From NCBI RefSeq assembly GCF_012275445.1, contig NZ_JAAZQK010000006.1, forward strand, positions 62,001-126,000: a stretch of DNA of 64,000 nt, in the 5' to 3' direction. Position numbers and translations under genes: made by a program. The notes under the pieces were generated by a model that saw only the letters and a list, made by a program, of their open reading frames with translations, was not told the DNA's origin and did not search any database. How positions within the stretch are numbered: the stretch's first letter is position 1; every line of letters starts with the position of its first letter. Shown here piece by piece: positions 1 to 64,000 of the stretch. The DNA comes from Rhizobacter sp. SG703 (GTDB lineage: Bacteria > Pseudomonadota > Gammaproteobacteria > Burkholderiales > Burkholderiaceae_C).

Positions 1-114
1 CGGCCGCTGTACAACGACACCGGATGGTGGGTGCGGCCGTTCGAGATGTTCGTGGGGACGGTCGAGATCGATGGTGTCGTGCGCCGGCGCTTCGAGCCGA
101 TGCCCGCGCCATGA
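1..114 (+). CDS. 3' end of an unidentified CDS, cut by the window edge
   Basis: The first 114 bases read without a stop as the last 37 codons of a protein containing TGWWVRPFEMFVGTVE, ending in TGA. The stop overlaps the ATG of the next gene (ATGA), which suggests translational coupling to the DUF1345 protein. I do not recognise the family from this fragment, and the start lies outside the window. Confidence 0.6.
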   Translation, partial: RPLYNDTGWWVRPFEMFVGTVEIDGVVRRRFEPMPAP

Positions 115-770
115 GGACACTGATCGCGCAGCTTCGCGCCCGCCCGCACCTGCTGCTGTCGGCCGGCGTCGGCGTGCTGGTCGCGGCGCTGGCGCCCTTG
201 CCCGGCCATGCTGCACCCGACCTGCTGCTCGGCTGGAACGTCGCCATGTGGCTGTACCTCGCCCAGGCGTTCTGGATCATGTCGCGGGCCGACCACCACC
301 ATCTGCGCCGCACCGCGGTCGCGCAGGCCGAAGGGCATGGCGCGGTGCTGGTGGCGGTGATCGCGGCCGCGGCCGCGAGCCTCGCCGCGATCGGCGTCGA
401 ACTGTCGAGCGCCAAGGGCGCCGCGCCGCAGCAGGCGCTGCCGCACATCGCGTTCGCGCTCGTCACGGTGATCGGCGCCTGGCTGCTGCTGCCCACGCTG
501 TTCGCACTGAGCTATGCCAGCACCTATTTCGCGCACGACGCCGGGCCGGCCGACTGCGGGCTGGTGTTCCCCGGCGACCCGAAGGCGCCGCGCCACTACT
601 GGGATTTCCTGTACTTCTCGTTCACGATCGCGGTCGCGTCGCAAACCGCCGACGTCGCGATCACGCACAGCGCGATGCGCCGCACGGTGCTGATTCAATC
701 GTTGCTGTCGTTCGCGTTCAACACCGCGATCCTCGCGCTGGCGATCAACATCGCCGCCGGCCTGATCTGA
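111..770 (+). CDS. DUF1345-like integral membrane protein
   Basis: The 219-residue product has about five hydrophobic segments, roughly at residues 12-32, 40-60, 78-98, 115-135 and 190-215. It also has the conserved-looking stretch [18 protein letters not shown] near residue 165, which is characteristic of the DUF1345 family of predicted inner-membrane proteins, whose function is unknown. The ATG at 111 was chosen because it overlaps the preceding stop and places the first hydrophobic helix near the N terminus; the longer in-frame extension is very Arg-rich and overlaps the upstream gene. It converges on purN. Confidence 0.8.
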
Positions 771-791
771 CGCTGTATCTCGAAGCGCGGC

Positions 792-1415
792 CTACAGCAG
801 CTGCGACTCGCCCGCCGTGTGCGTGACGACATCGCCGTCGACCCGCAGCAGGTCCTGCACCAGCCAGCGCACCGCGCGCGGGTACATCACGTGTTCGCGC
901 GCCAGCACGCGGGCCGACAGGCTGGCCTCGGTGTCGCCCGGCAGCACCGGCACGGCGGCCTGCGCGATGATCGGCCCGTGGTCCAGCGCCGGCGTCACGA
1001 AATGCACCGTCGCACCGGCCAGCTTGCAGCCCGCTTCGATGGCACGGCGGTGCGTGTGCAGCCCCGGGAATGCCGGCAGCAGCGACGGGTGCACGTTGAT
1101 CATCCGGCCGGCGAAACGCGCGACGAAGCCATCGCCGAGGATGCGCATGAAGCCGGCCAGCACCAGCACGTCGGGCGCGAAGCCGTCGATCACCGCGGCC
1201 AGCTCGGCGTCGAAGGCCTCGCGGTCGTCGAAACGCTTGTGGTCCACCGCCACCGCGGCGATACCGCGCTCGCGCGCGAATGCGAGCCCCGCGGCATCGG
1301 GCCGGTTGCTGATCACCGCCGCCACCTGCGCCGGCCAGCCTTCGGCGGCACAAGCCTGCACGATGGCTTCCATGTTGGAGCCCCGGCCGGAGATCAGGAT
1401 CACGATGCGTTTCAT
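792..1415 (-). CDS. purN: phosphoribosylglycinamide formyltransferase (GART 1)
   Basis: This cytosolic enzyme transfers a formyl group from 10-formyl-THF to GAR in step 3 of purine synthesis. The 207 residues match the usual PurN length. The N-terminal [13 protein letters not shown] binds the phosphoribosyl substrate. The catalytic stretch [13 protein letters not shown] (Asn, His) and the later DHGPIIAQ loop with the catalytic Asp are all present. The start [12 protein letters not shown] gives the canonical N terminus; a longer in-frame start would overlap trpS on the other strand. It is divergent from trpS, with starts only 40 bp apart, so the two promoters must overlap. Confidence 0.96.
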
Positions 1416-1455
1416 CGGCCGGCAGTGTATTACCCCACCTACAATGCGCCGCACC

Positions 1456-2757
1456 ATGACGCAACGCGTGCTCACCGGCATCACGACGACCGGTACCCCC
1501 CACCTCGGCAACTACGTCGGCGCGATCCGCCCCGCCATCGCGGCCAGCCGCGAACCCGGCGTCGAGAGCTTCTTCTTCCTGGCCGACTACCACGCGCTGA
1601 TCAAGTGCGACGAGCCCGACCGCATCGAGCGTTCGCGCCTGGAGATCGCCGCCACCTGGCTGGCCGCCGGGCTCGACCCCGAGCGCGTCACGTTCTACCG
1701 CCAGAGCGACATCCCCGAGACGCCCGAGCTCACCTGGCTGCTCACCTGCGTGACGGCCAAGGGCCAGATGAACCGCGCCCACGCCTACAAGGCCGCGACC
1801 GACGCCAATGAAGCGCAGGGCAAGGACGCCGACGACGGCATCACGATGGGCCTGTTCAGCTACCCGATCCTGATGGCCGCCGACATCCTGCTGTTCAACG
1901 CCCACCGGGTGCCGGTCGGGCGAGACCAGGTGCAGCACATCGAGATGGCGCGCGACGTCGCGCAGCGCTTCAACCACCTGTTCGGCCGGCAGCGCGAGCT
2001 GTTCGTGCTGCCGCAGGCGCAGGTCGACGAAGCCGTCGCGACGCTGCCGGGCCTCGACGGCCGCAAGATGTCGAAGAGCTACGACAACGCGATCCCGCTG
2101 TTCGAAGGCGGCCCGAAGGCGCTGAAAGAGGCGATCGCGCTGATCGTCACCGACTCGAAGCTGCCCGGCGAACCGAAGGACCCGGACACCTCGCACCTGG
2201 TGACAATCCACGACGCCTTCGCCTCGCCGGAGCAGCGCGCCACCTTCCGCGCCGAACTGCGCGACGGCCTGGGCTGGGGCGATGCCAAGCAGCGGCTGTT
2301 CGAACGGATCGAGTCCCACGTGGGACCGATGCGCGCGAACTACGCCGACCTGATGGCGCACCCGGAACGCATCGAAGAGGCGCTGCTGGTCGGCGCCCGC
2401 AAGGCGCGTGCGGTGGCAACGCCGTTCCTGCAGGAGTTGCGCGGCGCGGTCGGGCTGCGGTCGATGAAGGCGGTCGCGCGCACCGGCGCGCCGACGGTCG
2501 CCGTCGAAGCGCCGAAGCTGGCCGTCTTCAAGCAATACCGCGAGGCCGACGGCCTGTTCTATTTCAAGCTCACCGCATCCGACAACCTCGTGCTGCTGCA
2601 GAGCCGCGGCTTCGCCGAAGGCCGCGAGGCCGGCGGCTGGGTCAAGCGGCTGAAGACCGAGGGCGCGGCCGCGCTGGCCGATGCGCCGGTCGAGCTGGGC
2701 ACCGAGCGGCAGCGGGTCGAACAGGCGCTCGCCGCCATCGTTGCGGCGCAGGAATAA
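1456..2757 (+). CDS. trpS: tryptophanyl-tRNA synthetase, long betaproteobacterial form
   Basis: This class I aminoacyl-tRNA synthetase charges tRNA-Trp in the cytosol. The HIGH-equivalent appears as [12 protein letters not shown] near residue 10, and the KMSKS loop as [11 protein letters not shown] near residue 200. At 433 residues it is about 100 longer than the E. coli enzyme. The extra C-terminal part (from about residue 345) contains [17 protein letters not shown] and [17 protein letters not shown], which resembles a YegP/DUF1508-type repeat. An ATG at 1444 (MRRTMTQR) is an alternative start. Confidence 0.96.
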
Positions 2758-2814
2758 CCCGCGCTACCGAGGTCTTCGGCGCGCGCTATGCTCTGCCCCC
2801 CGCAGGGTTTCCGC

Positions 2815-3240
2815 ATGGCCGCCATCCACATCACCGACATCGAATCCGCCATCAACTGGTGGCGCGATCGCAGCCCGTCGCCGGACGGCATCACCGCCTG
2901 TCCGCAGGTGCTGGCGCTGGCCGAGGTGTACGCGTTGCTCGTCTACTACCACGAGAGCGAGTGCGACGAAGCCTCGATGCCGGCCAAGGCCCGCGACGCC
3001 TGGCTGCAGTGGTACGCCAGCACGCCTGACGCGCCGTGCATCGCGATCTGCTCGACCAGCCAGGGCGACGACATCTGCAAGGGCTGCGGCCGCACCTTCG
3101 ACGAAGTGCAGCTGTGGACCGAGATGTCGCCGGCCGAGAAGCGCATCACCTGGCGGCGCATCACGATGGAAGGCACCGCCTGGCGTTTCAACCGCTACGC
3201 CGAACGCGCGCAATCCTCCGGCGAAAGCCCGGCCGCGTGA
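2815..3240 (+). CDS. DUF3717-DUF1289 two-domain protein
   Basis: The N-terminal half starts IHITDIESAINWWR, the DUF3717 signature. The C-terminal half has CIAICSTSQGDDICKGCGRTFDE, a four-Cys DUF1289 motif likely to bind a metal. The protein has 141 residues from MAAIHIT; an ATG nine codons upstream is less likely. The two-domain arrangement is, as far as I know, typical of Burkholderiales. Its function is unknown. The stop overlaps the GTG start of the MATE transporter gene (GTGA), so the two are probably co-translated. Confidence 0.85.
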   Translation: MAAIHITDIESAINWWRDRSPSPDGITACPQVLALAEVYALLVYYHESECDEASMPAKARDAWLQWYASTPDAPCIAICSTSQGDDICKGCGRTFDEVQLWTEMSPAEKRITWRRITMEGTAWRFNRYAERAQSSGESPAA

Positions 3241-4634
3241 CGGCGGCGGTCCTCGCTCGCGAGCACGGCCTGCTCGACAGCGCGCGCCGCATCGCGCGCC
3301 TGGCTTGGCCGGTGTTCATCGGCCAGCTCGCGGTGCTCGCGTTCAGCACCGCCGACACCGTGATGGTGGCGCGCCACACCGCCCTCGACCTGGCCGCGCT
3401 CGCGATCGGCGCCGCCACCTACATCACCGTCTTCGTCGGGCTGATGGGCGTCGTTCTGGCCATCGGGCCGATCGCCGGCCAGCTGTTCGGCGCGCGCGAC
3501 CTGCCCGGCGCCGGCCGGCAGTTCCAGCAATCGGTCTGGCTCGCGCTGCTGCTGGCGGTGCCGGGCTGCGCGCTGCTGCTGATGCCACAGCCCTTCCTCG
3601 CGCTCGCGCAGGCCTCGCCCGAGGTGGCCGAGCGCGTGCGCGGCTACCTGGGTGCGCTCGCGTTCGCGCTGCCACCCGCGCTGGTGTTCACCGCGTTCCG
3701 AGGCTTCAACACCGCGGTGTCGCGCCCGACCACCGTGATGCTGCTGCAGCTCGGCGCGCTGGCGCTGAAGGTACCGCTGAATGCGCTGCTGGTGTTCGGT
3801 GCCACGCTCGGCCCGCTGCAAGTCCCCGCGCTCGGCGCCGCGGGCTGCGGTGTCGCGACCGCCATCGTGATGTGGCTGCAGCTCGCGCTCGCATGGCAGG
3901 TGCTGCGGCGCGACAGCTTCTACAACGCGTTCGGCCTGCGTGGCCATCCGTTCCCGAAGCCCGACCGCGCGAGCCTTGTGGCGCTGCTGCGGCTGGGCGT
4001 CCCGATGGGCGGCTCGATCCTGATCGAGGTGACCGGCTTCACCTTCATGGCGTTCTTCATCTCGCGCATCGGCAGCACCGCGGTGGCCGGGCACCAGCTC
4101 GCCGCCAACCTGATCTCGCTGATGTTCATGCTGCCGCTGGCGCTGGCCAACGCGAGCGGCACGCTGGTGGCGCAGAGCATCGGCGCGCACGACGCGGCCG
4201 ACGCGCGGCGCATCGGCCGGCACAGCCTGCTGATCGGCACGGCACTGGCCGCCGTGCTGGGTTCGGCGATGTACCTCGCGCGCGAGGCGGTGCTGAGCGC
4301 CTACACCCGCGACGCGACCATCATCGCCGCCGCGATGCCGCTGCTGGCCTGGGTCGCGGTGTTCCACATCGCCGACACGGTGCAGACGATCGCGTCGTTC
4401 GTGCTGCGCGCCTACCGGCTCGCGACGGTGCCGATGCTGATCTACGCGTTCGCGATCTGGGGCGTCGGGCTTGGTGGCGGCTACATGGTGGCGTTCGACA
4501 CCACCGGGCGCATGCCGGCCGTGCTGCAGGGCGCGGTGGGGTTCTGGTCGGCGTGCACCGCGGGGCTGGTGTCGGCAGCGCTCGGGCTCGGCGGCTTCCT
4601 GGCCTGGCTGTGGCGCCAGAAGTCGATCGACTGA
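3237..4634 (+). CDS. MATE family multidrug/toxin efflux transporter
   Basis: The 465-residue inner-membrane protein has twelve hydrophobic stretches and the MATE pattern: an N-terminal RIARLAWPVFIGQLAVLAF helix, the motif NTAVSRPTTVMLLQLGALALK between TM5 and TM6, and a second half starting LLRLGVPMGGSILIEV. MatE proteins export cationic drugs or metabolites using Na+ or H+ gradients; the substrate here is unknown. The start is GTG at 3237, overlapping the upstream stop, because no ATG lies near the first helix. The gene converges on the kinase gene at 4648. Confidence 0.92.
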   Translation: MTAAVLAREHGLLDSARRIARLAWPVFIGQLAVLAFSTADTVMVARHTALDLAALAIGAATYITVFVGLMGVVLAIGPIAGQLFGARDLPGAGRQFQQSVWLALLLAVPGCALLLMPQPFLALAQASPEVAERVRGYLGALAFALPPALVFTAFRGFNTAVSRPTTVMLLQLGALALKVPLNALLVFGATLGPLQVPALGAAGCGVATAIVMWLQLALAWQVLRRDSFYNAFGLRGHPFPKPDRASLVALLRLGVPMGGSILIEVTGFTFMAFFISRIGSTAVAGHQLAANLISLMFMLPLALANASGTLVAQSIGAHDAADARRIGRHSLLIGTALAAVLGSAMYLAREAVLSAYTRDATIIAAAMPLLAWVAVFHIADTVQTIASFVLRAYRLATVPMLIYAFAIWGVGLGGGYMVAFDTTGRMPAVLQGAVGFWSACTAGLVSAALGLGGFLAWLWRQKSID

Positions 4635-4647
4635 GGCCGTCGCCTGA

Positions 4648-5964
4648 TCAGGCCAGCGGCAGGCTCAGCTCGAAACAGCTGCCGCCACCGTCGCGCGACT
4701 CGCAGCGCACGCTGCCGCCATGCCGTTCGGCGATCTGCTTGACCAGGCTCAGCCCCAGCCCGACACCGCCCGCCTGCTCGGCATGGCCGGGCAACCGGTA
4801 GAACGGCTCGAAGATTCGCTCGCGCAAGGTTTCGGGCACGCCCGGCCCACGGTCGCAGACCTGCACCAGCGCGCGGCCGGACCCGTTGCGCACCTCGATC
4901 GTGATGTCGCCACCGCCGTAGCGGCGGGCGTTCTCGAGCAGGTTGCGCAGCGCGCGGCGGATCAGCCGCTCGTCGCCCTTCACCGTGGCGGTGCTGCCAT
5001 CGGCATCGGCACCGACGCGCGAGCCTTCCTCGGCCGCCAGCGCCAGCAGCTCGACCGGCTCGTGGTGGTCGACGTGCTGCAGTGCGTCGAGGCGGCTCGC
5101 GAGCAGCACCTCTTCGACCAGCGCATCGAGCTCGCCGACATTGGTGTCGATCTCGCGGCGCAGCCGATGGCGCTGCTCGGGCGTTGCGTCTTCCATCATC
5201 GACACCGCCATGCGCAGCCGTGCGAGCGGCGAGCGCAGCTCGTGGCTGGCGTTCGCGAGCAGAGACTGGTGCGAGCGCACCAGCGCCTCGATGCGCTCGG
5301 CCGCGAGGTTGAAACTGGCGGCCACCGCGGCCACCTCGTCGCGCCCCGACACCTCGACGCGGTGGTGCAGCTCACCGGCACCGAACTGCTCGACACCGCG
5401 CTTCAGCGCCTGCAGGCGCCGCGTGAGCCGCCGCACGACTGGCCAGGCGCCGGCGGCCACCGCGATGAACAGCAGCACCAGCACGACGATGGTGCCGACG
5501 CCGCGCTGCCAGCTGGGCGGCACGAACGGCAGGTTCGGCGGCAACGGGCCGAACTCGCCGCGGCCGTCAGGCGGCGGCCGCCGCAGGCCAGGCCGCAGCA
5601 CCCACAGCGTGCGGCCGTCTTCGAGGTGGATCTGGAAGCTGCGCGTCTGGCCTTCGCCTTGGCGCAGCACGAACGAATCGGACGCCGAGATGCGGTCGCC
5701 GTTCGGATCGTCGAGCGCGAGCGGCAGCCGCAGCCGCTGCGACCATTCGCGCAGCGCCTGGGCCTGGTCCTCGTGCGGCGATTCGGCGCCCGGCAGCGAG
5801 CGCTGGATCAGGTCGCCCCAGGCCGCCATGCGCTCGGACAGCACGTTGTCGGCACGGATGCGCTCGTCTTCCATGTGGCGCTGGAACAGCCAGGCCGAAC
5901 CGGAGGCGAACAGCAGCAGCACCGCCACGACGGTGAGGTAGATCCGAAGGGTCAGCGTGCGCAT
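4648..5964 (-). CDS. two-component sensor histidine kinase (Cpx/RstB-like)
   Basis: This is a 438-residue inner-membrane kinase. TM1 lies at about residues 7-27, followed by a periplasmic sensor region to about 155, TM2 (IVVLVLLFIAVAAGAW) and a HAMP domain. The H-box is ANASHELRSPLARLRMA, with the phospho-His near residue 240. The N-box is RRALRNLLENARRYGGG, and G boxes DRGPGVP and GVGLGLSLVKQIAERHGG complete an HATPase domain. It lies 45 bp downstream of its response regulator, and both lie downstream of a Spy/CpxP-like gene, an order resembling cpxP-cpxR-cpxA. By inference it senses envelope stress. Confidence 0.94.
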   Translation of the reverse strand: MRTLTLRIYLTVVAVLLLFASGSAWLFQRHMEDERIRADNVLSERMAAWGDLIQRSLPGAESPHEDQAQALREWSQRLRLPLALDDPNGDRISASDSFVLRQGEGQTRSFQIHLEDGRTLWVLRPGLRRPPPDGRGEFGPLPPNLPFVPPSWQRGVGTIVVLVLLFIAVAAGAWPVVRRLTRRLQALKRGVEQFGAGELHHRVEVSGRDEVAAVAASFNLAAERIEALVRSHQSLLANASHELRSPLARLRMAVSMMEDATPEQRHRLRREIDTNVGELDALVEEVLLASRLDALQHVDHHEPVELLALAAEEGSRVGADADGSTATVKGDERLIRRALRNLLENARRYGGGDITIEVRNGSGRALVQVCDRGPGVPETLRERIFEPFYRLPGHAEQAGGVGLGLSLVKQIAERHGGSVRCESRDGGGSCFELSLPLA

Positions 5965-6009
5965 CGCGGTTTCAGCGCCCGCAGCCCGTCGGCGCCATCG
6001 GTGGGCACA

Positions 6010-6723
6010 TCAGTCGGCACCCTCCCCGTCCTGCTTCTTCGCGAACACGTAGCCGGCGCCCCGCACGGTGAGCACGCGGCGCGGGTTCTTCGGGTCGTCT
6101 TCGATCACCGCGCGGATGCGCGAGATGTGCACGTCGATCGAGCGGTCGAAGGCTTCGAGCGGATGGCCCTTCAGCAGGTCCATGATCTGGTCGCGCGACA
6201 GCACGCGGCCCGAGCTCTGCGCCAGCACGACCAGCAGGTCGAATTGGTGGCTCGTGAGGTCGCAGGCCACGCCGCCCAGGCGCGCGACGCGTTCGCCGAG
6301 GTCGATCTCGAGGCGACCGAAGCGCAGCACCTCGTCGGGCGAGGTCGGCGGGGTCGCGCGGCGCAGCAGCGCCTTCACGCGCGCGAGCAGCTCGCGCGGC
6401 TCGAAGGGCTTGGGCAGGTAGTCGTCGGCACCGAGTTCGAGGCCGACGATGCGGTCCATCGGCTCGCCGCGCGCGGTCAGCATCAGCAGCGGCAACTGGC
6501 GGGTGCGCGGGTTGGCGCGCAGTTCGCGGCACAGGTCGAGCCCGTCGCCGTCGGGCAGCATCAGGTCGAGCACCAGCGCGTCGTAGCCGGCACCGGCCAG
6601 CCGTTCGCGGCCGGCGGCCAGCGAGCCGGCGGTTTCCACCTCGAAGCCGGAACCGCGCAGGTAGTCGCCCACCATCGCGGACAGGCGGGCATCGTCATCG
6701 ATCAGCAACACGCGGGATGTCAT
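6010..6723 (-). CDS. OmpR/CpxR-type response regulator
   Basis: The 237-residue product has a receiver domain with the acidic pair in LLIDDDARL, phospho-acceptor Asp53 in LVLDLMLPDGDG, and a Lys in DYLPKPFEPREL. A winged-helix output domain follows (LTSHQFDLLVVLAQ and DVHISRIRAVIEDDPKNPRRVLTVRGAGYVF). The start at MTSRVLLIDD gives the canonical N terminus; the upstream in-frame extension is low complexity. It is transcribed before the histidine kinase and after the Spy-like gene, and probably regulates that cluster. Confidence 0.95.
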   Translation of the reverse strand: MTSRVLLIDDDARLSAMVGDYLRGSGFEVETAGSLAAGRERLAGAGYDALVLDLMLPDGDGLDLCRELRANPRTRQLPLLMLTARGEPMDRIVGLELGADDYLPKPFEPRELLARVKALLRRATPPTSPDEVLRFGRLEIDLGERVARLGGVACDLTSHQFDLLVVLAQSSGRVLSRDQIMDLLKGHPLEAFDRSIDVHISRIRAVIEDDPKNPRRVLTVRGAGYVFAKKQDGEGAD

Positions 6724-6831
6724 GGGTCGGTCAGCCTCCAAGGCCGAAGGGCCCGCGGCACCGGGCCGCGGGCCACTGGAAGTGGCAGGTCGCAATGAGA
6801 TCACAACTTGCGGTCCGTCAGGCCCGGCGAA

Positions 6832-7425
6832 TCACTTCGGGGGCTGCGAGGGCTTGTCGCGCTGCGCACGCTGCATGCGGTCGCGCATCTGGTCTTCGCG
6901 CATCTTCATGCGCTGGGCCAGCTTGGTCCGCTGCTCGGGCGTCAGCACCTTGGCCACGTCGATCAGGCCTTGCGTGACGCGGCGGCTGGCCTGGTCGTGC
7001 TGGGCTTCGGCCTGCTGGCGCAGCGATTCGACGGCGGCAGTGTCGATGGTCGGCGCGGCCAGCAGCTGCAGGCCCTTGTCGTGCAGCCCCCTGGCGGCTT
7101 CGTGCTGGGTCTTCAGGTCGGCGGCCGCGGCCTGGACGATCTGCTTGATCTGTGCGCGCTGCGCGTCGCTGGCGCCGACACCGTCCAGCATGTGGTCGAC
7201 CATGCGGTTCAGTTGCTCGGGCCGGCCCATGAACATGCCGGGGCCGCCCATGCCGGACTGGTGCATGCGGGGGCCGTGACCGAAACCAGGGGCGGGGGGA
7301 TCGTTCTGGGCCCAGGCCGAGAGGGCCAGCGTGCCGGCCACCGCCAGCAGCATGCCGCCCAGCAGGCGCTTGATGCCGCGCGGTTTGTCGTGCGGCAGCG
7401 CATCGAAAGTGCTCACGTCGCTCAT
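6832..7425 (-). CDS. Spy/CpxP-like periplasmic LTXXQ-type protein
   Basis: The 197-residue exported protein starts MSDVSTFDALPHDKP, then has a hydrophobic export segment (LLGGMLLAVAGTLALSAWAQ). A helical, Gln/Arg-rich region follows with VLTPEQRTKLAQRMKMRED, the LTxxQ-like motif of Spy and CpxP. Those proteins act as periplasmic chaperones or as sensors that restrain a kinase. A His/Met-rich stretch after the signal (GHGPRMHQSGMGGPGMFMG) could bind metal; that is inference. It is the first gene of the cluster with the downstream regulator and kinase, so feedback control is plausible. Confidence 0.85.
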   Translation of the reverse strand: MSDVSTFDALPHDKPRGIKRLLGGMLLAVAGTLALSAWAQNDPPAPGFGHGPRMHQSGMGGPGMFMGRPEQLNRMVDHMLDGVGASDAQRAQIKQIVQAAAADLKTQHEAARGLHDKGLQLLAAPTIDTAAVESLRQQAEAQHDQASRRVTQGLIDVAKVLTPEQRTKLAQRMKMREDQMRDRMQRAQRDKPSQPPK

Positions 7426-7556
7426 CGTCTTTCTCCAACAGAACCCGGGAGGCGGGTCGATGGAATGAATGGTCGCGGGCGGGGGTGAAGCGGGCTTGGC
7501 TGGGGGGTAAAGATCTGTGAATGGTCGGCGTGCGACCTGGGATGATCGCAGCGGAG

Positions 7557-7572
7557 CTGGTTTTTTATACAG
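7557..7572. promoter_or_regulatory. LexA-like operator (CTG-N10-CAG)
   Basis: The 16-bp site CTGGTTTTTTATACAG fits the proteobacterial SOS box consensus CTG-N10-CAG with an AT-rich centre, and stands out in GC-rich surroundings. Rightward, only about 40 bp separates it from a terminator. Leftward, the Spy-like gene starts 132 bp away. Whether LexA binds is untested. Confidence 0.4.
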
Positions 7573-7612
7573 TATGATGGGCGCAGCAGTTGCCACTGCC
7601 AACCTTGATCCG

Positions 7613-7643
7613 CCAGCGGCCCTCCAGCCGCTGGCTTTTTTTC
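7613..7643 (+). terminator. Rho-independent terminator, rightward
   Basis: A perfect 8-bp stem CCAGCGGC/GCCGCTGG with a 6-base loop is followed by C and seven T on the + strand. The T-run lies only on the + side, so it ends rightward transcription. No annotated + strand gene ends here; the only candidate source is the LexA-like site at 7557. It also lies just past the 3' end of msrA on the other strand. Confidence 0.75.
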
Positions 7644-7653
7644 CTGGACAGGA

Positions 7654-8397
7654 TCAGCCGGCGGCGGTCTTCGCGTTGACCAACACCGGTTCGGCCCGCC
7701 AGGCCTGCGGGAACAGGCGCTTCAGGTCATCGAGCTTGGGCAGGTCGTTGAAGACGATGTACGGCTGCCGCGGGTTGCGGACGAGGTAATCCTGGTGATA
7801 GGCCTCGGCCGGGAAGAAGCGGCGGCCGGTTTCGATGCGCGTGGCAATCGGCGACTTGAAGACGTGGGCCTTGTCGAGCTGCTCGACATAGGCGCGCGCA
7901 GTGCGCGCCTGGTCGTCGCTGGCCGGGAAGATCGCCGAGCGGTACTGCGTGCCGGTGTCGGGTCCCTGGCGGTTGAGCTGCGTGGGGTCGTGCGCGACCG
8001 AGAAGTAGATCTGCAGCAGCTGTGCATAGCTGACCTGCCTGGGGTCGAAGCTGACCTGCACCGCTTCGGCATGGCCGGTGGAACCGCTGCCGACGGATTC
8101 GTAGACGGCCGTCGTGGCCTCGCCGCCCGCGTAGCCGGAGACCGCATTGCTGACGCCCTTGACGTGCTGGAAGACGGCCTGCACGCCCCAGAAGCAGCCG
8201 CCGGCGAAGACGGCGGTGTCGGTAGTGGCGATGGGGCTGGGCTGCGCCGTGGCGCCGGTGGCGAACGCCGGGACCACGCGCGCCTTGCTGCCCATGCCAT
8301 CGGCCATCGCGGAAAGCGTCATCACTGCGCCGGTGCCGACCAGCAAGGCGGCCGCGGCGAGCAGGCGGCGGCGGGGGGAACGGGAGGTGGAGGCCAT
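7654..8397 (-). CDS. msrA: peptide-methionine (S)-S-oxide reductase, exported
   Basis: MsrA reduces methionine-S-sulfoxide in oxidised proteins. The 247-residue product has an N-terminal export signal (SPRRRLLAAAALLVGTGAV, with three Arg and possibly Tat-like), so it probably repairs periplasmic proteins. The active-site motif AVFAGGCFWGVQAVF contains the catalytic Cys. Family motifs GYAGG, GHAEAVQVSFDP and GTQYRSAIF are intact. The start MASTSRSPRRR was chosen over an upstream in-frame ATG because it sits directly before the signal sequence. Confidence 0.94.
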   Translation of the reverse strand: MASTSRSPRRRLLAAAALLVGTGAVMTLSAMADGMGSKARVVPAFATGATAQPSPIATTDTAVFAGGCFWGVQAVFQHVKGVSNAVSGYAGGEATTAVYESVGSGSTGHAEAVQVSFDPRQVSYAQLLQIYFSVAHDPTQLNRQGPDTGTQYRSAIFPASDDQARTARAYVEQLDKAHVFKSPIATRIETGRRFFPAEAYHQDYLVRNPRQPYIVFNDLPKLDDLKRLFPQAWRAEPVLVNAKTAAG

Positions 8398-8582
8398 CGT
8401 GATGCTCCTGGAGGATCGTGTCGTGCTCGGTCGCATCGGCACCGCCAGACCTTACATGCGGGTGGCAGCGGGCCGGGTCAACGGGCCTTCGACGCCGAAC
8501 CATGATTCGGCGACGACGACGCCGATCGTCGCCATGTGCAGCAGGCGGTGTTCGTTGACGACAGAAGCGATCAACGCAACGC

Positions 8583-8987
8583 TCAGCCGGGCAAGGCCCA
8601 GTCAAAGCGATACGAGTGCGCGCCGCCCTCGCCGATCACCACCTCCATGCGCCCCGAGAGCCCGGCAAGCGCGCCGGTGCCGGAACCCGGCACGACGGTG
8701 ATGGACTGCTGCGGCGCGCCGGCGGCCATCGTCGAGCTGTGCTGCAGCACGAAGCTGCCTTCGCGTCCGGCGAGCGTGCCGCGCACGAGTTCCAGCGCGA
8801 CATAGCCGCCCGAGGTCTTGGCCGCGTCGCGCCACGACAGCATCTCGCCCTGGCTCGTGGCCTGCAGTTCGCCGTGGAAACGCTTGTCGAGCGACATGCG
8901 GCCGAGGCCCGCAGGCGCGGCCACGTCGCTCAGCGGCTGCGGCGCGAGCGTCACGTCGAACGGGCCGGTGGAGTGGTGTGAGGTCAT
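8583..8987 (-). CDS. DUF3224 family protein
   Basis: The 134-residue protein has the DUF3224 pattern: FDVTLAPQPLS at the N terminus, then RMSLDKRFHGELQATSQGEML, GGYVALELVRGTLAGREGSFVLQH and GSGTGALAGLSGRM. These are small beta-rich (allene oxide cyclase-like barrel) proteins of unknown role. The start at 8987 has the purine-rich stretch AGGAGA 5-10 bases upstream. It lies downstream of the ECF sigma gene on the same strand, with about a 65-bp gap, so it could belong to that sigma factor's unit. Confidence 0.85.
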   Translation of the reverse strand: MTSHHSTGPFDVTLAPQPLSDVAAPAGLGRMSLDKRFHGELQATSQGEMLSWRDAAKTSGGYVALELVRGTLAGREGSFVLQHSSTMAAGAPQQSITVVPGSGTGALAGLSGRMEVVIGEGGAHSYRFDWALPG

Positions 8988-9052
8988 GGCAGTCTCCTGT
9001 CGAGCGGTGCGAAGTTCGGACGTCAATGATGGGCCATCATGCCGTTCGTCGA

Positions 9053-10078
9053 TCAACACCGATTGCCAGCGGGATCGACGCACAACGACATCGGCAGCCC
9101 GAACCACGGCAGCACGCTGCTGTCGAACCGGCTCATCGCGCTGATGCGATCCCCCTCGAGCGTGAGCACCACGAACCCCACGCCGGGAAACGGACCCGTC
9201 GGCGTGCGCAGGTAGGCGCCGAAGGCCGGCTGGCCGTTGGCCCGGGTGTGCACGAGCGCGAACCGGCGATTCGCGCGGAAGATCAGCAAGAAGAAGCGCG
9301 CCACGATCTCGCGGCCGCGGTATTCCAGCGGCATCGGCGGCATCGACATGAAGACGTCGTCGGTCAGCAGCGCCACCAGCGCGTCCAGATCGCCGGCCCC
9401 ATAGGCATCGGCGAACTTCGCGACGATGGCGGCTTCGGCACGTGAAACGTCCACCGCAGGCTCCCGGCGATGCGCATCCGGTGCCCAACGCCGCTGAAGG
9501 CCGGCACGCGCCCGCTTGAGGGCGCTGTTGGCCGATTCGACCGTCGACTCCAGCATGACGGCCACCTCATTCGCCCGGAAGCCGAGCACGTCGCGCAAGA
9601 TCAACACCGCGAGCTGGCGCGGCGGCAAGACCTGCAGCGCCGCGACGAACGCCAGCGAGATGGACTGCGCCTGCTCGTAGCGCGCCTCCGGGCCGACCGG
9701 CACGGTGATCGCCGCGTCGAGCATCTCGTCGGGATAGGGCTCGAGCCAAGCGACCTCGCCGAGCTGCGTCGGCTCCGGCGGCTCGACGCCGGGCACGTTC
9801 CACTCCAGCGCGGGCCGCCGCTTGGCGGTGCGCAGCGCGTTGAGGCAGCGGTTCGTCGCGATGCGGTACAGCCAGGTGCGCATCGAGGCGCGCTCTTCGA
9901 ACCCCGGCAGGCCCTGCCAGGCCCCGAGCAGCGTGTCTTGCAATGCGTCTTCGGCGTCTTGCAGCGAACCCAGCATGCGGTAGCAGTGCACCTGCAGCTC
10001 GCTCCGGTGCGGCTCGGTCAACGCGCGGAACGCGTCGGCATCGCCGGCCCGCGCCCTTGAAATCAGGTCCGTGGTCAT
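9053..10078 (-). CDS. ECF sigma factor with SnoaL-like C-terminal domain
   Basis: The 341-residue protein opens with sigma region 2 (SELQVHCYRMLGSLQDAEDALQD and the WLYRIATNRCLNALR segment). Sigma region 4 follows around residues 155-205 (LPPRQLAVLILRDVLGF and an HTH). The last 130 residues form an NTF2/SnoaL-like domain (IVAKFADAYGAGDLDALVALL). This matches large ECF families such as TIGR02960 and ECF41, in which the tail controls activity and neighbouring genes are oxidoreductases or epimerases. A DUF3224 gene lies downstream and an SDR gene is divergent, which fits. No anti-sigma factor is adjacent. Confidence 0.9.
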   Translation of the reverse strand: MTTDLISRARAGDADAFRALTEPHRSELQVHCYRMLGSLQDAEDALQDTLLGAWQGLPGFEERASMRTWLYRIATNRCLNALRTAKRRPALEWNVPGVEPPEPTQLGEVAWLEPYPDEMLDAAITVPVGPEARYEQAQSISLAFVAALQVLPPRQLAVLILRDVLGFRANEVAVMLESTVESANSALKRARAGLQRRWAPDAHRREPAVDVSRAEAAIVAKFADAYGAGDLDALVALLTDDVFMSMPPMPLEYRGREIVARFFLLIFRANRRFALVHTRANGQPAFGAYLRTPTGPFPGVGFVVLTLEGDRISAMSRFDSSVLPWFGLPMSLCVDPAGNRC

Positions 10079-10237
10079 GGAATCGCATCTCCTTGTCGAC
10101 ATGGACACCGCGGGCGGCACGGACTGGGCGGTCGGCGTGCGCCCAGTTCGTCGGCACAGCGGTGTCTATCCCGACGACGGCGCCGATGCGTAAGGGCCGT
10201 CGCACTCCATTCATCGAAACACCGAAAGGAACCGACC

Positions 10238-11029
10238 ATGATTCTGCAAGACAAGGTGGCCGTGATCTATGGCGCCGCCGGAGCCATCGGCGGCGCTGTC
10301 GCACGCGCCTTCGCCGCCGAAGGCGCGACCGTCGCCCTCACCGGACGAGCCAAGGCGCCTCTCGAGGCCGTGGCCGGGGACATCGTCGCCGCGGGCGGAC
10401 GCGCCGAGGTGGCAACGGTCGACGCGCTGGACGAACAGGCGGTGCAGGCCCACCTGCAAGCGCTGGTCGAGCGAACGGGCCGGGTCGACATCTCGTTCAA
10501 CGCGATCGGCATCTCCGACCCGAAGATCTTCGGCGTGCCACTGGTCGAACTGGACGTCGATCGGTTCTCGCTGCCGATCGCGGGCTACACGCGCTCGTAC
10601 TTCCTCACGGCGCGGCTGGCCGCACGGCAGATGATCCGCAACAAATCGGGGGTGATCATGACCGTCACCGCGCTGACCGCGCGCAGCGGCACGCGGCTGA
10701 ACGGCGGCTACGGCTCGGCCACTGCGGCCAAGGAGGCGCTGACGCGCGACCTTTCCGCCGAACTCGCACCGCATGGCATCCGGGTCGTCAACCTGCGGCC
10801 GCATGGCCTGCCGGAGACGAAGACGATGCGCGAGCTCTTCGAGATCAAGGGGCCGACGATGGGCCTGAGCTGGGAGCAGTTCAACGGCTACCTTGCGGGC
10901 ATGACGCACCCGCGGCGCGTGATGGCGCTGCGGGAGGTGGCGGACATGGCAGCGCTGGTGGCTTCGGACCGGGCCAGCGGCATGACGGGCACCACCGTGA
11001 ACCTGACGATGGGCAGCCTGGACGACTAG
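10238..11029 (+). CDS. SDR family protein with an altered active site
   Basis: The 263-residue Rossmann protein has an NAD(P)-binding loop YGAAGAIGGAVARAFAAEGA at the N terminus and FNAIGISD in place of NNAG. Where classical short-chain dehydrogenases have YxxxK, the sequence reads YGSATAAKEAL: the Lys is kept, but the residue four before it is Ala, so the catalytic Tyr appears displaced or lost. It starts 159 bp from the divergent ECF sigma gene. AAAGGAACC precedes the ATG as a binding site. It is probably a target of that sigma factor, by inference. Confidence 0.85.
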   Translation: MILQDKVAVIYGAAGAIGGAVARAFAAEGATVALTGRAKAPLEAVAGDIVAAGGRAEVATVDALDEQAVQAHLQALVERTGRVDISFNAIGISDPKIFGVPLVELDVDRFSLPIAGYTRSYFLTARLAARQMIRNKSGVIMTVTALTARSGTRLNGGYGSATAAKEALTRDLSAELAPHGIRVVNLRPHGLPETKTMRELFEIKGPTMGLSWEQFNGYLAGMTHPRRVMALREVADMAALVASDRASGMTGTTVNLTMGSLDD

Positions 11030-11298
11030 GCGGAGGCTCGGGGGGCGCCGGTGCGGCGCCACCGCTTGGCATACGGCAACGCGAACATGCAAAGGCCGCT
11101 GAACAGCAGCAGGAAGAGCGGCGGCAGCGGCGAATAGGTCACCCAGGCCGGTGGCTCGCCTCGCGCTCGCACGACGAAGTTGGCGACGACCGTCAGCGTG
11201 AAGGCCATCGACAGCCAGCGGTGGGACTGGCGAACCCAGAGGGTCCACCGGGGAGCAGGCTCGGTGCGCGAGCCGGTGAGTTCGATGCCGTGGCACAT
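11026..11298 (-). CDS. small membrane protein, unknown function
   Basis: The 90-residue product has two hydrophobic helices (LSMAFTLTVVANFVV and SPLPPLFLLLFSGLCMFAL) and a basic C terminus (YAKRWRR). A strong binding site (AGGAGA) lies upstream of the ATG at 11298, which supports a real gene, although it overlaps the stop of the convergent SDR gene by 4 bases. I recognise no domain; the short two-helix layout is common among uncharacterised proteobacterial membrane proteins. Confidence 0.65.
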   Translation of the reverse strand: MCHGIELTGSRTEPAPRWTLWVRQSHRWLSMAFTLTVVANFVVRARGEPPAWVTYSPLPPLFLLLFSGLCMFALPYAKRWRRTGAPRASA

Positions 11299-11469
11299 GG
11301 GATCTCCTGTTGCTTGGGATCCGTATTTGTAGCGGCTGCGGCTTGGCGGCGCTTCTCCGAAACTGCGGTCGTCGGCAACTGGATGTCCCATTTCGGGATC
11401 ACCGGTCCTTGTCCCGTCCGTCGGGTTTAATGCAGGGTCGAAGGCGTCACCCACACCACAGGAGACCTC

Positions 11470-11847
11470 ATGTTTGACCACGTCAAGTTCGGAGCCAGCG
11501 ACTACGCCGCGAGCAAGGCGTTTTTCGTCAAGGCGCTCGAACCGCTCGGCGTCGCCGTTGTCTCGGAGGGCTCGCCGGCCTACGGCGTCGAGCTCTGCGC
11601 CAAAGGCAACAGCACGTCGCTGTGCATCTTCCAGACTGCGGAAAAGCCGGCGCACCTTCACCTGGCGTTCGTCGCCGAGACCCGCCAGCAAGTCGACGCC
11701 TTCTATCGCGCGGGGCTGGCGGCGGGTGGCAGAGACAATGGTCCGCCCGGGCTGCGTCCGAAGTACAGCGCGACCTACTATGCCGCCTTCGTCATCGGGC
11801 CCGACGGACACAACATCGAAGCGGTGTGCCATGCACCCGAGGCCTGA
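11470..11847 (+). CDS. VOC/glyoxalase-fold protein
   Basis: The 125-residue single-domain vicinal-oxygen-chelate protein contains FDHVKFGASDYAASKAFF at the start, HLHLAFVAETRQQVDAFYRA in the middle and ATYYAAFVIGPDGHNIEAVCH at the end. The metal-ligand positions (an early His, a late Glu) appear to be kept. VOC proteins include glyoxalases, dioxygenases and resistance proteins; the substrate cannot be told. ACAGGAGACCTC precedes the ATG. The gene is followed closely by a phosphatase and a GFA protein on the same strand. Confidence 0.9.
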   Translation: MFDHVKFGASDYAASKAFFVKALEPLGVAVVSEGSPAYGVELCAKGNSTSLCIFQTAEKPAHLHLAFVAETRQQVDAFYRAGLAAGGRDNGPPGLRPKYSATYYAAFVIGPDGHNIEAVCHAPEA

Positions 11848-11865
11848 GCTTTCCTCGCGATCGAC

Positions 11866-12489
11866 ATGACTTCCATCGTTCTGATTCGCCATGCGGCCTA
11901 CAACGAAGGTCAGGTCGGCGGCGCAGGCCCGCGCGTCGACCTCGGCCTTTCAGACGAGGGGAAGTTGCAGGCACAAGCGCTGGCCGACCGGCTTCGCCTG
12001 AGCGAGGAAATCAAGGCCGACGCGCTCTACGCCAGCACGCTGCCGCGGGCTCGGCAAACTGCCGCCTTGTTGACTCCTGCGCTTGGCCTGCCTGCCGTGC
12101 TGGAAGGGAACCTGGAGGAATGGCGAAGCGGCGACGGGCACATGGACGAGGCCGATTTCGCGGCGACATGGCAAGGCTTGAATGACCGGGACCGGCTGTT
12201 CCATCGCTTCGTCGAGGGCTGCGAAACCGCCATCGAGTTCAGCGCGCGCGTGCAGTCGGCACTGCATGCCATCGTGAAAAAGCACGTCGGGCAGACCGTG
12301 GTGCTCGTGGTTCATGGCGGCGTGATGCAGGTGGCGTTCCAGTACTTCTTCGGCTATGGCGATGCCGCCTTCCGCCGCGCCTACCCTGCTGCGGACTACG
12401 CCTCCATCACCCGCTGGAACCTGCCGATGAACACCACCAAGTGGGTTCTCGAATCGTCGAACGACACGCACCATCTGAAGGGTGCCTGA
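11866..12489 (+). CDS. histidine phosphatase superfamily protein
   Basis: The 207-residue protein has the RHG-type catalytic motif near the N terminus as IRHAAYNEGQ (here RHA), the second Arg in LYASTLPRARQTAALL, and the second His in VLVVHGGVMQVAF. This is the layout of the phosphoglycerate mutase/phosphatase branch. The substrate is unknown. It lies 18 bp after the VOC gene and 9 bp before the GFA gene, probably in one transcript. Confidence 0.88.
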   Translation: MTSIVLIRHAAYNEGQVGGAGPRVDLGLSDEGKLQAQALADRLRLSEEIKADALYASTLPRARQTAALLTPALGLPAVLEGNLEEWRSGDGHMDEADFAATWQGLNDRDRLFHRFVEGCETAIEFSARVQSALHAIVKKHVGQTVVLVVHGGVMQVAFQYFFGYGDAAFRRAYPAADYASITRWNLPMNTTKWVLESSNDTHHLKGA

Positions 12490-12498
12490 AAGGCCGCC

Positions 12499-12894
12499 AT
12501 GACAAACCGTCTCGCTTCTTGCAGTTGCGGCCAGCTCACCGCCCAGGTCGATGGCGATCCGGTTCGCGTCTCGATTTGCCACTGCCTGGCCTGCCAGCGC
12601 CGAACCGGCAGCGTGTTCGGGCAGCAGGCCCGGTTTCATCGCGAGCATGTCTCGCTGTCCGGTGAGTCCTGCGAATACGTGCGCGTGGGAGACGAAGGCT
12701 CGCACGTGACGTTTCACTTCTGCCCGCGCTGCGGGTCGACGGTCTGCTACGAGCTCGAGGGCTTGGAGACGTACCTCGCGATTCCGGTCGGTGCGTTCGC
12801 TGATCCGGACTTCCCTCCGCCCAGCGTATCGGTCTATGAGGAGCGGATGCACAGCTGGGTCGTTCCGCCGGCCGACGCGCAGCACTATCCCTGA
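12499..12894 (+). CDS. GFA-family zinc-binding protein
   Basis: The 131-residue protein has the Gfa (CENP-V/GFA) zinc pattern: CSCGQL near residue 8, ICHCLACQRRTGSVFG, and FCPRCGSTVCYELEG. The family is named after glutathione-dependent formaldehyde-activating enzyme, but most members are of unknown function. It is the last gene of the VOC-phosphatase-GFA run and is followed 37 bp later by a terminator. Confidence 0.9.
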   Translation: MTNRLASCSCGQLTAQVDGDPVRVSICHCLACQRRTGSVFGQQARFHREHVSLSGESCEYVRVGDEGSHVTFHFCPRCGSTVCYELEGLETYLAIPVGAFADPDFPPPSVSVYEERMHSWVVPPADAQHYP

Positions 12895-12930
12895 GCGGGT
12901 GGGAGCACCTGCGAACCAGCGCCCCAGAAC

Positions 12931-12966
12931 AAAAAGCCCCGAACCATCCGGTCGGGGCTTTTGTCT
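12931..12966. terminator. bidirectional terminator between the GFA gene and the tRNA-Ser site
   Basis: AAAAGCCCCGA pairs with TCGGGGCTTTT around an 8-base loop, with A-rich and T-rich flanks on the two sides. It can serve the GFA gene on the + strand. On the - strand it would have been the native terminator of tRNA-Ser(CGA) before the integrated element pushed the complete tRNA 5.3 kb away. Confidence 0.8.
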
Positions 12967-12968
12967 TT

Positions 12969-13025
12969 TGGCGGAGAGGGTGGGATTCGAACTCACGGTA
13001 CCTTGCGGTACGCCTGATTTCGAGT
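12969..13025 (-). repeat. attL: 57-bp copy of the tRNA-Ser 3' part
   Basis: These 57 bp repeat 18314-18370 with a single mismatch (T for C in the TTCGAACYCACGG stretch). They carry the CCA end, acceptor 3' strand, T-arm, variable arm and half the anticodon arm, then diverge. There is no 5' tRNA half, so it is not a functional tRNA. It is the displaced end created by integration. Confidence 0.92.
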
Positions 13026-13105
13026 GCGGAGCGCGCACGTCGCTCATAGGCGAGTTGCCAGCGCGCCGGACGCGAAATGCGCGTTAAAAGCGCCGAGTTG
13101 GGAGG

Positions 13106-13118
13106 AAATCCCCGCACA
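13106..13118 (+). repeat. candidate integrase arm-type site, left
   Basis: AAATCCCCGCACA occurs here, 80 bp inside attL, and again in the same orientation at 18248-18260, 54 bp inside attR. Exact 13-bp matches near both ends, outside the att core, suit arm-type binding sites of a lambda-type integrase. This is inference. Confidence 0.45.
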
Positions 13119-13160
13119 AGACTGGCGCGCTACAGTAGCTGCCTTCCCCGCCTCTCCGCC

Positions 13161-14204
13161 ATGTGGATCTACGCCATCCCCTTCGTGGCCCTCTTGGGCC
13201 TGACTTCGATCTCACGGATTTTCGTCCGAAAGGACATGCTGCTGCTCGTCGGGCTGGTAGCTGCCGGCTGCGCCCTGTTCGCCGGCGCGCGATCGGAGAC
13301 GGACAACGACTGGCTCACCTACCTGGACTACTTTGACCAGGTGCCCCCACTGACGGCCGGCCTTGACGCGCTCGGGAACGCGATCACCGAGATCTACATG
13401 GAGCCGGTCTTCGTGGTGCTGGTGTCGATCGTGAAGGCGGTGGCGCCGGACGTGGCCGTGTTCCTGGCCTGCAGCGCCATCGCGATCGCGGTCTACTTCG
13501 CGTGTCTGATCCGTGTGACCAGGTATCCGGCGATCGCCCTGCTGATGTACATCGGAGACGGGTTCTACCTGCGCGAGTTCACGCAGCTGCGCTTCGGCCT
13601 GGCCGTGGCATTCGGGCTTGCGAGCCTGACGGCTCTCTACTTCGGCAAGACCTGGAAGCACGTTGCACTCGCGCTCGCAGCGACCTGCATGCACTACACC
13701 GGCATCATCGTCCTCGCGAGCAAGGCGTGGCTGCGATTCGTCAAGACGCGAAAGCAGATCGTGGTGATCTCGACGATCCTGTTCGCGCTGGTGCTGATCG
13801 GTGGTTTCGACGGGCTGGTCGGCGGCCTCGCGGACCTTGGCTTGGCGCCGCTGCGCCTGCTGCCCTACATCGGCCGCGAGACGGATTCGGAGGTGTCGCC
13901 AACGGTGGTCATCGCCCTGCAGTACTTCCTGCTGATGCTGTCGGTCATGATCCCAAAGGAGACCGACGCCGAGTTTTTCTGGGTGCGGATCTACGCGCTG
14001 GGGTTCGCGCTCGTGTGCGTGTTCAGCGGGTTCGACCTGCTGCGCCGGGTGTCGTTCTTCTTCGGCCCGGCGCTGTACGTGCTGGCGTCATCGGCACTTG
14101 CTCGGCGCCGATACCTGACCGTCGCCGTGTTCGTGGCCTATGCAGCGGTCCTGCTGTCCGCTCGTTTCGCCATCCTGCGGCCCTACGAATCCTGGCTGTT
14201 CTGA
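13161..14204 (+). CDS. EpsG/Wzy-like polysaccharide polymerase (element cargo)
   Basis: The 347-residue protein from MWIYAIPFVALLG has about ten hydrophobic helices. It shows the EpsG-family layout: an early SRIFVRKDMLLLVGLV, the loop GARSETDNDWLTYLDYFDQ, and YIGDGFYLREFTQLRFGLAVAF followed by MHYTGIIV. EpsG and Wzy proteins link polysaccharide repeat units at the periplasmic face. It sits alone just inside attL, transcribed toward the lysis cassette. In a phage setting it is probably a lysogenic-conversion gene that changes the O-antigen or capsule, by inference. A longer in-frame start at 13077 is Arg-rich and unlikely. Confidence 0.75.
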   Translation: MWIYAIPFVALLGLTSISRIFVRKDMLLLVGLVAAGCALFAGARSETDNDWLTYLDYFDQVPPLTAGLDALGNAITEIYMEPVFVVLVSIVKAVAPDVAVFLACSAIAIAVYFACLIRVTRYPAIALLMYIGDGFYLREFTQLRFGLAVAFGLASLTALYFGKTWKHVALALAATCMHYTGIIVLASKAWLRFVKTRKQIVVISTILFALVLIGGFDGLVGGLADLGLAPLRLLPYIGRETDSEVSPTVVIALQYFLLMLSVMIPKETDAEFFWVRIYALGFALVCVFSGFDLLRRVSFFFGPALYVLASSALARRRYLTVAVFVAYAAVLLSARFAILRPYESWLF

Positions 14205-14207
14205 GCC

Positions 14208-14426
14208 CTACCTGCCGAGTGCGGCGGATCGGCATTCCCCATATTGCGCAGCCGCCCGCTGCGCGAACAGCACCCAACTGCCGAAGGAATCGTCAGCGAG
14301 AGGCGCCAGTAGGGGGCAGCTGATCTCCACCATCGGCGGAAGCGGCTGGGGCAATGCCCGAGGTGGAGTTGAGCAGCCGCACAGCGTCAGGGCCAGAGCG
14401 GCAATCGCGGTAGACGGTGTTCTCAC
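14208..14426 (-). CDS. Rz1-like outer-membrane spanin lipoprotein, nested in Rz
   Basis: The 72-residue protein has a short signal and lipobox (ALALTLCGC, Cys at about 18), then a proline-rich stretch STPPRALPQPLPPMV, the hallmark of Rz1. Its start lies inside the Rz-like gene in another frame; the overlap of 134 bp follows the classical nested Rz/Rz1 plan. Together the pair would fuse inner and outer membranes at the end of lysis. Its stop is 4 bp from the stop of the convergent EpsG-like gene. Confidence 0.75.
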   Translation of the reverse strand: MRTPSTAIAALALTLCGCSTPPRALPQPLPPMVEISCPLLAPLADDSFGSWVLFAQRAAAQYGECRSAALGR

Positions 14427-14655
14427 GGACTTCCTTCTCGAGCGTCTGGTGGATTGTGGTGTTGGTGACCTTCATCCGGGCCAGGCCTGACGCCACGGCG
14501 CTGGCTGCCGCCTCGGTGGCCGCGACACGCACGTCCTCGACGCGCTGCCGGCTGGCGATCTCCGCGTTCTCGCCATCGTGCCGGCCGCGCACGTAGGCGG
14601 CGCCGGTCAGCGCGCCGACCGCCAGGACGATGCTGAGGAGCGCCCAGGGATTCAT
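14293..14655 (-). CDS. Rz-like inner-membrane spanin
   Basis: The 120-residue protein has one N-terminal helix (WALLSIVLAVGALTGAAYV), then a charged, helical periplasmic part (GENAEIASRQRVEDVRVAATEA), as in i-spanins. The ATG overlaps the endolysin stop. Sequence identity to known Rz is not obvious by eye; the assignment rests on topology, position after the endolysin and the nested Rz1. Confidence 0.75.
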   Translation of the reverse strand: MNPWALLSIVLAVGALTGAAYVRGRHDGENAEIASRQRVEDVRVAATEAAASAVASGLARMKVTNTTIHQTLEKEVRENTVYRDCRSGPDAVRLLNSTSGIAPAASADGGDQLPPTGASR

Positions 14656-15158
14656 TCGGTTATCTGCGCGACGCGGATCGCCGTCGCAGCCGTGGCGCCG
14701 TTGAACAGCTCGCGCTCAGCGGCGCGCCGCCGGCGCAGTCCCTTCATCGACTTGCCGGCTGCCTTGTCCCACTTCGCGAACTCGGCGGCGGCGCCGGCCA
14801 TGTCGCCGGCCAGGAACTTGCGCAGCAGCGTGCTGTCGCCCAGGCCTTCCGCGATCTTGTCCGCGTCGATGTCGGCGCCCACGTTGAAGGCGAAAAGCGT
14901 CAGCGCATCGAACTGCCCTTGTGTCGCGGGATGCCCGTTGATGAGTTGCCCCACCTGCTGCTCGAACTTCGCGAGGTCGGACGACAGCACCTCGTCGATG
15001 AGATCGTCCATCCACACCAACCCTTTGAACACCTCCGGCCCCGTGTGGCCGACGCCGATGGTCCAGGGATCTCCGCCGGTCGCCGGATCCGGATAGGCGG
15101 CGTTCTCGCGGCCCTCGAAGTACTCCAGGACGCGGCGACCCTCGGGGGAAGTCTTCAT
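14652..15158 (-). CDS. phage endolysin, GH24 lysozyme
   Basis: The 168-residue T4-type muramidase has catalytic Glu in EYFEGRENAAYPDP, Asp in YPDPATGGDPWTIGVGH and Thr in the TIGVGHTG loop, the E-D-T triad of GH24. AFNVGADIDADKIAEG and the C-terminal WDKAAGKSMKGLRRRRAAER are family features. There is no signal peptide or SAR helix, so release should depend on a holin. It lies between membrane-protein genes upstream and Rz/Rz1 downstream, with overlapping start and stop codons at both sides. Confidence 0.92.
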   Translation of the reverse strand: MKTSPEGRRVLEYFEGRENAAYPDPATGGDPWTIGVGHTGPEVFKGLVWMDDLIDEVLSSDLAKFEQQVGQLINGHPATQGQFDALTLFAFNVGADIDADKIAEGLGDSTLLRKFLAGDMAGAAAEFAKWDKAAGKSMKGLRRRRAAERELFNGATAATAIRVAQITE

Positions 15159-15421
15159 CGCGCAGCCCTCCGCAGCAACCCCATGATCTGGTGCCGGCGC
15201 CCCAGCAGCACCGCCAGCAGCAGCAGATTCACCAGAAGCACCAGGACGTTCGCGCTCGACCAGTCGAACATGGGTCCTGTGACCCACCAGACACACCACG
15301 CGACGATCGCCCACACGGTGAGCCTGGCCAGCCACATCCCGCGATGAGGCATCGCGAATGCCGCGGGGACGGTGCACACGAGGATTGCCGCGCAGATCAG
15401 CGCGTTGATGACGTCAGGCAT
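15155..15421 (-). CDS. small membrane protein of the lysis cassette (holin candidate)
   Basis: The 88-residue product has three hydrophobic segments (VINALICAAILVCTVPAAFA, LARLTVWAIVAWCVWWV, VLVLLVNLLLLAVLL) and a short basic tail (GRRHQIMGLLRRAAR). Size, three helices and position directly before the endolysin fit a class I holin. The overlapping stop and start codons with both neighbours show a tight operon. Either this or the protein at 15414 could be the holin. Confidence 0.65.
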   Translation of the reverse strand: MPDVINALICAAILVCTVPAAFAMPHRGMWLARLTVWAIVAWCVWWVTGPMFDWSSANVLVLLVNLLLLAVLLGRRHQIMGLLRRAAR

Positions 15422-15821
15422 TGCCGGACTCCTTCGTTGACGACGGATCGAATCGGGCCAGCAGCCATTTCTGCAGCAGGCCGGCGATGGGTTGGGCGAA
15501 GCCGCCGAGGAACGCACCGACGGCGAGCCGCACGGCGCCTGGCGGCACCTCGGCAAGGGCGAAGGTGCGCACGACCCACGGCGCCATCAGCAGGGTGCCG
15601 ATCGTGCTCAGCAGCGTGCTGCCGATGGCCACCAGCACCAGCTGCCGAATCGAGGCGTCATCCTTCGTCGGCAGCAGCGTGCGCACGATCACGCAGCCGG
15701 CGACGCCGCCGACCATTCCGCCCATCAGCAGCATCGGGTCGAACCCGAACGCCGCGCAGAACGGGGCGACGACGGCCCCGGTTGCGACGCAGACCGCCGC
15801 GGTTGTCGTGGCTTCAGCCAT
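15414..15821 (-). CDS. membrane protein of the lysis cassette (holin-like)
   Basis: The 135-residue product has four probable helices with many Gly (FGFDPMLLMGGMVGGVAGCVI, LVLVAIGSTLLSTIGTLLM, AVRLAVGAFLGGFAQPIAG) and a charged C terminus. The glycine-rich helices resemble uncharacterised phage holins of betaproteobacterial prophages. It overlaps the start of the next cassette gene by 8 bases. No signal peptide is clear. Confidence 0.6.
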   Translation of the reverse strand: MAEATTTAAVCVATGAVVAPFCAAFGFDPMLLMGGMVGGVAGCVIVRTLLPTKDDASIRQLVLVAIGSTLLSTIGTLLMAPWVVRTFALAEVPPGAVRLAVGAFLGGFAQPIAGLLQKWLLARFDPSSTKESGNA

Positions 15822-16191
15822 CGTGTCCCCCTTGATGTTTCCAGAGCAGGTACGCGGCGAGCACCATGCCCAGCACCAGCCCGACGATCCAGAGTGGGAG
15901 GTCAAGCCGCGTTGAGCACAGCGGCGCGCCAGGCATGACAGGCCAGGGCGCAATTACGTACCAGGTATTGCAGGCGATGACGCTCGCCTTCAGCAGGCCC
16001 AGCAGCGCCGTCACAAGCCAGATCTCGGCGCTGTCGAACACGAGCCCGAACAGCGCGAGCAGTCCGAAGATGAACGCCGCCGCGAGGATGTTCTGCACGT
16101 CGGCCGCCATGTCCGGTGAGGCCCAATACCAGCCGTAGCTGCAGGCCAGGCCGAACACGAGCAGACCGAACGCCACGCCGGGGTGCTTCAC
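15814..16191 (-). CDS. four-helix membrane protein of the phage cassette, unknown
   Basis: The 125-residue protein starts at GTG (overlapping the upstream stop as GTGA) and has about four hydrophobic segments, including VAFGLLVFGLACSYGWYW, ILAAAFIFGLLALFGLV, WLVTALLGLLKASVI and LPLWIVGLVLGMVLAAYLLW, with a His-rich end. I recognise no family. Its place between a small soluble protein and the holin-like gene suggests a role in lysis or superinfection control, by inference. Confidence 0.6.
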   Translation of the reverse strand: MKHPGVAFGLLVFGLACSYGWYWASPDMAADVQNILAAAFIFGLLALFGLVFDSAEIWLVTALLGLLKASVIACNTWYVIAPWPVMPGAPLCSTRLDLPLWIVGLVLGMVLAAYLLWKHQGGHDG

Positions 16192-16496
16192 TTCGGGATC
16201 GTGGGCTTCGTGCCGCCGCCGGTGTCTTGCGTTGTGGCGCCGCCGCGCGTCGGCTCCTCGCACCCCTCATAGGTCACGTCCTCCGGGTGGATGTCGTAGT
16301 GCTGGCCGTGCTGGGCATAGGCGGCGAAGACGGCCTCTGCCCGGCTACCGCGGCGCAGGTTCCATGACCCCATCGGCGTCGGAACCATCGGGCTATCTGG
16401 ATCGCCGGGGTCGGCCTTCATGAGGTTCGCGACATCGATCGCGGTGGCGCGATACTCCTCTGCGCCCTCCTCCTTCGTGACGGTTATCTTCAGCAT
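16188..16496 (-). CDS. small phage protein, unknown
   Basis: The 102-residue acidic protein starts MLKITVTKEEGAEE and contains VANLMKADPGDPDSPM and HPEDVTYEGCEEPTRGG. No domain is recognised. The start and upstream stop form TAATG with an AAAGGAAG binding site just before, typical of coupled phage genes. Confidence 0.65.
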   Translation of the reverse strand: MLKITVTKEEGAEEYRATAIDVANLMKADPGDPDSPMVPTPMGSWNLRRGSRAEAVFAAYAQHGQHYDIHPEDVTYEGCEEPTRGGATTQDTGGGTKPTIPK

Positions 16497-17053
16497 TACC
16501 ACTTCCTTTCGATGCCGATGTAGGCTTGGTTGTTGACCGTCAGCGTGTTGCCAGCCTGATTCAGAAGGGACAGGCTCGCGCTGCCGTCGGAGGTGCAGTA
16601 GTAGCGGACAGCAATCAATGCTTGACCACTAGCCGCGCCGAGGTAGTTGTTCAGTCCCGAATACCCGGTGCCGGAGGCGGAAATCACCATGCCAGCCGGA
16701 AGAGTCCACTGCAGATTTTGGGTGGAGGCATTCGCGCCTGAATATGGGATGTTGGACACAAGCCAACCCTCCTCGCCGCGCGCAAAGGAGGCGGTGATTG
16801 AGCCGATGTTTGCTCCGACCGCATACGAGCCGGCGAGGTTGCTGGCGCTGTACTGCCGCTGCAGAGACGCGACGCTGGCTGAGTCGACCGGCACACCCAG
16901 GTATCGAATGTTTGACCGTCCGGCTCCGACGATGGCGCCAATCGTTGCGCCAAGCCACGGCCCGCTGGGTTGACCGACCAGTACCGGCTGCTTACGCACG
17001 AACTGCGCGTGCGCAAACTGCTGCCGGTCGACGACGCCTACTGGAGAAACCAA
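16496..17053 (-). CDS. virion-tip or tail-fibre-like protein, 5' end doubtful
   Basis: The reading frame (185 codons from a TTG) is rich in Gly, Ser, Ala and Asn, with SNIRYLGVPVDSASVASLQR, SITASFARGEEGWLVSNIP and LLNQAGNTLTVNNQAYIGI, the style of beta-rich phage tail-fibre or tip proteins. No ATG or good ribosome binding site precedes it, and the first 30 codons look unlike protein. The gene has probably lost its true 5' end at a junction near 16.97-17.05 kb. Confidence 0.5.
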   Translation of the reverse strand: MVSPVGVVDRQQFAHAQFVRKQPVLVGQPSGPWLGATIGAIVGAGRSNIRYLGVPVDSASVASLQRQYSASNLAGSYAVGANIGSITASFARGEEGWLVSNIPYSGANASTQNLQWTLPAGMVISASGTGYSGLNNYLGAASGQALIAVRYYCTSDGSASLSLLNQAGNTLTVNNQAYIGIERKW

Positions 17054-17139
17054 TGGTGACGATGCTCACCGCCGCGGACGTCGCATATCAGACCGCTGTC
17101 ACGACCATGCATGGCGAGTTTGGAGTTAAGAAATGCTGA
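17053..17139 (+). CDS. 28-codon upstream peptide, possible truncated excisionase copy
   Basis: An ATG at 17053, preceded by TGGAGA, opens a 28-codon frame beginning MVTMLTAADVAYQ. Its stop overlaps the ATG of the next gene, whose product begins MLTAKEVAAA. The shared MLTA-x-x-VA start suggests a clipped duplicate of the excisionase-like gene or a coupled leader peptide. Evidence for translation is only positional. Confidence 0.3.
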   Translation: MVTMLTAADVAYQTAVTTMHGEFGVKKC

Positions 17140-17471
17140 CCGCAAAGGAGGTCGCTGCAGCGCTTGGCGTCTCCGTTCGGATGGTCTACGACCTGCACGC
17201 CAACGGGAGCCTGCCGGGCTATCGAATTCAGCGTGCGGTACGCTTCGCCCCCGAGGATGTGGAGGCCTACCGACAATCATGCCGATCCGCTGGGACACGA
17301 GAAACAAGCGCTGGCGCTACGAGTTCGACCGCGTCATTGAAGGTCGCCGGCAGCGAACTAGCCGCCTACTTCCGAAAGGCTGGAGTCAAGCCCAGGCCGA
17401 TGCCTTCGACCGGAAAGAAAGCGCGCGCCTCTACGCCGTTGGCACTGGTATCGAGCGCGCCGACGCGCTGA
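17133..17471 (+). CDS. excisionase-family helix-turn-helix protein
   Basis: The first 50 of 112 residues (MLTAKEVAAALGVSVRMVYD then LHANGSLPGYRIQRAVRF and EDVEAYRQ) form a MerR/Xis-type winged-helix DNA-binding domain. The rest, from about residue 51, overlaps the integrase start in another frame for 193 bp and may not be meaningful. GGAG lies 7 bases upstream of the ATG. In this position it should direct excision of the element or regulate the integrase. Confidence 0.7.
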   Translation: MLTAKEVAAALGVSVRMVYDLHANGSLPGYRIQRAVRFAPEDVEAYRQSCRSAGTRETSAGATSSTASLKVAGSELAAYFRKAGVKPRPMPSTGKKARASTPLALVSSAPTR

Positions 17472-18295
17472 TCGATTCCGCGGTACTGCACTACCTCCAG
17501 GACAAGGCTCAGCTCAAGAGCATCCAGTCAGCCCGCGAGAACCTGGCGGCGATCGCGTGGGCCTACGAGGAGAAGACGTTGTCCCAGCTGGCGGAGGTGG
17601 CCGCGGTGGTCAACGCCACGCGACAAGGCGTCCGGGATGGCGTCACACTGTCCGACGCTACCGTACACAACCGCCTGGCGCTGCTCAAGGCGGCCTGCCG
17701 CTGGGCATGGAAGAAGCACGGCATCTGCGAGAACGATCCCACCACCAGGATGATCCTGCCGGCGGTGCGCAACGAGCGCCACGTCTACGCCGGCCGAGCC
17801 GAGCTCGGACGCCTGCTGCGCGCCGCCGATAGACGGGACGTGCGCGCGATGATGCTGGCCGCCTTCTACACCGGAATGCGCTTCGGTGAGCTGCGGCGCG
17901 TCGTCTTCGACGCCGGCGCCCTGGTGCTGGAGGACACGAAGAACGGCGAGCGGCGTGTCGTGCCGGCGCACCCGAAGCTCGAGCGGCTGGGAATCCTGGC
18001 GATGCTCCCTCTGGAGGCGCCCGAGAGCACCCTGCAGCGCGGCTTCCAGCGCGCCCGTGTGCGGGCCGGGCTCCCGCACATCCGCATCCACGACCTGCGC
18101 CACAGCGCCGCCAGCGAGATGGTGAACGCTGGGGTGGATCTGTTCACCGTGGGCCGCGTGCTGGGGCACAAGGACCCGCGCAGCACCGCGCGCTACAGTC
18201 ACCACCAGGCGGAAACGCTCAAGGCAGCGGTGGGTAAGATCGGGAGAAAATCCCCGCACACTGCCGACAAAAAAGGCCACCCGAAGGCGGCCTGA
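17279..18295 (+). CDS. tyrosine recombinase (integrase)
   Basis: The 338-residue product has an N-terminal arm/SAM-like part, and a catalytic domain from about residue 160. The catalytic residues are Arg in [12 protein letters not shown], Lys in [12 protein letters not shown], HxxR in [14 protein letters not shown], a second His in [15 protein letters not shown], and the Tyr nucleophile in TARYSHH. The start [16 protein letters not shown] matches phage integrases beginning with a short substrate-like N terminus. The gene points at the intact tRNA-Ser, its integration target, 18 bp away. Confidence 0.95.
18248..18260 (+). repeat. candidate integrase arm-type site, right
   Basis: This is the second exact copy of AAATCCCCGCACA, in the same orientation as 13106-13118. 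It lies within the last codons of the integrase gene and 54 bp inside attR. Confidence 0.45.
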
Positions 18296-18313
18296 TTCGT
18301 CGAGATTTACCTA

Positions 18314-18401
<88 letters not shown>

Positions 18402-18477
18402 TGAAACTGGGGCTTCGGCGGGTCTCTGAGCCGAGTCGCGGATTCTAGCCCAGGAAAAGGGCGCTTTCGCCCTCCCC

Positions 18478-20769
<2,292 letters not shown>

Positions 20770-20770
<1 letters not shown>

Positions 20771-21213
20771 CACAGCACCCCGATCAGTTGCACTTCGAAG
20801 GTCACCGGCTGGCCGGCCAGCGGGTGGTTGAAGTCGAACAGCAGCCAGTCGCTGCCCACCTCGCGCACGACGCCGGCGTACGAGGCCTGGCCGTCGGGCG
20901 TCGGGAACTGCACCACGTCGCCCGGGTGGTATTGCTCGTCGGGGTCGCCCAGCTCGTGCAGCAGCGCGAGCTTCACGCGCTGCAGCATCTCGGGGTTGCG
21001 TTCGCCGAAGGCCTCGCCGGCGGGCAGGTCGAACGAGGTCCGCGTGCCTTCGGCCAGCCCCATCAACCGCGATTCCATCGCCGGCGACAACTCGCCGCTG
21101 CCCAGCGACAGCGTGGCCGGCTTGTCGGCGAATGTGTTGATGATGTCGACCCCATCGGGGCCGGCGAGCCGGTAGTGCAGCGTCAGGAACGATCCCTGTT
21201 GAACGTGGGTCAA
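20770..21213 (-). CDS. fkpB: FKBP-type peptidyl-prolyl isomerase, SlpA class
   Basis: The 147-residue SlpA/FkpB-like isomerase carries an FKBP core ([18 protein letters not shown], then [21 protein letters not shown]) interrupted by an IF chaperone insert, with the C-terminal [19 protein letters not shown] typical of SlyD/SlpA. It lacks the His-rich tail of SlyD. It is coupled by overlap to ispH. The start lies 66 bp from the divergent radC. Confidence 0.94.
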
Positions 21214-21278
21214 GGCAAATCCTGGTTCGGTAGACTGGACTCAATTTTAGGTGCGGCGCCCGGCTGTGCCGCCGGATC

Positions 21279-21959
21279 ATGCCCATGCTGCTCAAAGACC
21301 TGCCCGCCGACGCCCGCCCGCGTGAAAAACTGCTGGCCCGCGGCCCGCAGGCCCTGGCCGATGCCGAGCTGGTCGCGCTGCTGCTGCGCACCGGCGTCAA
21401 GGGCGATTCGGTGCTGAACCTCGCGCAGCGGCTGCTCGACGATTTCGGCGGGCTCAACGGGCTGCTGCAGGCCGATCCGCGGGCGCTGCAGCGCATCAAG
21501 GGCCTCGGCCCCGCGAAGCGGGCGCTGGTCAGTGCGGTGCTCGAGCTGGCCCGCCGCTCGCTCGGCCAGCAGATGGCCGAGCGGCCGCTGCTCGACAACA
21601 TCCTCAACGTCAAGAACTACCTGCGGCTGCAGTTCGGCGGGCGCGGCCACGAGGTGTTCTCGGTGCTGTTCCTCGACGCGCAGAACCGGCTGATCCAGAT
21701 GGAAGAGATGTTCCGCGGCTCGCTGACGCAGGCCAGCGTCTACCCGCGCGAGGTGTTGAAGCGCGCGCTGCAGCTGCACGCCGCCGCGGTGATCCTCGCG
21801 CACAACCACCCGTCGGGCTCGGCGCAGCCGTCGCGTTCCGACGAGGCGCTGACGCAGACGCTGAAGTCGGCGCTCGCGATGATCGACGTGCGCGTGCTCG
21901 ACCACCTGGTGGTTGGCGACACCGAGGTCGTCTCGTTCGTGGAGCGGGGCCTGCTGTGA
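21279..21959 (+). CDS. radC: RadC/MPN-domain protein
   Basis: The 226-residue RadC-family protein has an N-terminal UPF0758 helical region ([20 protein letters not shown] with a helix-hairpin-helix, [16 protein letters not shown]). A JAMM/MPN domain follows with the metal motif [17 protein letters not shown]. RadC was named as a DNA-repair gene, but a repair role has been disputed. A second in-frame Met (MLLKDLP) two codons on is possible. Its stop overlaps the Smr gene start (GTGA). Confidence 0.93.
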
Positions 21960-22594
21960 CCCTGCGCAGCCTGCAGGACCTGTCCGACGTCCGCGAGGCG
22001 CTGAAGCGCGCGCAGCGCGAAGCGACCGAGCGCGAGGCCCGTGCCCGCGAGGAAGAAGCCCGCAGGCTGCGCGAGAAGAACCTGTTCTCCAGCAGTGTCG
22101 GCCGCGTGCAGCCGGTGGCGCCCAGCGGCCGCCGCCACGCGCGGCCGACACCGCCTTCGCCCGAACCGCGGCAGCGCGAACGCGACGAAGAGAACGCGCT
22201 GCGCGAGTCGCTGTCCGACGAGTTCGACCCGGTCACGCTGCTCGAGACCGACGACCAGCTGTCCTATCGCCGCCCCGAGATCGGCATCGACGTGCTGCGC
22301 AAGCTGCGCCGCGGCGGCTGGGCCATCCAGGGCGAGGTCGACCTGCACGGGCTGCGGCGCGACGCCGCGCGCGAGCGGCTCACCGCCTTTGTCCATGACG
22401 CGGTGCACAGCGGACTGCGCTGCGTGCGCGTCGTGCACGGCAAGGGCAACGGCTCGCCGGGCCGCGAACCGGTGCTGAAGGGCAAGGTGCGCAGCTGGCT
22501 GATCCAGAAGGCCGACGTGCTCGCCTTCGTGCAGGCGCGCGGCGACGAAGGCGGCCATGGTGCCGTGATCGTGCTGCTTCGCGCGCTGCGCTGA
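21956..22594 (+). CDS. Smr domain endonuclease-like protein
   Basis: The 212-residue protein starts at GTG. An N-terminal charged coiled coil (about residues 8-45) precedes an Smr domain with the signature [22 protein letters not shown] and the motif [21 protein letters not shown], ending in [11 protein letters not shown]. Smr domains of this type bind or nick nucleic acids and are linked to recombination or mRNA surveillance. The gene is coupled to radC. Confidence 0.93.
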
Positions 22595-22908
22595 GGTCAT
22601 ACCGCGTCACGATCTGGCGCGCTTCGTCGCATGCGCGTCGGGTCGTAAGCAAGGCAACAAATGCCACGCGGCCCGTCATCCCCCTAACCCGTGGGAGGCA
22701 GGTTGCCTCGCAGAAGACTAGGGCCCCGGCGCCCTCCTCGACAGCTTACGGGGACGGCGTTCCAAAACTTCTGAAAGCGCTGTCAAGAATCGACCTGTCA
22801 AGCCCGTTTCACCGATGGTTGCATGTCGATCGGTATGAACTTTGCACGGTTTTGACCACAACGCGCATTCGTGATCGCGATAGGCGCACCCTACAAGGAG
22901 GTCAGACC
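22595..22908. other. 314-bp gap upstream of the crystallin-metalloprotease gene
   Basis: I find no gene here. It contains a small perfect hairpin GAGGCA-GGT-TGCCTC (22695-22709) and two direct copies of CTGTCAAG (22780-22787, 22795-22802) spaced 15 bp start to start, which could be regulator half-sites. A clear AAGGAGG binding site precedes the GTG start at 22909. It is likely the promoter and leader region of the lipoprotein gene. Confidence 0.5.
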
Positions 22909-24918
22909 GTGTCCCGACAATCCCGAGCATTCGATTCGTCAACCCATCGCCTGCTGCTGCCGCTGGCATCGGTGGTCGTGCTGCTGGCCGCGTGCGGCGG
23001 CGGCAACCAGCAGAACCCCGACGCGCAGGCGGCCGACCAGCAGGCCGAGGCCGCGACGGCCGCCGCGGTCGACACTTCCGCGATCTGCTTCTACGAACAC
23101 GTCAACTACCAGGGCGCGAGCTTCTGCGCCGGCGCCGATTCGACCTGGATCGGCTCGGCCTGGAACGACCGCGTCTCGTCGGTGAAGGTGAAGGCGGGCT
23201 ACAAGGTCCAGCTGTTCCAGCACATCAACTACGGCGGCAACTCGGTCACGCTGACGGGCGACACCGCGAACCTGGTGTCGCTGGGCTTCAACGATGCCGC
23301 GTCGTCGCTGAAGGTCACCGCGCCGACCGTCACCCCGCCGACGGGCACCTCGCCGGTGTCGGGCATCCAGGTCGCGCAGTCGCTGCTGTTCAACAGCGAC
23401 GACAGCGCGCTGGTGCTGGTCTCGGGCAAGGCCGCGCTGGTCAAGGTCAACGTCACCAGCGGCGCCACCGGCGGCGCCAAGCCGAGCGGCACGCTGCGCG
23501 TGACGAGCGCCAACGGCGCCACCCGCGACATCCTGCTGACCGCGCCCACCGGCGCGCTGCCGGCCAACGTGCCGGCCGTGCCCAGCTTCGCCGATTCGTA
23601 CACCGCCACCGTGCCGGCCGACCTCGTCAAGACCGGCGTCAAGTTCACCGCGCTGATCGGCAGCAGCGCCGGCACGACGATCACGCCGCGCGTCGGCGGC
23701 GGCACGCCGATGAAGTTCGTGCCGATCGCGATCCAGATCGCCGGCACCGTCGGCAAGCTGCCGGCCAGCCAGGGCGCCCACCTGCAGGCGCTGTTCCCGG
23801 TCTCGTCGGTCACCGTGCAGTCGCACCCGACCTACGTGTCGAGCCGCGTGACCACGCTGCCGACGACCGACGACGGCTGGAGCGATGCATTCGGCAAGAT
23901 CCTCGGCGAGGTGGCCGACCTGCATTCGCTGGAAGGCGCCGCCAAGCACGACCACTACTTCGGCTTCATTCCGAAGCGCACCTGGGGCCTCGCCGGCCTG
24001 GCGTACCTCAGCCACCACTCCGGCGTCGGCTTCGACATGCCCGACCAGCCGACCACCGTGCGCGACGTGGTGGCCCACGAGATGGGCCACAACTTCTCGC
24101 TGCCCCACGCGGCCTGCGGCGGCGCCGGCAGCCCGGACCCGGCCTACCCGTACCCGGACGCCAACCTCGGCAAGGCCGGCCGCTACGTCTGGCCTTACCT
24201 GGCCGACAGCAACACGTTCTACGATCCGCGCCCGACCGATCGCCACGACATCATGAGCTACTGCGGTGGCCAGGTCTTCTCCGACTACAACTACCGGAAG
24301 ATGCAGACCTACCTGACGCCGGCCGACAAGTCGATGGTCAACGAGGCGGCCGCCGCCGCGGTGACGGCCACGCAGGACCTGCTGCTGATCAGCGGCGAAA
24401 TCGGCGCGGCCGGCACCGCCGAGCTGAACCCGGTGAAGTCGCTGGTGGGCCGTGCCGAAGCCCCCGAGGCCGGCGAGTACACGCTGCGCATCGTGTCGGC
24501 CAGCGGCACCACGGACATTCCGTTCGCGCCGCGTACGCTGGACCACAACAGCACGCTGCAGCACTTCGGCTTCACGGTCCCGAACCCGGGCGCGATCCAG
24601 AGCATCACCGTGCTGCAAGGCGCCAAGACGCTGCTGAACTCGCAGGCCAAGGCCGCGAGCGTCACCGAACGGGCACAGGCCGCAACGCCGCAGGTCCAGG
24701 TGCAGGAGAGCGGCGGTTCGCTGAAGCTCACCTGGGATGCGGCACGTCACCCGTACCTGACCGTGACCTGGGTCGGCACCGAGCAGCGCCGCAACCTGGC
24801 GCAAGACCTGCGCGGCGGCAGCGCCACGCTGTCGAGCGCCGACCTGCCAGGCGGCGGCAGCTTCGAGCTGGCGCTGTCGGACGGCCTGAACGCGGTGCGT
24901 GTGAACCACGCTCGCTGA
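22909..24918 (+). CDS. lipoprotein metalloprotease (metzincin) with beta/gamma-crystallin domain
   Basis: The 669-residue surface or periplasmic lipoprotein has lipobox LLAAC (Cys29). Residues about 55-135 form two beta/gamma-crystallin Greek-key motifs (CFYEHVNYQGASFC and VQLFQHINYGGNSVTL). The middle carries the zinc site AHEMGHNFSLPHA near residue 390 (HExxHxxxxxH) and a Met-turn (IMSYCGG), which defines a metzincin, closest in style to the M66/StcE group. The C terminus looks like beta domains. The start is GTG after AAGGAGG, giving a proper signal. It is probably secreted and acts on extracellular protein; the substrate is unknown. Confidence 0.85.
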   Translation: MSRQSRAFDSSTHRLLLPLASVVVLLAACGGGNQQNPDAQAADQQAEAATAAAVDTSAICFYEHVNYQGASFCAGADSTWIGSAWNDRVSSVKVKAGYKVQLFQHINYGGNSVTLTGDTANLVSLGFNDAASSLKVTAPTVTPPTGTSPVSGIQVAQSLLFNSDDSALVLVSGKAALVKVNVTSGATGGAKPSGTLRVTSANGATRDILLTAPTGALPANVPAVPSFADSYTATVPADLVKTGVKFTALIGSSAGTTITPRVGGGTPMKFVPIAIQIAGTVGKLPASQGAHLQALFPVSSVTVQSHPTYVSSRVTTLPTTDDGWSDAFGKILGEVADLHSLEGAAKHDHYFGFIPKRTWGLAGLAYLSHHSGVGFDMPDQPTTVRDVVAHEMGHNFSLPHAACGGAGSPDPAYPYPDANLGKAGRYVWPYLADSNTFYDPRPTDRHDIMSYCGGQVFSDYNYRKMQTYLTPADKSMVNEAAAAAVTATQDLLLISGEIGAAGTAELNPVKSLVGRAEAPEAGEYTLRIVSASGTTDIPFAPRTLDHNSTLQHFGFTVPNPGAIQSITVLQGAKTLLNSQAKAASVTERAQAATPQVQVQESGGSLKLTWDAARHPYLTVTWVGTEQRRNLAQDLRGGSATLSSADLPGGGSFELALSDGLNAVRVNHAR

Positions 24919-25022
24919 GTCGAAGAGCCGGCAACGCAGGGGCGGGCCGAGCGCCGGGCCGCCCCAAGCCGGCCCGCATCCCCGCGGGGACAGCCCGGTG
25001 TACCCACCGGGCGAGGGGTGGT

Positions 25023-25430
25023 CTACACCCCCTTGTTTCGCATCCAGTCGGCCGTCTGAAAGAAGGATTCGCGCAAGCGCTTGATCAACGCCGGATCCAG
25101 CTCGGTCTCCTGCATCGCCTGGTGCATGCAGGCGAGCCACTGGTCGCGCTCCAGGACGCCGATCGAGAACGGCAGGTGGCGCGCCCGCAGCATCGGGTGC
25201 CCGAAGCGCTCCACGTAGTGCTGCGGCCCGCCGAGCCAGCCGCACAGGAACCAGAACAGCTTGTCGCGCGCCGACTCGAGGCTGGAACCGTGCGCGGCGC
25301 GCAGCGCGGCATAGCCGGGCTCGAGGTCCATCAGGTCGTAGAAGCGGTCGACCAGCGAGCGCACGACGGCCTCGCCGCCGACCCATTCGAACGGCGTGGC
25401 GGGCTTGGAAGCGGGTGCGGACTCGCTCAC
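25023..25430 (-). CDS. group II truncated hemoglobin (TrHbO-like)
   Basis: The 135-residue globin has the tyrosine-rich B helix (LVDRFYDLMDLEPGYAALR), the SARDKLFWFLCGWLGGP E-helix segment and the HPMLRARHLPFSIG motif carrying the proximal His, then DQWLACMHQAM. The pattern fits truncated globins of group II, proposed to handle O2, NO or peroxide. It is downstream of, and overlaps, the MinD-like gene. Confidence 0.93.
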   Translation of the reverse strand: MSESAPASKPATPFEWVGGEAVVRSLVDRFYDLMDLEPGYAALRAAHGSSLESARDKLFWFLCGWLGGPQHYVERFGHPMLRARHLPFSIGVLERDQWLACMHQAMQETELDPALIKRLRESFFQTADWMRNKGV

Positions 25431-26260
25431 GATGCGGCGAGCTTCGCGGCCACCGCGACGATGGCCTTGGCCGCTTCGCAGCCCGGCAGCGATTCGAGCA
25501 GCAACTGCCGCTTCTGCACCGCCTCGCGCACCGACGGATCGATCGGCACCTCACCCAGCAGTTCGAGCTTCAGCGACGGGTCGGGCCCGGCCAGCTGCGG
25601 CGCGACGAACTTGTCGACCACCTGCTGCAGCTGCCCGCGGATCACGCGGCCTTCGCCGCTGCGGTTGACCTGGTTCACCACCAGCGAGATCTTCGTGCGC
25701 TGCTGCTGCGTCGCGAGCACCTTGATGGTCGCGTAGGCATCGGTCAGCGAGGTGGGTTCGGGCGTCGCGACGACCAGCACGTCGTCGGCCAGCGACACGG
25801 CATACAGCACCACGTCGGAAATGCCGGCGCCGGTGTCGAGCAGGATGCGGTCGTAGCGCGGCGCCACGGTCTCGATGATCTTCAGCAGCTGCTCGCGGAT
25901 CTCGGCGGTCAGCCGCGAGTACTCGACGAGGCCGGAACCCGCGAGCAGCACCGAGAAGCCGCCCGGCGCCGGCAGGATCGCGTCTTCCAGCTTCGACTTG
26001 CCGGTGAACACGTCGTGCAGCGTGATCTTCGGAAACAGGTTCAGCACCACGTCGAGGTTCGCCAGGCCCAGGTCGGCATCGAGCACCAGCACGCGTTCGC
26101 CGCGGCGCGCCAACGCGGCCGCCAGGTTGGCCGACACGAAGGTCTTGCCGACACCGCCCTTGCCGCTGGTCACCGCCAGCGTGCGAGCACGGTGCCGAGG
26201 CGGCACCGGTGCGGCAGCAGCGGCTGTTTCTGTGGTGCTCATCGCTGACTCAACATTCAT
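25427..26260 (-). CDS. MinD/ParA-family ATPase (FlhG/FleN-like)
   Basis: The 277-residue P-loop ATPase has a deviant Walker A SGKGGVGKTFVSANLAAALA near residue 35, Walker A' LVLDADLGLANLDVVLN, and Walker B RILLDTGAGISD. The LGLANLDV wording and overall length resemble FlhG/FleN regulators of flagellar number and placement rather than plasmid ParA. No flhF lies adjacent, but cheR-cheD-cheB start 940 bp away on the other strand, which supports a motility link. Starts at 26260 or 26242 (MSTTETA) are both possible. Confidence 0.85.
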   Translation of the reverse strand: MNVESAMSTTETAAAAAPVPPRHRARTLAVTSGKGGVGKTFVSANLAAALARRGERVLVLDADLGLANLDVVLNLFPKITLHDVFTGKSKLEDAILPAPGGFSVLLAGSGLVEYSRLTAEIREQLLKIIETVAPRYDRILLDTGAGISDVVLYAVSLADDVLVVATPEPTSLTDAYATIKVLATQQQRTKISLVVNQVNRSGEGRVIRGQLQQVVDKFVAPQLAGPDPSLKLELLGEVPIDPSVREAVQKRQLLLESLPGCEAAKAIVAVAAKLAAS

Positions 26261-26997
26261 TCAATGTCCTGGAACTGCGACGTACCGAACAGCATGCCCT
26301 TTTCCTCGGCGCTCACCAGCGACACCGGCGGCTGCTCGAGGCAGGCGCGGTTGCGGCCTTCGCGCTTGGCGCGGTAGAGCTGCTGGTCGGCGCGTTCGAT
26401 CCACAGTGTCGCCGACGACCGCACCCATTGCGGCGCAAAGGCCCCGCCGAGGCTGATCGTGACCGACAGCGATTGCCGCCGCGCCACCGTCACCGGCGTG
26501 CCTTCGACCTTGCTGCGGATGCGCTCGGCCACGATGTGACCGAAGGTCGGCGGGCAGTTGGGCAGGATGATCGCGAATTCTTCGCCGCCGAAGCGGGCCA
26601 CGGTGTCCATCGGCCGCACGCAACTCATCAGCGACGCGGCCACGGCCTTCAGCACCAGGTCGCCGGCCGCATGGCCGTGGGTGTCGTTGACCATCTTGAA
26701 GCGATCGATGTCGACCATCAGCACCAGCGCCGGTTCGCCGGCCCGAGCGACGCGGTCGATCTCGCGGGCGATCGCCAGCTCGAACTGGCGGCGGTTCGAC
26801 AGACCGGTCAGCGCGTCGCGGCTGGAAAGATCGCACAGCGCGTCGATCACCGACTGCAGCCACACCGTCTGGCCGACCTGCGCGAAGTCGGGCAGCACGT
26901 GCCCCGACTGGCCGAGCAGCTGCAACGCCGCGGCGAGCCGCAGCTGGGGCGCTGCGGGCAGGTCTGGCGTTGGGGTTACTGCTGGAGATGTGGACAC
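26257..26997 (-). CDS. diguanylate cyclase (GGDEF domain)
   Basis: The 246-residue protein from GTG at 26997 has a short helical N-terminal region (residues 1-75) and a GGDEF domain starting SSRDALTGLSNRRQFELAI. The active site is RFGGEEF. An inhibitory I-site RPMD lies five residues before it, so c-di-GMP feedback is expected. It has no sensor domain or membrane helix. The frame runs open to 27177, so the true start is uncertain. It overlaps the MinD-like gene downstream. Confidence 0.88.
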   Translation of the reverse strand: MSTSPAVTPTPDLPAAPQLRLAAALQLLGQSGHVLPDFAQVGQTVWLQSVIDALCDLSSRDALTGLSNRRQFELAIAREIDRVARAGEPALVLMVDIDRFKMVNDTHGHAAGDLVLKAVAASLMSCVRPMDTVARFGGEEFAIILPNCPPTFGHIVAERIRSKVEGTPVTVARRQSLSVTISLGGAFAPQWVRSSATLWIERADQQLYRAKREGRNRACLEQPPVSLVSAEEKGMLFGTSQFQDIE

Positions 26998-27200
26998 GTC
27001 GGACCCGGATCTGTGTGGTTTCAGTCTAGCAGCGGCGATTTTCGCGGCCCTCGGGAAATATGCGGTGATTCGCACCCATCTCCACCCTTGGGGGCACCTC
27101 AAGGTCCGCAGACTGGCAACCGATAAGGCGAGGAGGTGGTCCGCATCGGAATCCGCTTGTCCCATCTCGAACAACATCCGAACGATTGCCTGGAGACTTC

Positions 27201-28058
27201 ATGAGTGCAGCGTCCCCCGCCGAACTCGCCGCGTTGCGCAACGTGTCCGAGCAGGAGTTCAGCTTCGGCCATGCCGATTTCGAACGCGTGCGCCAGCTGA
27301 TCTACCAGCGTGCCGGCATCAGCCTGCATGCGGGCAAGCAAGCCATGGTCTACAGCCGCCTGTCGCGCCGGCTGCGCGAGACCGGCCAGCGCAGCTTCGC
27401 GAGCTACCTGCAATGGCTCGAGGCCGCCAGCGGCCCGTCGGCCGACCGCGAATGGCAGGAGTTCGTGAACTGCCTGACGACCAACCTGACCTCGTTCTTC
27501 CGCGAGGAACACCATTTCCATGCGCTGAGCGCCGACCTGAAGGCACGCGCCGGCCAGTCGTTGCGCGTCTGGTGCAACGCCGCCTCCACCGGCGAGGAGC
27601 CGTACTCGATCGCGATGACCTGTGCCGAGGCACTCGGCCACAGCGCGGTGCGCATCGTCGCGAGCGACATCGACACCAACGTGCTCGCCACCGCCAGCCG
27701 GGGCGTGTACCCGGCCGATGCGCGCGGGCTGACCGCCAACCACCACCGCGCGCACTTCCTGCGCGGCAAGGGCGACAACAGCGGCTTCATCCGCGTGAAG
27801 CCGGAGCTGGCGCGCATGATCGAGTTCCGCGTGCACAACCTGATGGACTCGCGCTGGTCGCTTGGCGACCCGTTCGACATCGTGTTCTGCCGCAATGTGA
27901 TGATCTATTTCGACGGCCCGACGCAGCGCCGCGTGCTGGAACGCATCCACGGCGTGATGAAGCCCGGCGGCCTGCTGTTCGTCGGCCATTCGGAGAACTT
28001 CACGGATTCCAAGGACATCTTCCGCCTGCGCGGCAAGACGGTCTACGAACGGGTTTGA
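27201..28058 (+). CDS. cheR: chemotaxis protein methyltransferase
   Basis: CheR adds methyl groups from SAM to glutamates of chemoreceptors for adaptation. The 285-residue product has the N-terminal helical domain (FERVRQLIYQRAGISL) and NLTSFFREEHHF. The SAM-binding motif is VWCNAASTGEEPYSIAM, with CRNVMIYFD and MKPGGLLFVGHSE later. TGGAGA precedes the ATG at 27201. It is the first gene of cheR-cheD-cheB. Confidence 0.96.
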   Translation: MSAASPAELAALRNVSEQEFSFGHADFERVRQLIYQRAGISLHAGKQAMVYSRLSRRLRETGQRSFASYLQWLEAASGPSADREWQEFVNCLTTNLTSFFREEHHFHALSADLKARAGQSLRVWCNAASTGEEPYSIAMTCAEALGHSAVRIVASDIDTNVLATASRGVYPADARGLTANHHRAHFLRGKGDNSGFIRVKPELARMIEFRVHNLMDSRWSLGDPFDIVFCRNVMIYFDGPTQRRVLERIHGVMKPGGLLFVGHSENFTDSKDIFRLRGKTVYERV

Positions 28059-28101
28059 GCCTGCTCAAGCACACCCTGCAGCCCGCCGATATGGAATGAC
28101 C

Positions 28102-28746
28102 ATGGCCTTGATCAGCTCGAACACCCCCGTGGCCGGCTCCCGGCTCGAACGCCTCAAGGGCGCGCCGCGCAAGCCGGGGGAGGCCTCGTTCTTCTTCTAC
28201 GACGCGCACTTCAAGAACGACGCGGTCAAGATCCTGCCCGGCGAGTACTTCGTGCACGACGAAGACATGCTGATCATGACCACGCTCGGCTCGTGCATCG
28301 CCGCCTGCCTGTGGGACCGCAATGCCAAGGTCGGCGGCATGAACCACTTCATGCTGCCCGACGGCGCCGGCGATTCGGGCCGCTACGGCTCGTACGCGAT
28401 GGAACTGCTGATCAACGAGATGATGAAGCGCGGTGCCAACCGCACGACGATGGAAGCCAAGGTGTTCGGCGGCGGCCAGGTCATCAGCGGCATGAACACG
28501 ATGAACGTCGGCGAGCGCAACACCAGCTTCGTGATCGACTACCTGAAGACCGAGCGCATCCCGATCGTGTCGAAGGACGTGCTCGACATCTATCCCCGCA
28601 AAGTCTGCTTCCTGCCGGGCAGCGGCAAGGCGATGGTCAAGCGCCTCGCGCCGGCCCACACCGACGCGCTGGTGCAGCAGGACCGCGTCGCCGCGCAGAA
28701 GGCCGTGCCCGCCGCGACCGGCGGCGGCTCGGTGGACCTGTTCTGA
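28102..28746 (+). CDS. cheD: chemoreceptor glutamine deamidase
   Basis: CheD deamidates receptor glutamines. The 214-residue product contains the catalytic Cys in MTTLGSCIAACLWD, the His in KVGGMNHFMLPDG and a Thr/Ser-containing AKVFGGGQVISGMN segment, all family landmarks. A start two codons earlier (28096) is possible; 28102 has GGA at better spacing. It lies between cheR and cheB. Confidence 0.95.
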   Translation: MALISSNTPVAGSRLERLKGAPRKPGEASFFFYDAHFKNDAVKILPGEYFVHDEDMLIMTTLGSCIAACLWDRNAKVGGMNHFMLPDGAGDSGRYGSYAMELLINEMMKRGANRTTMEAKVFGGGQVISGMNTMNVGERNTSFVIDYLKTERIPIVSKDVLDIYPRKVCFLPGSGKAMVKRLAPAHTDALVQQDRVAAQKAVPAATGGGSVDLF

Positions 28747-28785
28747 CGACACAACGACAACGAGACAACCCTGCAAGGCACGAAC

Positions 28786-29877
28786 ATGGCAAAGACACGC
28801 GTGGTGGTGGTGGACGATTCGGCGCTGGTGCGCAGCCTGCTCACCGAGATCATCAACCGCCAGCCGGACATGGAATGCATCGGCGCGGCCAGCGACCCAC
28901 TGGTGGCGCGCGAGATGATCCGCAACCTGAACCCGGACGTGATCACGCTCGACGTCGAGATGCCGCGCATGGACGGCATCGACTTCCTCAGCAAGCTGAT
29001 GCGGCTGCGCCCGATGCCGGTGGTGATGGTGTCGACGCTGACCGAGCGCGGCGCCGACGTCACGCTGCGCGCCCTCGAACTCGGCGCGATCGACTTCGTC
29101 GCGAAGCCGAAGATCGGCGTCGCCGATGGCCTGAAGCTGCTGGCCGAGGACATCACCGACAAGGTGCGCGTCGCGTCGAAGGCCCACATCCGCAAGCTGC
29201 ACGTGCCGGCGAGCGCGCCGGCCGACGGCGCCACCCCCGTGCGCCCGGCCGCACCGGTCGCCTCGCTCGGCCGCCTGTCCACCGAGAAGATCGTCTTCAT
29301 CGGCGCCTCCACCGGCGGCACCGAAGCGACCAAGGAAGTGCTGATCAACCTGCCGCCGGACTGCCCGGCGGTGATGATCACGCAGCACATGCCGCCCGGC
29401 TTCACGCGCAGCTATGCGGCACGGCTGGACGGCCTGTGCCGCATCCGCGTGAAGGAAGCGCAGGACGGCGAACGCGTGCTGCCCGGCCATGCCTACATCG
29501 CGCCGGGCGGCCTGCACCTGAGCGTGGAGCGCAGCGGCGCGAACTACATCGCCCGCGTGCAGGACGGCGAGCCGGTCAACCGGCACAAGCCGTCGGTCGA
29601 GGTGCTGTTCAAGTCGGCCGCGCGCGTCGTCGGGCCGAACGCGCTGGGCATCATGCTGACCGGCATGGGAGCCGACGGCGCGAAGGCGATGCGCGAACTG
29701 CGCGACGCCGGCAGCTACAACATGGTGCAGGACGAAGCCAGCTGCGTGGTGTTCGGCATGCCGCGCGAGGCGATCAATGCCGGCGCGGCGCACGAGGTGC
29801 TGCCGCTGACGCAGATCGCGCCGCACCTGATCGAGCGGCTGCGCAGCACGTCCGGCCTGTCGATGAACCGAGTCTAG
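28786..29877 (+). CDS. cheB: chemotaxis response regulator methylesterase
   Basis: CheB removes methyl groups from, and deamidates, chemoreceptors when phosphorylated by CheA. The 363-residue product has a receiver domain ([16 protein letters not shown], phospho-Asp in [16 protein letters not shown]) and a CheB methylesterase domain from about residue 170 with catalytic Ser in [11 protein letters not shown], His in [10 protein letters not shown] and Asp in [14 protein letters not shown]. It ends the short chemotaxis run; cheA, cheW, cheY and cheZ are not in the window. Confidence 0.97.
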
Positions 29878-30186
29878 TCACCAGCGCGACGGCAGCTCGC
29901 GCACGCCGAGGTGGAATTCGTCGACACGGTGCGCCTCGACCTCGCGCCGGCTCTCGGCATGCGACACCACCCAGTCGGGCGCGCCGATGTCCCTGAGCGT
30001 GCCGGCACCGAGATTCAGCATCGCGTCGTACTGGTGCTCGTGCGCACGCCGCATCCGCCAGCCGCGCCACGCGTCGATCGGCATCCGCAAGGCATCGCGC
30101 AACACCCCGCCCACGCGCTCCACCCACCGCGAGGCGGCCGGACCGGACAGGGGCAGGCTCGGTTGAAATGGTTGGCGGGTGGTCAT
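29878..30186 (-). CDS. small DUF1127-like protein
   Basis: The 102-residue product has an amphipathic middle (VLRDALRMPIDAWRGWRMRRAH) and the C-terminal signature LNLGAGTLRDIGAPDWVVSHAE, typical of the DUF1127/YjiS family of small proteins, some of which affect RNA turnover or phosphate and carbon metabolism. It is divergent from a LysR regulator, an arrangement often seen for this family. Its stop abuts the cheB stop. Confidence 0.8.
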   Translation of the reverse strand: MTTRQPFQPSLPLSGPAASRWVERVGGVLRDALRMPIDAWRGWRMRRAHEHQYDAMLNLGAGTLRDIGAPDWVVSHAESRREVEAHRVDEFHLGVRELPSRW

Positions 30187-30207
30187 GGCAGCGTCCTTTC
30201 AGTTCCA

Positions 30208-30288
30208 ATGCTGGTCAGAATAGGACTTGGACTGCCGGGGTGGAATCGATTTGTTCAGCGCCAATTGGTCAGCTATGCTTACCAGCAT
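30208..30288. promoter_or_regulatory. divergent promoter region with an inverted repeat
   Basis: ATGCTGGT (30208-30215) and its reverse complement ACCAGCAT (30281-30288) flank the 100-bp gap between the DUF1127-like and LysR-type genes. A GGTCAG element also occurs next to each half (30213, 30267). These could be LysR-type regulator sites; no experiment supports it. Confidence 0.3.
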
Positions 30289-31210
30289 GCCGAACCATCG
30301 CCTGCCGCTGAACACGCTTCCGGCGTTCCGCGCCGTCGCCCGCCTGGCCAACCTGCGGGCGGCGGCCGACGAGCTGAGCCTGACCCACAGCGCGGTCAGC
30401 CAGCAGATCAAGCTGCTCGAGGAACAGCTCGGCTTCGCGCTGTTCGACCGCCGCGGGCGGCGCATCGCGCTGAACGCGGCTGGTGCTGCGCTGTTGCGCG
30501 CGGTGGAGCCGGCGCTGGCCCTGCTCGACGACGGCATGCGCGCCGCAGCCGCCGCGGCATCGGGCGCCGAACATCACATCCGCGTCACGCTGCTGCCGTC
30601 GTTCGCGCAACGCTGGCTGCTGCCGCGCATGGGACGCTGGCGCGAGCGCAATCCGCACATCGGCATCGAGCTGTTCGCGTCGCAACAGGTGCTCGACCTG
30701 AAGCGCGAGGGCTTCCATGCCGCGCTGCGCCAGGGCGGCGGCGAGTGGAAGGGGCTGGTCAGCGAGCGGCTGATCGATTCGCCGCTGATCGCGATCGGAT
30801 CGCCGAATGCCGCGCACCGGCTGCTCGGGCGCGATGCGAAGGCGCTCGCCGACGAGCCGCTGCTCGGCAGCGCGAGCCTGTGGGCGCGCTGGTTCGAGTT
30901 GGCCGGGCTGCGGGTGCGCGTGAACCCGGTGGCGGCCTTCAACGATGCCGGGCTGATGCTGCAGGCGGCCGAGCAGGGCCTGGGCCTGGCATTGGCGCGC
31001 GAACTGCTCGCGGCCGATGCCATCTGCGACGGCAAGCTGGTGCGCCTGTCGCCGCTGTCGCTGCCGGACGACGAGGCCTACGCCTACTGGCTGGTCTACC
31101 CGCCCGACCTGCGCGACTGGCCGCCGCTGGTCGCGCTGCGCGACTGGCTGCGCGAAGAACTCACGCAATCCCAAGACTTGGTGAAGACACCGCCGATGCC
31201 GCTGCGCTAG
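30287..31210 (+). CDS. LysR-type transcriptional regulator, GcvA-like
   Basis: The 307-residue protein has an N-terminal winged HTH (LNTLPAFRAVARLANLRAAA and HSAVSQQIKLLEEQLGF, then LFDRRGRRIALNAAG). An effector-binding domain follows, with LLPSFAQRWLLPRMG. This opening and the LRAAADELSLTHSAVSQQ motif are typical of GcvA-like regulators. It is divergent from the DUF1127-like gene, which it probably controls. A start four codons earlier (30275) is possible. Confidence 0.92.
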   Translation: MPNHRLPLNTLPAFRAVARLANLRAAADELSLTHSAVSQQIKLLEEQLGFALFDRRGRRIALNAAGAALLRAVEPALALLDDGMRAAAAAASGAEHHIRVTLLPSFAQRWLLPRMGRWRERNPHIGIELFASQQVLDLKREGFHAALRQGGGEWKGLVSERLIDSPLIAIGSPNAAHRLLGRDAKALADEPLLGSASLWARWFELAGLRVRVNPVAAFNDAGLMLQAAEQGLGLALARELLAADAICDGKLVRLSPLSLPDDEAYAYWLVYPPDLRDWPPLVALRDWLREELTQSQDLVKTPPMPLR

Positions 31211-31272
31211 CATCGATCGGCGCGTGAGGGCGCGCTCGACAAACAACGCCACCGCATCACCCGGGAGGATCC

Positions 31273-32157
31273 ATGAAGTTCATCCAGTTCGCCGCCAGCG
31301 CGGTGTTGGCTGCTGCATTCACGCTGGCCCAGGCCGGCACCGCCGAAGACCGCCAGAAGGAAGGCGAGGCTGCCGTGGCGGCCGCGCGCGCCGCCACCGT
31401 CAAGGGGCCGAGCGACGTCAGGCTGCGCGACCAGGCAGTGCTGAAGCTGCCCGCCGGCATGGAATACATCCCGCAGCCGCAGGCCGGCCGCCTGATGCAG
31501 GCGATGGGCAACAGCAGCGACGACCGCTTGATCGGCCTGGTGCAGTCCAGCGGCGACCCGCAATGGCTGGTGGTCGCGCGCTACGAAGACGCCGGCTACA
31601 TCAAGGACGACGACGCGAAGGACTGGAACGTCGACGACCTGTTCAAGAGCCTGAAGGAAGGCACCGAGGAAGGCAACAAGCGCCGCCGCGAGCAGGGCTT
31701 CCCCGAGCTCGAGATCGTCGGCTGGGTGCAGAAGCCGAGCTACGACGCCGCAAGCCACCGGCTGGTGTGGTCGATGGCCGCGCGCACGCCGGGCGAGAAC
31801 GAGGCGCAGCAGAGCATCAACTACAACACCTACGCGCTCGGCCGCGAAGGCTATATCACGCTGAACCTGATCACCTCGCGCGCGTCGATCGAGGCCGACA
31901 AGCCGGTGGCCGGCCAGCTGCTGTCGGCGCTGAACTTCAACAGCGGCAAGGGGTATGCCGATTTCAACAGCAGCACCGACAAGGTCGCCGAATACGGGCT
32001 GGCCGCGCTGGTGGCCGGCGTGGCGGTCAAGAAGCTCGGGCTGTTCGCGGTGATCGCCGCGTTCTTCCTGAAGTTCGCGAAGGTCGCACTGCTGGCCGGC
32101 GCCGGGCTGCTGGCGGTGATCGGCAAGTTCTTCTCGCGCAAGAAGTCGGACACCTGA
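31273..32157 (+). CDS. DUF2167 exported membrane protein
   Basis: The 294-residue product has a signal peptide (FIQFAASAVLAAAFTLAQAG). The DUF2167 body follows (VLKLPAGMEYIPQPQAGRLM, WLVVARYEDAGYIKDDDAKD, NYNTYALGREGYITLNLI). Two C-terminal hydrophobic helices come from about residue 240, then a basic tail (FSRKKSDT). The function is unknown. AGGATCC precedes the ATG. It lies 10 bp before an M50 protease-like gene, so the two are probably one unit. Confidence 0.88.
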   Translation: MKFIQFAASAVLAAAFTLAQAGTAEDRQKEGEAAVAAARAATVKGPSDVRLRDQAVLKLPAGMEYIPQPQAGRLMQAMGNSSDDRLIGLVQSSGDPQWLVVARYEDAGYIKDDDAKDWNVDDLFKSLKEGTEEGNKRRREQGFPELEIVGWVQKPSYDAASHRLVWSMAARTPGENEAQQSINYNTYALGREGYITLNLITSRASIEADKPVAGQLLSALNFNSGKGYADFNSSTDKVAEYGLAALVAGVAVKKLGLFAVIAAFFLKFAKVALLAGAGLLAVIGKFFSRKKSDT

Positions 32158-32167
32158 GCGCCGACAC

Positions 32168-32902
32168 ATGATCAAGCTGTTGTTGCTGCTGTTCAGCGGC
32201 CTGAAGTTCGGCAAGCTGTTCACGACCGGCGGCACGATGCTGCTGTCGGTCGTCGTGTATGCGTTCATCTGGGGCTGGCGCTACGCGGTGGGTTTCGTCG
32301 CGCTGCTGTTCGTGCACGAGATGGGGCACTTCATCGCGGCGCGCCAGCGCGGGCTGGCAGTCGGCGCGCCGACCTTCATCCCATTCGTCGGCGCGTGGAT
32401 CCAGCTGAAGGAACAGCCGCACGATGCCGAGACCGAGGCCTACGTCGGCATGGCCGGCCCGCTGGTCGGCTCGCTCGGCGCACTGGCCTGCTACTTCGTC
32501 GCGCGCGACCAGCACATCGACTGGCTGCTCGCGGTCGCGTATTCGGGCTTCTTCCTGAACCTGTTCAACCTGATCCCGCTGAGCCCGCTCGACGGCGGGC
32601 GCATCACGCAGGTGATCTCGCCGTGGCTGTGGCTGGCCGGCGTGCCGGTGCTGATGGCGATGCTGATGTGGCGGCCGAGCCCGATGCTGATCCTGGTGGC
32701 CGTGCTGGCCGGCTCGCAACTGTGGGCCGCATGGAAGCAGCGCGGCGATCCGGCGGCGCAGGCGTATCGCGTCGCGTCGTTCGAGACGCGGGCCGGGTAT
32801 GCCGTCTGCTACATCGCGCTGGTCGGCTTTCTGGCGGTCATGACGTATGACCTGCACGAGATGCTGGAACTGATGCGGCACGGGGGCGGTGCGTCGGTGT
32901 GA
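32168..32902 (+). CDS. M50 (site-2 protease) family membrane protein
   Basis: The 244-residue membrane protein has the zinc motif LLFVHEMGHFIAAR near residue 50 and the second site NLFNLIPLSPLDGGRITQ near 140, which carries the metal-binding Asp. These are the key residues of intramembrane metalloproteases. There is no PDZ domain, so it is the short form. It is paired with the DUF2167 gene; the substrate is unknown. Confidence 0.9.
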   Translation: MIKLLLLLFSGLKFGKLFTTGGTMLLSVVVYAFIWGWRYAVGFVALLFVHEMGHFIAARQRGLAVGAPTFIPFVGAWIQLKEQPHDAETEAYVGMAGPLVGSLGALACYFVARDQHIDWLLAVAYSGFFLNLFNLIPLSPLDGGRITQVISPWLWLAGVPVLMAMLMWRPSPMLILVAVLAGSQLWAAWKQRGDPAAQAYRVASFETRAGYAVCYIALVGFLAVMTYDLHEMLELMRHGGGASV

Positions 32903-32928
32903 CGCGGTCCCGGATTGGCATCCGGGGA

Positions 32929-34167
32929 TCACTCCGCCAGGAACAGCGACTGCAGGTCGTTGAGGAAATCCATCCCGCGCCCGGTCGGCCGCACCCAGAC
33001 GCCCTCCTGCTCGACGAGACCCTGCGCCAGCGCCCGGTCGAGCGGCGCGCGGATCGCGCTCTGCGGCATGCCGGTGCGCTCGGTGAAGCGAGGCAGCTCG
33101 AAGCCGTCGACCAGCCGCAGCGCGTTCAGCATGAACTCGAACGGCAGCTGCTTGCGCGCGACCTCTTCATCCTGCGCGATCGCAGCCCCGGCCAGCGCCT
33201 GCGCCATGTACTTCGCCGGGTCGCGGAAGCGGATCTGCCGCACGACGCGGTGCGGAAAACTCAGCTTGCTGTGCGCGCCGGCACCGATGCCGAGGTAGTC
33301 GCCGAACTGCCAGTAGTTCTGGTTGTGCAGGCAACGGTGGCCCGGCTGCGCGAAGGCCGACACCTCGTAGCGCGCCAGCCCGCTCGCGGCAGTGCGTTCG
33401 ACGATGCGATCGAGCATGTCGAACGCCAGGTCGTCGTCGGGGACCGTCGGCGGGTGCTTCGCGAAGAAGGTGTTCGGCTCGATCGTCAGGTGGTAGATCG
33501 ACAGGTGCGGCGGCTTGAAGTCGAGTGCCTGCGCCAGGTCGGCGTCGAACTGCGCGAGCGTCTGCCCCGGCAGCGCGTACATCAGGTCGAGGTTGAAGGT
33601 GTCGAACGCCTCGCGCGCCTCGGCCACCGCGGCGCGCGCCTGCGCGGCATCGTGCACCCGGCCGAGCGCGCGCAGCTTCTCGTCGTCGAAGCTTTGCACG
33701 CCGATCGACAGGCGCGTGACGCCGGCCGCGCGGTAGCCGCGGAAGCGGTCGCGCTCGAAGGTGCCGGGGTTGGCCTCGAGCGTGATCTCGCAGCCGGCTT
33801 CCAGCGGCAGCCGGGCGCGGATGTCGGTGATCAGCTGGTCGATGGCTTGCGGCGCGAACAGGCTGGGCGTGCCGCCGCCGATGAAGATGCTGTGCACCCG
33901 GCGGCCCCAGACGAAGGGCAGCGCCGCTTCCAGGTCGGCGCGCAGCGCGTCGAGGTAGCGCGCCTCGGGCAGCTCGCCGGCCTTCTCGTGCGAGTTGAAA
34001 TCGCAGTAAGGGCACTTGCGCAGGCACCAAGGCAGGTGAACGTACAGCGACAGCGGCGGCAGCGCGGCCAGCTGCAACGTGCCGGGGCGCATGTAGCGCG
34101 CGACCATGTCGTCGGCCGATTCGGACGGCGCGACCGGCGATGCGCCGATGGGGATCACGTCAGCCAA
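32929..34167 (-). CDS. hemW: radical SAM heme chaperone HemW
   Basis: The 412-residue radical-SAM protein has the cluster motif CLRKCPYCDFNSH near residue 48 and GGGTPSLFAPQAI. The C-terminal HemW_C part follows (FEFMLNALRLVDGFEL). The HNQNYWQFGDYLGIGAGAHS stretch separates HemW from the coproporphyrinogen dehydrogenase HemN. HemW is thought to deliver heme to respiratory proteins. Its start overlaps the rdgB stop, so the run rph-rdgB-hemW is probably one transcript. Confidence 0.95.
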   Translation of the reverse strand: MADVIPIGASPVAPSESADDMVARYMRPGTLQLAALPPLSLYVHLPWCLRKCPYCDFNSHEKAGELPEARYLDALRADLEAALPFVWGRRVHSIFIGGGTPSLFAPQAIDQLITDIRARLPLEAGCEITLEANPGTFERDRFRGYRAAGVTRLSIGVQSFDDEKLRALGRVHDAAQARAAVAEAREAFDTFNLDLMYALPGQTLAQFDADLAQALDFKPPHLSIYHLTIEPNTFFAKHPPTVPDDDLAFDMLDRIVERTAASGLARYEVSAFAQPGHRCLHNQNYWQFGDYLGIGAGAHSKLSFPHRVVRQIRFRDPAKYMAQALAGAAIAQDEEVARKQLPFEFMLNALRLVDGFELPRFTERTGMPQSAIRAPLDRALAQGLVEQEGVWVRPTGRGMDFLNDLQSLFLAE

Positions 34168-34765
34168 GGTTCCAGATCTCTCGCATCAGCGCCAGCATCT
34201 GCTGCGAGGCGATCGCCCGGTGGCTGACGCGGTTCTTCTCGTCGGCGCCGAGTTGCGCCACCGAGCGGCCGAACGACGGGATGAACACCAGCGGGTCGTA
34301 GCCGAAGCCGCCGTCGCCGGCGCGCTCGCGCAGCAGCTCGCCGTGCCAGCGTCCGAACGCGATCAGCGGCTCCGGGTCGTCGGCCTCGCGCACCGCGACC
34401 AGCGCGCTGACGAAGCGGGCGCGGCGGTCGTCGCGCCCGTGCATCTGCTCGAGCAGCACGCGGTTGTTGTCGTCATCGCCCTTCGGCTGGCCGAACAGCG
34501 TCGCATAGCGCGCCGACAGCACGCCCGGCGCGCCCTTCAGCGCATCGACGCACAGCCCGGAATCGTCGGCGATCGCCGCGGCACCGGCCGCGCGCGCGGC
34601 ATGCCGCGCCTTCGTCAGCGCGTTCTCGACGAAGGTGAGGTACGGCTCCTCGGCCTCCGGAATGCCGAGCGAGCCCTGCGTGACCAGCTCGATCGCCAGT
34701 GGCGCGAACAGCGCCTGCAGCTCGCCGAGCTTCTTCGCGTTGTTCGACGCGAGGACCAGCCTCAT
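34160..34765 (-). CDS. rdgB: XTP/dITP diphosphatase (RdgB/HAM1)
   Basis: The enzyme hydrolyses non-canonical purine triphosphates. The 201-residue product begins MRLVLASNNAKKLGELQ (the SxNxxK motif) and has FVENALTKARHAA, IADDSGLCVDALKGAPGV, GYDPLVFIP and ASQQMLALM. It starts 5 bp downstream of the rph stop, as is common. Confidence 0.96.
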   Translation of the reverse strand: MRLVLASNNAKKLGELQALFAPLAIELVTQGSLGIPEAEEPYLTFVENALTKARHAARAAGAAAIADDSGLCVDALKGAPGVLSARYATLFGQPKGDDDNNRVLLEQMHGRDDRRARFVSALVAVREADDPEPLIAFGRWHGELLRERAGDGGFGYDPLVFIPSFGRSVAQLGADEKNRVSHRAIASQQMLALMREIWNLG

Positions 34766-34770
34766 GCCGT

Positions 34771-35496
34771 TCAACCCGCCAGCGCGGCCCGCTGCGCGGC
34801 CGCCAGTTCGCGGATGCCCTTGTCGGCCAGGCCCAGCAGCGCGTCCATCTCGCTGCGCGAGAAGGCGGCGCCCTCGGCCGTGCCCTGCACCTCGACGAAG
34901 CCGCCGGCGGCGGTCATCACGACATTCATGTCGGTGTCGCAGGCCGAGTCCTCGATGTACTCCAGGTCGAGCAGCGGCGTGCCGTCGACGATGCCCACCG
35001 AGATCGCGGCCACCGCATCGCGGATCGGCGATTCGACGATCAGCCCCTTGCGCTGCAGCCAGCTGACGGCATCGTGCGCCGCCACCCAGGCCCCGGTGAT
35101 CGCCGCGGTGCGCGTGCCGCCATCGGCCTGGATCACGTCGCAGTCGAGGTGGATGCTGCGCTCGCCGAGCTTCTTCAGGTCGAACACGCAGCGCAGCGAA
35201 CGGCCGATCAGCCGCTGGATCTCCTGCGTGCGCCCGCTCTGCTTGCCGCGCGCAGCCTCGCGGTCGCTGCGGGTGTGCGTCGCCCGCGGCAGCATGCCGT
35301 ATTCGGCCGTCACCCAGCCTTCGCCGCTGCCGCGCTTGTGTGGCGGCACCTTCTCTTCGACCGACGCGGTGCACAGCACCTGGGTGTCGCCGAATGACAC
35401 CAGCACCGAGCCTTCGGCGTGCTTCGTGAAATGGCGGCGGATGCTGACGGGACGCAGCGCATCGGCGGCGCGGCCTTGGGTTCGGATGAAGCTCAT
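34771..35496 (-). CDS. rph: ribonuclease PH
   Basis: This phosphorolytic exonuclease trims tRNA 3' ends. The 241-residue product has [20 protein letters not shown] near the start, the RNA-binding [19 protein letters not shown], the phosphate site [20 protein letters not shown], and [19 protein letters not shown]. The start MSFIRTQGR is canonical. It is the first of rph-rdgB-hemW. Confidence 0.97.
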
Positions 35497-35611
35497 GGGT
35501 TGCTGCGGTGAAGGTGGTGTCGTGAAAGACAAAGTCCGCATCGCGGCGGGCGCGAGCGGACTCGGGAGGCAATGAGGGCGAAGCTTACGCCGGGACGGCC
35601 CCGGCGTGCCG

Positions 35612-36526
35612 TCAGGGCTTTTTCTGCGACGAGCGGCGGATCGCCTCGTTGATTTCCTTGATCGATCGCTCGATCTCGGCATCGTCGAGTTCGTCGGGAG
35701 CTTCCTGGCCCAGCACGCTCGCCTGGATGGTCGATGCGAAGACCTCTTCGCCCAGCGTGTCGGTGGAGATGCCGCCGTTGCTGTCGTTGTCTTCGGCCGA
35801 TTCCCATTCGACGGCGAGCACCGTCACGTTGTCGCTCTTCGCGCCGCCGTTGCGCAGCGCCTGCTCGACCAACTCGGGCACCGCATCGGCCAGCGTGTTT
35901 TGCGCCAGCTGCTCGGTGATCACTGCGTCGCTGACGGTGCCCCAGAGGCCATCGGAGCACAGCAGCAGCCGGTCGCCGCTTTGCAGCACCAGCGGGCCGA
36001 CGGTGTCGACCACCGGCTTGCCGGGGCTGCCCAGGCAGGTGAACAGCACGTTGCGGTTGAAGCGCTCGCCCATCGGCACGACGTGGCTCAGCGTTTCCTG
36101 CAATTCGGAGTACGAGTGATCGCGGGTGCGGGCGACGAGCTTGTCGCCGCGCACCAGGTACAGCCGCGAATCGCCGCAGTGCGCCCAGTAGGCGTTGTTG
36201 CCCTGCAGCACGCAGGCGACGACGGTGGTGCGCGGCGTGTCGATCAGCGCCTTCTGCGTGGCATAGCGCAGCAGCTGGTGGTGGCCGGCGATGATGGCTT
36301 CGTGCAGGAAGCGCATCGGCTCCTTCAGCGTGGGCTTGGCATCGCGCTGGTACATCGCGGCGAGCGTCTGCAGCGCGAGCTGCGACGCGACTTCGCCTTC
36401 CGGATGGCCACCCATGCCGTCGGCAAGGGCGAACAGCCCCGAATCCCGCGTGTAGCAATAGCCCATGCGGTCTTCGTTCTTCTCGCGGCCGCCCTTGCGG
36501 CTGACCTGGTACACGGTGAATCGCAT
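35612..36526 (-). CDS. PP2C-type Ser/Thr protein phosphatase
   Basis: The 304-residue PPM phosphatase has metal-binding motifs [60 protein letters not shown] and [14 protein letters not shown], all with their Asp ligands. A 50-residue acidic tail follows the domain. It lies 4 bp downstream of a Ser/Thr kinase gene on the same strand and probably reverses its phosphorylation. Confidence 0.95.
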
Positions 36527-36530
36527 GACC

Positions 36531-37499
36531 TCAGCCCTTCGCGCCGGTCGTGAGGTTCTCGAGCTGCAGCTTCAGCCGTTCACTGAAGCTGAGCTTGGTG
36601 TAGCGCCGCTCGGTCTCGCGCGCCAGTTCCTTCTGCAGGGCAAAAACGCTTTGCGGGCGCGACAAGGGATCCAGCGACATGCACCACTCGGTTACTTCAA
36701 TGAGGTTGTCGGAATAGACGTTGCGCAGCCGCGAGAGCGACAGCGCGAGGCGGTCTTTCTCGATGCGCTGCGGCGAGTCGTTCGGCGGGTAGCCCTGCAT
36801 GCAGGCGTAGATGCAGGCGCCGATCGCGTAGATGTCGGTCCAGGGGCCGAGCGTGCCGTCGCGGCGGTACATCTCGGGCGCGGCGAAGCCGGGCGTGTAC
36901 ATCGGGCGGATGAAGTTGCCTTCCTTGCTCAGCACTTCGCGCGCCGCGCCGAAGTCGAGCAGCACCGCCTTGTTCTCGTTCGTGATGAAGATGTTGGCCG
37001 GCTTGATGTCCAGGTGCAGCATCTTGTGCTGGTGCACGATGCGCAGGCCGCGCAGGATCTCGTCGAACAGGCTGCGGATGGTGGACTCGCGAAACACCTT
37101 GTCGCGCTTGAGGTCGCGCGCGGTGACGATGAAATCCTGCAGCGTGTCGCCCTGCAGGTAGTTCATCACCATGTAGACGGTTTCGTTCTCGCGGAAGAAG
37201 TTCAGCACGCTGACCACGCTCGGGTGGCTGATCTGCGCGAGCGAACGGCCTTCTTCGAAGAAGCTCTTCAGCCCCAGGCGGTACAGCGGCTGCTTCTCGG
37301 GCTTGACGCGCGGCGTCAGTTCACCGGGCGCGCGTTCGGCCAGCGAAGAAGGCAGGTATTCCTTGACGGCGACGAGGTGCCGGTCGGAGTCTTCGGCGAG
37401 GTAGACGACGCCAAAGCCACCCGCTGCCAGCTTCTTGATGACCTGGTAGCCACCGACGACCGTGCCCGATGGCAACGGAGCAGGTTTTGGCTTTGACAT
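36531..37499 (-). CDS. cytoplasmic Hanks-type Ser/Thr protein kinase
   Basis: The 322-residue kinase has the glycine loop LAAGGFGVVYLAED, Lys in LVAVKEYLP, catalytic loop LHLDIKPANIFI (HLD rather than HRD), DFG in VLLDFGAAREV, and APE in GFAAPEMYRRDG. It has no membrane helix or sensor domain. It is paired with the PP2C gene. The start MSKPKPAP at 37499 was chosen; MQNPIMSK at 37514 is possible. It is divergent from yicC with about 30 bp between starts. Confidence 0.94.
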   Translation of the reverse strand: MSKPKPAPLPSGTVVGGYQVIKKLAAGGFGVVYLAEDSDRHLVAVKEYLPSSLAERAPGELTPRVKPEKQPLYRLGLKSFFEEGRSLAQISHPSVVSVLNFFRENETVYMVMNYLQGDTLQDFIVTARDLKRDKVFRESTIRSLFDEILRGLRIVHQHKMLHLDIKPANIFITNENKAVLLDFGAAREVLSKEGNFIRPMYTPGFAAPEMYRRDGTLGPWTDIYAIGACIYACMQGYPPNDSPQRIEKDRLALSLSRLRNVYSDNLIEVTEWCMSLDPLSRPQSVFALQKELARETERRYTKLSFSERLKLQLENLTTGAKG

Positions 37500-37527
37500 A
37501 ATCGGATTTTGCAATGCGATAAATTGA

Positions 37528-38472
37528 ATGCCAGTCTACAGCATGACCGGGTACGCAAGCGCCACCTCCGGGGCGCAAACCGCCACAGATAGCACGGTGG
37601 CGGCAGATGCTTCCGCCCCCCGGTCGCCCGCGGCTTCGCCGACCGGCGTGATGGTGGAACTGCGGTCCGTCAACAACCGCTTCCTCGACCTGAGCCTGCG
37701 CCTGCCGGATGAATTCCGCTCGCTGGAACCGGTGCTGCGCGACCTGATCACCAAGCGCTTCCGGCGTGGCAAGGTCGAACTGCGGCTGAACACCCATCGG
37801 GAAACCGAATCGGCCTGGCCGACGCCGCAACCCGACCAGTTGAACCGCCTGAGCCGCATCGAGGGCACGGTGCAGAGTTGGCTGCCGAAGGCGCAGCCGC
37901 TGTCGGTGCACGAGGTCTTGCAGTGGTGCAAGACCGGCTCGGCGGCCGAGCACCTGGACGAAGCGGCGCTCGACGCCGCGCGCCGCTGCATCGACGGCCT
38001 GGCGGAGGCGCGCGAGCGCGAAGGCGAGAAGCTGGTGGCGGTGCTGATGGACCGCGTGAAGCGCCTGCGCGAACTGGCGACGCAGGCCGAGCCGCTGGTG
38101 CCGGCCGCGGTACAGCGCCAGCAGCAGCGCTTCGTCGAACGCTGGCAGGAGGCGCTCGAGGTGACCGGCGCGGCGCAGAGCATTGCCCGCGAGGCCTTGC
38201 AGGATCGCGCCCTCAACGAAGCCGCGGCTTATGCGATCCGCATCGACGTGGCCGAAGAGCTGGCCCGGCTGCGCGCCCACCTGGAAGAGATCGCCCGCCT
38301 GCTGAAGGCCGGCGGCGAGGTCGGCAAGCGGCTCGACTTCCTGATCCAGGAGCTGCTGCGCGAAGCCAACACGCTGGGCTCGAAGGCCTCGACGCTGGAG
38401 CTGACCAACATCTCGGTGGAGATGAAGGTTGCGATCGAGCAGCTGCGGGAGCAGGTGCAGAACCTCGAATAG
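37528..38472 (+). CDS. yicC: YicC family endoribonuclease
   Basis: The 314-residue protein has the YicC N terminus (VYSMTGYASA, then VELRSVNNRFLDLSLRLPDE and ITKRFRRGKVELRLN) and the C-terminal DUF1732 part (LDFLIQELLREANTLGSKAS and EMKVAIEQLREQVQNLE). Residues 14-40 are an extra Ala/Pro/Thr-rich insert. A TTGACA at 37493-37498 lies 29 bp before the ATG, which would put the transcription start near the start codon. In many proteobacteria gmk follows at once; here it lies 6.5 kb away. Confidence 0.94.
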   Translation: MPVYSMTGYASATSGAQTATDSTVAADASAPRSPAASPTGVMVELRSVNNRFLDLSLRLPDEFRSLEPVLRDLITKRFRRGKVELRLNTHRETESAWPTPQPDQLNRLSRIEGTVQSWLPKAQPLSVHEVLQWCKTGSAAEHLDEAALDAARRCIDGLAEAREREGEKLVAVLMDRVKRLRELATQAEPLVPAAVQRQQQRFVERWQEALEVTGAAQSIAREALQDRALNEAAAYAIRIDVAEELARLRAHLEEIARLLKAGGEVGKRLDFLIQELLREANTLGSKASTLELTNISVEMKVAIEQLREQVQNLE

Positions 38473-38476
38473 AGGC

Positions 38477-39052
<576 letters not shown>

Positions 39053-39126
39053 CGGTGGCCTCCTTTCGCGGGCCGTTGAAGTGCAACGAGTAAGTGGCGC
39101 AACCCGTCAAAGCGTTCCACCGGAAA

Positions 39127-39211
39127 TGGTCCCCTCGGTCCGAGTCGAACGGACACGCCTTGCGGCCCCGGCTTCTGAGACCGGTGCGTCTGCCAATTCC
39201 GCCACGAGGGG
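39127..39211 (-). tRNA. tRNA-Leu(CAG), divergent
   Basis: This is an 85-nt class II tRNA with encoded CCA. The acceptor is CCCCTCG/CGAGGGG, the D-arm starts GGCGGAATTGGCAGAC, the anticodon stem CCGGT/GCCGG holds loop CTCAGAA (anticodon CAG), and there is a long variable arm and T-arm GTCCGTTCGACTCGGAC. The first base pair is C-G rather than the usual G-C. It is the last of a six-tRNA array. Confidence 0.88.
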
Positions 39212-39237
39212 GTTGATCTGCCTCGCATGCGCTTGGG

Positions 39238-39308
39238 GGTGACCGGCCGGAGTCGAACCGGCACCGGCGGAATCACAACCCGCGGCTCTGCCATTGAGCT
39301 ACGGCCAC
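39238..39308 (-). tRNA. tRNA-His(GTG), divergent, no templated G-1
   Basis: The acceptor is GTGGCCG/CGGTCAC, the anticodon stem GCGGG/TCCGC holds loop TTGTGAT (anticodon GTG), and the T-arm is GCCGGTTCGACTCCGGC. The base before G1 reads T, not the G-1 that marks histidine tRNAs, and the discriminator C is followed by CCC instead of CCA. Both facts separate it from a standard housekeeping tRNA-His. Confidence 0.85.
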
Positions 39309-39340
39309 ACCCAAGCGCACGCTGGCCTGTTTTCACTGAC

Positions 39341-39426
39341 TGGACTCGACGATCCGATTCGAACGGATGCGGGCTTGCGCCGTCTGGTTTGCAGCCAGAT
39401 GCCTTCGACCACTTGGCGACGTCGAG
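39341..39426 (-). tRNA. class II tRNA with Cys anticodon (GCA)
   Basis: This 86-nt tRNA has encoded CCA. The acceptor is CTCGACG/CGTCGAG, the D-arm GCC-AAGTGGTCGAA-GGC, the anticodon stem TCTGG/CCAGA with loop CTGCAAA (anticodon GCA), a 14-nt variable region that can fold as GGC-GCAA-GCC, and T-arm ATCCGTTCGAATCGGAT. Normal tRNA-Cys has a 4-5 nt variable loop, so a long variable arm with a Cys anticodon is unusual. The D-arm resembles tRNA-Ser. The charged amino acid is uncertain. Confidence 0.85.
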
Positions 39427-39433
39427 ATCTTGT

Positions 39434-39512
39434 TGGTATCTCGTGCACGATTCGAACGTGCGACCTCCGGCTTCGTAGACCGGCGCTCTTGATCCAGCTG
39501 AGCTAACGAGAT
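39434..39512 (-). tRNA. tRNA-Arg(ACG), divergent
   Basis: This 79-nt gene has CCA. The acceptor is ATCTCGT/ACGAGAT, the D-arm AGCTCAGCTGGATCAAGAGC, the anticodon stem CCGGT/GCCGG with loop CTACGAA (anticodon ACG, normally edited to ICG), and T-arm GCACGTTCGAATCGTGC. The acceptor and D-loop differ from the usual betaproteobacterial tRNA-Arg(ACG) starting GCGCCCG. Confidence 0.9.
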
Positions 39513-39518
39513 GTCTTC

Positions 39519-39594
39519 TGGCGCCCCGTGCGGGAGTCGAACCCGCGGCTTCCGGCTAGACAGGCCGGCACTCTGGCCACTGAGTTAACGGAGC
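39519..39594 (-). tRNA. tRNA-Asp(GTC), divergent
   Basis: This 76-nt gene has CCA. The acceptor GCTCCGT/ACGGGGC has a T-G pair. The anticodon stem CCGGC/GCCGG holds loop CTGTCTA (anticodon GTC), and the T-arm is GCGGGTTCGACTCCCGC. The anticodon loop end TA replaces the usual AC, and the acceptor differs from the standard GGAGCGG form. Confidence 0.87.
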
Positions 39595-39655
39595 ATTCGT
39601 TCCATCCGGTCACGGGTTCCGGCGCCGCCCAATCGTTGCGGCCGATTTGTTGATC

Positions 39656-39731
39656 TGGTGTCGCGTGCGGGATTCGAACCCGCGTACCCGGAATGAAAAC
39701 CCGGAGTCCTGAGCCTCTAGACGAACGCGAC
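39656..39731 (-). tRNA. tRNA-Glu(TTC), divergent, first of the array
   Basis: This 76-nt gene has CCA. The acceptor is GTCGCGT/ACGCGAC, the D-arm TCGTCTAGAGGCTCAGGA, the anticodon stem CCGGG/TCCGG with loop TTTTCAT (anticodon TTC), and T-arm GCGGGTTCGAATCCCGC. The discriminator is A where housekeeping tRNA-Glu usually has G. Only 15 bp separate it from the upstream terminator-like hairpin. Confidence 0.9.
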
Positions 39732-39745
39732 CTTGATGCGACATG

Positions 39746-39778
39746 AAAAAGGCCCGGATCCTCATCAGATCCGGGCCT
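39746..39778 (-). terminator. strong terminator on the minus strand, directly before the tRNA array
   Basis: An 11-bp perfect stem AGGCCCGGATC/GATCCGGGCCT with a 7-base loop is followed on the minus strand by a T-run. It points toward the tRNA array and would stop transcription arriving from 39.97 kb or from the MBL-fold gene. The + side has no T-run. Confidence 0.8.
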
Positions 39779-39966
39779 CTGCGAACAGAGCTTGGAAGGG
39801 CGCTGCCTAAGCGCATCCTTCTCCCGGTTGAACCCGACCCTCGTGTCGATCAAGCCCGCGCTGACACGTCAGCGCGACCTGCCCCTGCAGGGGTCGGCGA
39901 GCGATGGTGTGGAGCGGCTTGTTCACGATGCGGATCCTTGAAAAACTTCGGCTCGATCAATCGAGG
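39746..39966 (-). ncRNA. candidate small RNA or attenuated leader before the tRNA array
   Basis: On the minus strand, TTGACG (39996-40001) and TACAGT (39973-39978) are spaced 17 bp, a good sigma70-like promoter in AT-rich sequence at the end of the MBL-fold gene. About 220 bases later is the strong terminator. Between them are several hairpins, including the 9-bp inverted repeat CGCGCTGAC/GTCAGCGCG and ACCCCTGCAGGGG. No reading frame or known RNA family is recognised. It could be a free small RNA or a leader that attenuates the tRNA array. Confidence 0.4.
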
Positions 39967-39986
39967 AGGCGGACTGTAAATAGTCT

Positions 39987-40838
39987 TTACTTCATCGTCA
40001 ACAACTTTTTTCGCGACGACACTTCATCGGTCTCGACGCCGACCGCACGCAGGTAGCGTTCGAACGACTCATCGACCGCCGAGCGCCCTTCGCCGCGGAT
40101 GTTGCGACCCCAGGTGTAGCCGAACACATCGTCGAAGGAGCGCCCCTCCATCACCTGCCGCATGCGCAGGACATCGGCCGGCTTCATCGGCACCAGGTTC
40201 GGGTAGCTGTACATGAACGACACATGCCGGCGGTCGGCCACCACCTGCAGCGCATCGCCGGGAAACAGCGCACCGCCGGGCCGCGGGCCGTGCTGCCAGT
40301 GCAAGGCGGTGCTGCCCGCGAAGTGGCCGCCGCAGCGCAACAGCGCGACGCCCTCGGACAGCCGAAGTTCGTCGCCCTGCCAGAAGCGGATGCGGCTCGA
40401 TGGCCGCATCACCCACTCACGGTCGGCCTCGTGCAGCAGGATCGGCACGCCGCCCAGCGCGTCGCTCCAGTCGACCATCGACGCGTAGAAATGCGGGTGC
40501 GAGATCGCGATCAGGTCGACCCCGCCGCGCGCCTTCAATGCGGCCACCGCATCGTCGGTCACCAGGCTGACGCACTCCCACAGGATGTTTCCCGCGTCGG
40601 TGGGCAACCACATCGCGCGCTGGTCGATCGCGAAGCCCGGCGCGAGGCCGATGCCGAGCACGCCGCCGTCGTCCTCCAGCCGCAGGGTGTGGCGAGCGGC
40701 AAGTTCGGCCATCGTGGTCCAGCGCTGGCCCTGCCAGCCGACGTACTGCCGGTCGTCCTCGCAGATCGGGCAATGCGCCGGGTCCGCGGCGGCTTCGGCG
40801 AACTGCGTCCCGCAGGTCGCGCAGATTGGGTGGTACAT
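39987..40838 (-). CDS. MBL-fold hydrolase with N-terminal zinc ribbon
   Basis: The 283-residue protein begins with a zinc ribbon (YHPICATCGTQFAEA, then HCPICEDDRQYVG), then a metallo-beta-lactamase fold. ISHPHFYASMVDWSDAL replaces the usual HxHxDH, and CGGHFAGSTALHWQH and LFPGDALQVV hold other ligand positions. Only part of the classical dinuclear site is present, so catalysis may differ. It is divergent from a MocR regulator, which probably controls it. A 16-codon longer start is possible but lacks the good AAGGAGCAAG binding site. Confidence 0.87.
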   Translation of the reverse strand: MYHPICATCGTQFAEAAADPAHCPICEDDRQYVGWQGQRWTTMAELAARHTLRLEDDGGVLGIGLAPGFAIDQRAMWLPTDAGNILWECVSLVTDDAVAALKARGGVDLIAISHPHFYASMVDWSDALGGVPILLHEADREWVMRPSSRIRFWQGDELRLSEGVALLRCGGHFAGSTALHWQHGPRPGGALFPGDALQVVADRRHVSFMYSYPNLVPMKPADVLRMRQVMEGRSFDDVFGYTWGRNIRGEGRSAVDESFERYLRAVGVETDEVSSRKKLLTMK

Positions 40839-40902
40839 CGCTTGCTCCTTGCCTTGGCTTGTCGATGGCTGCAGGATGCCGTCCAATGTGGTTCGTTCAC
40901 AG

Positions 40903-40935
40903 GTCCACTTTGCATGACTTCGAGAAGTCCACTTT
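40903..40935. promoter_or_regulatory. direct-repeat operator candidate for the MocR regulator
   Basis: GTCCACTTT occurs at 40903-40911 and again at 40927-40935, 24 bp apart, in the divergent promoter between the MBL gene and the MocR-type gene and across the latter's ATG. MocR/PdxR/GabR proteins typically bind direct repeats in such intergenic regions. A role in autorepression is inference. Confidence 0.4.
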
Positions 40936-42380
40936 TCGACATCGATCTCCAGCTGCCCGCGTCGCGGTCAGGCGGCGTTTCGCAGGCCCTGCACCGCCAG
41001 CTCCGGGCCGCGATCGTCGAGGGCCGCCTCGCGCCCGGCCTGCGCCTGCCGGCGTCGCGCGCGCTGGCCGCGATGCTCGGCGTGTCGCGCAGCACCGCGA
41101 CCGGCGTCTATGACCTGCTGCTGTCCGATGGCTATGTCGAGGCGCGTCACGGGTCGGGCACCTACGTGGCCGCGCGGGAAGCGACACCGAAGTCCGCGCC
41201 ACAGCCCACGGCCCAGGCGCACGACAGCACACCGACCCACAAGCTCGCCGCGGCCTGGCGCGATGCCGTCGCCGCGCCGGTCCCCTCGGCCGCACCGCGC
41301 TTCGACTTCCGCACCGGCTACCCCGACCAGCGGCGCTTCCCGTTCGACGTGTGGCGGCGCCTCGCGTCGCGCGCACTGCGGGCCGCCGCGCGGACCAGCG
41401 GCGCCAGCAGCGATCCGCAAGGCGACCCGCGATTGCGCGAGGCCATCGCGCACCATGTGTCGCACACCCGCGCCGTGGCCTGCGACGCCGATGCCGTCGT
41501 CGTGACGGCCGGCGCGCAGCAGGCCTTCGACCTGCTGGTGCGCATCCTCGTCACGCCGGGGCGCACCGTCGTCGCGCTGGAGAACCCCGGCTACCCGCCG
41601 CTGCATGCCGCCTTCGAGCGGGCCGGCGCGAAGCTGCACGACATCGGCATCGACGCGCACGGCCTGTGCGTCGACCAGTTGCCGCCACGCGTCGACGTGA
41701 TCGCGGCGTCGCCGTCGCACCAGTCGCCGCTGGGCGTCGCGATGTCGGCGGCGCGGCGCCACGCGTTGCTGGCCCACGCCCGCACCCACGACGCGCTGGT
41801 GATCGAGGACGACTACGACGGCGAGTTCCGCCTCGGCGGCCGCCCGCTCGACGCATTGCAGACGCTCGACCGCGGACAGCGCGTCTTCTACGTCGGCACC
41901 TTCGCGAAGAGCATGTTCATGGCGCTGCGCATCGGCTTCGTCGTCGCGCCGCCGTGGGCCGTGCCGGCGCTGGTGGCGGCGCGGCTGCGGCACAACTGGC
42001 ATGTGCCGGCGGTCAACCAGGCCACGCTCGCCAGCTTCATCGCCGAAGGCCACCTGGCCCGCCATGTGCGCAAGATGCGCACGCTGTACGCCGAGCGGCA
42101 CGCCACCCTTCTGAGCGCGTTGCAACAGCACCTGCCGGACCGGCTCACGCCGGTGCCGTCGCTGGCCGGCCTGCACCTGAGCGCCGCGGTGCGCGCGCCC
42201 GACAGCGCGGCGCGGTGGCAGGCCGCGGCCGCCCGGGCCGGTATTCGCATCGCGACACTGGCGCCCAGCGCGCGACCTCCGCTGGTGCTGAACGGCCTCG
42301 TCTTCGGCTACGGGCTGATCGAGGCTTCCGACATCGAGCCTGGCATCCGCGCGCTGGCGCAGGCCGTCCGCCGCCCCTGA
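40914..42380 (+). CDS. MocR/PdxR-type GntR regulator with aminotransferase domain
   Basis: The 488-residue protein has an N-terminal GntR winged HTH (LHRQLRAAIVEGRLAPGLRL, LAAMLGVSRSTATGVYDLL) and a fold-type I aminotransferase domain from about residue 130 (FRTGYPDQRRFPFDVWRR, VVTAGAQQAFDLLVRIL, LENPGYPPLHAAFERAGA, VIEDDYDGEFRLGG). The PLP Lys is in VFYVGTFAKSMFMALRIG. MocR proteins sense PLP or amino-acid derivatives. Its divergent target is probably the MBL-fold gene. Confidence 0.93.
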   Translation: MTSRSPLFDIDLQLPASRSGGVSQALHRQLRAAIVEGRLAPGLRLPASRALAAMLGVSRSTATGVYDLLLSDGYVEARHGSGTYVAAREATPKSAPQPTAQAHDSTPTHKLAAAWRDAVAAPVPSAAPRFDFRTGYPDQRRFPFDVWRRLASRALRAAARTSGASSDPQGDPRLREAIAHHVSHTRAVACDADAVVVTAGAQQAFDLLVRILVTPGRTVVALENPGYPPLHAAFERAGAKLHDIGIDAHGLCVDQLPPRVDVIAASPSHQSPLGVAMSAARRHALLAHARTHDALVIEDDYDGEFRLGGRPLDALQTLDRGQRVFYVGTFAKSMFMALRIGFVVAPPWAVPALVAARLRHNWHVPAVNQATLASFIAEGHLARHVRKMRTLYAERHATLLSALQQHLPDRLTPVPSLAGLHLSAAVRAPDSAARWQAAAARAGIRIATLAPSARPPLVLNGLVFGYGLIEASDIEPGIRALAQAVRRP

Positions 42381-42384
42381 CGGC

Positions 42385-43596
42385 TCACGACGCCGAAGCG
42401 ACGCAGCCCGGCAGTTGCACGCGATCGGCGCCGTTGCCGTTCTTCGTCGCCACCACCGGCCTCTCGGCCGCGCTGCGCCACGCCTGCTGCGGCCACCAGC
42501 GCGCCGGCACCGGATCGCGCCCGGGCTCGACGCTCTGCCCCGGCCGCGGCGTCAGCACGCTGACACCCCGGCAGGCCGCGGCCGCGAGCACGCGTTCGAC
42601 CGGCTCGGTCCAGCCATGGTGCGCGAGCGCGAACAGGCCCCAGTGCACCGGCATCATCAGCTTGCCCTGCACGCGCTGGTGCGCCAGCACCGCCTGCTCC
42701 GGCCCGAGGTGCCAGTCGGGCCAGTCGGCGTCGTACTGCCCCGACTCGATCAGCGTCAGGTCGAACGGGCCCAGGCGCTTGCCGATGTCGTTCATCTCCT
42801 CGAACAAGCCGGTGTCGCCGGAGTAGTAGACGCGGTGCGCCGCGCCGACCAGCGCGAAGCCGGTCCACAGCGTGCGATCGCTCTGCGGGTTGACGCGGCC
42901 GGAGGCATGGCGCGCCGGCGTCGACGTGACCTGCAGCGTGCCGACCTGCGTCGACTGCCACCAGTCGAGTTCGACGATGCGGTCGGCCGGCACGCCCCAG
43001 CCGCGCAGGTGCCCGCCGATGCCCAGCGGCACGACGAAGCGCGCGCCGCGCACCTGCAGCGCCCGGACGGTGCCGGCATCGAGGTGGTCGTAGTGGTCGT
43101 GCGAGACCAGCACCACGTCAATCGGCGGCAGCTTGTCGAGTGCGATCGGCGGCGCGAACCAACGCTTCGGGCCGATCCAGCCGACCGGCGACGCGCGCTC
43201 GCTCCAGATGGGGTCGAGCAGCACCCGCGTACCGTCGATCTCGAGCAGCGTCGACGAGTGCCCGAACCAGGTCACCCGCAGCCCGCTGGCCGGCAGCGCC
43301 GCGAGCGCCTCGCCCCGGCTCGCCAGCACCGGCACCGCGGACTGCGGCGCGCCATCGGGCGTGCTCTCGAACGCGCGCAGCAGCGCGTCCTTCATGTCGC
43401 TCCACATCGGCTGCGGGTTGTTGAACTGGCCGTCACGCCATTGCGGCGAGGCTTCGACCCGTTGCTGCTCGGCCTGGCCGCGGCGCAGTTCGCCGAAGCC
43501 GGTGCAGGCGCTGGCCAGCAGCAGCCCGATGCCCGCCGCGACCGCCAGCAGGCCCCAACCGAGCCGGCGCCAGCCGGATTTCTTCTCAGCGCCCAT
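42385..43596 (-). CDS. membrane-anchored MBL-fold hydrolase (NAPE-PLD/RomA-like)
   Basis: The 403-residue protein has an N-terminal helix (LGWGLLAVAAGIGLLLASAC, possibly a lipobox) and a beta-lactamase-fold body: WFGHSSTLLEIDGTRVLLDP, the zinc motif LVSHDHYDHLDAG, TPARHASGR, and YYSGDTGLFEEM with LIESGQYDADWPDWH. These match the NAPE-phospholipase D/RomA branch. It overlaps the NAD(P)-binding gene upstream by 11 bases and lies in a TetR-led cluster. The substrate is unknown. Confidence 0.88.
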   Translation of the reverse strand: MGAEKKSGWRRLGWGLLAVAAGIGLLLASACTGFGELRRGQAEQQRVEASPQWRDGQFNNPQPMWSDMKDALLRAFESTPDGAPQSAVPVLASRGEALAALPASGLRVTWFGHSSTLLEIDGTRVLLDPIWSERASPVGWIGPKRWFAPPIALDKLPPIDVVLVSHDHYDHLDAGTVRALQVRGARFVVPLGIGGHLRGWGVPADRIVELDWWQSTQVGTLQVTSTPARHASGRVNPQSDRTLWTGFALVGAAHRVYYSGDTGLFEEMNDIGKRLGPFDLTLIESGQYDADWPDWHLGPEQAVLAHQRVQGKLMMPVHWGLFALAHHGWTEPVERVLAAAACRGVSVLTPRPGQSVEPGRDPVPARWWPQQAWRSAAERPVVATKNGNGADRVQLPGCVASAS

Positions 43597-44269
43597 CGGC
43601 TGTCTCCTGGCTCAATGCGTAGATGTCGGCCGGCTCGGCCACCCGCCGCGACGCGGGCGCGCGCGCCGCGGCCAGCATTGCCCGGCCGATCGCCACGGTG
43701 CTCAGCAGGCTGCGCGGGAACAAAGCCCGCAAGCCGGACAGCAGCGGCCCGAGCAGCACGTAGAACGCATGGATCCAGCCGACCTTCGAGCGCGCGCCAT
43801 GCAGCGGCTGGATCACGCCCGGGCGGAACATGAACGCGGAGCGGAACGGCAGCCGCATCAGTTCGTTCTCGGTGCGGCCCTTGACGCGGGCCCACATCGA
43901 ACTGCCCTTCTCGCTGCTGTCGGTGCCGGTGCCGGACACGTAGACGAAGCACGCCTGCGGGCTCGCGCGGGCCAGCGTCTGCGCGATGGACAGCGTCAGG
44001 TCGAGCGTCTGGCGGCGGTAGTCGGCCTCGCTCATGCCGACCGACGAGACGCCGAGGCAGAAGAAGCAGGCGTCGACATCGCGCAACTGCGCCTCGACAG
44101 CCGCCAGGTCGAACAGGTCGGGCTGCACCACGCTCACGAGCTTCGGGTGCTGCTGCGCAAGCGGGCTGCGGCCGACGCTGACCACCTGCGTCACGTCGTC
44201 GGCAAGCAGGCATTCGCGCAGCACGCCGTGGCCCACCATACCGGTGGCGCCGAAGACCAGGACCTTCAT
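43586..44269 (-). CDS. NAD(P)-binding Rossmann-fold epimerase-like protein
   Basis: The 227-residue product is an atypical SDR with the nucleotide loop VLVFGATGMVGHGVLREC at the N terminus, CFFCLGVSSVGMSEADYR and CFVYVSGTGTDSSEKGSSMW. The YxxxK motif is not evident, as in the NmrA-like/HTATIP2 group. It overlaps the TetR gene upstream and the MBL gene downstream, forming tetR-epimerase-hydrolase. Confidence 0.87.
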   Translation of the reverse strand: MKVLVFGATGMVGHGVLRECLLADDVTQVVSVGRSPLAQQHPKLVSVVQPDLFDLAAVEAQLRDVDACFFCLGVSSVGMSEADYRRQTLDLTLSIAQTLARASPQACFVYVSGTGTDSSEKGSSMWARVKGRTENELMRLPFRSAFMFRPGVIQPLHGARSKVGWIHAFYVLLGPLLSGLRALFPRSLLSTVAIGRAMLAAARAPASRRVAEPADIYALSQETADGR

Positions 44270-44862
44270 GGCGTTTCCTTTTTCATCGCCGGACGCGCGA
44301 TGCCGCGCCAGAACACATCGAAGCCTGCGGCGGCGTAGTCGGTGCCGCTGCCGCCGGGCTCGGCCAGAGCGGCCATCGTGGCCTCGGCCAGGCCGTTGAA
44401 CATCGCGCCGATGAACTGCACCGGCTGGTCGACGAAGAGCTTGCGGCGAACGCAGGCCTCGCCCTCGCGCAGCAGTTCGGCAAACGGCGCGCTGCCGGCC
44501 TCGCGGGTCTCGGGCGTGATGCGGTCGGACACCCGCAGCTGCCCCATCACCTTGCACTTCAGCGGGTTGGCCATCGCCCACCGCAGGTACTGCATCCACA
44601 CATGCTCGAACTTCTCGCGCGACGTGGCCTGCGCCGGGTAGGTGCTCATCAGCGCGTCGGCCAGCTCGACCTTCAGCGTGCGGTACAGCGCGTTGACCAG
44701 CACGTCCTTGGTGGCGAAGTAGGTGAACAGCGTGCCCTCGGCGACACCGGCCGTGCGCGAGATCGCCGAGGTCGGCGTCGACCACACGCCGCGGGCGGCG
44801 AATTCGCCGATGGCGGCGTCGAGGATGGCGTTGCGCTTGTCCTCGCTGCGAGGTCGGGCCAT
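44266..44862 (-). CDS. TetR family transcriptional regulator
   Basis: The 198-residue protein has an N-terminal TetR HTH (KRNAILDAAIGEFAARGVWS, then TPTSAISRTAGVAEGTLFTY and FATKDVLVNALYRTLK). An all-helical ligand domain follows. A perfect 6-6-6 inverted repeat lies 19 bp before the ATG, consistent with autorepression. The gene heads a three-gene unit with a Rossmann protein and an MBL hydrolase, which it probably controls in response to a small molecule. Confidence 0.93.
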   Translation of the reverse strand: MARPRSEDKRNAILDAAIGEFAARGVWSTPTSAISRTAGVAEGTLFTYFATKDVLVNALYRTLKVELADALMSTYPAQATSREKFEHVWMQYLRWAMANPLKCKVMGQLRVSDRITPETREAGSAPFAELLREGEACVRRKLFVDQPVQFIGAMFNGLAEATMAALAEPGGSGTDYAAAGFDVFWRGIARPAMKKETP

Positions 44863-44880
44863 GGCGTTTGTCGTCGATAA

Positions 44881-44898
44881 ATTGAGCAAGCACTCAAT
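44881..44898. promoter_or_regulatory. TetR-type operator
   Basis: ATTGAG-CAAGCA-CTCAAT is a perfect 6-bp inverted repeat with a 6-bp centre, 19 bp upstream of the tetR start in an AT-rich pocket. The size and symmetry are typical for a TetR dimer site; the TTGAG/CTCAA half-sites recur in many TetR operators. Confidence 0.65.
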
Positions 44899-44975
44899 CA
44901 TAAAACCACGAAGCCGGTCGTCAAGCGACTTTCTCCCCTGGGAAGGCCGGCAGGGCTGGTGCAAAATCCCGCGCG

Positions 44976-45596
44976 ATGGATTACCCCGGCAATCTCTTCG
45001 TGGTGGCCGCCCCCAGCGGCGCCGGCAAATCGAGCCTCGTGAAGGCGTTGCTGGAACTCGATTCGCACCTGGTCGTCTCGGTCTCGCACACCACCCGCGC
45101 GCCGCGCGGCCAGGAGCAGGACGGGCGCGAGTACTTCTTCATCAGCGAACCGGCGTTCCGCGCCAAGATCGCGGCCGGCGACTTCTTCGAATGGGCCGAG
45201 GTGCACGGCAACCTCTACGGCACCTCGCGCCAGGCGATCGAGGAGCGCATTGCCGGCGGCCACGACGTGGTGCTCGAGATCGATTGGCAGGGCGCGCTGC
45301 AGATCAAGCAGCTGTTCCCGAACGCGATCCTGATCTTCATCCTGCCGCCGAGCTGGGAAGAGCTCGCGCAGCGCCTGAACCGGCGCGGCGAAGACCACCC
45401 GGACGTGATCGACCAGCGGCTGACGAACGCCCGCGTCGAGGTGGCGCAGGCCCGGCATTTCGACTTTGTTATCATCAACGCCTTGTTCGAAACGGCGCTC
45501 TTCGACCTGAAGGCGATCGTTCATTCGCAGCGGCTCAAGTACGCTGCGCTGCAAAGAAGCAAACCTGCTGTCTTTGCCAACCTCAATCTCAACTGA
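44976..45596 (+). CDS. gmk: guanylate kinase
   Basis: The enzyme converts GMP to GDP. The 206-residue product has the P-loop [18 protein letters not shown], the GMP-binding [34 protein letters not shown] and [13 protein letters not shown]. It normally follows yicC; here tRNA genes and regulators lie between. It is 16 bp upstream of rpoZ. Confidence 0.97.
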
Positions 45597-45612
45597 GCAG
45601 GAGTTCTTCACC

Positions 45613-45816
45613 ATGGCCCGCATCACCGTCGAAGACTGCCTGACCAAGATCCCGAACCGCTTCCAGCTCGTGCTGGCCGCCACCTACCGCGCCCGCATGC
45701 TGAGCCAGGGTCACGCACCGAAGATCGACACGAAGAACAAGCCGGTCGTGACCGCGCTGCGCGAGATCGCCGCCGGCGAAATCGGCATCGAGATGCTGCG
45801 CAAGGTGCCGATCTGA
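45613..45816 (+). CDS. rpoZ: RNA polymerase omega subunit
   Basis: The 67-residue omega subunit has [20 protein letters not shown], the RAR segment, and [20 protein letters not shown] lies upstream of the ATG. In the usual gmk-rpoZ-spoT order it precedes the (p)ppGpp enzyme gene; omega with DksA helps RNA polymerase respond to ppGpp. Confidence 0.97.
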
Positions 45817-45923
45817 ATATCTGCTCCGAACTTCGCCCGGACGGCCCCTCGCGGGCCGTTCGCGTTTTCCCTTGCTGCGTCCCCACGACGGCGTCTGCGT
45901 CGAATCCGCGATAAATTCGGGCC

Positions 45924-48221
45924 ATGAACGCCCGTTCTCCGGCCACTGCCTTGCGTGAAGCGCCGCCCGCCCCGTCGGGCCGCGGCGGCAGCACGCCGGT
46001 GCCGGCGGCCACGAAAGACGCCGCGGCCGCGTCGTTCGCGGCACTGACCCACAAGCTCGACTACCTCGACGCCGCCGACATCAAGCGCGTGCGCGAGGCC
46101 TACCGCTTCGCCGACGAGGCCCACCTGGGCCAGTTCCGCGCGAGCGGCGAGCCCTACATCACGCACCCGATCGCGGTCGCCGGCCTGTGCGCCGACTGGA
46201 AGCTCGACGCGCAGGCCATCATGGCCGCGCTGATGCACGACGCGATGGAGGACTGCGGCGTCACCAAGGTCGAGCTGATCGAGCGCTTCGGCTCATCCAC
46301 CGCCGACCTGGTCGACGGCCTGACCAAGCTCGACAAGCTGCAGTTTTCCACGCGCGAGGAATCGCAGGCCGAATCCTTCCGCAAGATGCTGCTCGCGATG
46401 GCGCGCGACGTGCGCGTGATCCTGATCAAGCTCGCCGACCGGCTGCACAACATGCGCACGATGGACGCGATGGCGCCGGCCAAGCGCATGCGCATCGCCC
46501 GCGAGACGCTCGACATCTACGCGCCGATCGCGCACCGGCTCGGCCTGAACCAGACCTACCGCGAGCTGCAGGAGCTGTCGTTCCAGCACACCCGGCCGTG
46601 GCGCCATGCGGCGCTGTCGAAGGCGGTGCTGCGCGCGCGCGGCTACCGGCGCGACATCGTCGAGCGCATCCAGCGCGAGGTCGAGAAGGCCTTCGCCGAC
46701 GCGCAACCGCAGGCCCAGCAGAAGGTGCAGGTGTTCGGCCGCGAGAAGACGCTCTATTCCATCTACAGCAAGATGCGCGAGAAGCACTTCAGCTTCGCGC
46801 AGGTCAACGACATCTTCGGCTTCCGCATCGTCGTCGGCACGCTGCCCGAGTGCTACCTGGCGCTCGGCGTGCTGCACCAGCTGTACAAGCCGCTGCCGGG
46901 GCGCTTCAAGGACTACATCGCGATCCCGAAGGCGAACGGCTACCAGTCGCTGCACACCACGCTGGTGAGCCCGCTGGGCACCGCGGTCGAGTTCCAGATC
47001 CGCACCGAGCCGATGCATGCGGTGGCCGAAAAAGGCATCGCCGCGCACTGGATGTACAAGGCCGGCGGCAACACCCAGCTGCACGATGCGCAGCGCCTGG
47101 GCACGCTGTGGCTGCAGTCGCTGATCGACATCCAGGACGAGACGCGCGACGCGAACGAATTCCTCGAGCACGTCAAGATCGACCTGTTCCCCGATGCGGT
47201 CTACGTGTTCACGCCGAAGTCGCGCATCATGGCGCTGCCGCGCGGCGCGACGCCGGTCGACTTCGCGTACGCGATCCACTCCGACGTCGGCGACCACTGC
47301 GTCGCGGCCAAGGTCAACGGCGACCCGGTCGCGCTGCGCACCGAGCTGCGCAGCGGCGACGTGGTCGAGGTCGTCACCGCGCCCGGCGCACGCCCGAACC
47401 CGGCCTGGCTGAACTTCGTGCGCACCGGCCGGGCGCGTTCGAAGATCCGCCACTACCTGAAGAACATGGAGCAGGAAGAGTCGCAGCAGCTGGGCGAGAA
47501 GCTGCTCGCGCAGGCTCTGCGCGCCGAAGGCCTGAACATGCCGGCCAACGACCCGGCCGAGGCCGCGGCCGGTGCGCTGTGGCAACAGCTCGCGCGCTGG
47601 AGCGGCACCCGCTCGCGCGCCGAACTGCTGATCGACATCGGCCTCGGCCGCAAGATCGCGACCATCGTCGCGAAGCGGCTGGCGCAGATGATGGGCGAAC
47701 GCGGCGAACGCCCCGATGCGCTGACGCTGACGATGGGCCGCTACGCCGCCGACGACAACGCGCCGTCGCAGGGCCTCGTGGTGATCGACGGCAGCGAAGG
47801 CGCGTCGGTGCAGATGGCGCCGTGCTGCCGGCCGATCCCCGGCGACGCGATCGTCGGCTACCTGGGCCGCGGCGAAGGGCTGGTGGTGCACACCGTCGAC
47901 TGCTCGACCGCGAAACGGCTGTTCGAACGCGACAGCGAGCGCTGGATGACGGTCGAATGGGCCGAAGAACCGATGCGGGCGTTCGAGACCGGCGTCACGC
48001 TGCTGCTGAAGAACGGCAAGGGCGTGCTGGCGCAGGTGGCGGCCGCCGTCAGCGAGGCCGAGGCCGACATCACCCACATCGACATGGACGACGAACCGGC
48101 CGCGCAGACGATCGAGCTGCGGCTGCTGCTGAGCGTGCGCGACCGGCTGCACCTGGCCGACGTCATGCGCACGCTGCGGCGTGCGGCGCCGGTGCTGAAG
48201 GTCGTCCGCGTGAAGCCGTGA
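45924..48221 (+). CDS. spoT: bifunctional (p)ppGpp synthetase/hydrolase
   Basis: The 765-residue RelA/SpoT protein has an HD hydrolase domain (YITHPIAVAGLCADW, AALMHDAMEDCG, KLADRLHNMRTMD), a synthetase domain (YSIYSKMREKHFSFAQVNDI, FQIRTEPMHAVAEKGIAAHW), TGS (YVFTPKSRIMALPRGATPVD), a zinc-finger/helical region and a C-terminal ACT domain. HD residues are intact, so hydrolase activity is expected. A short Ala/Pro-rich N-terminal extension precedes residue 35. It converges on greB. Confidence 0.96.
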   Translation: MNARSPATALREAPPAPSGRGGSTPVPAATKDAAAASFAALTHKLDYLDAADIKRVREAYRFADEAHLGQFRASGEPYITHPIAVAGLCADWKLDAQAIMAALMHDAMEDCGVTKVELIERFGSSTADLVDGLTKLDKLQFSTREESQAESFRKMLLAMARDVRVILIKLADRLHNMRTMDAMAPAKRMRIARETLDIYAPIAHRLGLNQTYRELQELSFQHTRPWRHAALSKAVLRARGYRRDIVERIQREVEKAFADAQPQAQQKVQVFGREKTLYSIYSKMREKHFSFAQVNDIFGFRIVVGTLPECYLALGVLHQLYKPLPGRFKDYIAIPKANGYQSLHTTLVSPLGTAVEFQIRTEPMHAVAEKGIAAHWMYKAGGNTQLHDAQRLGTLWLQSLIDIQDETRDANEFLEHVKIDLFPDAVYVFTPKSRIMALPRGATPVDFAYAIHSDVGDHCVAAKVNGDPVALRTELRSGDVVEVVTAPGARPNPAWLNFVRTGRARSKIRHYLKNMEQEESQQLGEKLLAQALRAEGLNMPANDPAEAAAGALWQQLARWSGTRSRAELLIDIGLGRKIATIVAKRLAQMMGERGERPDALTLTMGRYAADDNAPSQGLVVIDGSEGASVQMAPCCRPIPGDAIVGYLGRGEGLVVHTVDCSTAKRLFERDSERWMTVEWAEEPMRAFETGVTLLLKNGKGVLAQVAAAVSEAEADITHIDMDDEPAAQTIELRLLLSVRDRLHLADVMRTLRRAAPVLKVVRVKP

Positions 48222-48239
48222 TCCCGGAGTGGCATCCGG

Positions 48240-48803
48240 CTACGAATGCGGCTTCGGGTAGGAGACGTCGACAACCTCGATCCGCTCCAGCCCGCCCGGC
48301 GTCATCAACTGCACCTCGTCCCCCACGCGCGCCTTCAGCAGCGCCCGCGCGATCGGCGCGATCCAGCTGATCTCGCCCTTGCTGCTGTCCGATTCGTCGA
48401 CGCCCTTGATCGTGACGGTGCGCTCCTCGCCGCGCTCGTTCGCATAGGTCACGGTGGCGCCGAAGAACACCTGGTCGTTGCCGTGGTGCAGCGACGGATC
48501 GGCCACCTCGGCGATGTCGAGCCGCTTGGTCAGGAAGCGGATGCGCCGGTCGATCTCGCGCAGCCGCTTCTTGCCGTACAGGTAGTCGCCGTTCTCGGAG
48601 CGGTCGCCGTTCTTCGCGGCCCACGACACCACCTCGACCACCTTCGGCCGCTCGTCGTCCAGCAGCGTCAGCAGCTCGTGGCGCAGGGCCTGGTAGCCGG
48701 CCGGCGTCACGTAGTTGCGCGTGCCCTGCGGCAGCGCCGGCAGCCCGATGTCGTCATCGTCGTCGCCGTCGGAATCGCTCTCTTTGGTGAAGGCCTTGCT
48801 CAT
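48240..48803 (-). CDS. greB: transcript cleavage factor GreB
   Basis: GreB rescues backtracked RNA polymerase. The 187-residue product has an acidic N-terminal extension (KESDSDGDDDDDIGLPAL), the coiled-coil tip SWAAKNGDRSENGDYLYGK carrying the catalytic acidic residues, and the C-terminal FKBP-like domain (VFFGATVTYANERGEERTVT). The GKKRLREIDRRIRFLTKRL helix is typical of GreB rather than GreA. Confidence 0.96.
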   Translation of the reverse strand: MSKAFTKESDSDGDDDDDIGLPALPQGTRNYVTPAGYQALRHELLTLLDDERPKVVEVVSWAAKNGDRSENGDYLYGKKRLREIDRRIRFLTKRLDIAEVADPSLHHGNDQVFFGATVTYANERGEERTVTIKGVDESDSSKGEISWIAPIARALLKARVGDEVQLMTPGGLERIEVVDVSYPKPHS

Positions 48804-48868
48804 GGGCGCGATTTGAACCCAACTGCGGCCCGCCAGTGCCGCTGCGCTGCGACCAGGGTGATTGACTC

Positions 48869-48884
48869 GCCTAACCGGTTAGGC
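48869..48884. promoter_or_regulatory. 16-bp palindrome upstream of the GST gene
   Basis: GCCTAACCGGTTAGGC is a perfect palindrome 34 bp upstream of the GST start. A CTAACCGGTTAG core of this type is the kind of site bound by TetR- or MarR-family repressors; no regulator gene is adjacent. It lies in the 115-bp gap between divergent greB and GST. Confidence 0.5.
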
Positions 48885-48918
48885 AGAATGAGCCGGATCC
48901 TTGCACCAGGAATCCGCC

Positions 48919-49563
48919 ATGTACACACTCTTCGCCACCCCCGGATCGGTCGGCTGCGCTGCCGTCGATGCGGCGCTGCGCCTGTGCGGCGTGCCGTTCG
49001 AGACCATCGAAGCCGCCCCGTGGACCGAATCGCCCGGCCGCGACCGGCTGAAGGCGGTCAACCCGCTGGTGCAGATCCCGACGCTGCAGGGCTCCAGCGG
49101 CGAGCTGCTGACCGAAACGGCCGCGATCCTGGTCCACCTCGGCCTGACGCACCCCGAGGCACAGCTGCTGCCCGCCGACGCCGCCCGCCGCGCCAGCCAC
49201 CTGCGCGGCCTCGTCTATCTGGCGGCCAATGTCTACCCGGCCATCACGGTGATCGATTTCCCCGAGCGCTTCTGCGAGGCCTGCAGCGACGACGAGGCCC
49301 GGCGCATCCGTGCGCAGACGCGCCGCCACCTGCACGGGCTGTGGGAGGTGTTCGCCGACAGCTTCTTGGCGCCGCCCACCGGCTTCCTCGCCGGCGACGC
49401 CCCGGGCGCGCTCGACCTGATGGCCGCCGCGCTGTCGAAGTGCTTCGGCACCCGTCCGCACCTGGCCGCATCCCGTCCCGCGTTCGCCGCGCTGCTGGCG
49501 CGCACCGACGCCCACCCGCGCTTCGCCGACACCGAACGGCGCTACTGGCCAGCGGCGTCCTGA
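48919..49563 (+). CDS. glutathione S-transferase family protein
   Basis: The 214-residue product has a thioredoxin-like N domain (YTLFATPGSVGCAAVDAALRL, PLVQIPTLQ with the cis-Pro, LTETAAILVHLG) and a helical C domain (GDAPGALDLMAAALSKC). The enzyme would conjugate glutathione to electrophiles; the substrate is unknown. CAGGAATCC precedes the ATG. The stop overlaps the start of the CGNR protein gene (ATGA). Confidence 0.9.
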   Translation: MYTLFATPGSVGCAAVDAALRLCGVPFETIEAAPWTESPGRDRLKAVNPLVQIPTLQGSSGELLTETAAILVHLGLTHPEAQLLPADAARRASHLRGLVYLAANVYPAITVIDFPERFCEACSDDEARRIRAQTRRHLHGLWEVFADSFLAPPTGFLAGDAPGALDLMAAALSKCFGTRPHLAASRPAFAALLARTDAHPRFADTERRYWPAAS

Positions 49564-50147
49564 TGGCCGGCATCTCGGCCGGCGTCGGCGGCGCGCTGGC
49601 GCTGGAGTTCGCGAACACCGCCGGCGATCACCTGGCCGACGCACCGTCCGAGCGCCTGGGCAGCTGGGCGCGCTTCGCCCAGTGGTGCGTCGAGCAGGAC
49701 CTGGTCGATGCCCGCGGCGCAGCGGCCCTGAAGGCCTCGGCCGACGATCTCGCGCCGGTGGTCGCCGCGCGCGAGGCGGTGTTCCGCACCGGCCTCGCGA
49801 TCGCACAAGGCGGCAAGCCGCCGGCCGCGGCGCTCGCGCTGCTGAACGAGCTCGCCGCCGGCGACGGCCCGCGCGTCGGCCACACGCAGGCCGGCCTGCG
49901 CTGGCGCGGCAGCGCCGACGACAGCGCGCTCTCGCTGCGCACGCTGCTGGCGCGCGAAGGCCTGTCGCTGTTCTGCTCGCCGCGGGCCGCGCGCATGCGG
50001 CTGTGCGCCGGGCCGCTGTGCGGCTGGCTGTTCCTCGACGACAGCCGCGGCGCACCACGCCGCTGGTGCTCGATGGGCGACTGCGGCAACCGCGCCAAGG
50101 TGCAGCGCCACCACGCCCGCCGATCGGCCGGCGCGGGGGACGCCTGA
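49563..50147 (+). CDS. ABATE/CGNR zinc-finger protein
   Basis: The 194-residue protein has an N-terminal ABATE-type region (ALALEFANTAGDHLADAPSE) and a C-terminal CGNR zinc finger, with MRLCAGPLCGWLFLDDSRG and RRWCSMGDCGNRAKVQRHHA. The family is proposed to be stress-responsive transcription regulators, which is unproven. It is coupled to the GST gene, so it could regulate it and bind the palindrome upstream; that is inference. Confidence 0.9.
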   Translation: MAGISAGVGGALALEFANTAGDHLADAPSERLGSWARFAQWCVEQDLVDARGAAALKASADDLAPVVAAREAVFRTGLAIAQGGKPPAAALALLNELAAGDGPRVGHTQAGLRWRGSADDSALSLRTLLAREGLSLFCSPRAARMRLCAGPLCGWLFLDDSRGAPRRWCSMGDCGNRAKVQRHHARRSAGAGDA

Positions 50148-50223
50148 GGTGCAACAGCGGTTCCCCTCGCGCGGCGCAGCGTGTACCCTTGCCGCTGCTT
50201 CCTCCTCCCTACGCCGTCTTCCC

Positions 50224-50856
50224 ATGCGCCTGATCCGGTCCCTGCCCTTTCTGATCCTGCTGTCCACGGCCCGTGCGGCGCTGGCCGCCCCGGCGCCCGC
50301 GCCGGCGGCGGCCGAGGCGAAGCCCGCCGAACGCTGCGAGACCGCGGTGGCCGACACCATCCGCGAGATGCGTGGCAAGGAAGCGCGCGACATCGAGTTC
50401 ATCGCCGCGCAGCGCTCGCTGCTGCCGGCCAGCGGCGACGAGACCACCGTGAAGGGCGCCGGCCGCTACAAGACCGCCGCGACCGGCGTGCATGGCTTCA
50501 CCTACCGCTGTGCGTACAACGCCGAATCGAACGAGACCTCGGGCGTCGTGTTCCGAGAGACCGGCAGCTCCCGCCCGCTGGCCGAAAAAGCGTGGGAGCC
50601 CGACCTCAGCAAGGTCTCGCCCGATGCCTGCGAAACCGCGATCGCCGCGACGCTGAAAGACAAGTACCCGCGCGTCGGCCGCATCGCGTTCGATGCCGAG
50701 ACGCGCCGGCTGCAGCCTGCGCCGAACGACGACACCTGGCTCGACGGCCAGGGCGCCGTCGAACGCGCGCCCGGCATGAACTCGATCCCGTTCACCTACC
50801 GCTGCGCGTTCCAGGCGCGCACCGGCCGGCTGGTCGGCGCGCAAGCCACCCCCTGA
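50224..50856 (+). CDS. secreted protein with an internally duplicated domain, unknown
   Basis: The 210-residue product has a signal peptide (LIRSLPFLILLSTARAALAA). Two similar repeats follow (about residues 35-115 and 130-205), each starting with CETA(V/I)A-x-T and ending FTYRCA(Y/F). The Cys at both ends of each repeat probably pair, giving two disulfides. I recognise no named domain. It stands between the CGNR gene and the ECF sigma block, on the same strand. Confidence 0.75.
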   Translation: MRLIRSLPFLILLSTARAALAAPAPAPAAAEAKPAERCETAVADTIREMRGKEARDIEFIAAQRSLLPASGDETTVKGAGRYKTAATGVHGFTYRCAYNAESNETSGVVFRETGSSRPLAEKAWEPDLSKVSPDACETAIAATLKDKYPRVGRIAFDAETRRLQPAPNDDTWLDGQGAVERAPGMNSIPFTYRCAFQARTGRLVGAQATP

Positions 50857-51013
50857 AGTGCCGGGCGGCCGCCCGCGCTCCGCAGGCCGCAGCGCAACGC
50901 TGTCCCGCCACGCGAAGTCGCGCGTGGGGTGTTCACAAACTGATGCGCCCGCATCGAACGCCGTGCCGTAAGCTCGGCGCTCTTCGGTTTCGGCAACGGA
51001 TGTCGGAGGATGC

Positions 51014-51622
51014 GTGGTCGATCGACCCTCGAACGATGCGATGTTGGGCGGCGAGGTGACGCAGTTGCTGCGGCGCTGGACCGACGGCGACGCGCACGCG
51101 CTGCACCGGGTGCTGCCGCTGGTGTACGACGAGCTGCGCCGCCTTGCCGGCCGCCACCTGCGCCATGAGCGCGCGCACCACACGCTGCAGAACACCGGCC
51201 TGGTGCACGAGGCCTACCTCCGTCTGACAGACGACCGCCCGGTGCAGTGGGCGTCGCGTTCGCAGTTCTTTGCGCTCGCGTCGAAAGTGATGCGTCACAT
51301 CCTGGTCGATCACGCCCGCGCGCGAGGGGCCGACAAGCGCGGCGGCGGCCAGGCCCACGTGCCGCTCGACGAGCTGTCGGAAGCCGCCATCGCGCAGCTC
51401 GCGCCGCGCGACACGTCGGTGCTCGACATGCTGGCGCTCGACCAGGCGCTGACCCGGTTGCAGCAGCTCGATGCGCAGCAGAGCCGCGTCGTCGAGCTGC
51501 GCTTCTTCGGCGGCCTGAGCGTCGACGAGACCGCGGCGACGCTCGAGATTTCGCCGGCCACCGTGAAGCGCGAATGGTCCAGCGCCCGCGCCTGGCTGCT
51601 GCGCGAACTGGCCGGCCGCTGA
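51014..51622 (+). CDS. ECF sigma factor of the kinase-linked type (TIGR02999-like)
   Basis: The 202-residue product has region 2 (RVLPLVYDELRRLAGRHLRH, LVHEAYLRL and SRSQFFALASKVMRHILVDH) and region 4 (LDAQQSRVVELRFFGGLSVD and ATVKREWSSARAWLL). This wording matches ECF sigma-70 TIGR02999, which, as I know it, often sits beside Hanks-type kinases, as here. The start is GTG at 51014 just after GGAGGA, or ATG at 51041. A CCACGCG/CGCGTGG hairpin lies at 50908-50927 in the 157-bp upstream gap. No anti-sigma gene is visible. Confidence 0.92.
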   Translation: MVDRPSNDAMLGGEVTQLLRRWTDGDAHALHRVLPLVYDELRRLAGRHLRHERAHHTLQNTGLVHEAYLRLTDDRPVQWASRSQFFALASKVMRHILVDHARARGADKRGGGQAHVPLDELSEAAIAQLAPRDTSVLDMLALDQALTRLQQLDAQQSRVVELRFFGGLSVDETAATLEISPATVKREWSSARAWLLRELAGR

Positions 51623-51725
51623 GCGCGCCGGGTGCGCGGCACGGATACGCTTCGTCACACATTGCATGAGCCGCTGCCGCCCGAGCTTGCGCCCTACGGG
51701 GAACGAGAACTTCGGGAGAGTTGCG

Positions 51726-52616
51726 ATGAACGCCACGATCCACGCCGACATCGACAGCGGCTTCGGCCACCTGCCGGGCGTCGAGCACGGCCTGCCGGTG
51801 CTGCGGCCGCCGCCGCTGCTGCTGCACACCGAGCCGCCGCGCATCGAGTCGCATCCGCTCGGCAGCCCGCGCCGGCCGTCGCTGCTGACCGCGCTGCTGG
51901 CCGCCGAGAGCCCGTGCGAGCGCCACCGCACGGTGCGTGCGCTGATGCAGACGCTCGGCTTCGACTGGCTGGCCTGCGGCAGCTTGGTGCGCGACGAAGC
52001 CGGCTGGCGCCCGGCCGCGTTCTGCACCACGCTGATCGACATCGACTGGCTGCAGCGCTATTTCGGGCAGAGGCACCACGAGGTCGATCCGCGCTGGCGC
52101 GAGGCGCTGCAGTCGTCGCTGCCGTGCATCTGGTCGCTGGACCAGTGGGACGACGCCGGTGCAGCGGCGGATGCGGCAGGCACCCACTTCGGCCGCTTCG
52201 TCGCCGACCTGCGCGCCACCGGCATGCACAGCGGCGCCCTGCTCGCGCTGCCGGGCCGCCGCGCCGACGAGCGCTGGCTGCTCAGCCTGCTGTCGCGCAC
52301 GCCGGGGACGGCCTGGATCGGCGACGCTGCGCTCGGCCAGTTGCTGAACCTGAGCCTGTGCCTGCACGAGTTCTACCTGCAGCACACCCGCTGGCCGCAG
52401 TCCGGTCCCGCCACGCCCCCGGAAGAAGTGCTGAACCCGGTGCAACGCGACATCTTGCTGCAGCTCGCGCACGGTGCGAGCGACAAGCAGATCGCGCGAG
52501 AGCTGCAGCTGTCCTCGCATGCCGTCGACTACCACATGCGCCAGCTGCGCCGCCGCTTCGCGGCCCGCAACCGCGTGCAGCTGACCCAGGCGGCACAACG
52601 CCTCGCGCGGCGCTGA
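51726..52616 (+). CDS. LuxR-type solo regulator with autoinducer-binding-like domain
   Basis: The 296-residue protein ends in a GerE/LuxR HTH (EVLNPVQRDILLQLAHGASD, QIARELQLSSHAVDYHMRQL). Residues about 60-200 resemble the autoinducer-binding domain: DIDWLQRYFGQRHHEVDPRW, then LPCIWSLDQW, echoing the Trp/Tyr/Asp-Pro/Trp positions that contact acyl-HSL. The first 55 residues are Pro-rich. There is no LuxI synthase in the window, so it would be a solo. GGGAGAG precedes the ATG; the gene lies between the sigma and kinase genes. Confidence 0.82.
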   Translation: MNATIHADIDSGFGHLPGVEHGLPVLRPPPLLLHTEPPRIESHPLGSPRRPSLLTALLAAESPCERHRTVRALMQTLGFDWLACGSLVRDEAGWRPAAFCTTLIDIDWLQRYFGQRHHEVDPRWREALQSSLPCIWSLDQWDDAGAAADAAGTHFGRFVADLRATGMHSGALLALPGRRADERWLLSLLSRTPGTAWIGDAALGQLLNLSLCLHEFYLQHTRWPQSGPATPPEEVLNPVQRDILLQLAHGASDKQIARELQLSSHAVDYHMRQLRRRFAARNRVQLTQAAQRLARR

Positions 52617-52632
52617 GCTGGAAGGGACTCCG

Positions 52633-55149
52633 ATGAGCCTTGCGACGGATGCGCAGCGCTGGCAACGGCTGAAGGCTCTGGTGGCCGATGCGCTGGCGCT
52701 CGATGCAACACAGCGCACCGAGTTCGTGCAGCGCAGTTGCGCCGGCGAGCCGGACCTGCAGGCCGAGCTCGAATCGCTGCTCGCCGCCGCCGCGCCCGAC
52801 GACACGCCGCTCGACCAGCAGCCGGCCGCGCAGCTGCTGCAGGCGATCGACGAGCATGCATCGCGCCACTGGATCGGCCGCCGGCTCGGGCCCTACCGGC
52901 TGGTCTCGCTGATCGCGCGCGGCGGCATGGGCGAGGTGTACCGCGGCGAACGCGACGACGGCCAGTTCGAGCAGCGCGTCGCGATCAAGCTGATGCGCGC
53001 GGACGGCGACCAGCAGATGCTGCTGGCGCGCTTCAATGCCGAACGCCGCATCCTCGCGTCGCTCGACCACCCGAACCTCGCGAAGCTGCTCGACGCCGGC
53101 CTGACCCCCGACGGCGAGCCCTACTTCGTGATGGAGCTGGTCGACGGCATCGCGCTCGATTTCCACTGCGAGCAGCAGGCGCTCCCGGTGGCGCAGCGGC
53201 TGCAGCTCTTTCGCAGCGTCTGCCTGGTGGTCGACTATGCGCACCGGCAGGGCGTGATCCACCGCGACCTGAAGCCGGCCAACATCCTGGTCACGCCGCA
53301 AGGCGTCGTGAAGCTGGTCGACTTCGGCATCGCGAAGCGCGTCGGCCCGCTCGACGGGACCGAAGGCAGTGAGCCGACCCTGACGCTGCAGCGCGTGCTG
53401 ACGCCCGACTACGCCAGCCCCGAGCAGGTGCGCGGCGAGCCGCTGACGCCGGCCAGCGACATCTATGCGCTCGGCGTCGTGCTGTACCGGCTGCTGGCGC
53501 GCGCCAGCCCGTACGGTGCGGCCACCGACAGCTACGCGCTGACGCGCGCGATCTGCGAGACCGAGCCGCCGCGCCCGAGCCGCGCGGTGCCGCACGGCGG
53601 CCGCCTGCGCCGCCAGTTGCGCGGCGACCTCGACGCGATGGTGCTGATGGCGCTGCGCAAGGAACCGGCGCACCGCTATGCGTCGGCCGAGGCGCTGGCC
53701 GATGACGTGTTCCGCCACCTCGAAGGGCTGCCGGTGCATGCGCGCCGCGGCGCCTGGAGCTACCGCGCCGGCCGCTTCGTGTTGCGGCACCGTGCGATGG
53801 TCGGCACCGCGCTGGTCGCCAACCTCGCGTTGTCGGCCGGCATCGGCATCGCCGCCTATGAAGCGTGGGAGGCCAACGTGCAGCGCGAACGCGCCGAGCG
53901 CCATTTCGCGAGCGTGCGCAAGCTGACCAACACGCTGATCCTCGACGTCAACAATGCGATCCGCGACCTGCCGGGCTCGACGCAGGCCCGCCAGCTGGTC
54001 GTGCAGACCGCGCTGAACTACCTGCAGCAGCTCAGCGCCGAATTGCAGGGCGATGCCGCGCTGCAACTGGAGCTGGCCGGCGGCTACCGGCAGATCGCCG
54101 ACCTGCAGGGGCGCAATTCGGAGGCCAGCCTGGGCGATCCGGTGGCCGCGCTCGCGAGCTACGAGCGCGGGCTGGCGCTGGCCGAGCCGCTCGGGCAGCC
54201 GGCGCGGCGGCGCGATCCGAACTTCCGCGCCGCGCAACGCGAACTGGCGCTGCTGCACGGCAGCCGCGGCGCGCTGCTGACCTCGATGGGCCGCAACGAC
54301 GCCGGCATGGAATCGCTGCGCCAGGGCATCGCGATCACCGACGACCTGATCGCCGCCGAGCCCGACAACGCGCCGCTGCTGCGGCTGCGCGCCACGTTGT
54401 ACAGCGAACTCGCGCACGGGCAGCAGAACGCCGGCCAGCACGAGGCCTTCCTGGCGTCGACCGAAGCGGCCACGCAGCAGCTCGAGGCGCTGCTTGCGCG
54501 CCAGCCCGGCGATGCGATCGCCGCCAACACGCTGGCCACCACCTACGGGCTGCGCGGCATGACGCTGCTCGGCCACGACCTGAAGCCCGACACCGCGCAG
54601 CGCGCGCTGCAGGCCTACGGCAAGGGCGCGGCGCTGCTGCAGCGCCTGGCCGACGCCAACCCGAACGACACCAAGCTGATGCGCACGCTGGCGATCCAGT
54701 ACCACGGCATGGGCCGCTCGCTGGTGCGATTGAAGCAGCCGGCCAAGGCGCTGGAGCTGCACCGCCGGGCGATCGCGATGCTGGAGCGGCTGGCGCAGCA
54801 GGAGCCGAACAGCCCGCAGTTCAATGCCGACCGCGCCGGCGCCGCGGTGCGGCTCAGCGAGGCGCAGCTCGCCGCCGGCGACGTGCCGGGCAGCCGCAGC
54901 ACGGCCGCCGCGGCGGTCGCCACCTTCGAGGCGCTGCCCGACGGCATCCGCCGCGACATCGTCACGCACTACCTGCACGGCCTCGCGTACTACCAGCTCG
55001 CCCAGGCGCTGCGCGCGCAAGGCGATCACGACGAGGCCTGCAGGCGCTACCGGCAGAGCCTGCCGCTGTTCGACGACGTCGCGCGCCTGCTCGACCCGAC
55101 CGACATCGGCCCCGACGCGGCGCGCGCCGCGCTGCAGCGCTGCACCTGA
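52633..55149 (+). CDS. transmembrane Ser/Thr protein kinase with C-terminal TPR-like region
   Basis: The 838-residue kinase has an N-terminal helical domain (1-85). The kinase domain has glycine loop IARGGMGEVYRGE, Lys119 in VAIKL, catalytic loop VIHRDLKPANILV (His210), DFG from Asp230, and PDYASPEQVRGE. One membrane helix lies near residues 388-408 (MVGTALVANLALSAGIGIAA). A 420-residue TPR-like periplasmic part follows. All catalytic residues are present. It overlaps the next kinase gene. Confidence 0.94.
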   Translation: MSLATDAQRWQRLKALVADALALDATQRTEFVQRSCAGEPDLQAELESLLAAAAPDDTPLDQQPAAQLLQAIDEHASRHWIGRRLGPYRLVSLIARGGMGEVYRGERDDGQFEQRVAIKLMRADGDQQMLLARFNAERRILASLDHPNLAKLLDAGLTPDGEPYFVMELVDGIALDFHCEQQALPVAQRLQLFRSVCLVVDYAHRQGVIHRDLKPANILVTPQGVVKLVDFGIAKRVGPLDGTEGSEPTLTLQRVLTPDYASPEQVRGEPLTPASDIYALGVVLYRLLARASPYGAATDSYALTRAICETEPPRPSRAVPHGGRLRRQLRGDLDAMVLMALRKEPAHRYASAEALADDVFRHLEGLPVHARRGAWSYRAGRFVLRHRAMVGTALVANLALSAGIGIAAYEAWEANVQRERAERHFASVRKLTNTLILDVNNAIRDLPGSTQARQLVVQTALNYLQQLSAELQGDAALQLELAGGYRQIADLQGRNSEASLGDPVAALASYERGLALAEPLGQPARRRDPNFRAAQRELALLHGSRGALLTSMGRNDAGMESLRQGIAITDDLIAAEPDNAPLLRLRATLYSELAHGQQNAGQHEAFLASTEAATQQLEALLARQPGDAIAANTLATTYGLRGMTLLGHDLKPDTAQRALQAYGKGAALLQRLADANPNDTKLMRTLAIQYHGMGRSLVRLKQPAKALELHRRAIAMLERLAQQEPNSPQFNADRAGAAVRLSEAQLAAGDVPGSRSTAAAAVATFEALPDGIRRDIVTHYLHGLAYYQLAQALRAQGDHDEACRRYRQSLPLFDDVARLLDPTDIGPDAARAALQRCT

Positions 55150-57401
55150 TGGAGCGCGCGCCGTCCGCCGTCACCGGCCAGCGTTTCGGTCCGTACCGGC
55201 TGGTCGCGCCGCTCGGCCGCGGCGGCATGGGCGAGGTCTGGCGCGCCGCGCGGGCCGACGGCCAGTACGAGCAGCAGGTCGCGATCAAGCTGGCGACGTC
55301 CGCCGGCGACGGGGCATCGCCCGACGCGCTGGAGCGCTTTCGCCGCGAGCAGCGCATCGTCGCCGGCCTCGACCACCCGCAGCTCGCGAAGCTGCTCGAC
55401 GCCGGTGTCGCGGACACCGGCCAGCCCTACTTCGCGATGGCGCTGGTCGACGGCGAGCCGATCACGCGCCACTGCGAGCACGCGGGCCTGGCCCTGCCGG
55501 CGCGGCTGCGGCTGGTGCGCGAGGTCTGCGCGGTCGTGCACTACCTGCACCAGCAAGGCATCGTGCACGCCGACCTGAAGCCGGAGAACCTGCTGGTCGG
55601 TGCCGCCGGCGAGCTGCACCTGGTCGACTTCGGCATCGCGCGCCACATCGGCGAGCCGGCCGCGGCCGCGATGACGCTGTCGTGCGCCAGCCCGGAGCAG
55701 GTGCGCGGGCTGCCGCTGACGCCGGCCAGCGACGTCTATGCGCTCGGGCTGCTGCTGTACCGGCTGCTGGCCGGCCGCAGCCCGTACCGCGAGCAGGCGG
55801 CGCATGCGCTGGCGCACGAGGTCTGCGAGCGCGAGCCGCCGCCCACCGGCGCGCGCGCCGACCGCGACCTGGAGGCGGTGGTGCGCCGGGCGCTGCACAA
55901 GGAACCGGCGCAGCGCTATGCGTCGGCGCAGGCGCTGTCGGAAGAGCTGTTCCGCTGCCTCGAAGGCCTGCCGGTGCAGGCGCGCAGCGGCGGACTGCGC
56001 GGCCGCGTGCGCCGCTTCGTGCTGCGCCACCGCAGTGCGGTCGGCGCGGCGCTGCTGGCCAACCTGGCGCTGGCGGCCGGGCTCGCGCTGATGGTGCACG
56101 AGACGCAGCGCGCGCAGCACCAGCGGGCCCGCGCCGAGCAGCATTTCGCGAACGTTCGCGCGCTCGGCCGCGTGCTGATCTTCGACGTGCACGACGCGAT
56201 CCAGAACCTGCCCGGCGCGACGCCGGCCCGCAAGCTGGTGGTCGAGCATGCGCTGCGCTACCTGAACGAGCTGAGCGACGACCCGTCGACCGATCCGTCG
56301 GAAGACGCCGGCCTGCGCACCGAGATCGCCGCCGGCTACCGCAAGGTCGGCGACATCCAGGGCCAGCCGTTCGGCGCCAACCTGGGCGACCCGGAAGGCG
56401 CGCGCCGCAGCTACCTGCGGGCGCGCGAGCTGCTGACGGCGGTGCTGGCCGCGGCCGTGCCGGGCAGCGCCCGCGACACCGCGCAGCGCGAGCTGGTGGT
56501 GGTGCACAAGCGGTTGGGCGCGCTGTCGGATTCGCTCGGCGAGCTGGCGGCGGCCGACGCCGCGCTGCGCGCCGGCATCGCGCTCGCGCAGGCGCTGGTC
56601 GACGCGCAGCCGGCGAACGGGGATTTCGCGTTGCTGCTGGCGGCGATGCACGGCCAGCTGAGCCAGCTGAAGTTCTACGCCGGCGATTTCCCGGCCTACC
56701 TGCAGGCCGCCGACGTCGAGTTCCGCGCGCTCAGCGAGATCGTCCGGCGCCAGCCGGACGACCGCGACGCGTTGATGAGCCTGTCGGTCTGGCACGACCT
56801 GCGCGGCCAGTACCTGGCGCAGCGCGACGACACGCTGGACAGCGGCCTGCAGGCGCTGCAGTCGTTCGAGGCCTCGATGCGGCTGAAGCAGCAGCTGCTC
56901 GACCGCGACCCGCACAACAGCAGCTACCTGCGCTACGTCGCGAGCGAGCACCTGAACCTGGGCGTCACGCTGCTGCGCGTCAAGCGGCCGGCGCAGGCGA
57001 TCGCCGCGTACCGGCGCGGCGCGGCGCTGCTGGCCGAGCTGTCACGCCAGGACCCCGGCAACATGGACGCCCGCCAGGCGCTCGCGCTGGCCAGCAACAA
57101 CCTGAGCGTCGCGCTGTACGACAGCGGCGACCTGCCGGGCAGTGCGCGCGCGGCGCGCGAGTCGATCGCGGTGTTCGAGTCGTTGTCGGAAGGCGCGCGG
57201 GCCGATGTCGCGGCGCTGCGCATCCAGGGCCGCAGCCACTTCCAGCTGGGCCGTGCGCTCGCGCGCAGCGCGCCGCGCGAGAGCTGCACGCACTACCGCC
57301 GCTCGCTGGCGATCCTGGCCGACCTGCAGGCGCGTGTCGGCCTCGCGCCAGGCCAGCTCGACCCGGCCGAGGTGCGCGCGGCGCTGGCACGCTGCCCGTA
57401 G
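55149..57401 (+). CDS. second transmembrane Ser/Thr kinase with TPR-like region
   Basis: This 750-residue paralogue of the preceding kinase lacks its N-terminal helical domain. It has the loop LGRGGMGEVWRAA, Lys47 in VAIKL, DFG (160-162) and CASPEQVRGL. The catalytic loop reads IVHADLKPENLLV: the Arg of HRD is Ala (a non-RD kinase), while the catalytic Asp142 is kept. A helix lies near residues 297-317, then a TPR-like tail. Its ATG overlaps the previous stop (TGATG), so the two kinases are probably made together. Confidence 0.93.
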   Translation: MERAPSAVTGQRFGPYRLVAPLGRGGMGEVWRAARADGQYEQQVAIKLATSAGDGASPDALERFRREQRIVAGLDHPQLAKLLDAGVADTGQPYFAMALVDGEPITRHCEHAGLALPARLRLVREVCAVVHYLHQQGIVHADLKPENLLVGAAGELHLVDFGIARHIGEPAAAAMTLSCASPEQVRGLPLTPASDVYALGLLLYRLLAGRSPYREQAAHALAHEVCEREPPPTGARADRDLEAVVRRALHKEPAQRYASAQALSEELFRCLEGLPVQARSGGLRGRVRRFVLRHRSAVGAALLANLALAAGLALMVHETQRAQHQRARAEQHFANVRALGRVLIFDVHDAIQNLPGATPARKLVVEHALRYLNELSDDPSTDPSEDAGLRTEIAAGYRKVGDIQGQPFGANLGDPEGARRSYLRARELLTAVLAAAVPGSARDTAQRELVVVHKRLGALSDSLGELAAADAALRAGIALAQALVDAQPANGDFALLLAAMHGQLSQLKFYAGDFPAYLQAADVEFRALSEIVRRQPDDRDALMSLSVWHDLRGQYLAQRDDTLDSGLQALQSFEASMRLKQQLLDRDPHNSSYLRYVASEHLNLGVTLLRVKRPAQAIAAYRRGAALLAELSRQDPGNMDARQALALASNNLSVALYDSGDLPGSARAARESIAVFESLSEGARADVAALRIQGRSHFQLGRALARSAPRESCTHYRRSLAILADLQARVGLAPGQLDPAEVRAALARCP

Positions 57402-57616
57402 CCCGGCGTGCGGGCGTCCGCACGCGCCGGGCGAGGCAATGCGAAGTACTGCACGCCCCGGCCCTGCCTCTCCGATCTCTCCCACCGCCCGCCCTCCGCG
57501 ATTCACGAGGCAAATCAAGGGCTTGCCGCGCATCGCGGTCCGCCGCCCCGATCGCCGTCTGCCATGGCATGCCTCTCGCGATGTCTCACGTGGCCTGACC
57601 CACGGAGCACGACGCG

Positions 57617-57922
57617 ATGGCAGAAACGAAGAAGGACCGCAGCCTGCAGGAAGTGAAGATCTTCGCGCGGGAGAACACGATCTGGGGCATCCCCAGCAAG
57701 CAGTTCATCGGCGCGGCGGTGCTGACGGTCGCGATGCTCACGCAGATCCCGTTCGTCTTCGCGTTCGCGATGGGCGGCCTGCTGTTCGGCGTGCTGTTCG
57801 CGATCTACAACGACGACCCGCGCGCGCTGCTGGCCTGGCAGCGCTCGGTGGGCCGCCCGGTCCGCTGGTCGGCCTGCCCACGCACGCCGCGCCGCGTCGT
57901 CATCGTCCCCTTCCACAAGTGA
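57617..57922 (+). CDS. VirB3-like type IV secretion protein
   Basis: The 101-residue protein has an N-terminal EVKIFARENTIWGIP, two adjacent hydrophobic helices (AAVLTVAMLTQIPFVFAF, MGGLLFGVLFAIY) and then NDDPRALLAWQR, the size and layout of VirB3 with its characteristic DPR after TM2. VirB3 sits in the inner-membrane complex with VirB4. It is the first gene of the operon seen here; the usual order has VirB2 before VirB3. The 215 bp upstream hold no other gene. Confidence 0.82.
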   Translation: MAETKKDRSLQEVKIFARENTIWGIPSKQFIGAAVLTVAMLTQIPFVFAFAMGGLLFGVLFAIYNDDPRALLAWQRSVGRPVRWSACPRTPRRVVIVPFHK

Positions 57923-57942
57923 AAACCACAGGAGTGCCTTCC

Positions 57943-58284
57943 ATGCGTGTCAAATCCTTCGTGCGGCCCATCGCCGGTCGCCTTGCTGCCCCGCTGTCCG
58001 GTCTCGTCCTGACCCTGCTCAGCGCCTCCGCCCATGCACAGGCCACCGCCGCCAACTTCGACAGCCTGCGCACCTTCCTGCAGGCCTTCGCGAACTTCAT
58101 GACCGGCCCGTTCGGCAAGGCGGTGGTGGTGGTCTCGATCGTCGCGGCCTTCTGCACCTGGGTGTTCGCGCCGAAGGACGGCATCTTCGGCCCGGTGCTG
58201 CGGGTGGTGGTCGCCGGCATCGCGATCATGAACGCCGCGCTGTGGATCGCCCAGTTCGGCGGTGCCGGCAACATCACGCTGTAA
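57943..58284 (+). CDS. VirB2/TrbC-like pilin subunit
   Basis: The 113-residue precursor has a signal sequence (LVLTLLSASAHAQ, likely cleavage after AHA) and two hydrophobic helices (FGKAVVVVSIVAAFCTWVFA and VLRVVVAGIAIMNAALWIA) with a short loop (APKDGIFGP), the structure of major T-pilins. CAGGAG precedes the ATG. It lies between virB3- and virB4-like genes. Confidence 0.85.
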   Translation: MRVKSFVRPIAGRLAAPLSGLVLTLLSASAHAQATAANFDSLRTFLQAFANFMTGPFGKAVVVVSIVAAFCTWVFAPKDGIFGPVLRVVVAGIAIMNAALWIAQFGGAGNITL

Positions 58285-58305
58285 GCGCGACGGACGCGAG
58301 CGGCC

Positions 58306-60840
58306 ATGGGTGCCAGGGACAAGATCGGCTCGGTGCTGGACCTGCACACCGCCTACGGTGTGTACAACGGCTTCGTGCTCACCAAGACCGGCTCGCTGAT
58401 CGGGGCCATCGAGCTGTCGGGGCGCGACCCCGACGGCATGGCCGCCATCGACCACCAGGGCATGACGCACATCGCCCGCGTGATCTACGGGGCGCTTCCG
58501 AAGGCGATCGCGGTCACGCAGTACTTCGCGCACTTCGAGGGCGCGCGGGTCTCGCTGCTGCGCCGCGAGCACCCGATCAGCGACCTCATGTCGAAGCAGC
58601 GCGAGGCCTTCCTGAACGGCCGCGACCTGTGCAACTCCCGGCTGGTGCATTACTTCGAGGTGCAGGCCGGCGAGAACTCGAACAAGCTCGACGTCGCCGG
58701 CCTCGTCAAGCACCTGGCGATGTCGCCGGTCAGCGGCGCGAGCCGGCGCATGGTGAAGCAGACGCTCGGCAAGGACGGCGCGCTGCTGTACCTCGCCGAG
58801 CAGCTGGAGCGCCAGTCGTGGATGCTGAAGGACGCGCTCGCGGTGCTGGTGGCCAAGTGGTCCGGCATCATGGGCGTCGAGCAGCTCGGCATCGACGAGC
58901 TGTGGGCGCACATGCGCTTCCTGGCCACGCTGCAGCCGCGCCGCCTCGACACCGCGCGCCACGAGACGCCGCCCGAGAGCAACTGGGACCACTTCCTGGC
59001 CAGCGGCGACGTGCGCCACCTGCGCGTGCACAACATGGACGTGCTGAAGATCGACGACGCCGAGCACCAGTACGTGAAGATCGGCGCCGTCAGCCGCCTC
59101 GGCAGCCCGGTGCGCGAGGGGCTGTGGGGCCATGGCGACGACTCGCCGGCACGGCTGCGCGGCAACTACCTGCTGATGCACCGCTTCACGCCGTTCAGCG
59201 AGTTCAAGCGCTCGATGCTGTTCCGCAACAAGCAGACCGAGCTGGAGCGCAGCGCAATCAGCCCGTGGGACGTGCTGCAGGGCCGCGAGCGCTCGCTGTA
59301 CGAGAAGCAGGCGACGATGAAGCCGGTGATCGCCGACAAGATCGCCGAGCTCGGCGAGGCCGAGGCGCTGGACGAGACCTGGGGCCAGGGCCACAGCTTC
59401 GTCGCCGCGTTCAACCCCGACCCGGTGCAGCTGCGCGAGACCGTGCTGTCGCTGGACCGCGCCTGCTCCAACGTCGGCCTGTCGCTGGTGTGGGAGGGCG
59501 TCGACCTGCCCTACGCCTACCAGACGATGCAGCCCGGCGGCCAGCACAAGAGCATGCGCGACATGGTGCTCAACGGCACGCAGAGCGCCGCAGCGGCGCT
59601 GCTGTACCAGAGCGCGCTCGGCCAGCCCTGCGTCGAGGACCTCGGCGGCGAAGAGGCGCAGTACGTGCTCGAGAGCCGCGACGGCCGGCCGTTCTTCTTC
59701 AGCAACTTCATCGGCGGGCGCGCGATGCTGGTCGGGATCGGCCCGATCCGCAGCGGCAAGACCTTCCTGAAGAACACGCTGGCGACGCACTTCCTGAAGT
59801 ACGGCGGCGTGATCCGCGCGATCGACATCGACCCCGGCACCGAGACGCTGGCGCAGGCCTTCGGCGCGGACGGCGGCATCTTCCGCGTCACCGCCGACGG
59901 CCGCCATGGGCTGAACCCGTTCGTCAACTACCAGGGTGCGAACGACCTCGGCTTCGTCGTGCACATGACCGAGCTGCTGGTCGAGATGATGCGGGCCAAC
60001 GACGACCCGCTGCTGCAGCAGCTCGCGCACAACGAGCAGGAGTACCTGGACGGCGCGATCCGCAAGACACTGCTGCTGCCGACCTCGATGCGCACGCTCG
60101 ATTCGCTGGTGGCCCACATGCCGATGCAGCTGGCGCAGAAGTTCACCCGCTGGACGCGCGGCACCGACCCGCAGATGGCCGGCCGCTACGCGCCGCTGTT
60201 CGGCGCCACCGTCGACTCGGCCGGCGGGCTGGACAAGCGCGTCGGCGTCTACAACCTGCAGGCGGTACGCGACGACGAGAACGCGATGCGCCCGCTGCTG
60301 CTGGAGCTGTTCTACCGCATCACCCGCACCTTCGAGGACCCGGCGAAGCGCGGCGTTCCGAAGGAGCTGCACGTCGACGAATGCCACCATGCGCTGCGGC
60401 TGAAGTCGTTCGCCGAATACCTGGTGGCCAAGGTGCGCACCTGGGGCAAGTGGGGCGCCGGCGTGCAGCTGTGGACGCAGTCGCCCGAGGAGCTGCTGCG
60501 CAGCGACAGCTGGGCCGCGGTGCGCAGCGCGGCCAGCACCTTCGTCTTCATGTCCGACCCGAAGATGGACGACGCGCTGTACCGCGAGACCTTCCCGTTC
60601 CTGCAGGCGGGCGAATGCGAGGCGATCCGCTCGCTGGTGCCGAAGCGCCAGGCCTTCCTGGTGCAGCAGGAGCTGGGCGTCGCGAAGATCGTCAACCTGG
60701 TGGTGGAGCCTGAGCAGTACGTGATGAACACCTCGCACCCGCGCGAGGCGGCGATCCGCACCGCGCTGATCGAGGAGCACGGCTACCAGCGCGGCATGCA
60801 GCTCACATTGGCCCGCTTCAAGGAAGAGGGGATCCTGTGA
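58306..60840 (+). CDS. VirB4/TrbE-type conjugation ATPase
   Basis: The 844-residue T4SS ATPase has an N-terminal VirB4 domain (VLTKTGSLIGAIELSGRDPD) and a C-terminal RecA-like domain with Walker A GPIRSGKTFLKNTLAT at about residue 483 and Walker B region LHVDECHHALRL near 690. Conserved ending motifs such as QLWTQSPEELLRS are present. It powers pilus or substrate export at the inner membrane. It overlaps the next gene by one base. Confidence 0.95.
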   Translation: MGARDKIGSVLDLHTAYGVYNGFVLTKTGSLIGAIELSGRDPDGMAAIDHQGMTHIARVIYGALPKAIAVTQYFAHFEGARVSLLRREHPISDLMSKQREAFLNGRDLCNSRLVHYFEVQAGENSNKLDVAGLVKHLAMSPVSGASRRMVKQTLGKDGALLYLAEQLERQSWMLKDALAVLVAKWSGIMGVEQLGIDELWAHMRFLATLQPRRLDTARHETPPESNWDHFLASGDVRHLRVHNMDVLKIDDAEHQYVKIGAVSRLGSPVREGLWGHGDDSPARLRGNYLLMHRFTPFSEFKRSMLFRNKQTELERSAISPWDVLQGRERSLYEKQATMKPVIADKIAELGEAEALDETWGQGHSFVAAFNPDPVQLRETVLSLDRACSNVGLSLVWEGVDLPYAYQTMQPGGQHKSMRDMVLNGTQSAAAALLYQSALGQPCVEDLGGEEAQYVLESRDGRPFFFSNFIGGRAMLVGIGPIRSGKTFLKNTLATHFLKYGGVIRAIDIDPGTETLAQAFGADGGIFRVTADGRHGLNPFVNYQGANDLGFVVHMTELLVEMMRANDDPLLQQLAHNEQEYLDGAIRKTLLLPTSMRTLDSLVAHMPMQLAQKFTRWTRGTDPQMAGRYAPLFGATVDSAGGLDKRVGVYNLQAVRDDENAMRPLLLELFYRITRTFEDPAKRGVPKELHVDECHHALRLKSFAEYLVAKVRTWGKWGAGVQLWTQSPEELLRSDSWAAVRSAASTFVFMSDPKMDDALYRETFPFLQAGECEAIRSLVPKRQAFLVQQELGVAKIVNLVVEPEQYVMNTSHPREAAIRTALIEEHGYQRGMQLTLARFKEEGIL

Positions 60841-61970
60841 TGCTGCCCCGGCTGCTGTTCGTCGCCGCGATGCTCGGCTGCTGCACCTGGGCGCGCGCAT
60901 CCGGCGACCCGGAGATCGACGCGCTGGTGCGCGAGATCGAGGGGCTGCCGCCGCAGGCCTTCGAGCAGGACCCGCAGGGCTGGCAGGAGGTGCTGGAGCT
61001 GCTGGAGGCCTATGCCGCGCAGAACGGCAGCGCCAGGGCGGTGCGCCGCCCGGCGGCGGCGGCCGCGACCGGCGGCCCGGGCATGACGGCCGCGCAGCAG
61101 CGCGAGGCCTTCGGCCAGCTGCTGGCAGGCGTGCGCGAGCTGCCGGTCAGCGACCTGGCGAGCCTGATGGTGTCGGCCGGGCTCGCGCAGGTCGACCCGC
61201 CGCGCGGTCCGAACGAGGCGATCGATCCGCGCGCCGCGGTGCAGCTCGGCCGCTGGGCCGAGGCGGCGCGCGGCGTGCCGGCAGGCGCGCCGTCGTTCGC
61301 GGTGCTGCCGCTGTTCCAGCCGGATGCGTTGCGGCTGCTGGCGCGCCGCGTCGAGCTCGCGAACGCCGGCCAGCCGCGCGCGGCCGCGTTGAACGACACG
61401 ATGCAGGCCAGCATCGCGACGCTGAGCCGCCGCGCCGACGAAGAAAGCCGCACGCTGCTCGAGCTGCGGCGCGCCGGCCAGGCCAGTGCACAGCGCCTGG
61501 GCGCGCTCGACGGGCTGATGCAGGCCGCCACCGCCGCGCCGCTGGCCGATCCCGCGGCCGAATCGGCCCAGCTGGCCGGCCTGCGCGGCACGCTGGCCGG
61601 CGTGCAGGCGCAGCAGACGCAGGCGCTGATGCAGCTCGGCGGGCCCGATTTCAGCGGCGGTGCCGCGCCGCTGGCGATGCCGCGCAGCGCGCTCGCGTCG
61701 CGCGCTGCGGCGTCGGCGCTGGCCGACGACCTGAAGCGCCGCATCGCCGCCGGCCAGGTGGTCGGCGACGAACCGCAGCGCCAGGCCGCGCAGCTCGGCC
61801 GCGACACGCTGGCGCTCGCGCTGCTCGATGCGCTGGCGCGCGAAGAGGCGGTCAAGGATGCGGCGCTGCGCTACGGCTGGCAGCTGCAGGCCCAGCTGCT
61901 GCAGACCGGCGCCGAGATGCGCCGCCTGGCCGACGCGGTGGAACGGGCGCCCGGCCATGCGGCGCTCTGA
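60840..61970 (+). CDS. exported protein in the VirB5 position, unknown
   Basis: The 376-residue product has a signal peptide (LPRLLFVAAMLGCCTWARAS). Residues 20-65 are acidic (DPEIDALVREIEGLPPQ), a low-complexity Ala/Arg stretch follows, and then a long Ala/Gln/Leu-rich helical region, probably coiled coil (residues 180-370). VirB5 pilus-tip proteins are also helical, but I see no clear VirB5 signature. ATG at 60840 overlaps the VirB4 stop; the GTG one codon earlier is an alternative. Confidence 0.7.
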   Translation: MLPRLLFVAAMLGCCTWARASGDPEIDALVREIEGLPPQAFEQDPQGWQEVLELLEAYAAQNGSARAVRRPAAAAATGGPGMTAAQQREAFGQLLAGVRELPVSDLASLMVSAGLAQVDPPRGPNEAIDPRAAVQLGRWAEAARGVPAGAPSFAVLPLFQPDALRLLARRVELANAGQPRAAALNDTMQASIATLSRRADEESRTLLELRRAGQASAQRLGALDGLMQAATAAPLADPAAESAQLAGLRGTLAGVQAQQTQALMQLGGPDFSGGAAPLAMPRSALASRAAASALADDLKRRIAAGQVVGDEPQRQAAQLGRDTLALALLDALAREEAVKDAALRYGWQLQAQLLQTGAEMRRLADAVERAPGHAAL

Positions 61971-62952
61971 GCGCGCGGCGCTCGGCATCGTCGGCGCGCT
62001 GCTGCTCGCCGGCTGGGCGCTGCCGGCGCACGCCGCGTCGCTGCCGGCGCTGCACGAGGTGTTCCTGGTGTTCGACACCGTCACCGAGCAGATCACGCAG
62101 AAGATCGGCGACGCGCTCGGCACGCACGAGATCGAGATGGTCGTCAACGTGCTGTTCTCGGCGCTCGCGCTCGGGCTGTTCGTCTGGAAGTTCAGCGGCT
62201 ACGCGCTGCGCGGCTTCGACCTGCTCGACATGATGGCGCTGATGATGACGCTGTTCTTCGTCTACCTGATCCTGAGCGCGTACAAGGCGATCTTCCCGGC
62301 CATCTTCGGCGCCGGCCGCTATGTGTCCGACGTGCTGGGCGCCGGCATCTCCGGCCGCGACCCGAAGGTGAGCCTGGCCGAGAACATCTTCGGCATGGTG
62401 GTGCAGGTCGACTTCCATTCGTCGTGCGACCTGTTCGACTGCCTGGGGCCCGGGATCATGTCGTGGATCGCGGCGATCTTCGCGTACATCATCGTGATCG
62501 CGCTCGGCATCGTCGCGACGCTGGTCGAGCTGTGGACGATGTGGGGCTTCCAGATCGCCTATGCGATCGGCTGGCTCACCGTCCCCTTCCTGCTGTTCGA
62601 GCGGCTGTCGTTCCTGTTCGACGGCTGGCTCAAGTTCTTCTTCGGCATGGTGGTCTACGTGATGGTCGCCAAGGTCAACCTGGCGCTGGTGCTGCTCGGG
62701 CTGGAGATCATGTTCGGCATTGCGCACGGCGGCGGCATCCCCGATTCGCAGACGGTCGACGTCGACGGCTTCTTCTCGATCGTCGGCATGCTGGTGTTCC
62801 TCGCGGTGGGCATCGCGACGCTGTACAGCACCGGCCGCTTCGCGTCGGCCATCGTGCAGAACGCGGCGGGCGGCGGCGTCGGCGACGTGGTGCAGCGGGC
62901 GGCCAGCGCCGCCGCCACCGCGGCCGGCGCGGTGATGGCGGTGGCGCTGTGA
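61957..62952 (+). CDS. VirB6/TrbL-like polytopic membrane protein 1
   Basis: The 331-residue product has a signal (IVGALLLAGWALPAHAAS) and six or seven helices. The centre reads FQIAYAIGWLTVPFLLFERL, then LFDGWLKFFFGMVVYVMVAK, the conserved stretch of VirB6/TrbL channel proteins. It overlaps the upstream gene by 14 bases and is followed by a clear paralogue whose GTG overlaps its stop. Confidence 0.88.
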   Translation: MRRSERAALGIVGALLLAGWALPAHAASLPALHEVFLVFDTVTEQITQKIGDALGTHEIEMVVNVLFSALALGLFVWKFSGYALRGFDLLDMMALMMTLFFVYLILSAYKAIFPAIFGAGRYVSDVLGAGISGRDPKVSLAENIFGMVVQVDFHSSCDLFDCLGPGIMSWIAAIFAYIIVIALGIVATLVELWTMWGFQIAYAIGWLTVPFLLFERLSFLFDGWLKFFFGMVVYVMVAKVNLALVLLGLEIMFGIAHGGGIPDSQTVDVDGFFSIVGMLVFLAVGIATLYSTGRFASAIVQNAAGGGVGDVVQRAASAAATAAGAVMAVAL

Positions 62953-63953
62953 AGGCCGCCGGCATCGCCCGGCGGCTGGCCGCGCTCGCGCTGCTGCTGG
63001 CGACGCCGCTCGCGCATGCGGCGCTGAACGATGCGTTCAAGCGCATCGGCCAGTTCGAGGATGCGATCGTCGACCGCGTCAGCGCCGTCGTCTCGGGCGG
63101 CGCGATGCACTACGTCGCGACGCGGCTGTTCTTCGTGCTGGCGCTGGCGCTGTTCGTGCTGAAGTGCACCTCGTGGGCACTGCGCGGCTTCAAGCTCGGC
63201 GAGATGGTCGAGACCGCGGTGCAGATCATGTTCACCGGGTTGATGCTGAGCATGTTCACGACGGTGGTGCCGGCGATCTTCAACGCGGCGCTGTTCGTCG
63301 GCGCGGCGCTGCTGGCCGGCATCATGGGGCTGGGCGGCGGCACCGCGGCGGCGCTCAGCACGCCGGCCTCGCTGGTCGACATGCTGGTCACCTACGGCAC
63401 GCAGATCTCGCCGAACTGCCACCTCGGGTGGAACCCGCTGAACATCCTCGACTGCGTGCGCGGCGGCGCGGTGCAGATCGTCGCGGCGCTCGCGATCTCG
63501 CTGCTGCTGGCCGGGCTGTGCGTCGCGGTGCTGCTGGTCGACGTGTGGGGCTTCTGGCTGTACGGCATCGCGCTCGCGACCGGGCCGGTGCTGCTGCCGT
63601 TCACGCTGTACAAGCGGCTGTCGTTCCTGTTCGAAGGCTGGCTGCGCTTCTTCTTCGGCGCGGTCATCTACCTGATCCTCGCGCGCGTCAACCTCGCGCT
63701 GGTGGTGGTCGCGTTGATGACCTACTGGGGCTCGACCGCGGCCGCGCTGAGCGGCGGCGGCTTCACGCCGCCGACGCTGGCGCCGATCGACGACGTGACG
63801 CAGGTGCTCGGGCTGATGCTGTTCGCCGGCGTCGGCATCTTCACGCTGCTGGCCACCGGCCGCTTCGCGAACGCGGTGGTGGCCGGGGCCGCGGCCGGCG
63901 GCATCAACTTCGGGCAGATGGCGCGCACCGTGACGCGCTGGGTGACGCGGTGA
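62949..63953 (+). CDS. VirB6/TrbL-like polytopic membrane protein 2
   Basis: The 334-residue paralogue of the preceding protein starts at GTG with a signal (LAALALLLATPLAHAA). It shares the central element, here GPVLLPFTLYKRLSFLFEG followed by LRFFFGAVIYLILARVNLAL. Both have a C-terminal ATGRFA/STGRFA segment. Two tandem VirB6-type genes suggest a hetero-oligomeric channel or a specialised system. Confidence 0.88.
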   Translation: MKAAGIARRLAALALLLATPLAHAALNDAFKRIGQFEDAIVDRVSAVVSGGAMHYVATRLFFVLALALFVLKCTSWALRGFKLGEMVETAVQIMFTGLMLSMFTTVVPAIFNAALFVGAALLAGIMGLGGGTAAALSTPASLVDMLVTYGTQISPNCHLGWNPLNILDCVRGGAVQIVAALAISLLLAGLCVAVLLVDVWGFWLYGIALATGPVLLPFTLYKRLSFLFEGWLRFFFGAVIYLILARVNLALVVVALMTYWGSTAAALSGGGFTPPTLAPIDDVTQVLGLMLFAGVGIFTLLATGRFANAVVAGAAAGGINFGQMARTVTRWVTR

Positions 63954-64000
63954 AACGGCGGCCGTGGCTGCCATGGCTCGGGGCGGGCGCGCTGCTGCTG
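63950..64000 (+). CDS. start of the next type IV secretion gene, cut by the window end
   Basis: A GTG at 63950 overlapping the previous stop (GTGA) opens a frame reading VKRRPWLPWLGAGALLL to the window edge. A basic start followed by a hydrophobic helix suggests an exported or membrane-anchored T4SS component. Nothing more can be said. Confidence 0.6.
   Translation, partial: MKRRPWLPWLGAGALLL

Follow-up and report, generated by a model that had tools for sequence, protein, structure and literature searches.

The tRNA genes and the HNH gene

The window, a stretch of 64,000 nucleotides from Rhizobacter sp. SG703, carries six tRNA genes on its minus strand (39127-39731), preceded by a control region and followed by a gene for an HNH endonuclease. 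In the order of transcription the genes are:

39656-39731, minus: tRNA-Glu (TTC); ARAGORN and Rfam
39519-39594, minus: tRNA-Asp (GTC), anticodon loop CTGTCTA (CTGTCAC in the host copy); ARAGORN and Rfam
39434-39512, minus: tRNA-Arg (ACG); ARAGORN and Rfam
39341-39426, minus: tRNA-Cys (GCA), type II, with a long variable arm; ARAGORN and Rfam
39236-39308, minus: tRNA-His (GTG); ARAGORN and Rfam
39127-39211, minus: tRNA-Leu (CAG); ARAGORN and Rfam
38477-39052, minus: array-clade HNH endonuclease, 191 amino acids, last gene of the unit; Pfam HNH_5, E 1.7e-16

ARAGORN and Rfam agree on all six tRNA genes (Rfam scores 43-63 bits, cut-off 29), which are spaced by 6-61 bp, and they bear out the number and common strand given in a preliminary description of this DNA. 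The six had also been called divergent, and each is indeed only 57-72% identical to the tRNA with the same anticodon elsewhere in its own genome; against the host Leu CAA, the array Leu reaches 74% identity. Rfam reports 47 matches to tRNA across the genome, which comprises 6.5 Mb in 29 contigs. The 41 tRNA genes outside the window include housekeeping copies of Glu TTC, Asp GTC, Arg ACG, Cys GCA and His GTG, and two of Leu CAG. The array is therefore redundant, and the first refuting condition of the preliminary description, a genome with no other isoacceptors for these codons, does not hold. A dense run of tRNA genes on one strand, additional to the housekeeping copies and associated with an HNH gene (a common though not universal companion), is typical of a tRNA array unit. 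Such units are reported with a cut-off of 20 or more tRNA genes (PMC5966550). The present array lies below this number, but arrays of up to 28 genes occur in relatives, and thus the locus is a reduced relative of tRNA array units and does not itself count as one.

The array tRNA-Cys is 86 nucleotides long, compared to 74 for the host copy, and its type II shape is a detail absent from the preliminary description. Fifteen type II tRNA-Cys sequences from arrays keep the cloverleaf, and 35 cells show changes in both partners of a pair, against 12.3 in shuffles (none of 500 as high), showing that the fold has been under selection. Compared to the host, the anticodon loops differ in Asp, Glu and Leu, and by one base in Cys, whereas those of Arg and His are identical. 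The array form of the Asp loop is found in 21 of at least 31 Asp genes from array loci. By eye, the array tRNA-His (39236-39308) apparently lacks the usual G-1, and the CCCCA that follows it has one C more than expected.

The HNH gene lies 3' of the array on the same strand, as described earlier, but it is a conserved part of the unit and not just the neighbor that it was listed as. An HNH relative is found in 269 of 299 genomes of the family. Among the matches listed, 36 are 64-100% identical, and a large group is 52-58% identical. In the former group, tRNAs on the same strand precede the gene in 39 of 43 loci (a count that leaves out an HNH fragment in L101), at a distance of 18-558 bp and of no more than 143 bp in 35. 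In the latter group no tRNA is present in the 1.5-2 kb upstream of any of 12 controls. The best 80 of 130 relatives in GTDB, many of them the same genomes as in the family set, have a same-strand tRNA upstream of the HNH gene in 72 cases and an opposite-strand tRNA in none; two of the remaining eight loci start at a contig end. The gene is absent from five of the 16 regions fetched first. It is under purifying selection, with dN/dS of about 0.03-0.12; against the two nearest relatives of the window the values are 0.03/0.38 and 0.04/0.31. The HNH alignment (A3) holds 31 sequences picked by a similarity filter from the window protein and 80 others. A second homolog in the same genome (G000:C4:85778-86329, 54% identity) has no upstream tRNAs, and its group is found in most genomes of the family.

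The control region and its proposed repressor

The control region upstream of the first tRNA (39746-40001) was absent from the preliminary description. It contains the following elements:

39996-40001, minus: promoter -35 element TTGACG, separated by a 17-bp spacer from the -10 element TACAGT at 39973-39978; same layout in relatives
39976-39990, minus: palindromic operator GTAAAGACTATTTAC, overlapping the -10 element; 60 of 73 loci have it by script
39807-39926, minus: leader ORF, GTG start, 39 amino acids, Shine-Dalgarno sequence AAGGA, stop codon in the P1 loop; homologous leaders in relatives
39823-39827, minus: predicted antiterminator strand CCGGG, within the Pro-Gly codons of the leader; the same in all 27 aligned leaders
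39795-39821, minus: hairpin P1 around the leader stop codon; alignment and folding
39777-39790, minus: hairpin P2, overlapping the base of the terminator stem; alignment and folding
39746-39781, minus: intrinsic terminator in front of the first tRNA; 97% of cells paired, changes in both partners at 4 of 10 pairs

Across genera, the promoter, operator, leader and terminator have all been conserved. This anatomy and its conservation are established, as are the three sites of the operator given below. The script found no operator in 13 of the 73 loci, several of which begin at contig ends, and one of which (L170) has an operator by eye. A stringent form of the pattern occurs at one place in the 6.5 Mb genome. 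A looser form occurs at three (four strand hits, compared to none for the reversed control): the array promoter, a position just upstream of a repressor gene (C5:487787), and a second leader unit next to rtcR-rtcB (C5:93503). Control of the array by sigma54 was considered and rejected, as a strict -24/-12 pattern has no site upstream of the array in the window and the promoter is of the sigma70 type.

The repressor gene of this genome (C5:487359-487718) lies apart from the array; indeed array, repressor and rtcR-rtcB all occupy separate places. Its family consists of proteins of about 125 residues, and 33 of 37 loci contain a member whose gene diverges from the array. Among the best 80 of 130 relatives in GTDB, it is present in 52 of the 57 loci with more than 8 kb of upstream sequence. 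The predicted structure is all-helical (pLDDT 85) and its best match in the Protein Data Bank is a Salmonella phage repressor, although the match is weak (E 0.017). A PHROG family of transcriptional repressors is matched with E 1e-10, and CI repressors are 42-44% identical over part of the length. Pfam finds nothing in the first member and HTH_3 in two of 39 (best E 0.012). These 39 were chosen from 63 by a similarity filter, and the ORF of L180, which runs into another frame, was excluded (alignment A2). The family thus resembles CI/XRE-like phage repressors and is predicted to be a CI-like repressor.

The leader and the terminator have the layout of an attenuator: a predicted ORF with a Shine-Dalgarno sequence ends just before the terminator. 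In the window the frame that contains CCG-GG and the Shine-Dalgarno sequence was chosen. For the alignment (A1), 27 of 59 leaders were picked for diversity; counts refer to 57 of the 59, because L176 and L225 have no usable start, and six starts (L159, L227-L231) were taken from the script scan of the loci. The terminator covaries: in 10 cells both partners of a pair have changed, where shuffles give 1.5 (0 of 500). The leader CCGGG is able to pair with CCCGG of the terminator 5' arm. The alternative fold, comprising this helix, P1 and P2, is 88% paired, and 18 of its cells carry such double changes, compared to 7.9 in shuffles (0 of 500). When the RNA is folded before its 3' arm is included, the antiterminator junction appears in the window and in five of the six relatives shown. 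Both folds are conserved, although the CCGGG:CCCGG core never varies and its pairs give no proof by covariation. All 57 leaders form the core helix, but it still arises in 73% after the sequence between the arms is shuffled, so folding energy alone does not prove the antiterminator. The pairing strength between leader and arm does not exceed that of shuffled upstream sequence (11.5 compared to 10.3, sd 2.0). No T-box or other leader family of Rfam reaches its gathering score; the best by E-value is Thr_leader, at 17.7 bits compared to the required 55 (E 0.48).

The second leader unit (G000:C5:93503-94058, equivalent to L244:8504-9058) has its own operator, a 41-codon ORF and a terminator, and converges on rtcR, facing the 3' end of that gene. 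The unit has no tRNA by ARAGORN, and Rfam gives only one tRNA-like stretch below threshold (tRNA-Sec, 20.9 bits, cut-off 47). Parts of the stretch that follows the unit (CACTTCGGGTGTG ... CACAGCCGAAGTG) precede the first tRNA in L193, L216 and L227, as judged by eye, and the stretch is possibly another structured RNA.

Related arrays and their neighbors

Sixty related genomes were searched, and significant matches to the array occur in all ten that belong to the same genus. Related arrays, containing 1-28 tRNAs, are positioned at many sites and on megaplasmids across the Burkholderiales. Among 16 fetched regions the gene order is mostly kept, but the genomic position is not. A flank running to gmk is common to only two of them, L053 and L060, from Rhizobacter sp. 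Root1238 (G002) and OV335 (G008). In L053 yicC lies 2.8 kb past the HNH gene and does not adjoin it, and in L060 it is not found within the 18 kb read. The yicC-gmk interval had been proposed earlier as the place where close relatives might lack the array. The array is in fact present on the gmk flank, but with only two tRNAs in each relative, implying weak selection on most of its tRNAs. Single genes decay within arrays as well: L054, L055 and L061 contain tRNA-Cys genes with a common broken 3' half.

At the other extreme, an 83-kb contig of G001 contains 22 tRNA genes (ARAGORN), and megaplasmids of Methylibium (RPME01), Variovorax (RA8) and Polaromonas (P1-6) carry 27, 23 and 19 tRNAs, respectively. 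The 46 arrays of one to six tRNAs are dominated by His (30), Arg ACG (28), Glu (12), Asp (12) and Pro (11); the His and Arg counts are weighted by 18 Variovorax loci (between L193 and L215) that have the same two tRNAs. These form a genus-wide version of the unit with two tRNAs (Arg ACG and His GTG), the repressor, the leader and the HNH gene.

Full arrays cover nearly all amino acids, including rare ones. This breadth does not fit the idea that the array is an ordinary set of redundant tRNAs raising the capacity for common codons, next to sequence that looks regulatory by chance. Leu CAG, Arg ACG, Asp and Glu do serve frequent codons in a GC-rich genome, as is generally known. The operator and leader are conserved, however, the terminator covaries, and the operator pattern occurs at just three places, all of them meaningful. 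The idea is scarcely credible.

The preliminary description had pointed to phages, plasmids and ICEs as the source of such arrays. The plasmid part of this lead is upheld by the megaplasmids. A phage source was rejected, because the search returned only four Shewanella phage records, each with one tRNA-Arg and covering 12% of the query. The same evidence bears on the proposal that plasmids or phages supply these tRNAs to replace host tRNAs cut by anticodon nucleases, with the attenuator being unimportant. Plasmid versions of the array exist, the Asp, Glu, Leu and, by a single base, Cys anticodon loops are unlike those of the host, and phage tRNAs are reported to evade a retron defense (PMC11555353). 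A nuclease would nevertheless meet the host's own loops in Arg and His, no close phage array was found, and a conserved switch implies that the supply is induced and not constant. We consider this proposal quite improbable.

The repressor family is found in five of 72,556 plasmid records, which are exactly the five with an HNH protein of 69-75% identity; arrays were read in three of them. Among 300 genomes of the order, seven matched the repressor, two from the same family and five from two other families. Three of the latter (L252, L253 and L255) share this control region, with operator, leader and terminator next to genes for RtcB and a slipin, 0-3 tRNAs nearby and no HNH gene in the stretch read. 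L254 has no tRNAs, RtcB, slipin, operator, leader or terminator in the stretch read, and L256 has 26 tRNAs, an HNH protein at 52% identity and no operator by the pattern used.

The unit could instead be a selfish homing element, in which the HNH protein cuts target DNA and spreads the array as cargo, the copy in the window being a decaying remnant. Array loci do occupy differing chromosomal sites and plasmids, tRNAs have been lost between the window (six) and its two nearest relatives (two each), and tRNA-Cys is broken in three relatives. The protein shows an HNH domain only. Compact Mycobacterium arrays, located on plasmids, chromosomes and phages, have HNH as their most widespread coding sequence, and homing has been suggested there (PMC5966550). 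The two that were examined here, L142 and L153, resemble the present family in combining a compact array of many tRNAs with an HNH gene. In these two plasmids, however, that gene is inside the array and 40-47% identical over about half its length, whereas here it comes last, a leader and terminator lie upstream, and RtcB is linked in relatives. A gene placed last behind operator, leader and terminator, under purifying selection that persists while the tRNAs vanish, speaks against a homing nuclease. L252, L253 and L255 retain the switch and RtcB with no HNH in the stretch read, and one two-tRNA layout is common to the 18 Variovorax loci. Homing is an unlikely explanation.

Among the best 80 of 130 relatives in GTDB, 62 loci extend more than 8 kb downstream, and 29 of them encode RtcB there on the strand of the array. 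A slipin is found in 16 loci, Ro60 in 12 and RtcR in 10. The position of RtcB, sometimes accompanied by the slipin, points to tRNA damage as the trigger. YrlA Y-RNAs were observed beside two arrays (L052:1498-1630 and L227:4988-5117), with RtcR and Ro60 in the same stretches. In the gaps of eight array loci Rfam finds tRNAs and one YrlA only, and neither GOLLD nor another large RNA.

Proposed mechanism and comparison with known systems

The most probable reading, to which we assign a probability of about two in three, is that the locus is an inducible reserve-tRNA and RNA-repair operon, repressed and attenuated, which is opened by ribosome stalling. The interpretation in the preliminary description is partly upheld: the reserve role that it suggested fits well and is strengthened by the redundancy of the tRNAs, by the control region and by the association of RtcB, RtcR and Ro60 with arrays in relatives. 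We infer repressor binding, attenuation, induction and its inducer, aminoacylation of the tRNAs, and the activity and substrate of the HNH protein. The CI-like repressor would bind the operator over the -10 element, and transcripts that do start would meet the attenuator. A ribosome reaching the leader stop codon would melt P1 and mask CCGGG, the terminator would form, and no tRNAs would be made. A ribosome that stalls before this point, for want of a charged tRNA or through a block in elongation, would leave CCGGG free to pair with the terminator 5' arm around P1 and P2. With this antiterminator formed, the polymerase would read on into the six tRNAs and the HNH gene, and the extra tRNAs would refill the depleted pool.

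The attenuators of the trp, his, thr and leu operons consist of a leader ORF, an antiterminator strand near its end and a terminator. In the trp-type logic, a ribosome at the stop codon leads to the terminator and an earlier stall to the antiterminator. Known leaders of this kind are enriched for a single amino acid or a small set of them. The leader ORF, the position of the putative antiterminator strand near its end and the terminator are alike here, and by its sequence the arrangement would work as a reserve-tRNA operon under an attenuator. The leaders differ in sampling most or all of the 20 amino acids, and the output would be tRNAs and RNA repair instead of biosynthesis.

All 20 amino acids are present in 27 of 57 leaders, and at least 19 in 39. 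This diversity exceeds that of segments of equal length from ten proteins of the window, with a combined z of 4.7 over 19 clusters that are still related, so the value is not a clean probability. The leader in the window lacks F, S, W and Y, and the array in the window has no tRNA for these four. Over all loci, the leader lacks an amino acid of its own array in only two of 347 cases, compared to 6.3 in a null that preserves array size (P 0.008). With one leader per cluster and array size kept, the median P is 0.115, which is not significant and makes the match only suggestive. A first form of the test (P 0.0034; median P 0.005 with one leader per cluster) was set aside as open to confounding by array size. 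Enrichment in reduced arrays is 1.14 compared to 1.03 (median P 0.015, without the same control for array size). In 12 Variovorax leaders the three codon positions vary at 22, 16 and 24 sites, indicating that constraint on the peptide itself is weak.

These data leave room for a bolder proposal, which we advance tentatively and at somewhat less than even odds: the leader may be a general sensor of elongation, where codons for all or nearly all 20 amino acids would allow the loss of any charged tRNA to stall a ribosome ahead of the antiterminator. The stall would switch on spare tRNAs that match, together with the nuclease and, in relatives, the RNA ligase. The leader would then be a universal counterpart of the attenuators for single amino acids, and its codons would be reflected in the tRNAs that reduced arrays retain. 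Such a leader would offer a ready-made reporter of ribosome stalling that could be tested in a laboratory strain.

Several phyla have arrays of spare tRNAs; to our knowledge, though, their silencing and deployment have been worked out in one cyanobacterium only. Here both may be written in the DNA, as a dedicated repressor and a leader that reads elongation. The plasmid-borne trn operon of Anabaena sp. PCC 7120 contains 26 spare tRNAs, is silent during growth, is induced by antibiotics that target translation and is repressed by TrcR; a trcR mutant raises rtcB, HNH genes (all8564 and alr0856) and a slipin (PMC10272220). It is the closest working parallel. TrcR is reported to belong to a ribbon-helix-helix lineage restricted to cyanobacteria save for two homologs (same source), whereas the repressor model here is all-helical and CI/XRE-like. 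The genes are also often physically linked here, and the available portion of the Anabaena paper describes no leader attenuator. Because the regulator differs, the operon is not a member of the Anabaena system. No attenuated tRNA operon appears in the titles and abstract openings of the literature searched, which covered few subscription papers, so this absence is no proof.

Damaged tRNAs reportedly regulate the rtc operon (PMC7790460). The relatives of the array resemble the RtcR-controlled rtcBA and rsr-yrl operons in adjoining RtcB, RtcR, Ro60 and YrlA RNA. RtcR is a sigma54 activator, however, whereas the array has a sigma70-like promoter, a repressor family of its own, a predicted attenuator and tRNA genes. 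In several families of the Burkholderiales, reserve tRNAs may be tied to repair by RtcB under one repressor family, frequently as a single physical unit.

Some plasmid arrays include further genes. Inside or beside the arrays on the plasmids of Variovorax RA8 and Methylibium PM1 are genes for an RNA ligase (L099:3659-4720), an AlkB-like dioxygenase (L098:6010-6558) and a NADAR protein (L098:722-1321). Plasmid 2 of Variovorax SRS16 (L149) carries a distinct array of about 25 tRNAs, with an HNH protein of 42% identity and a release-factor-like gene.
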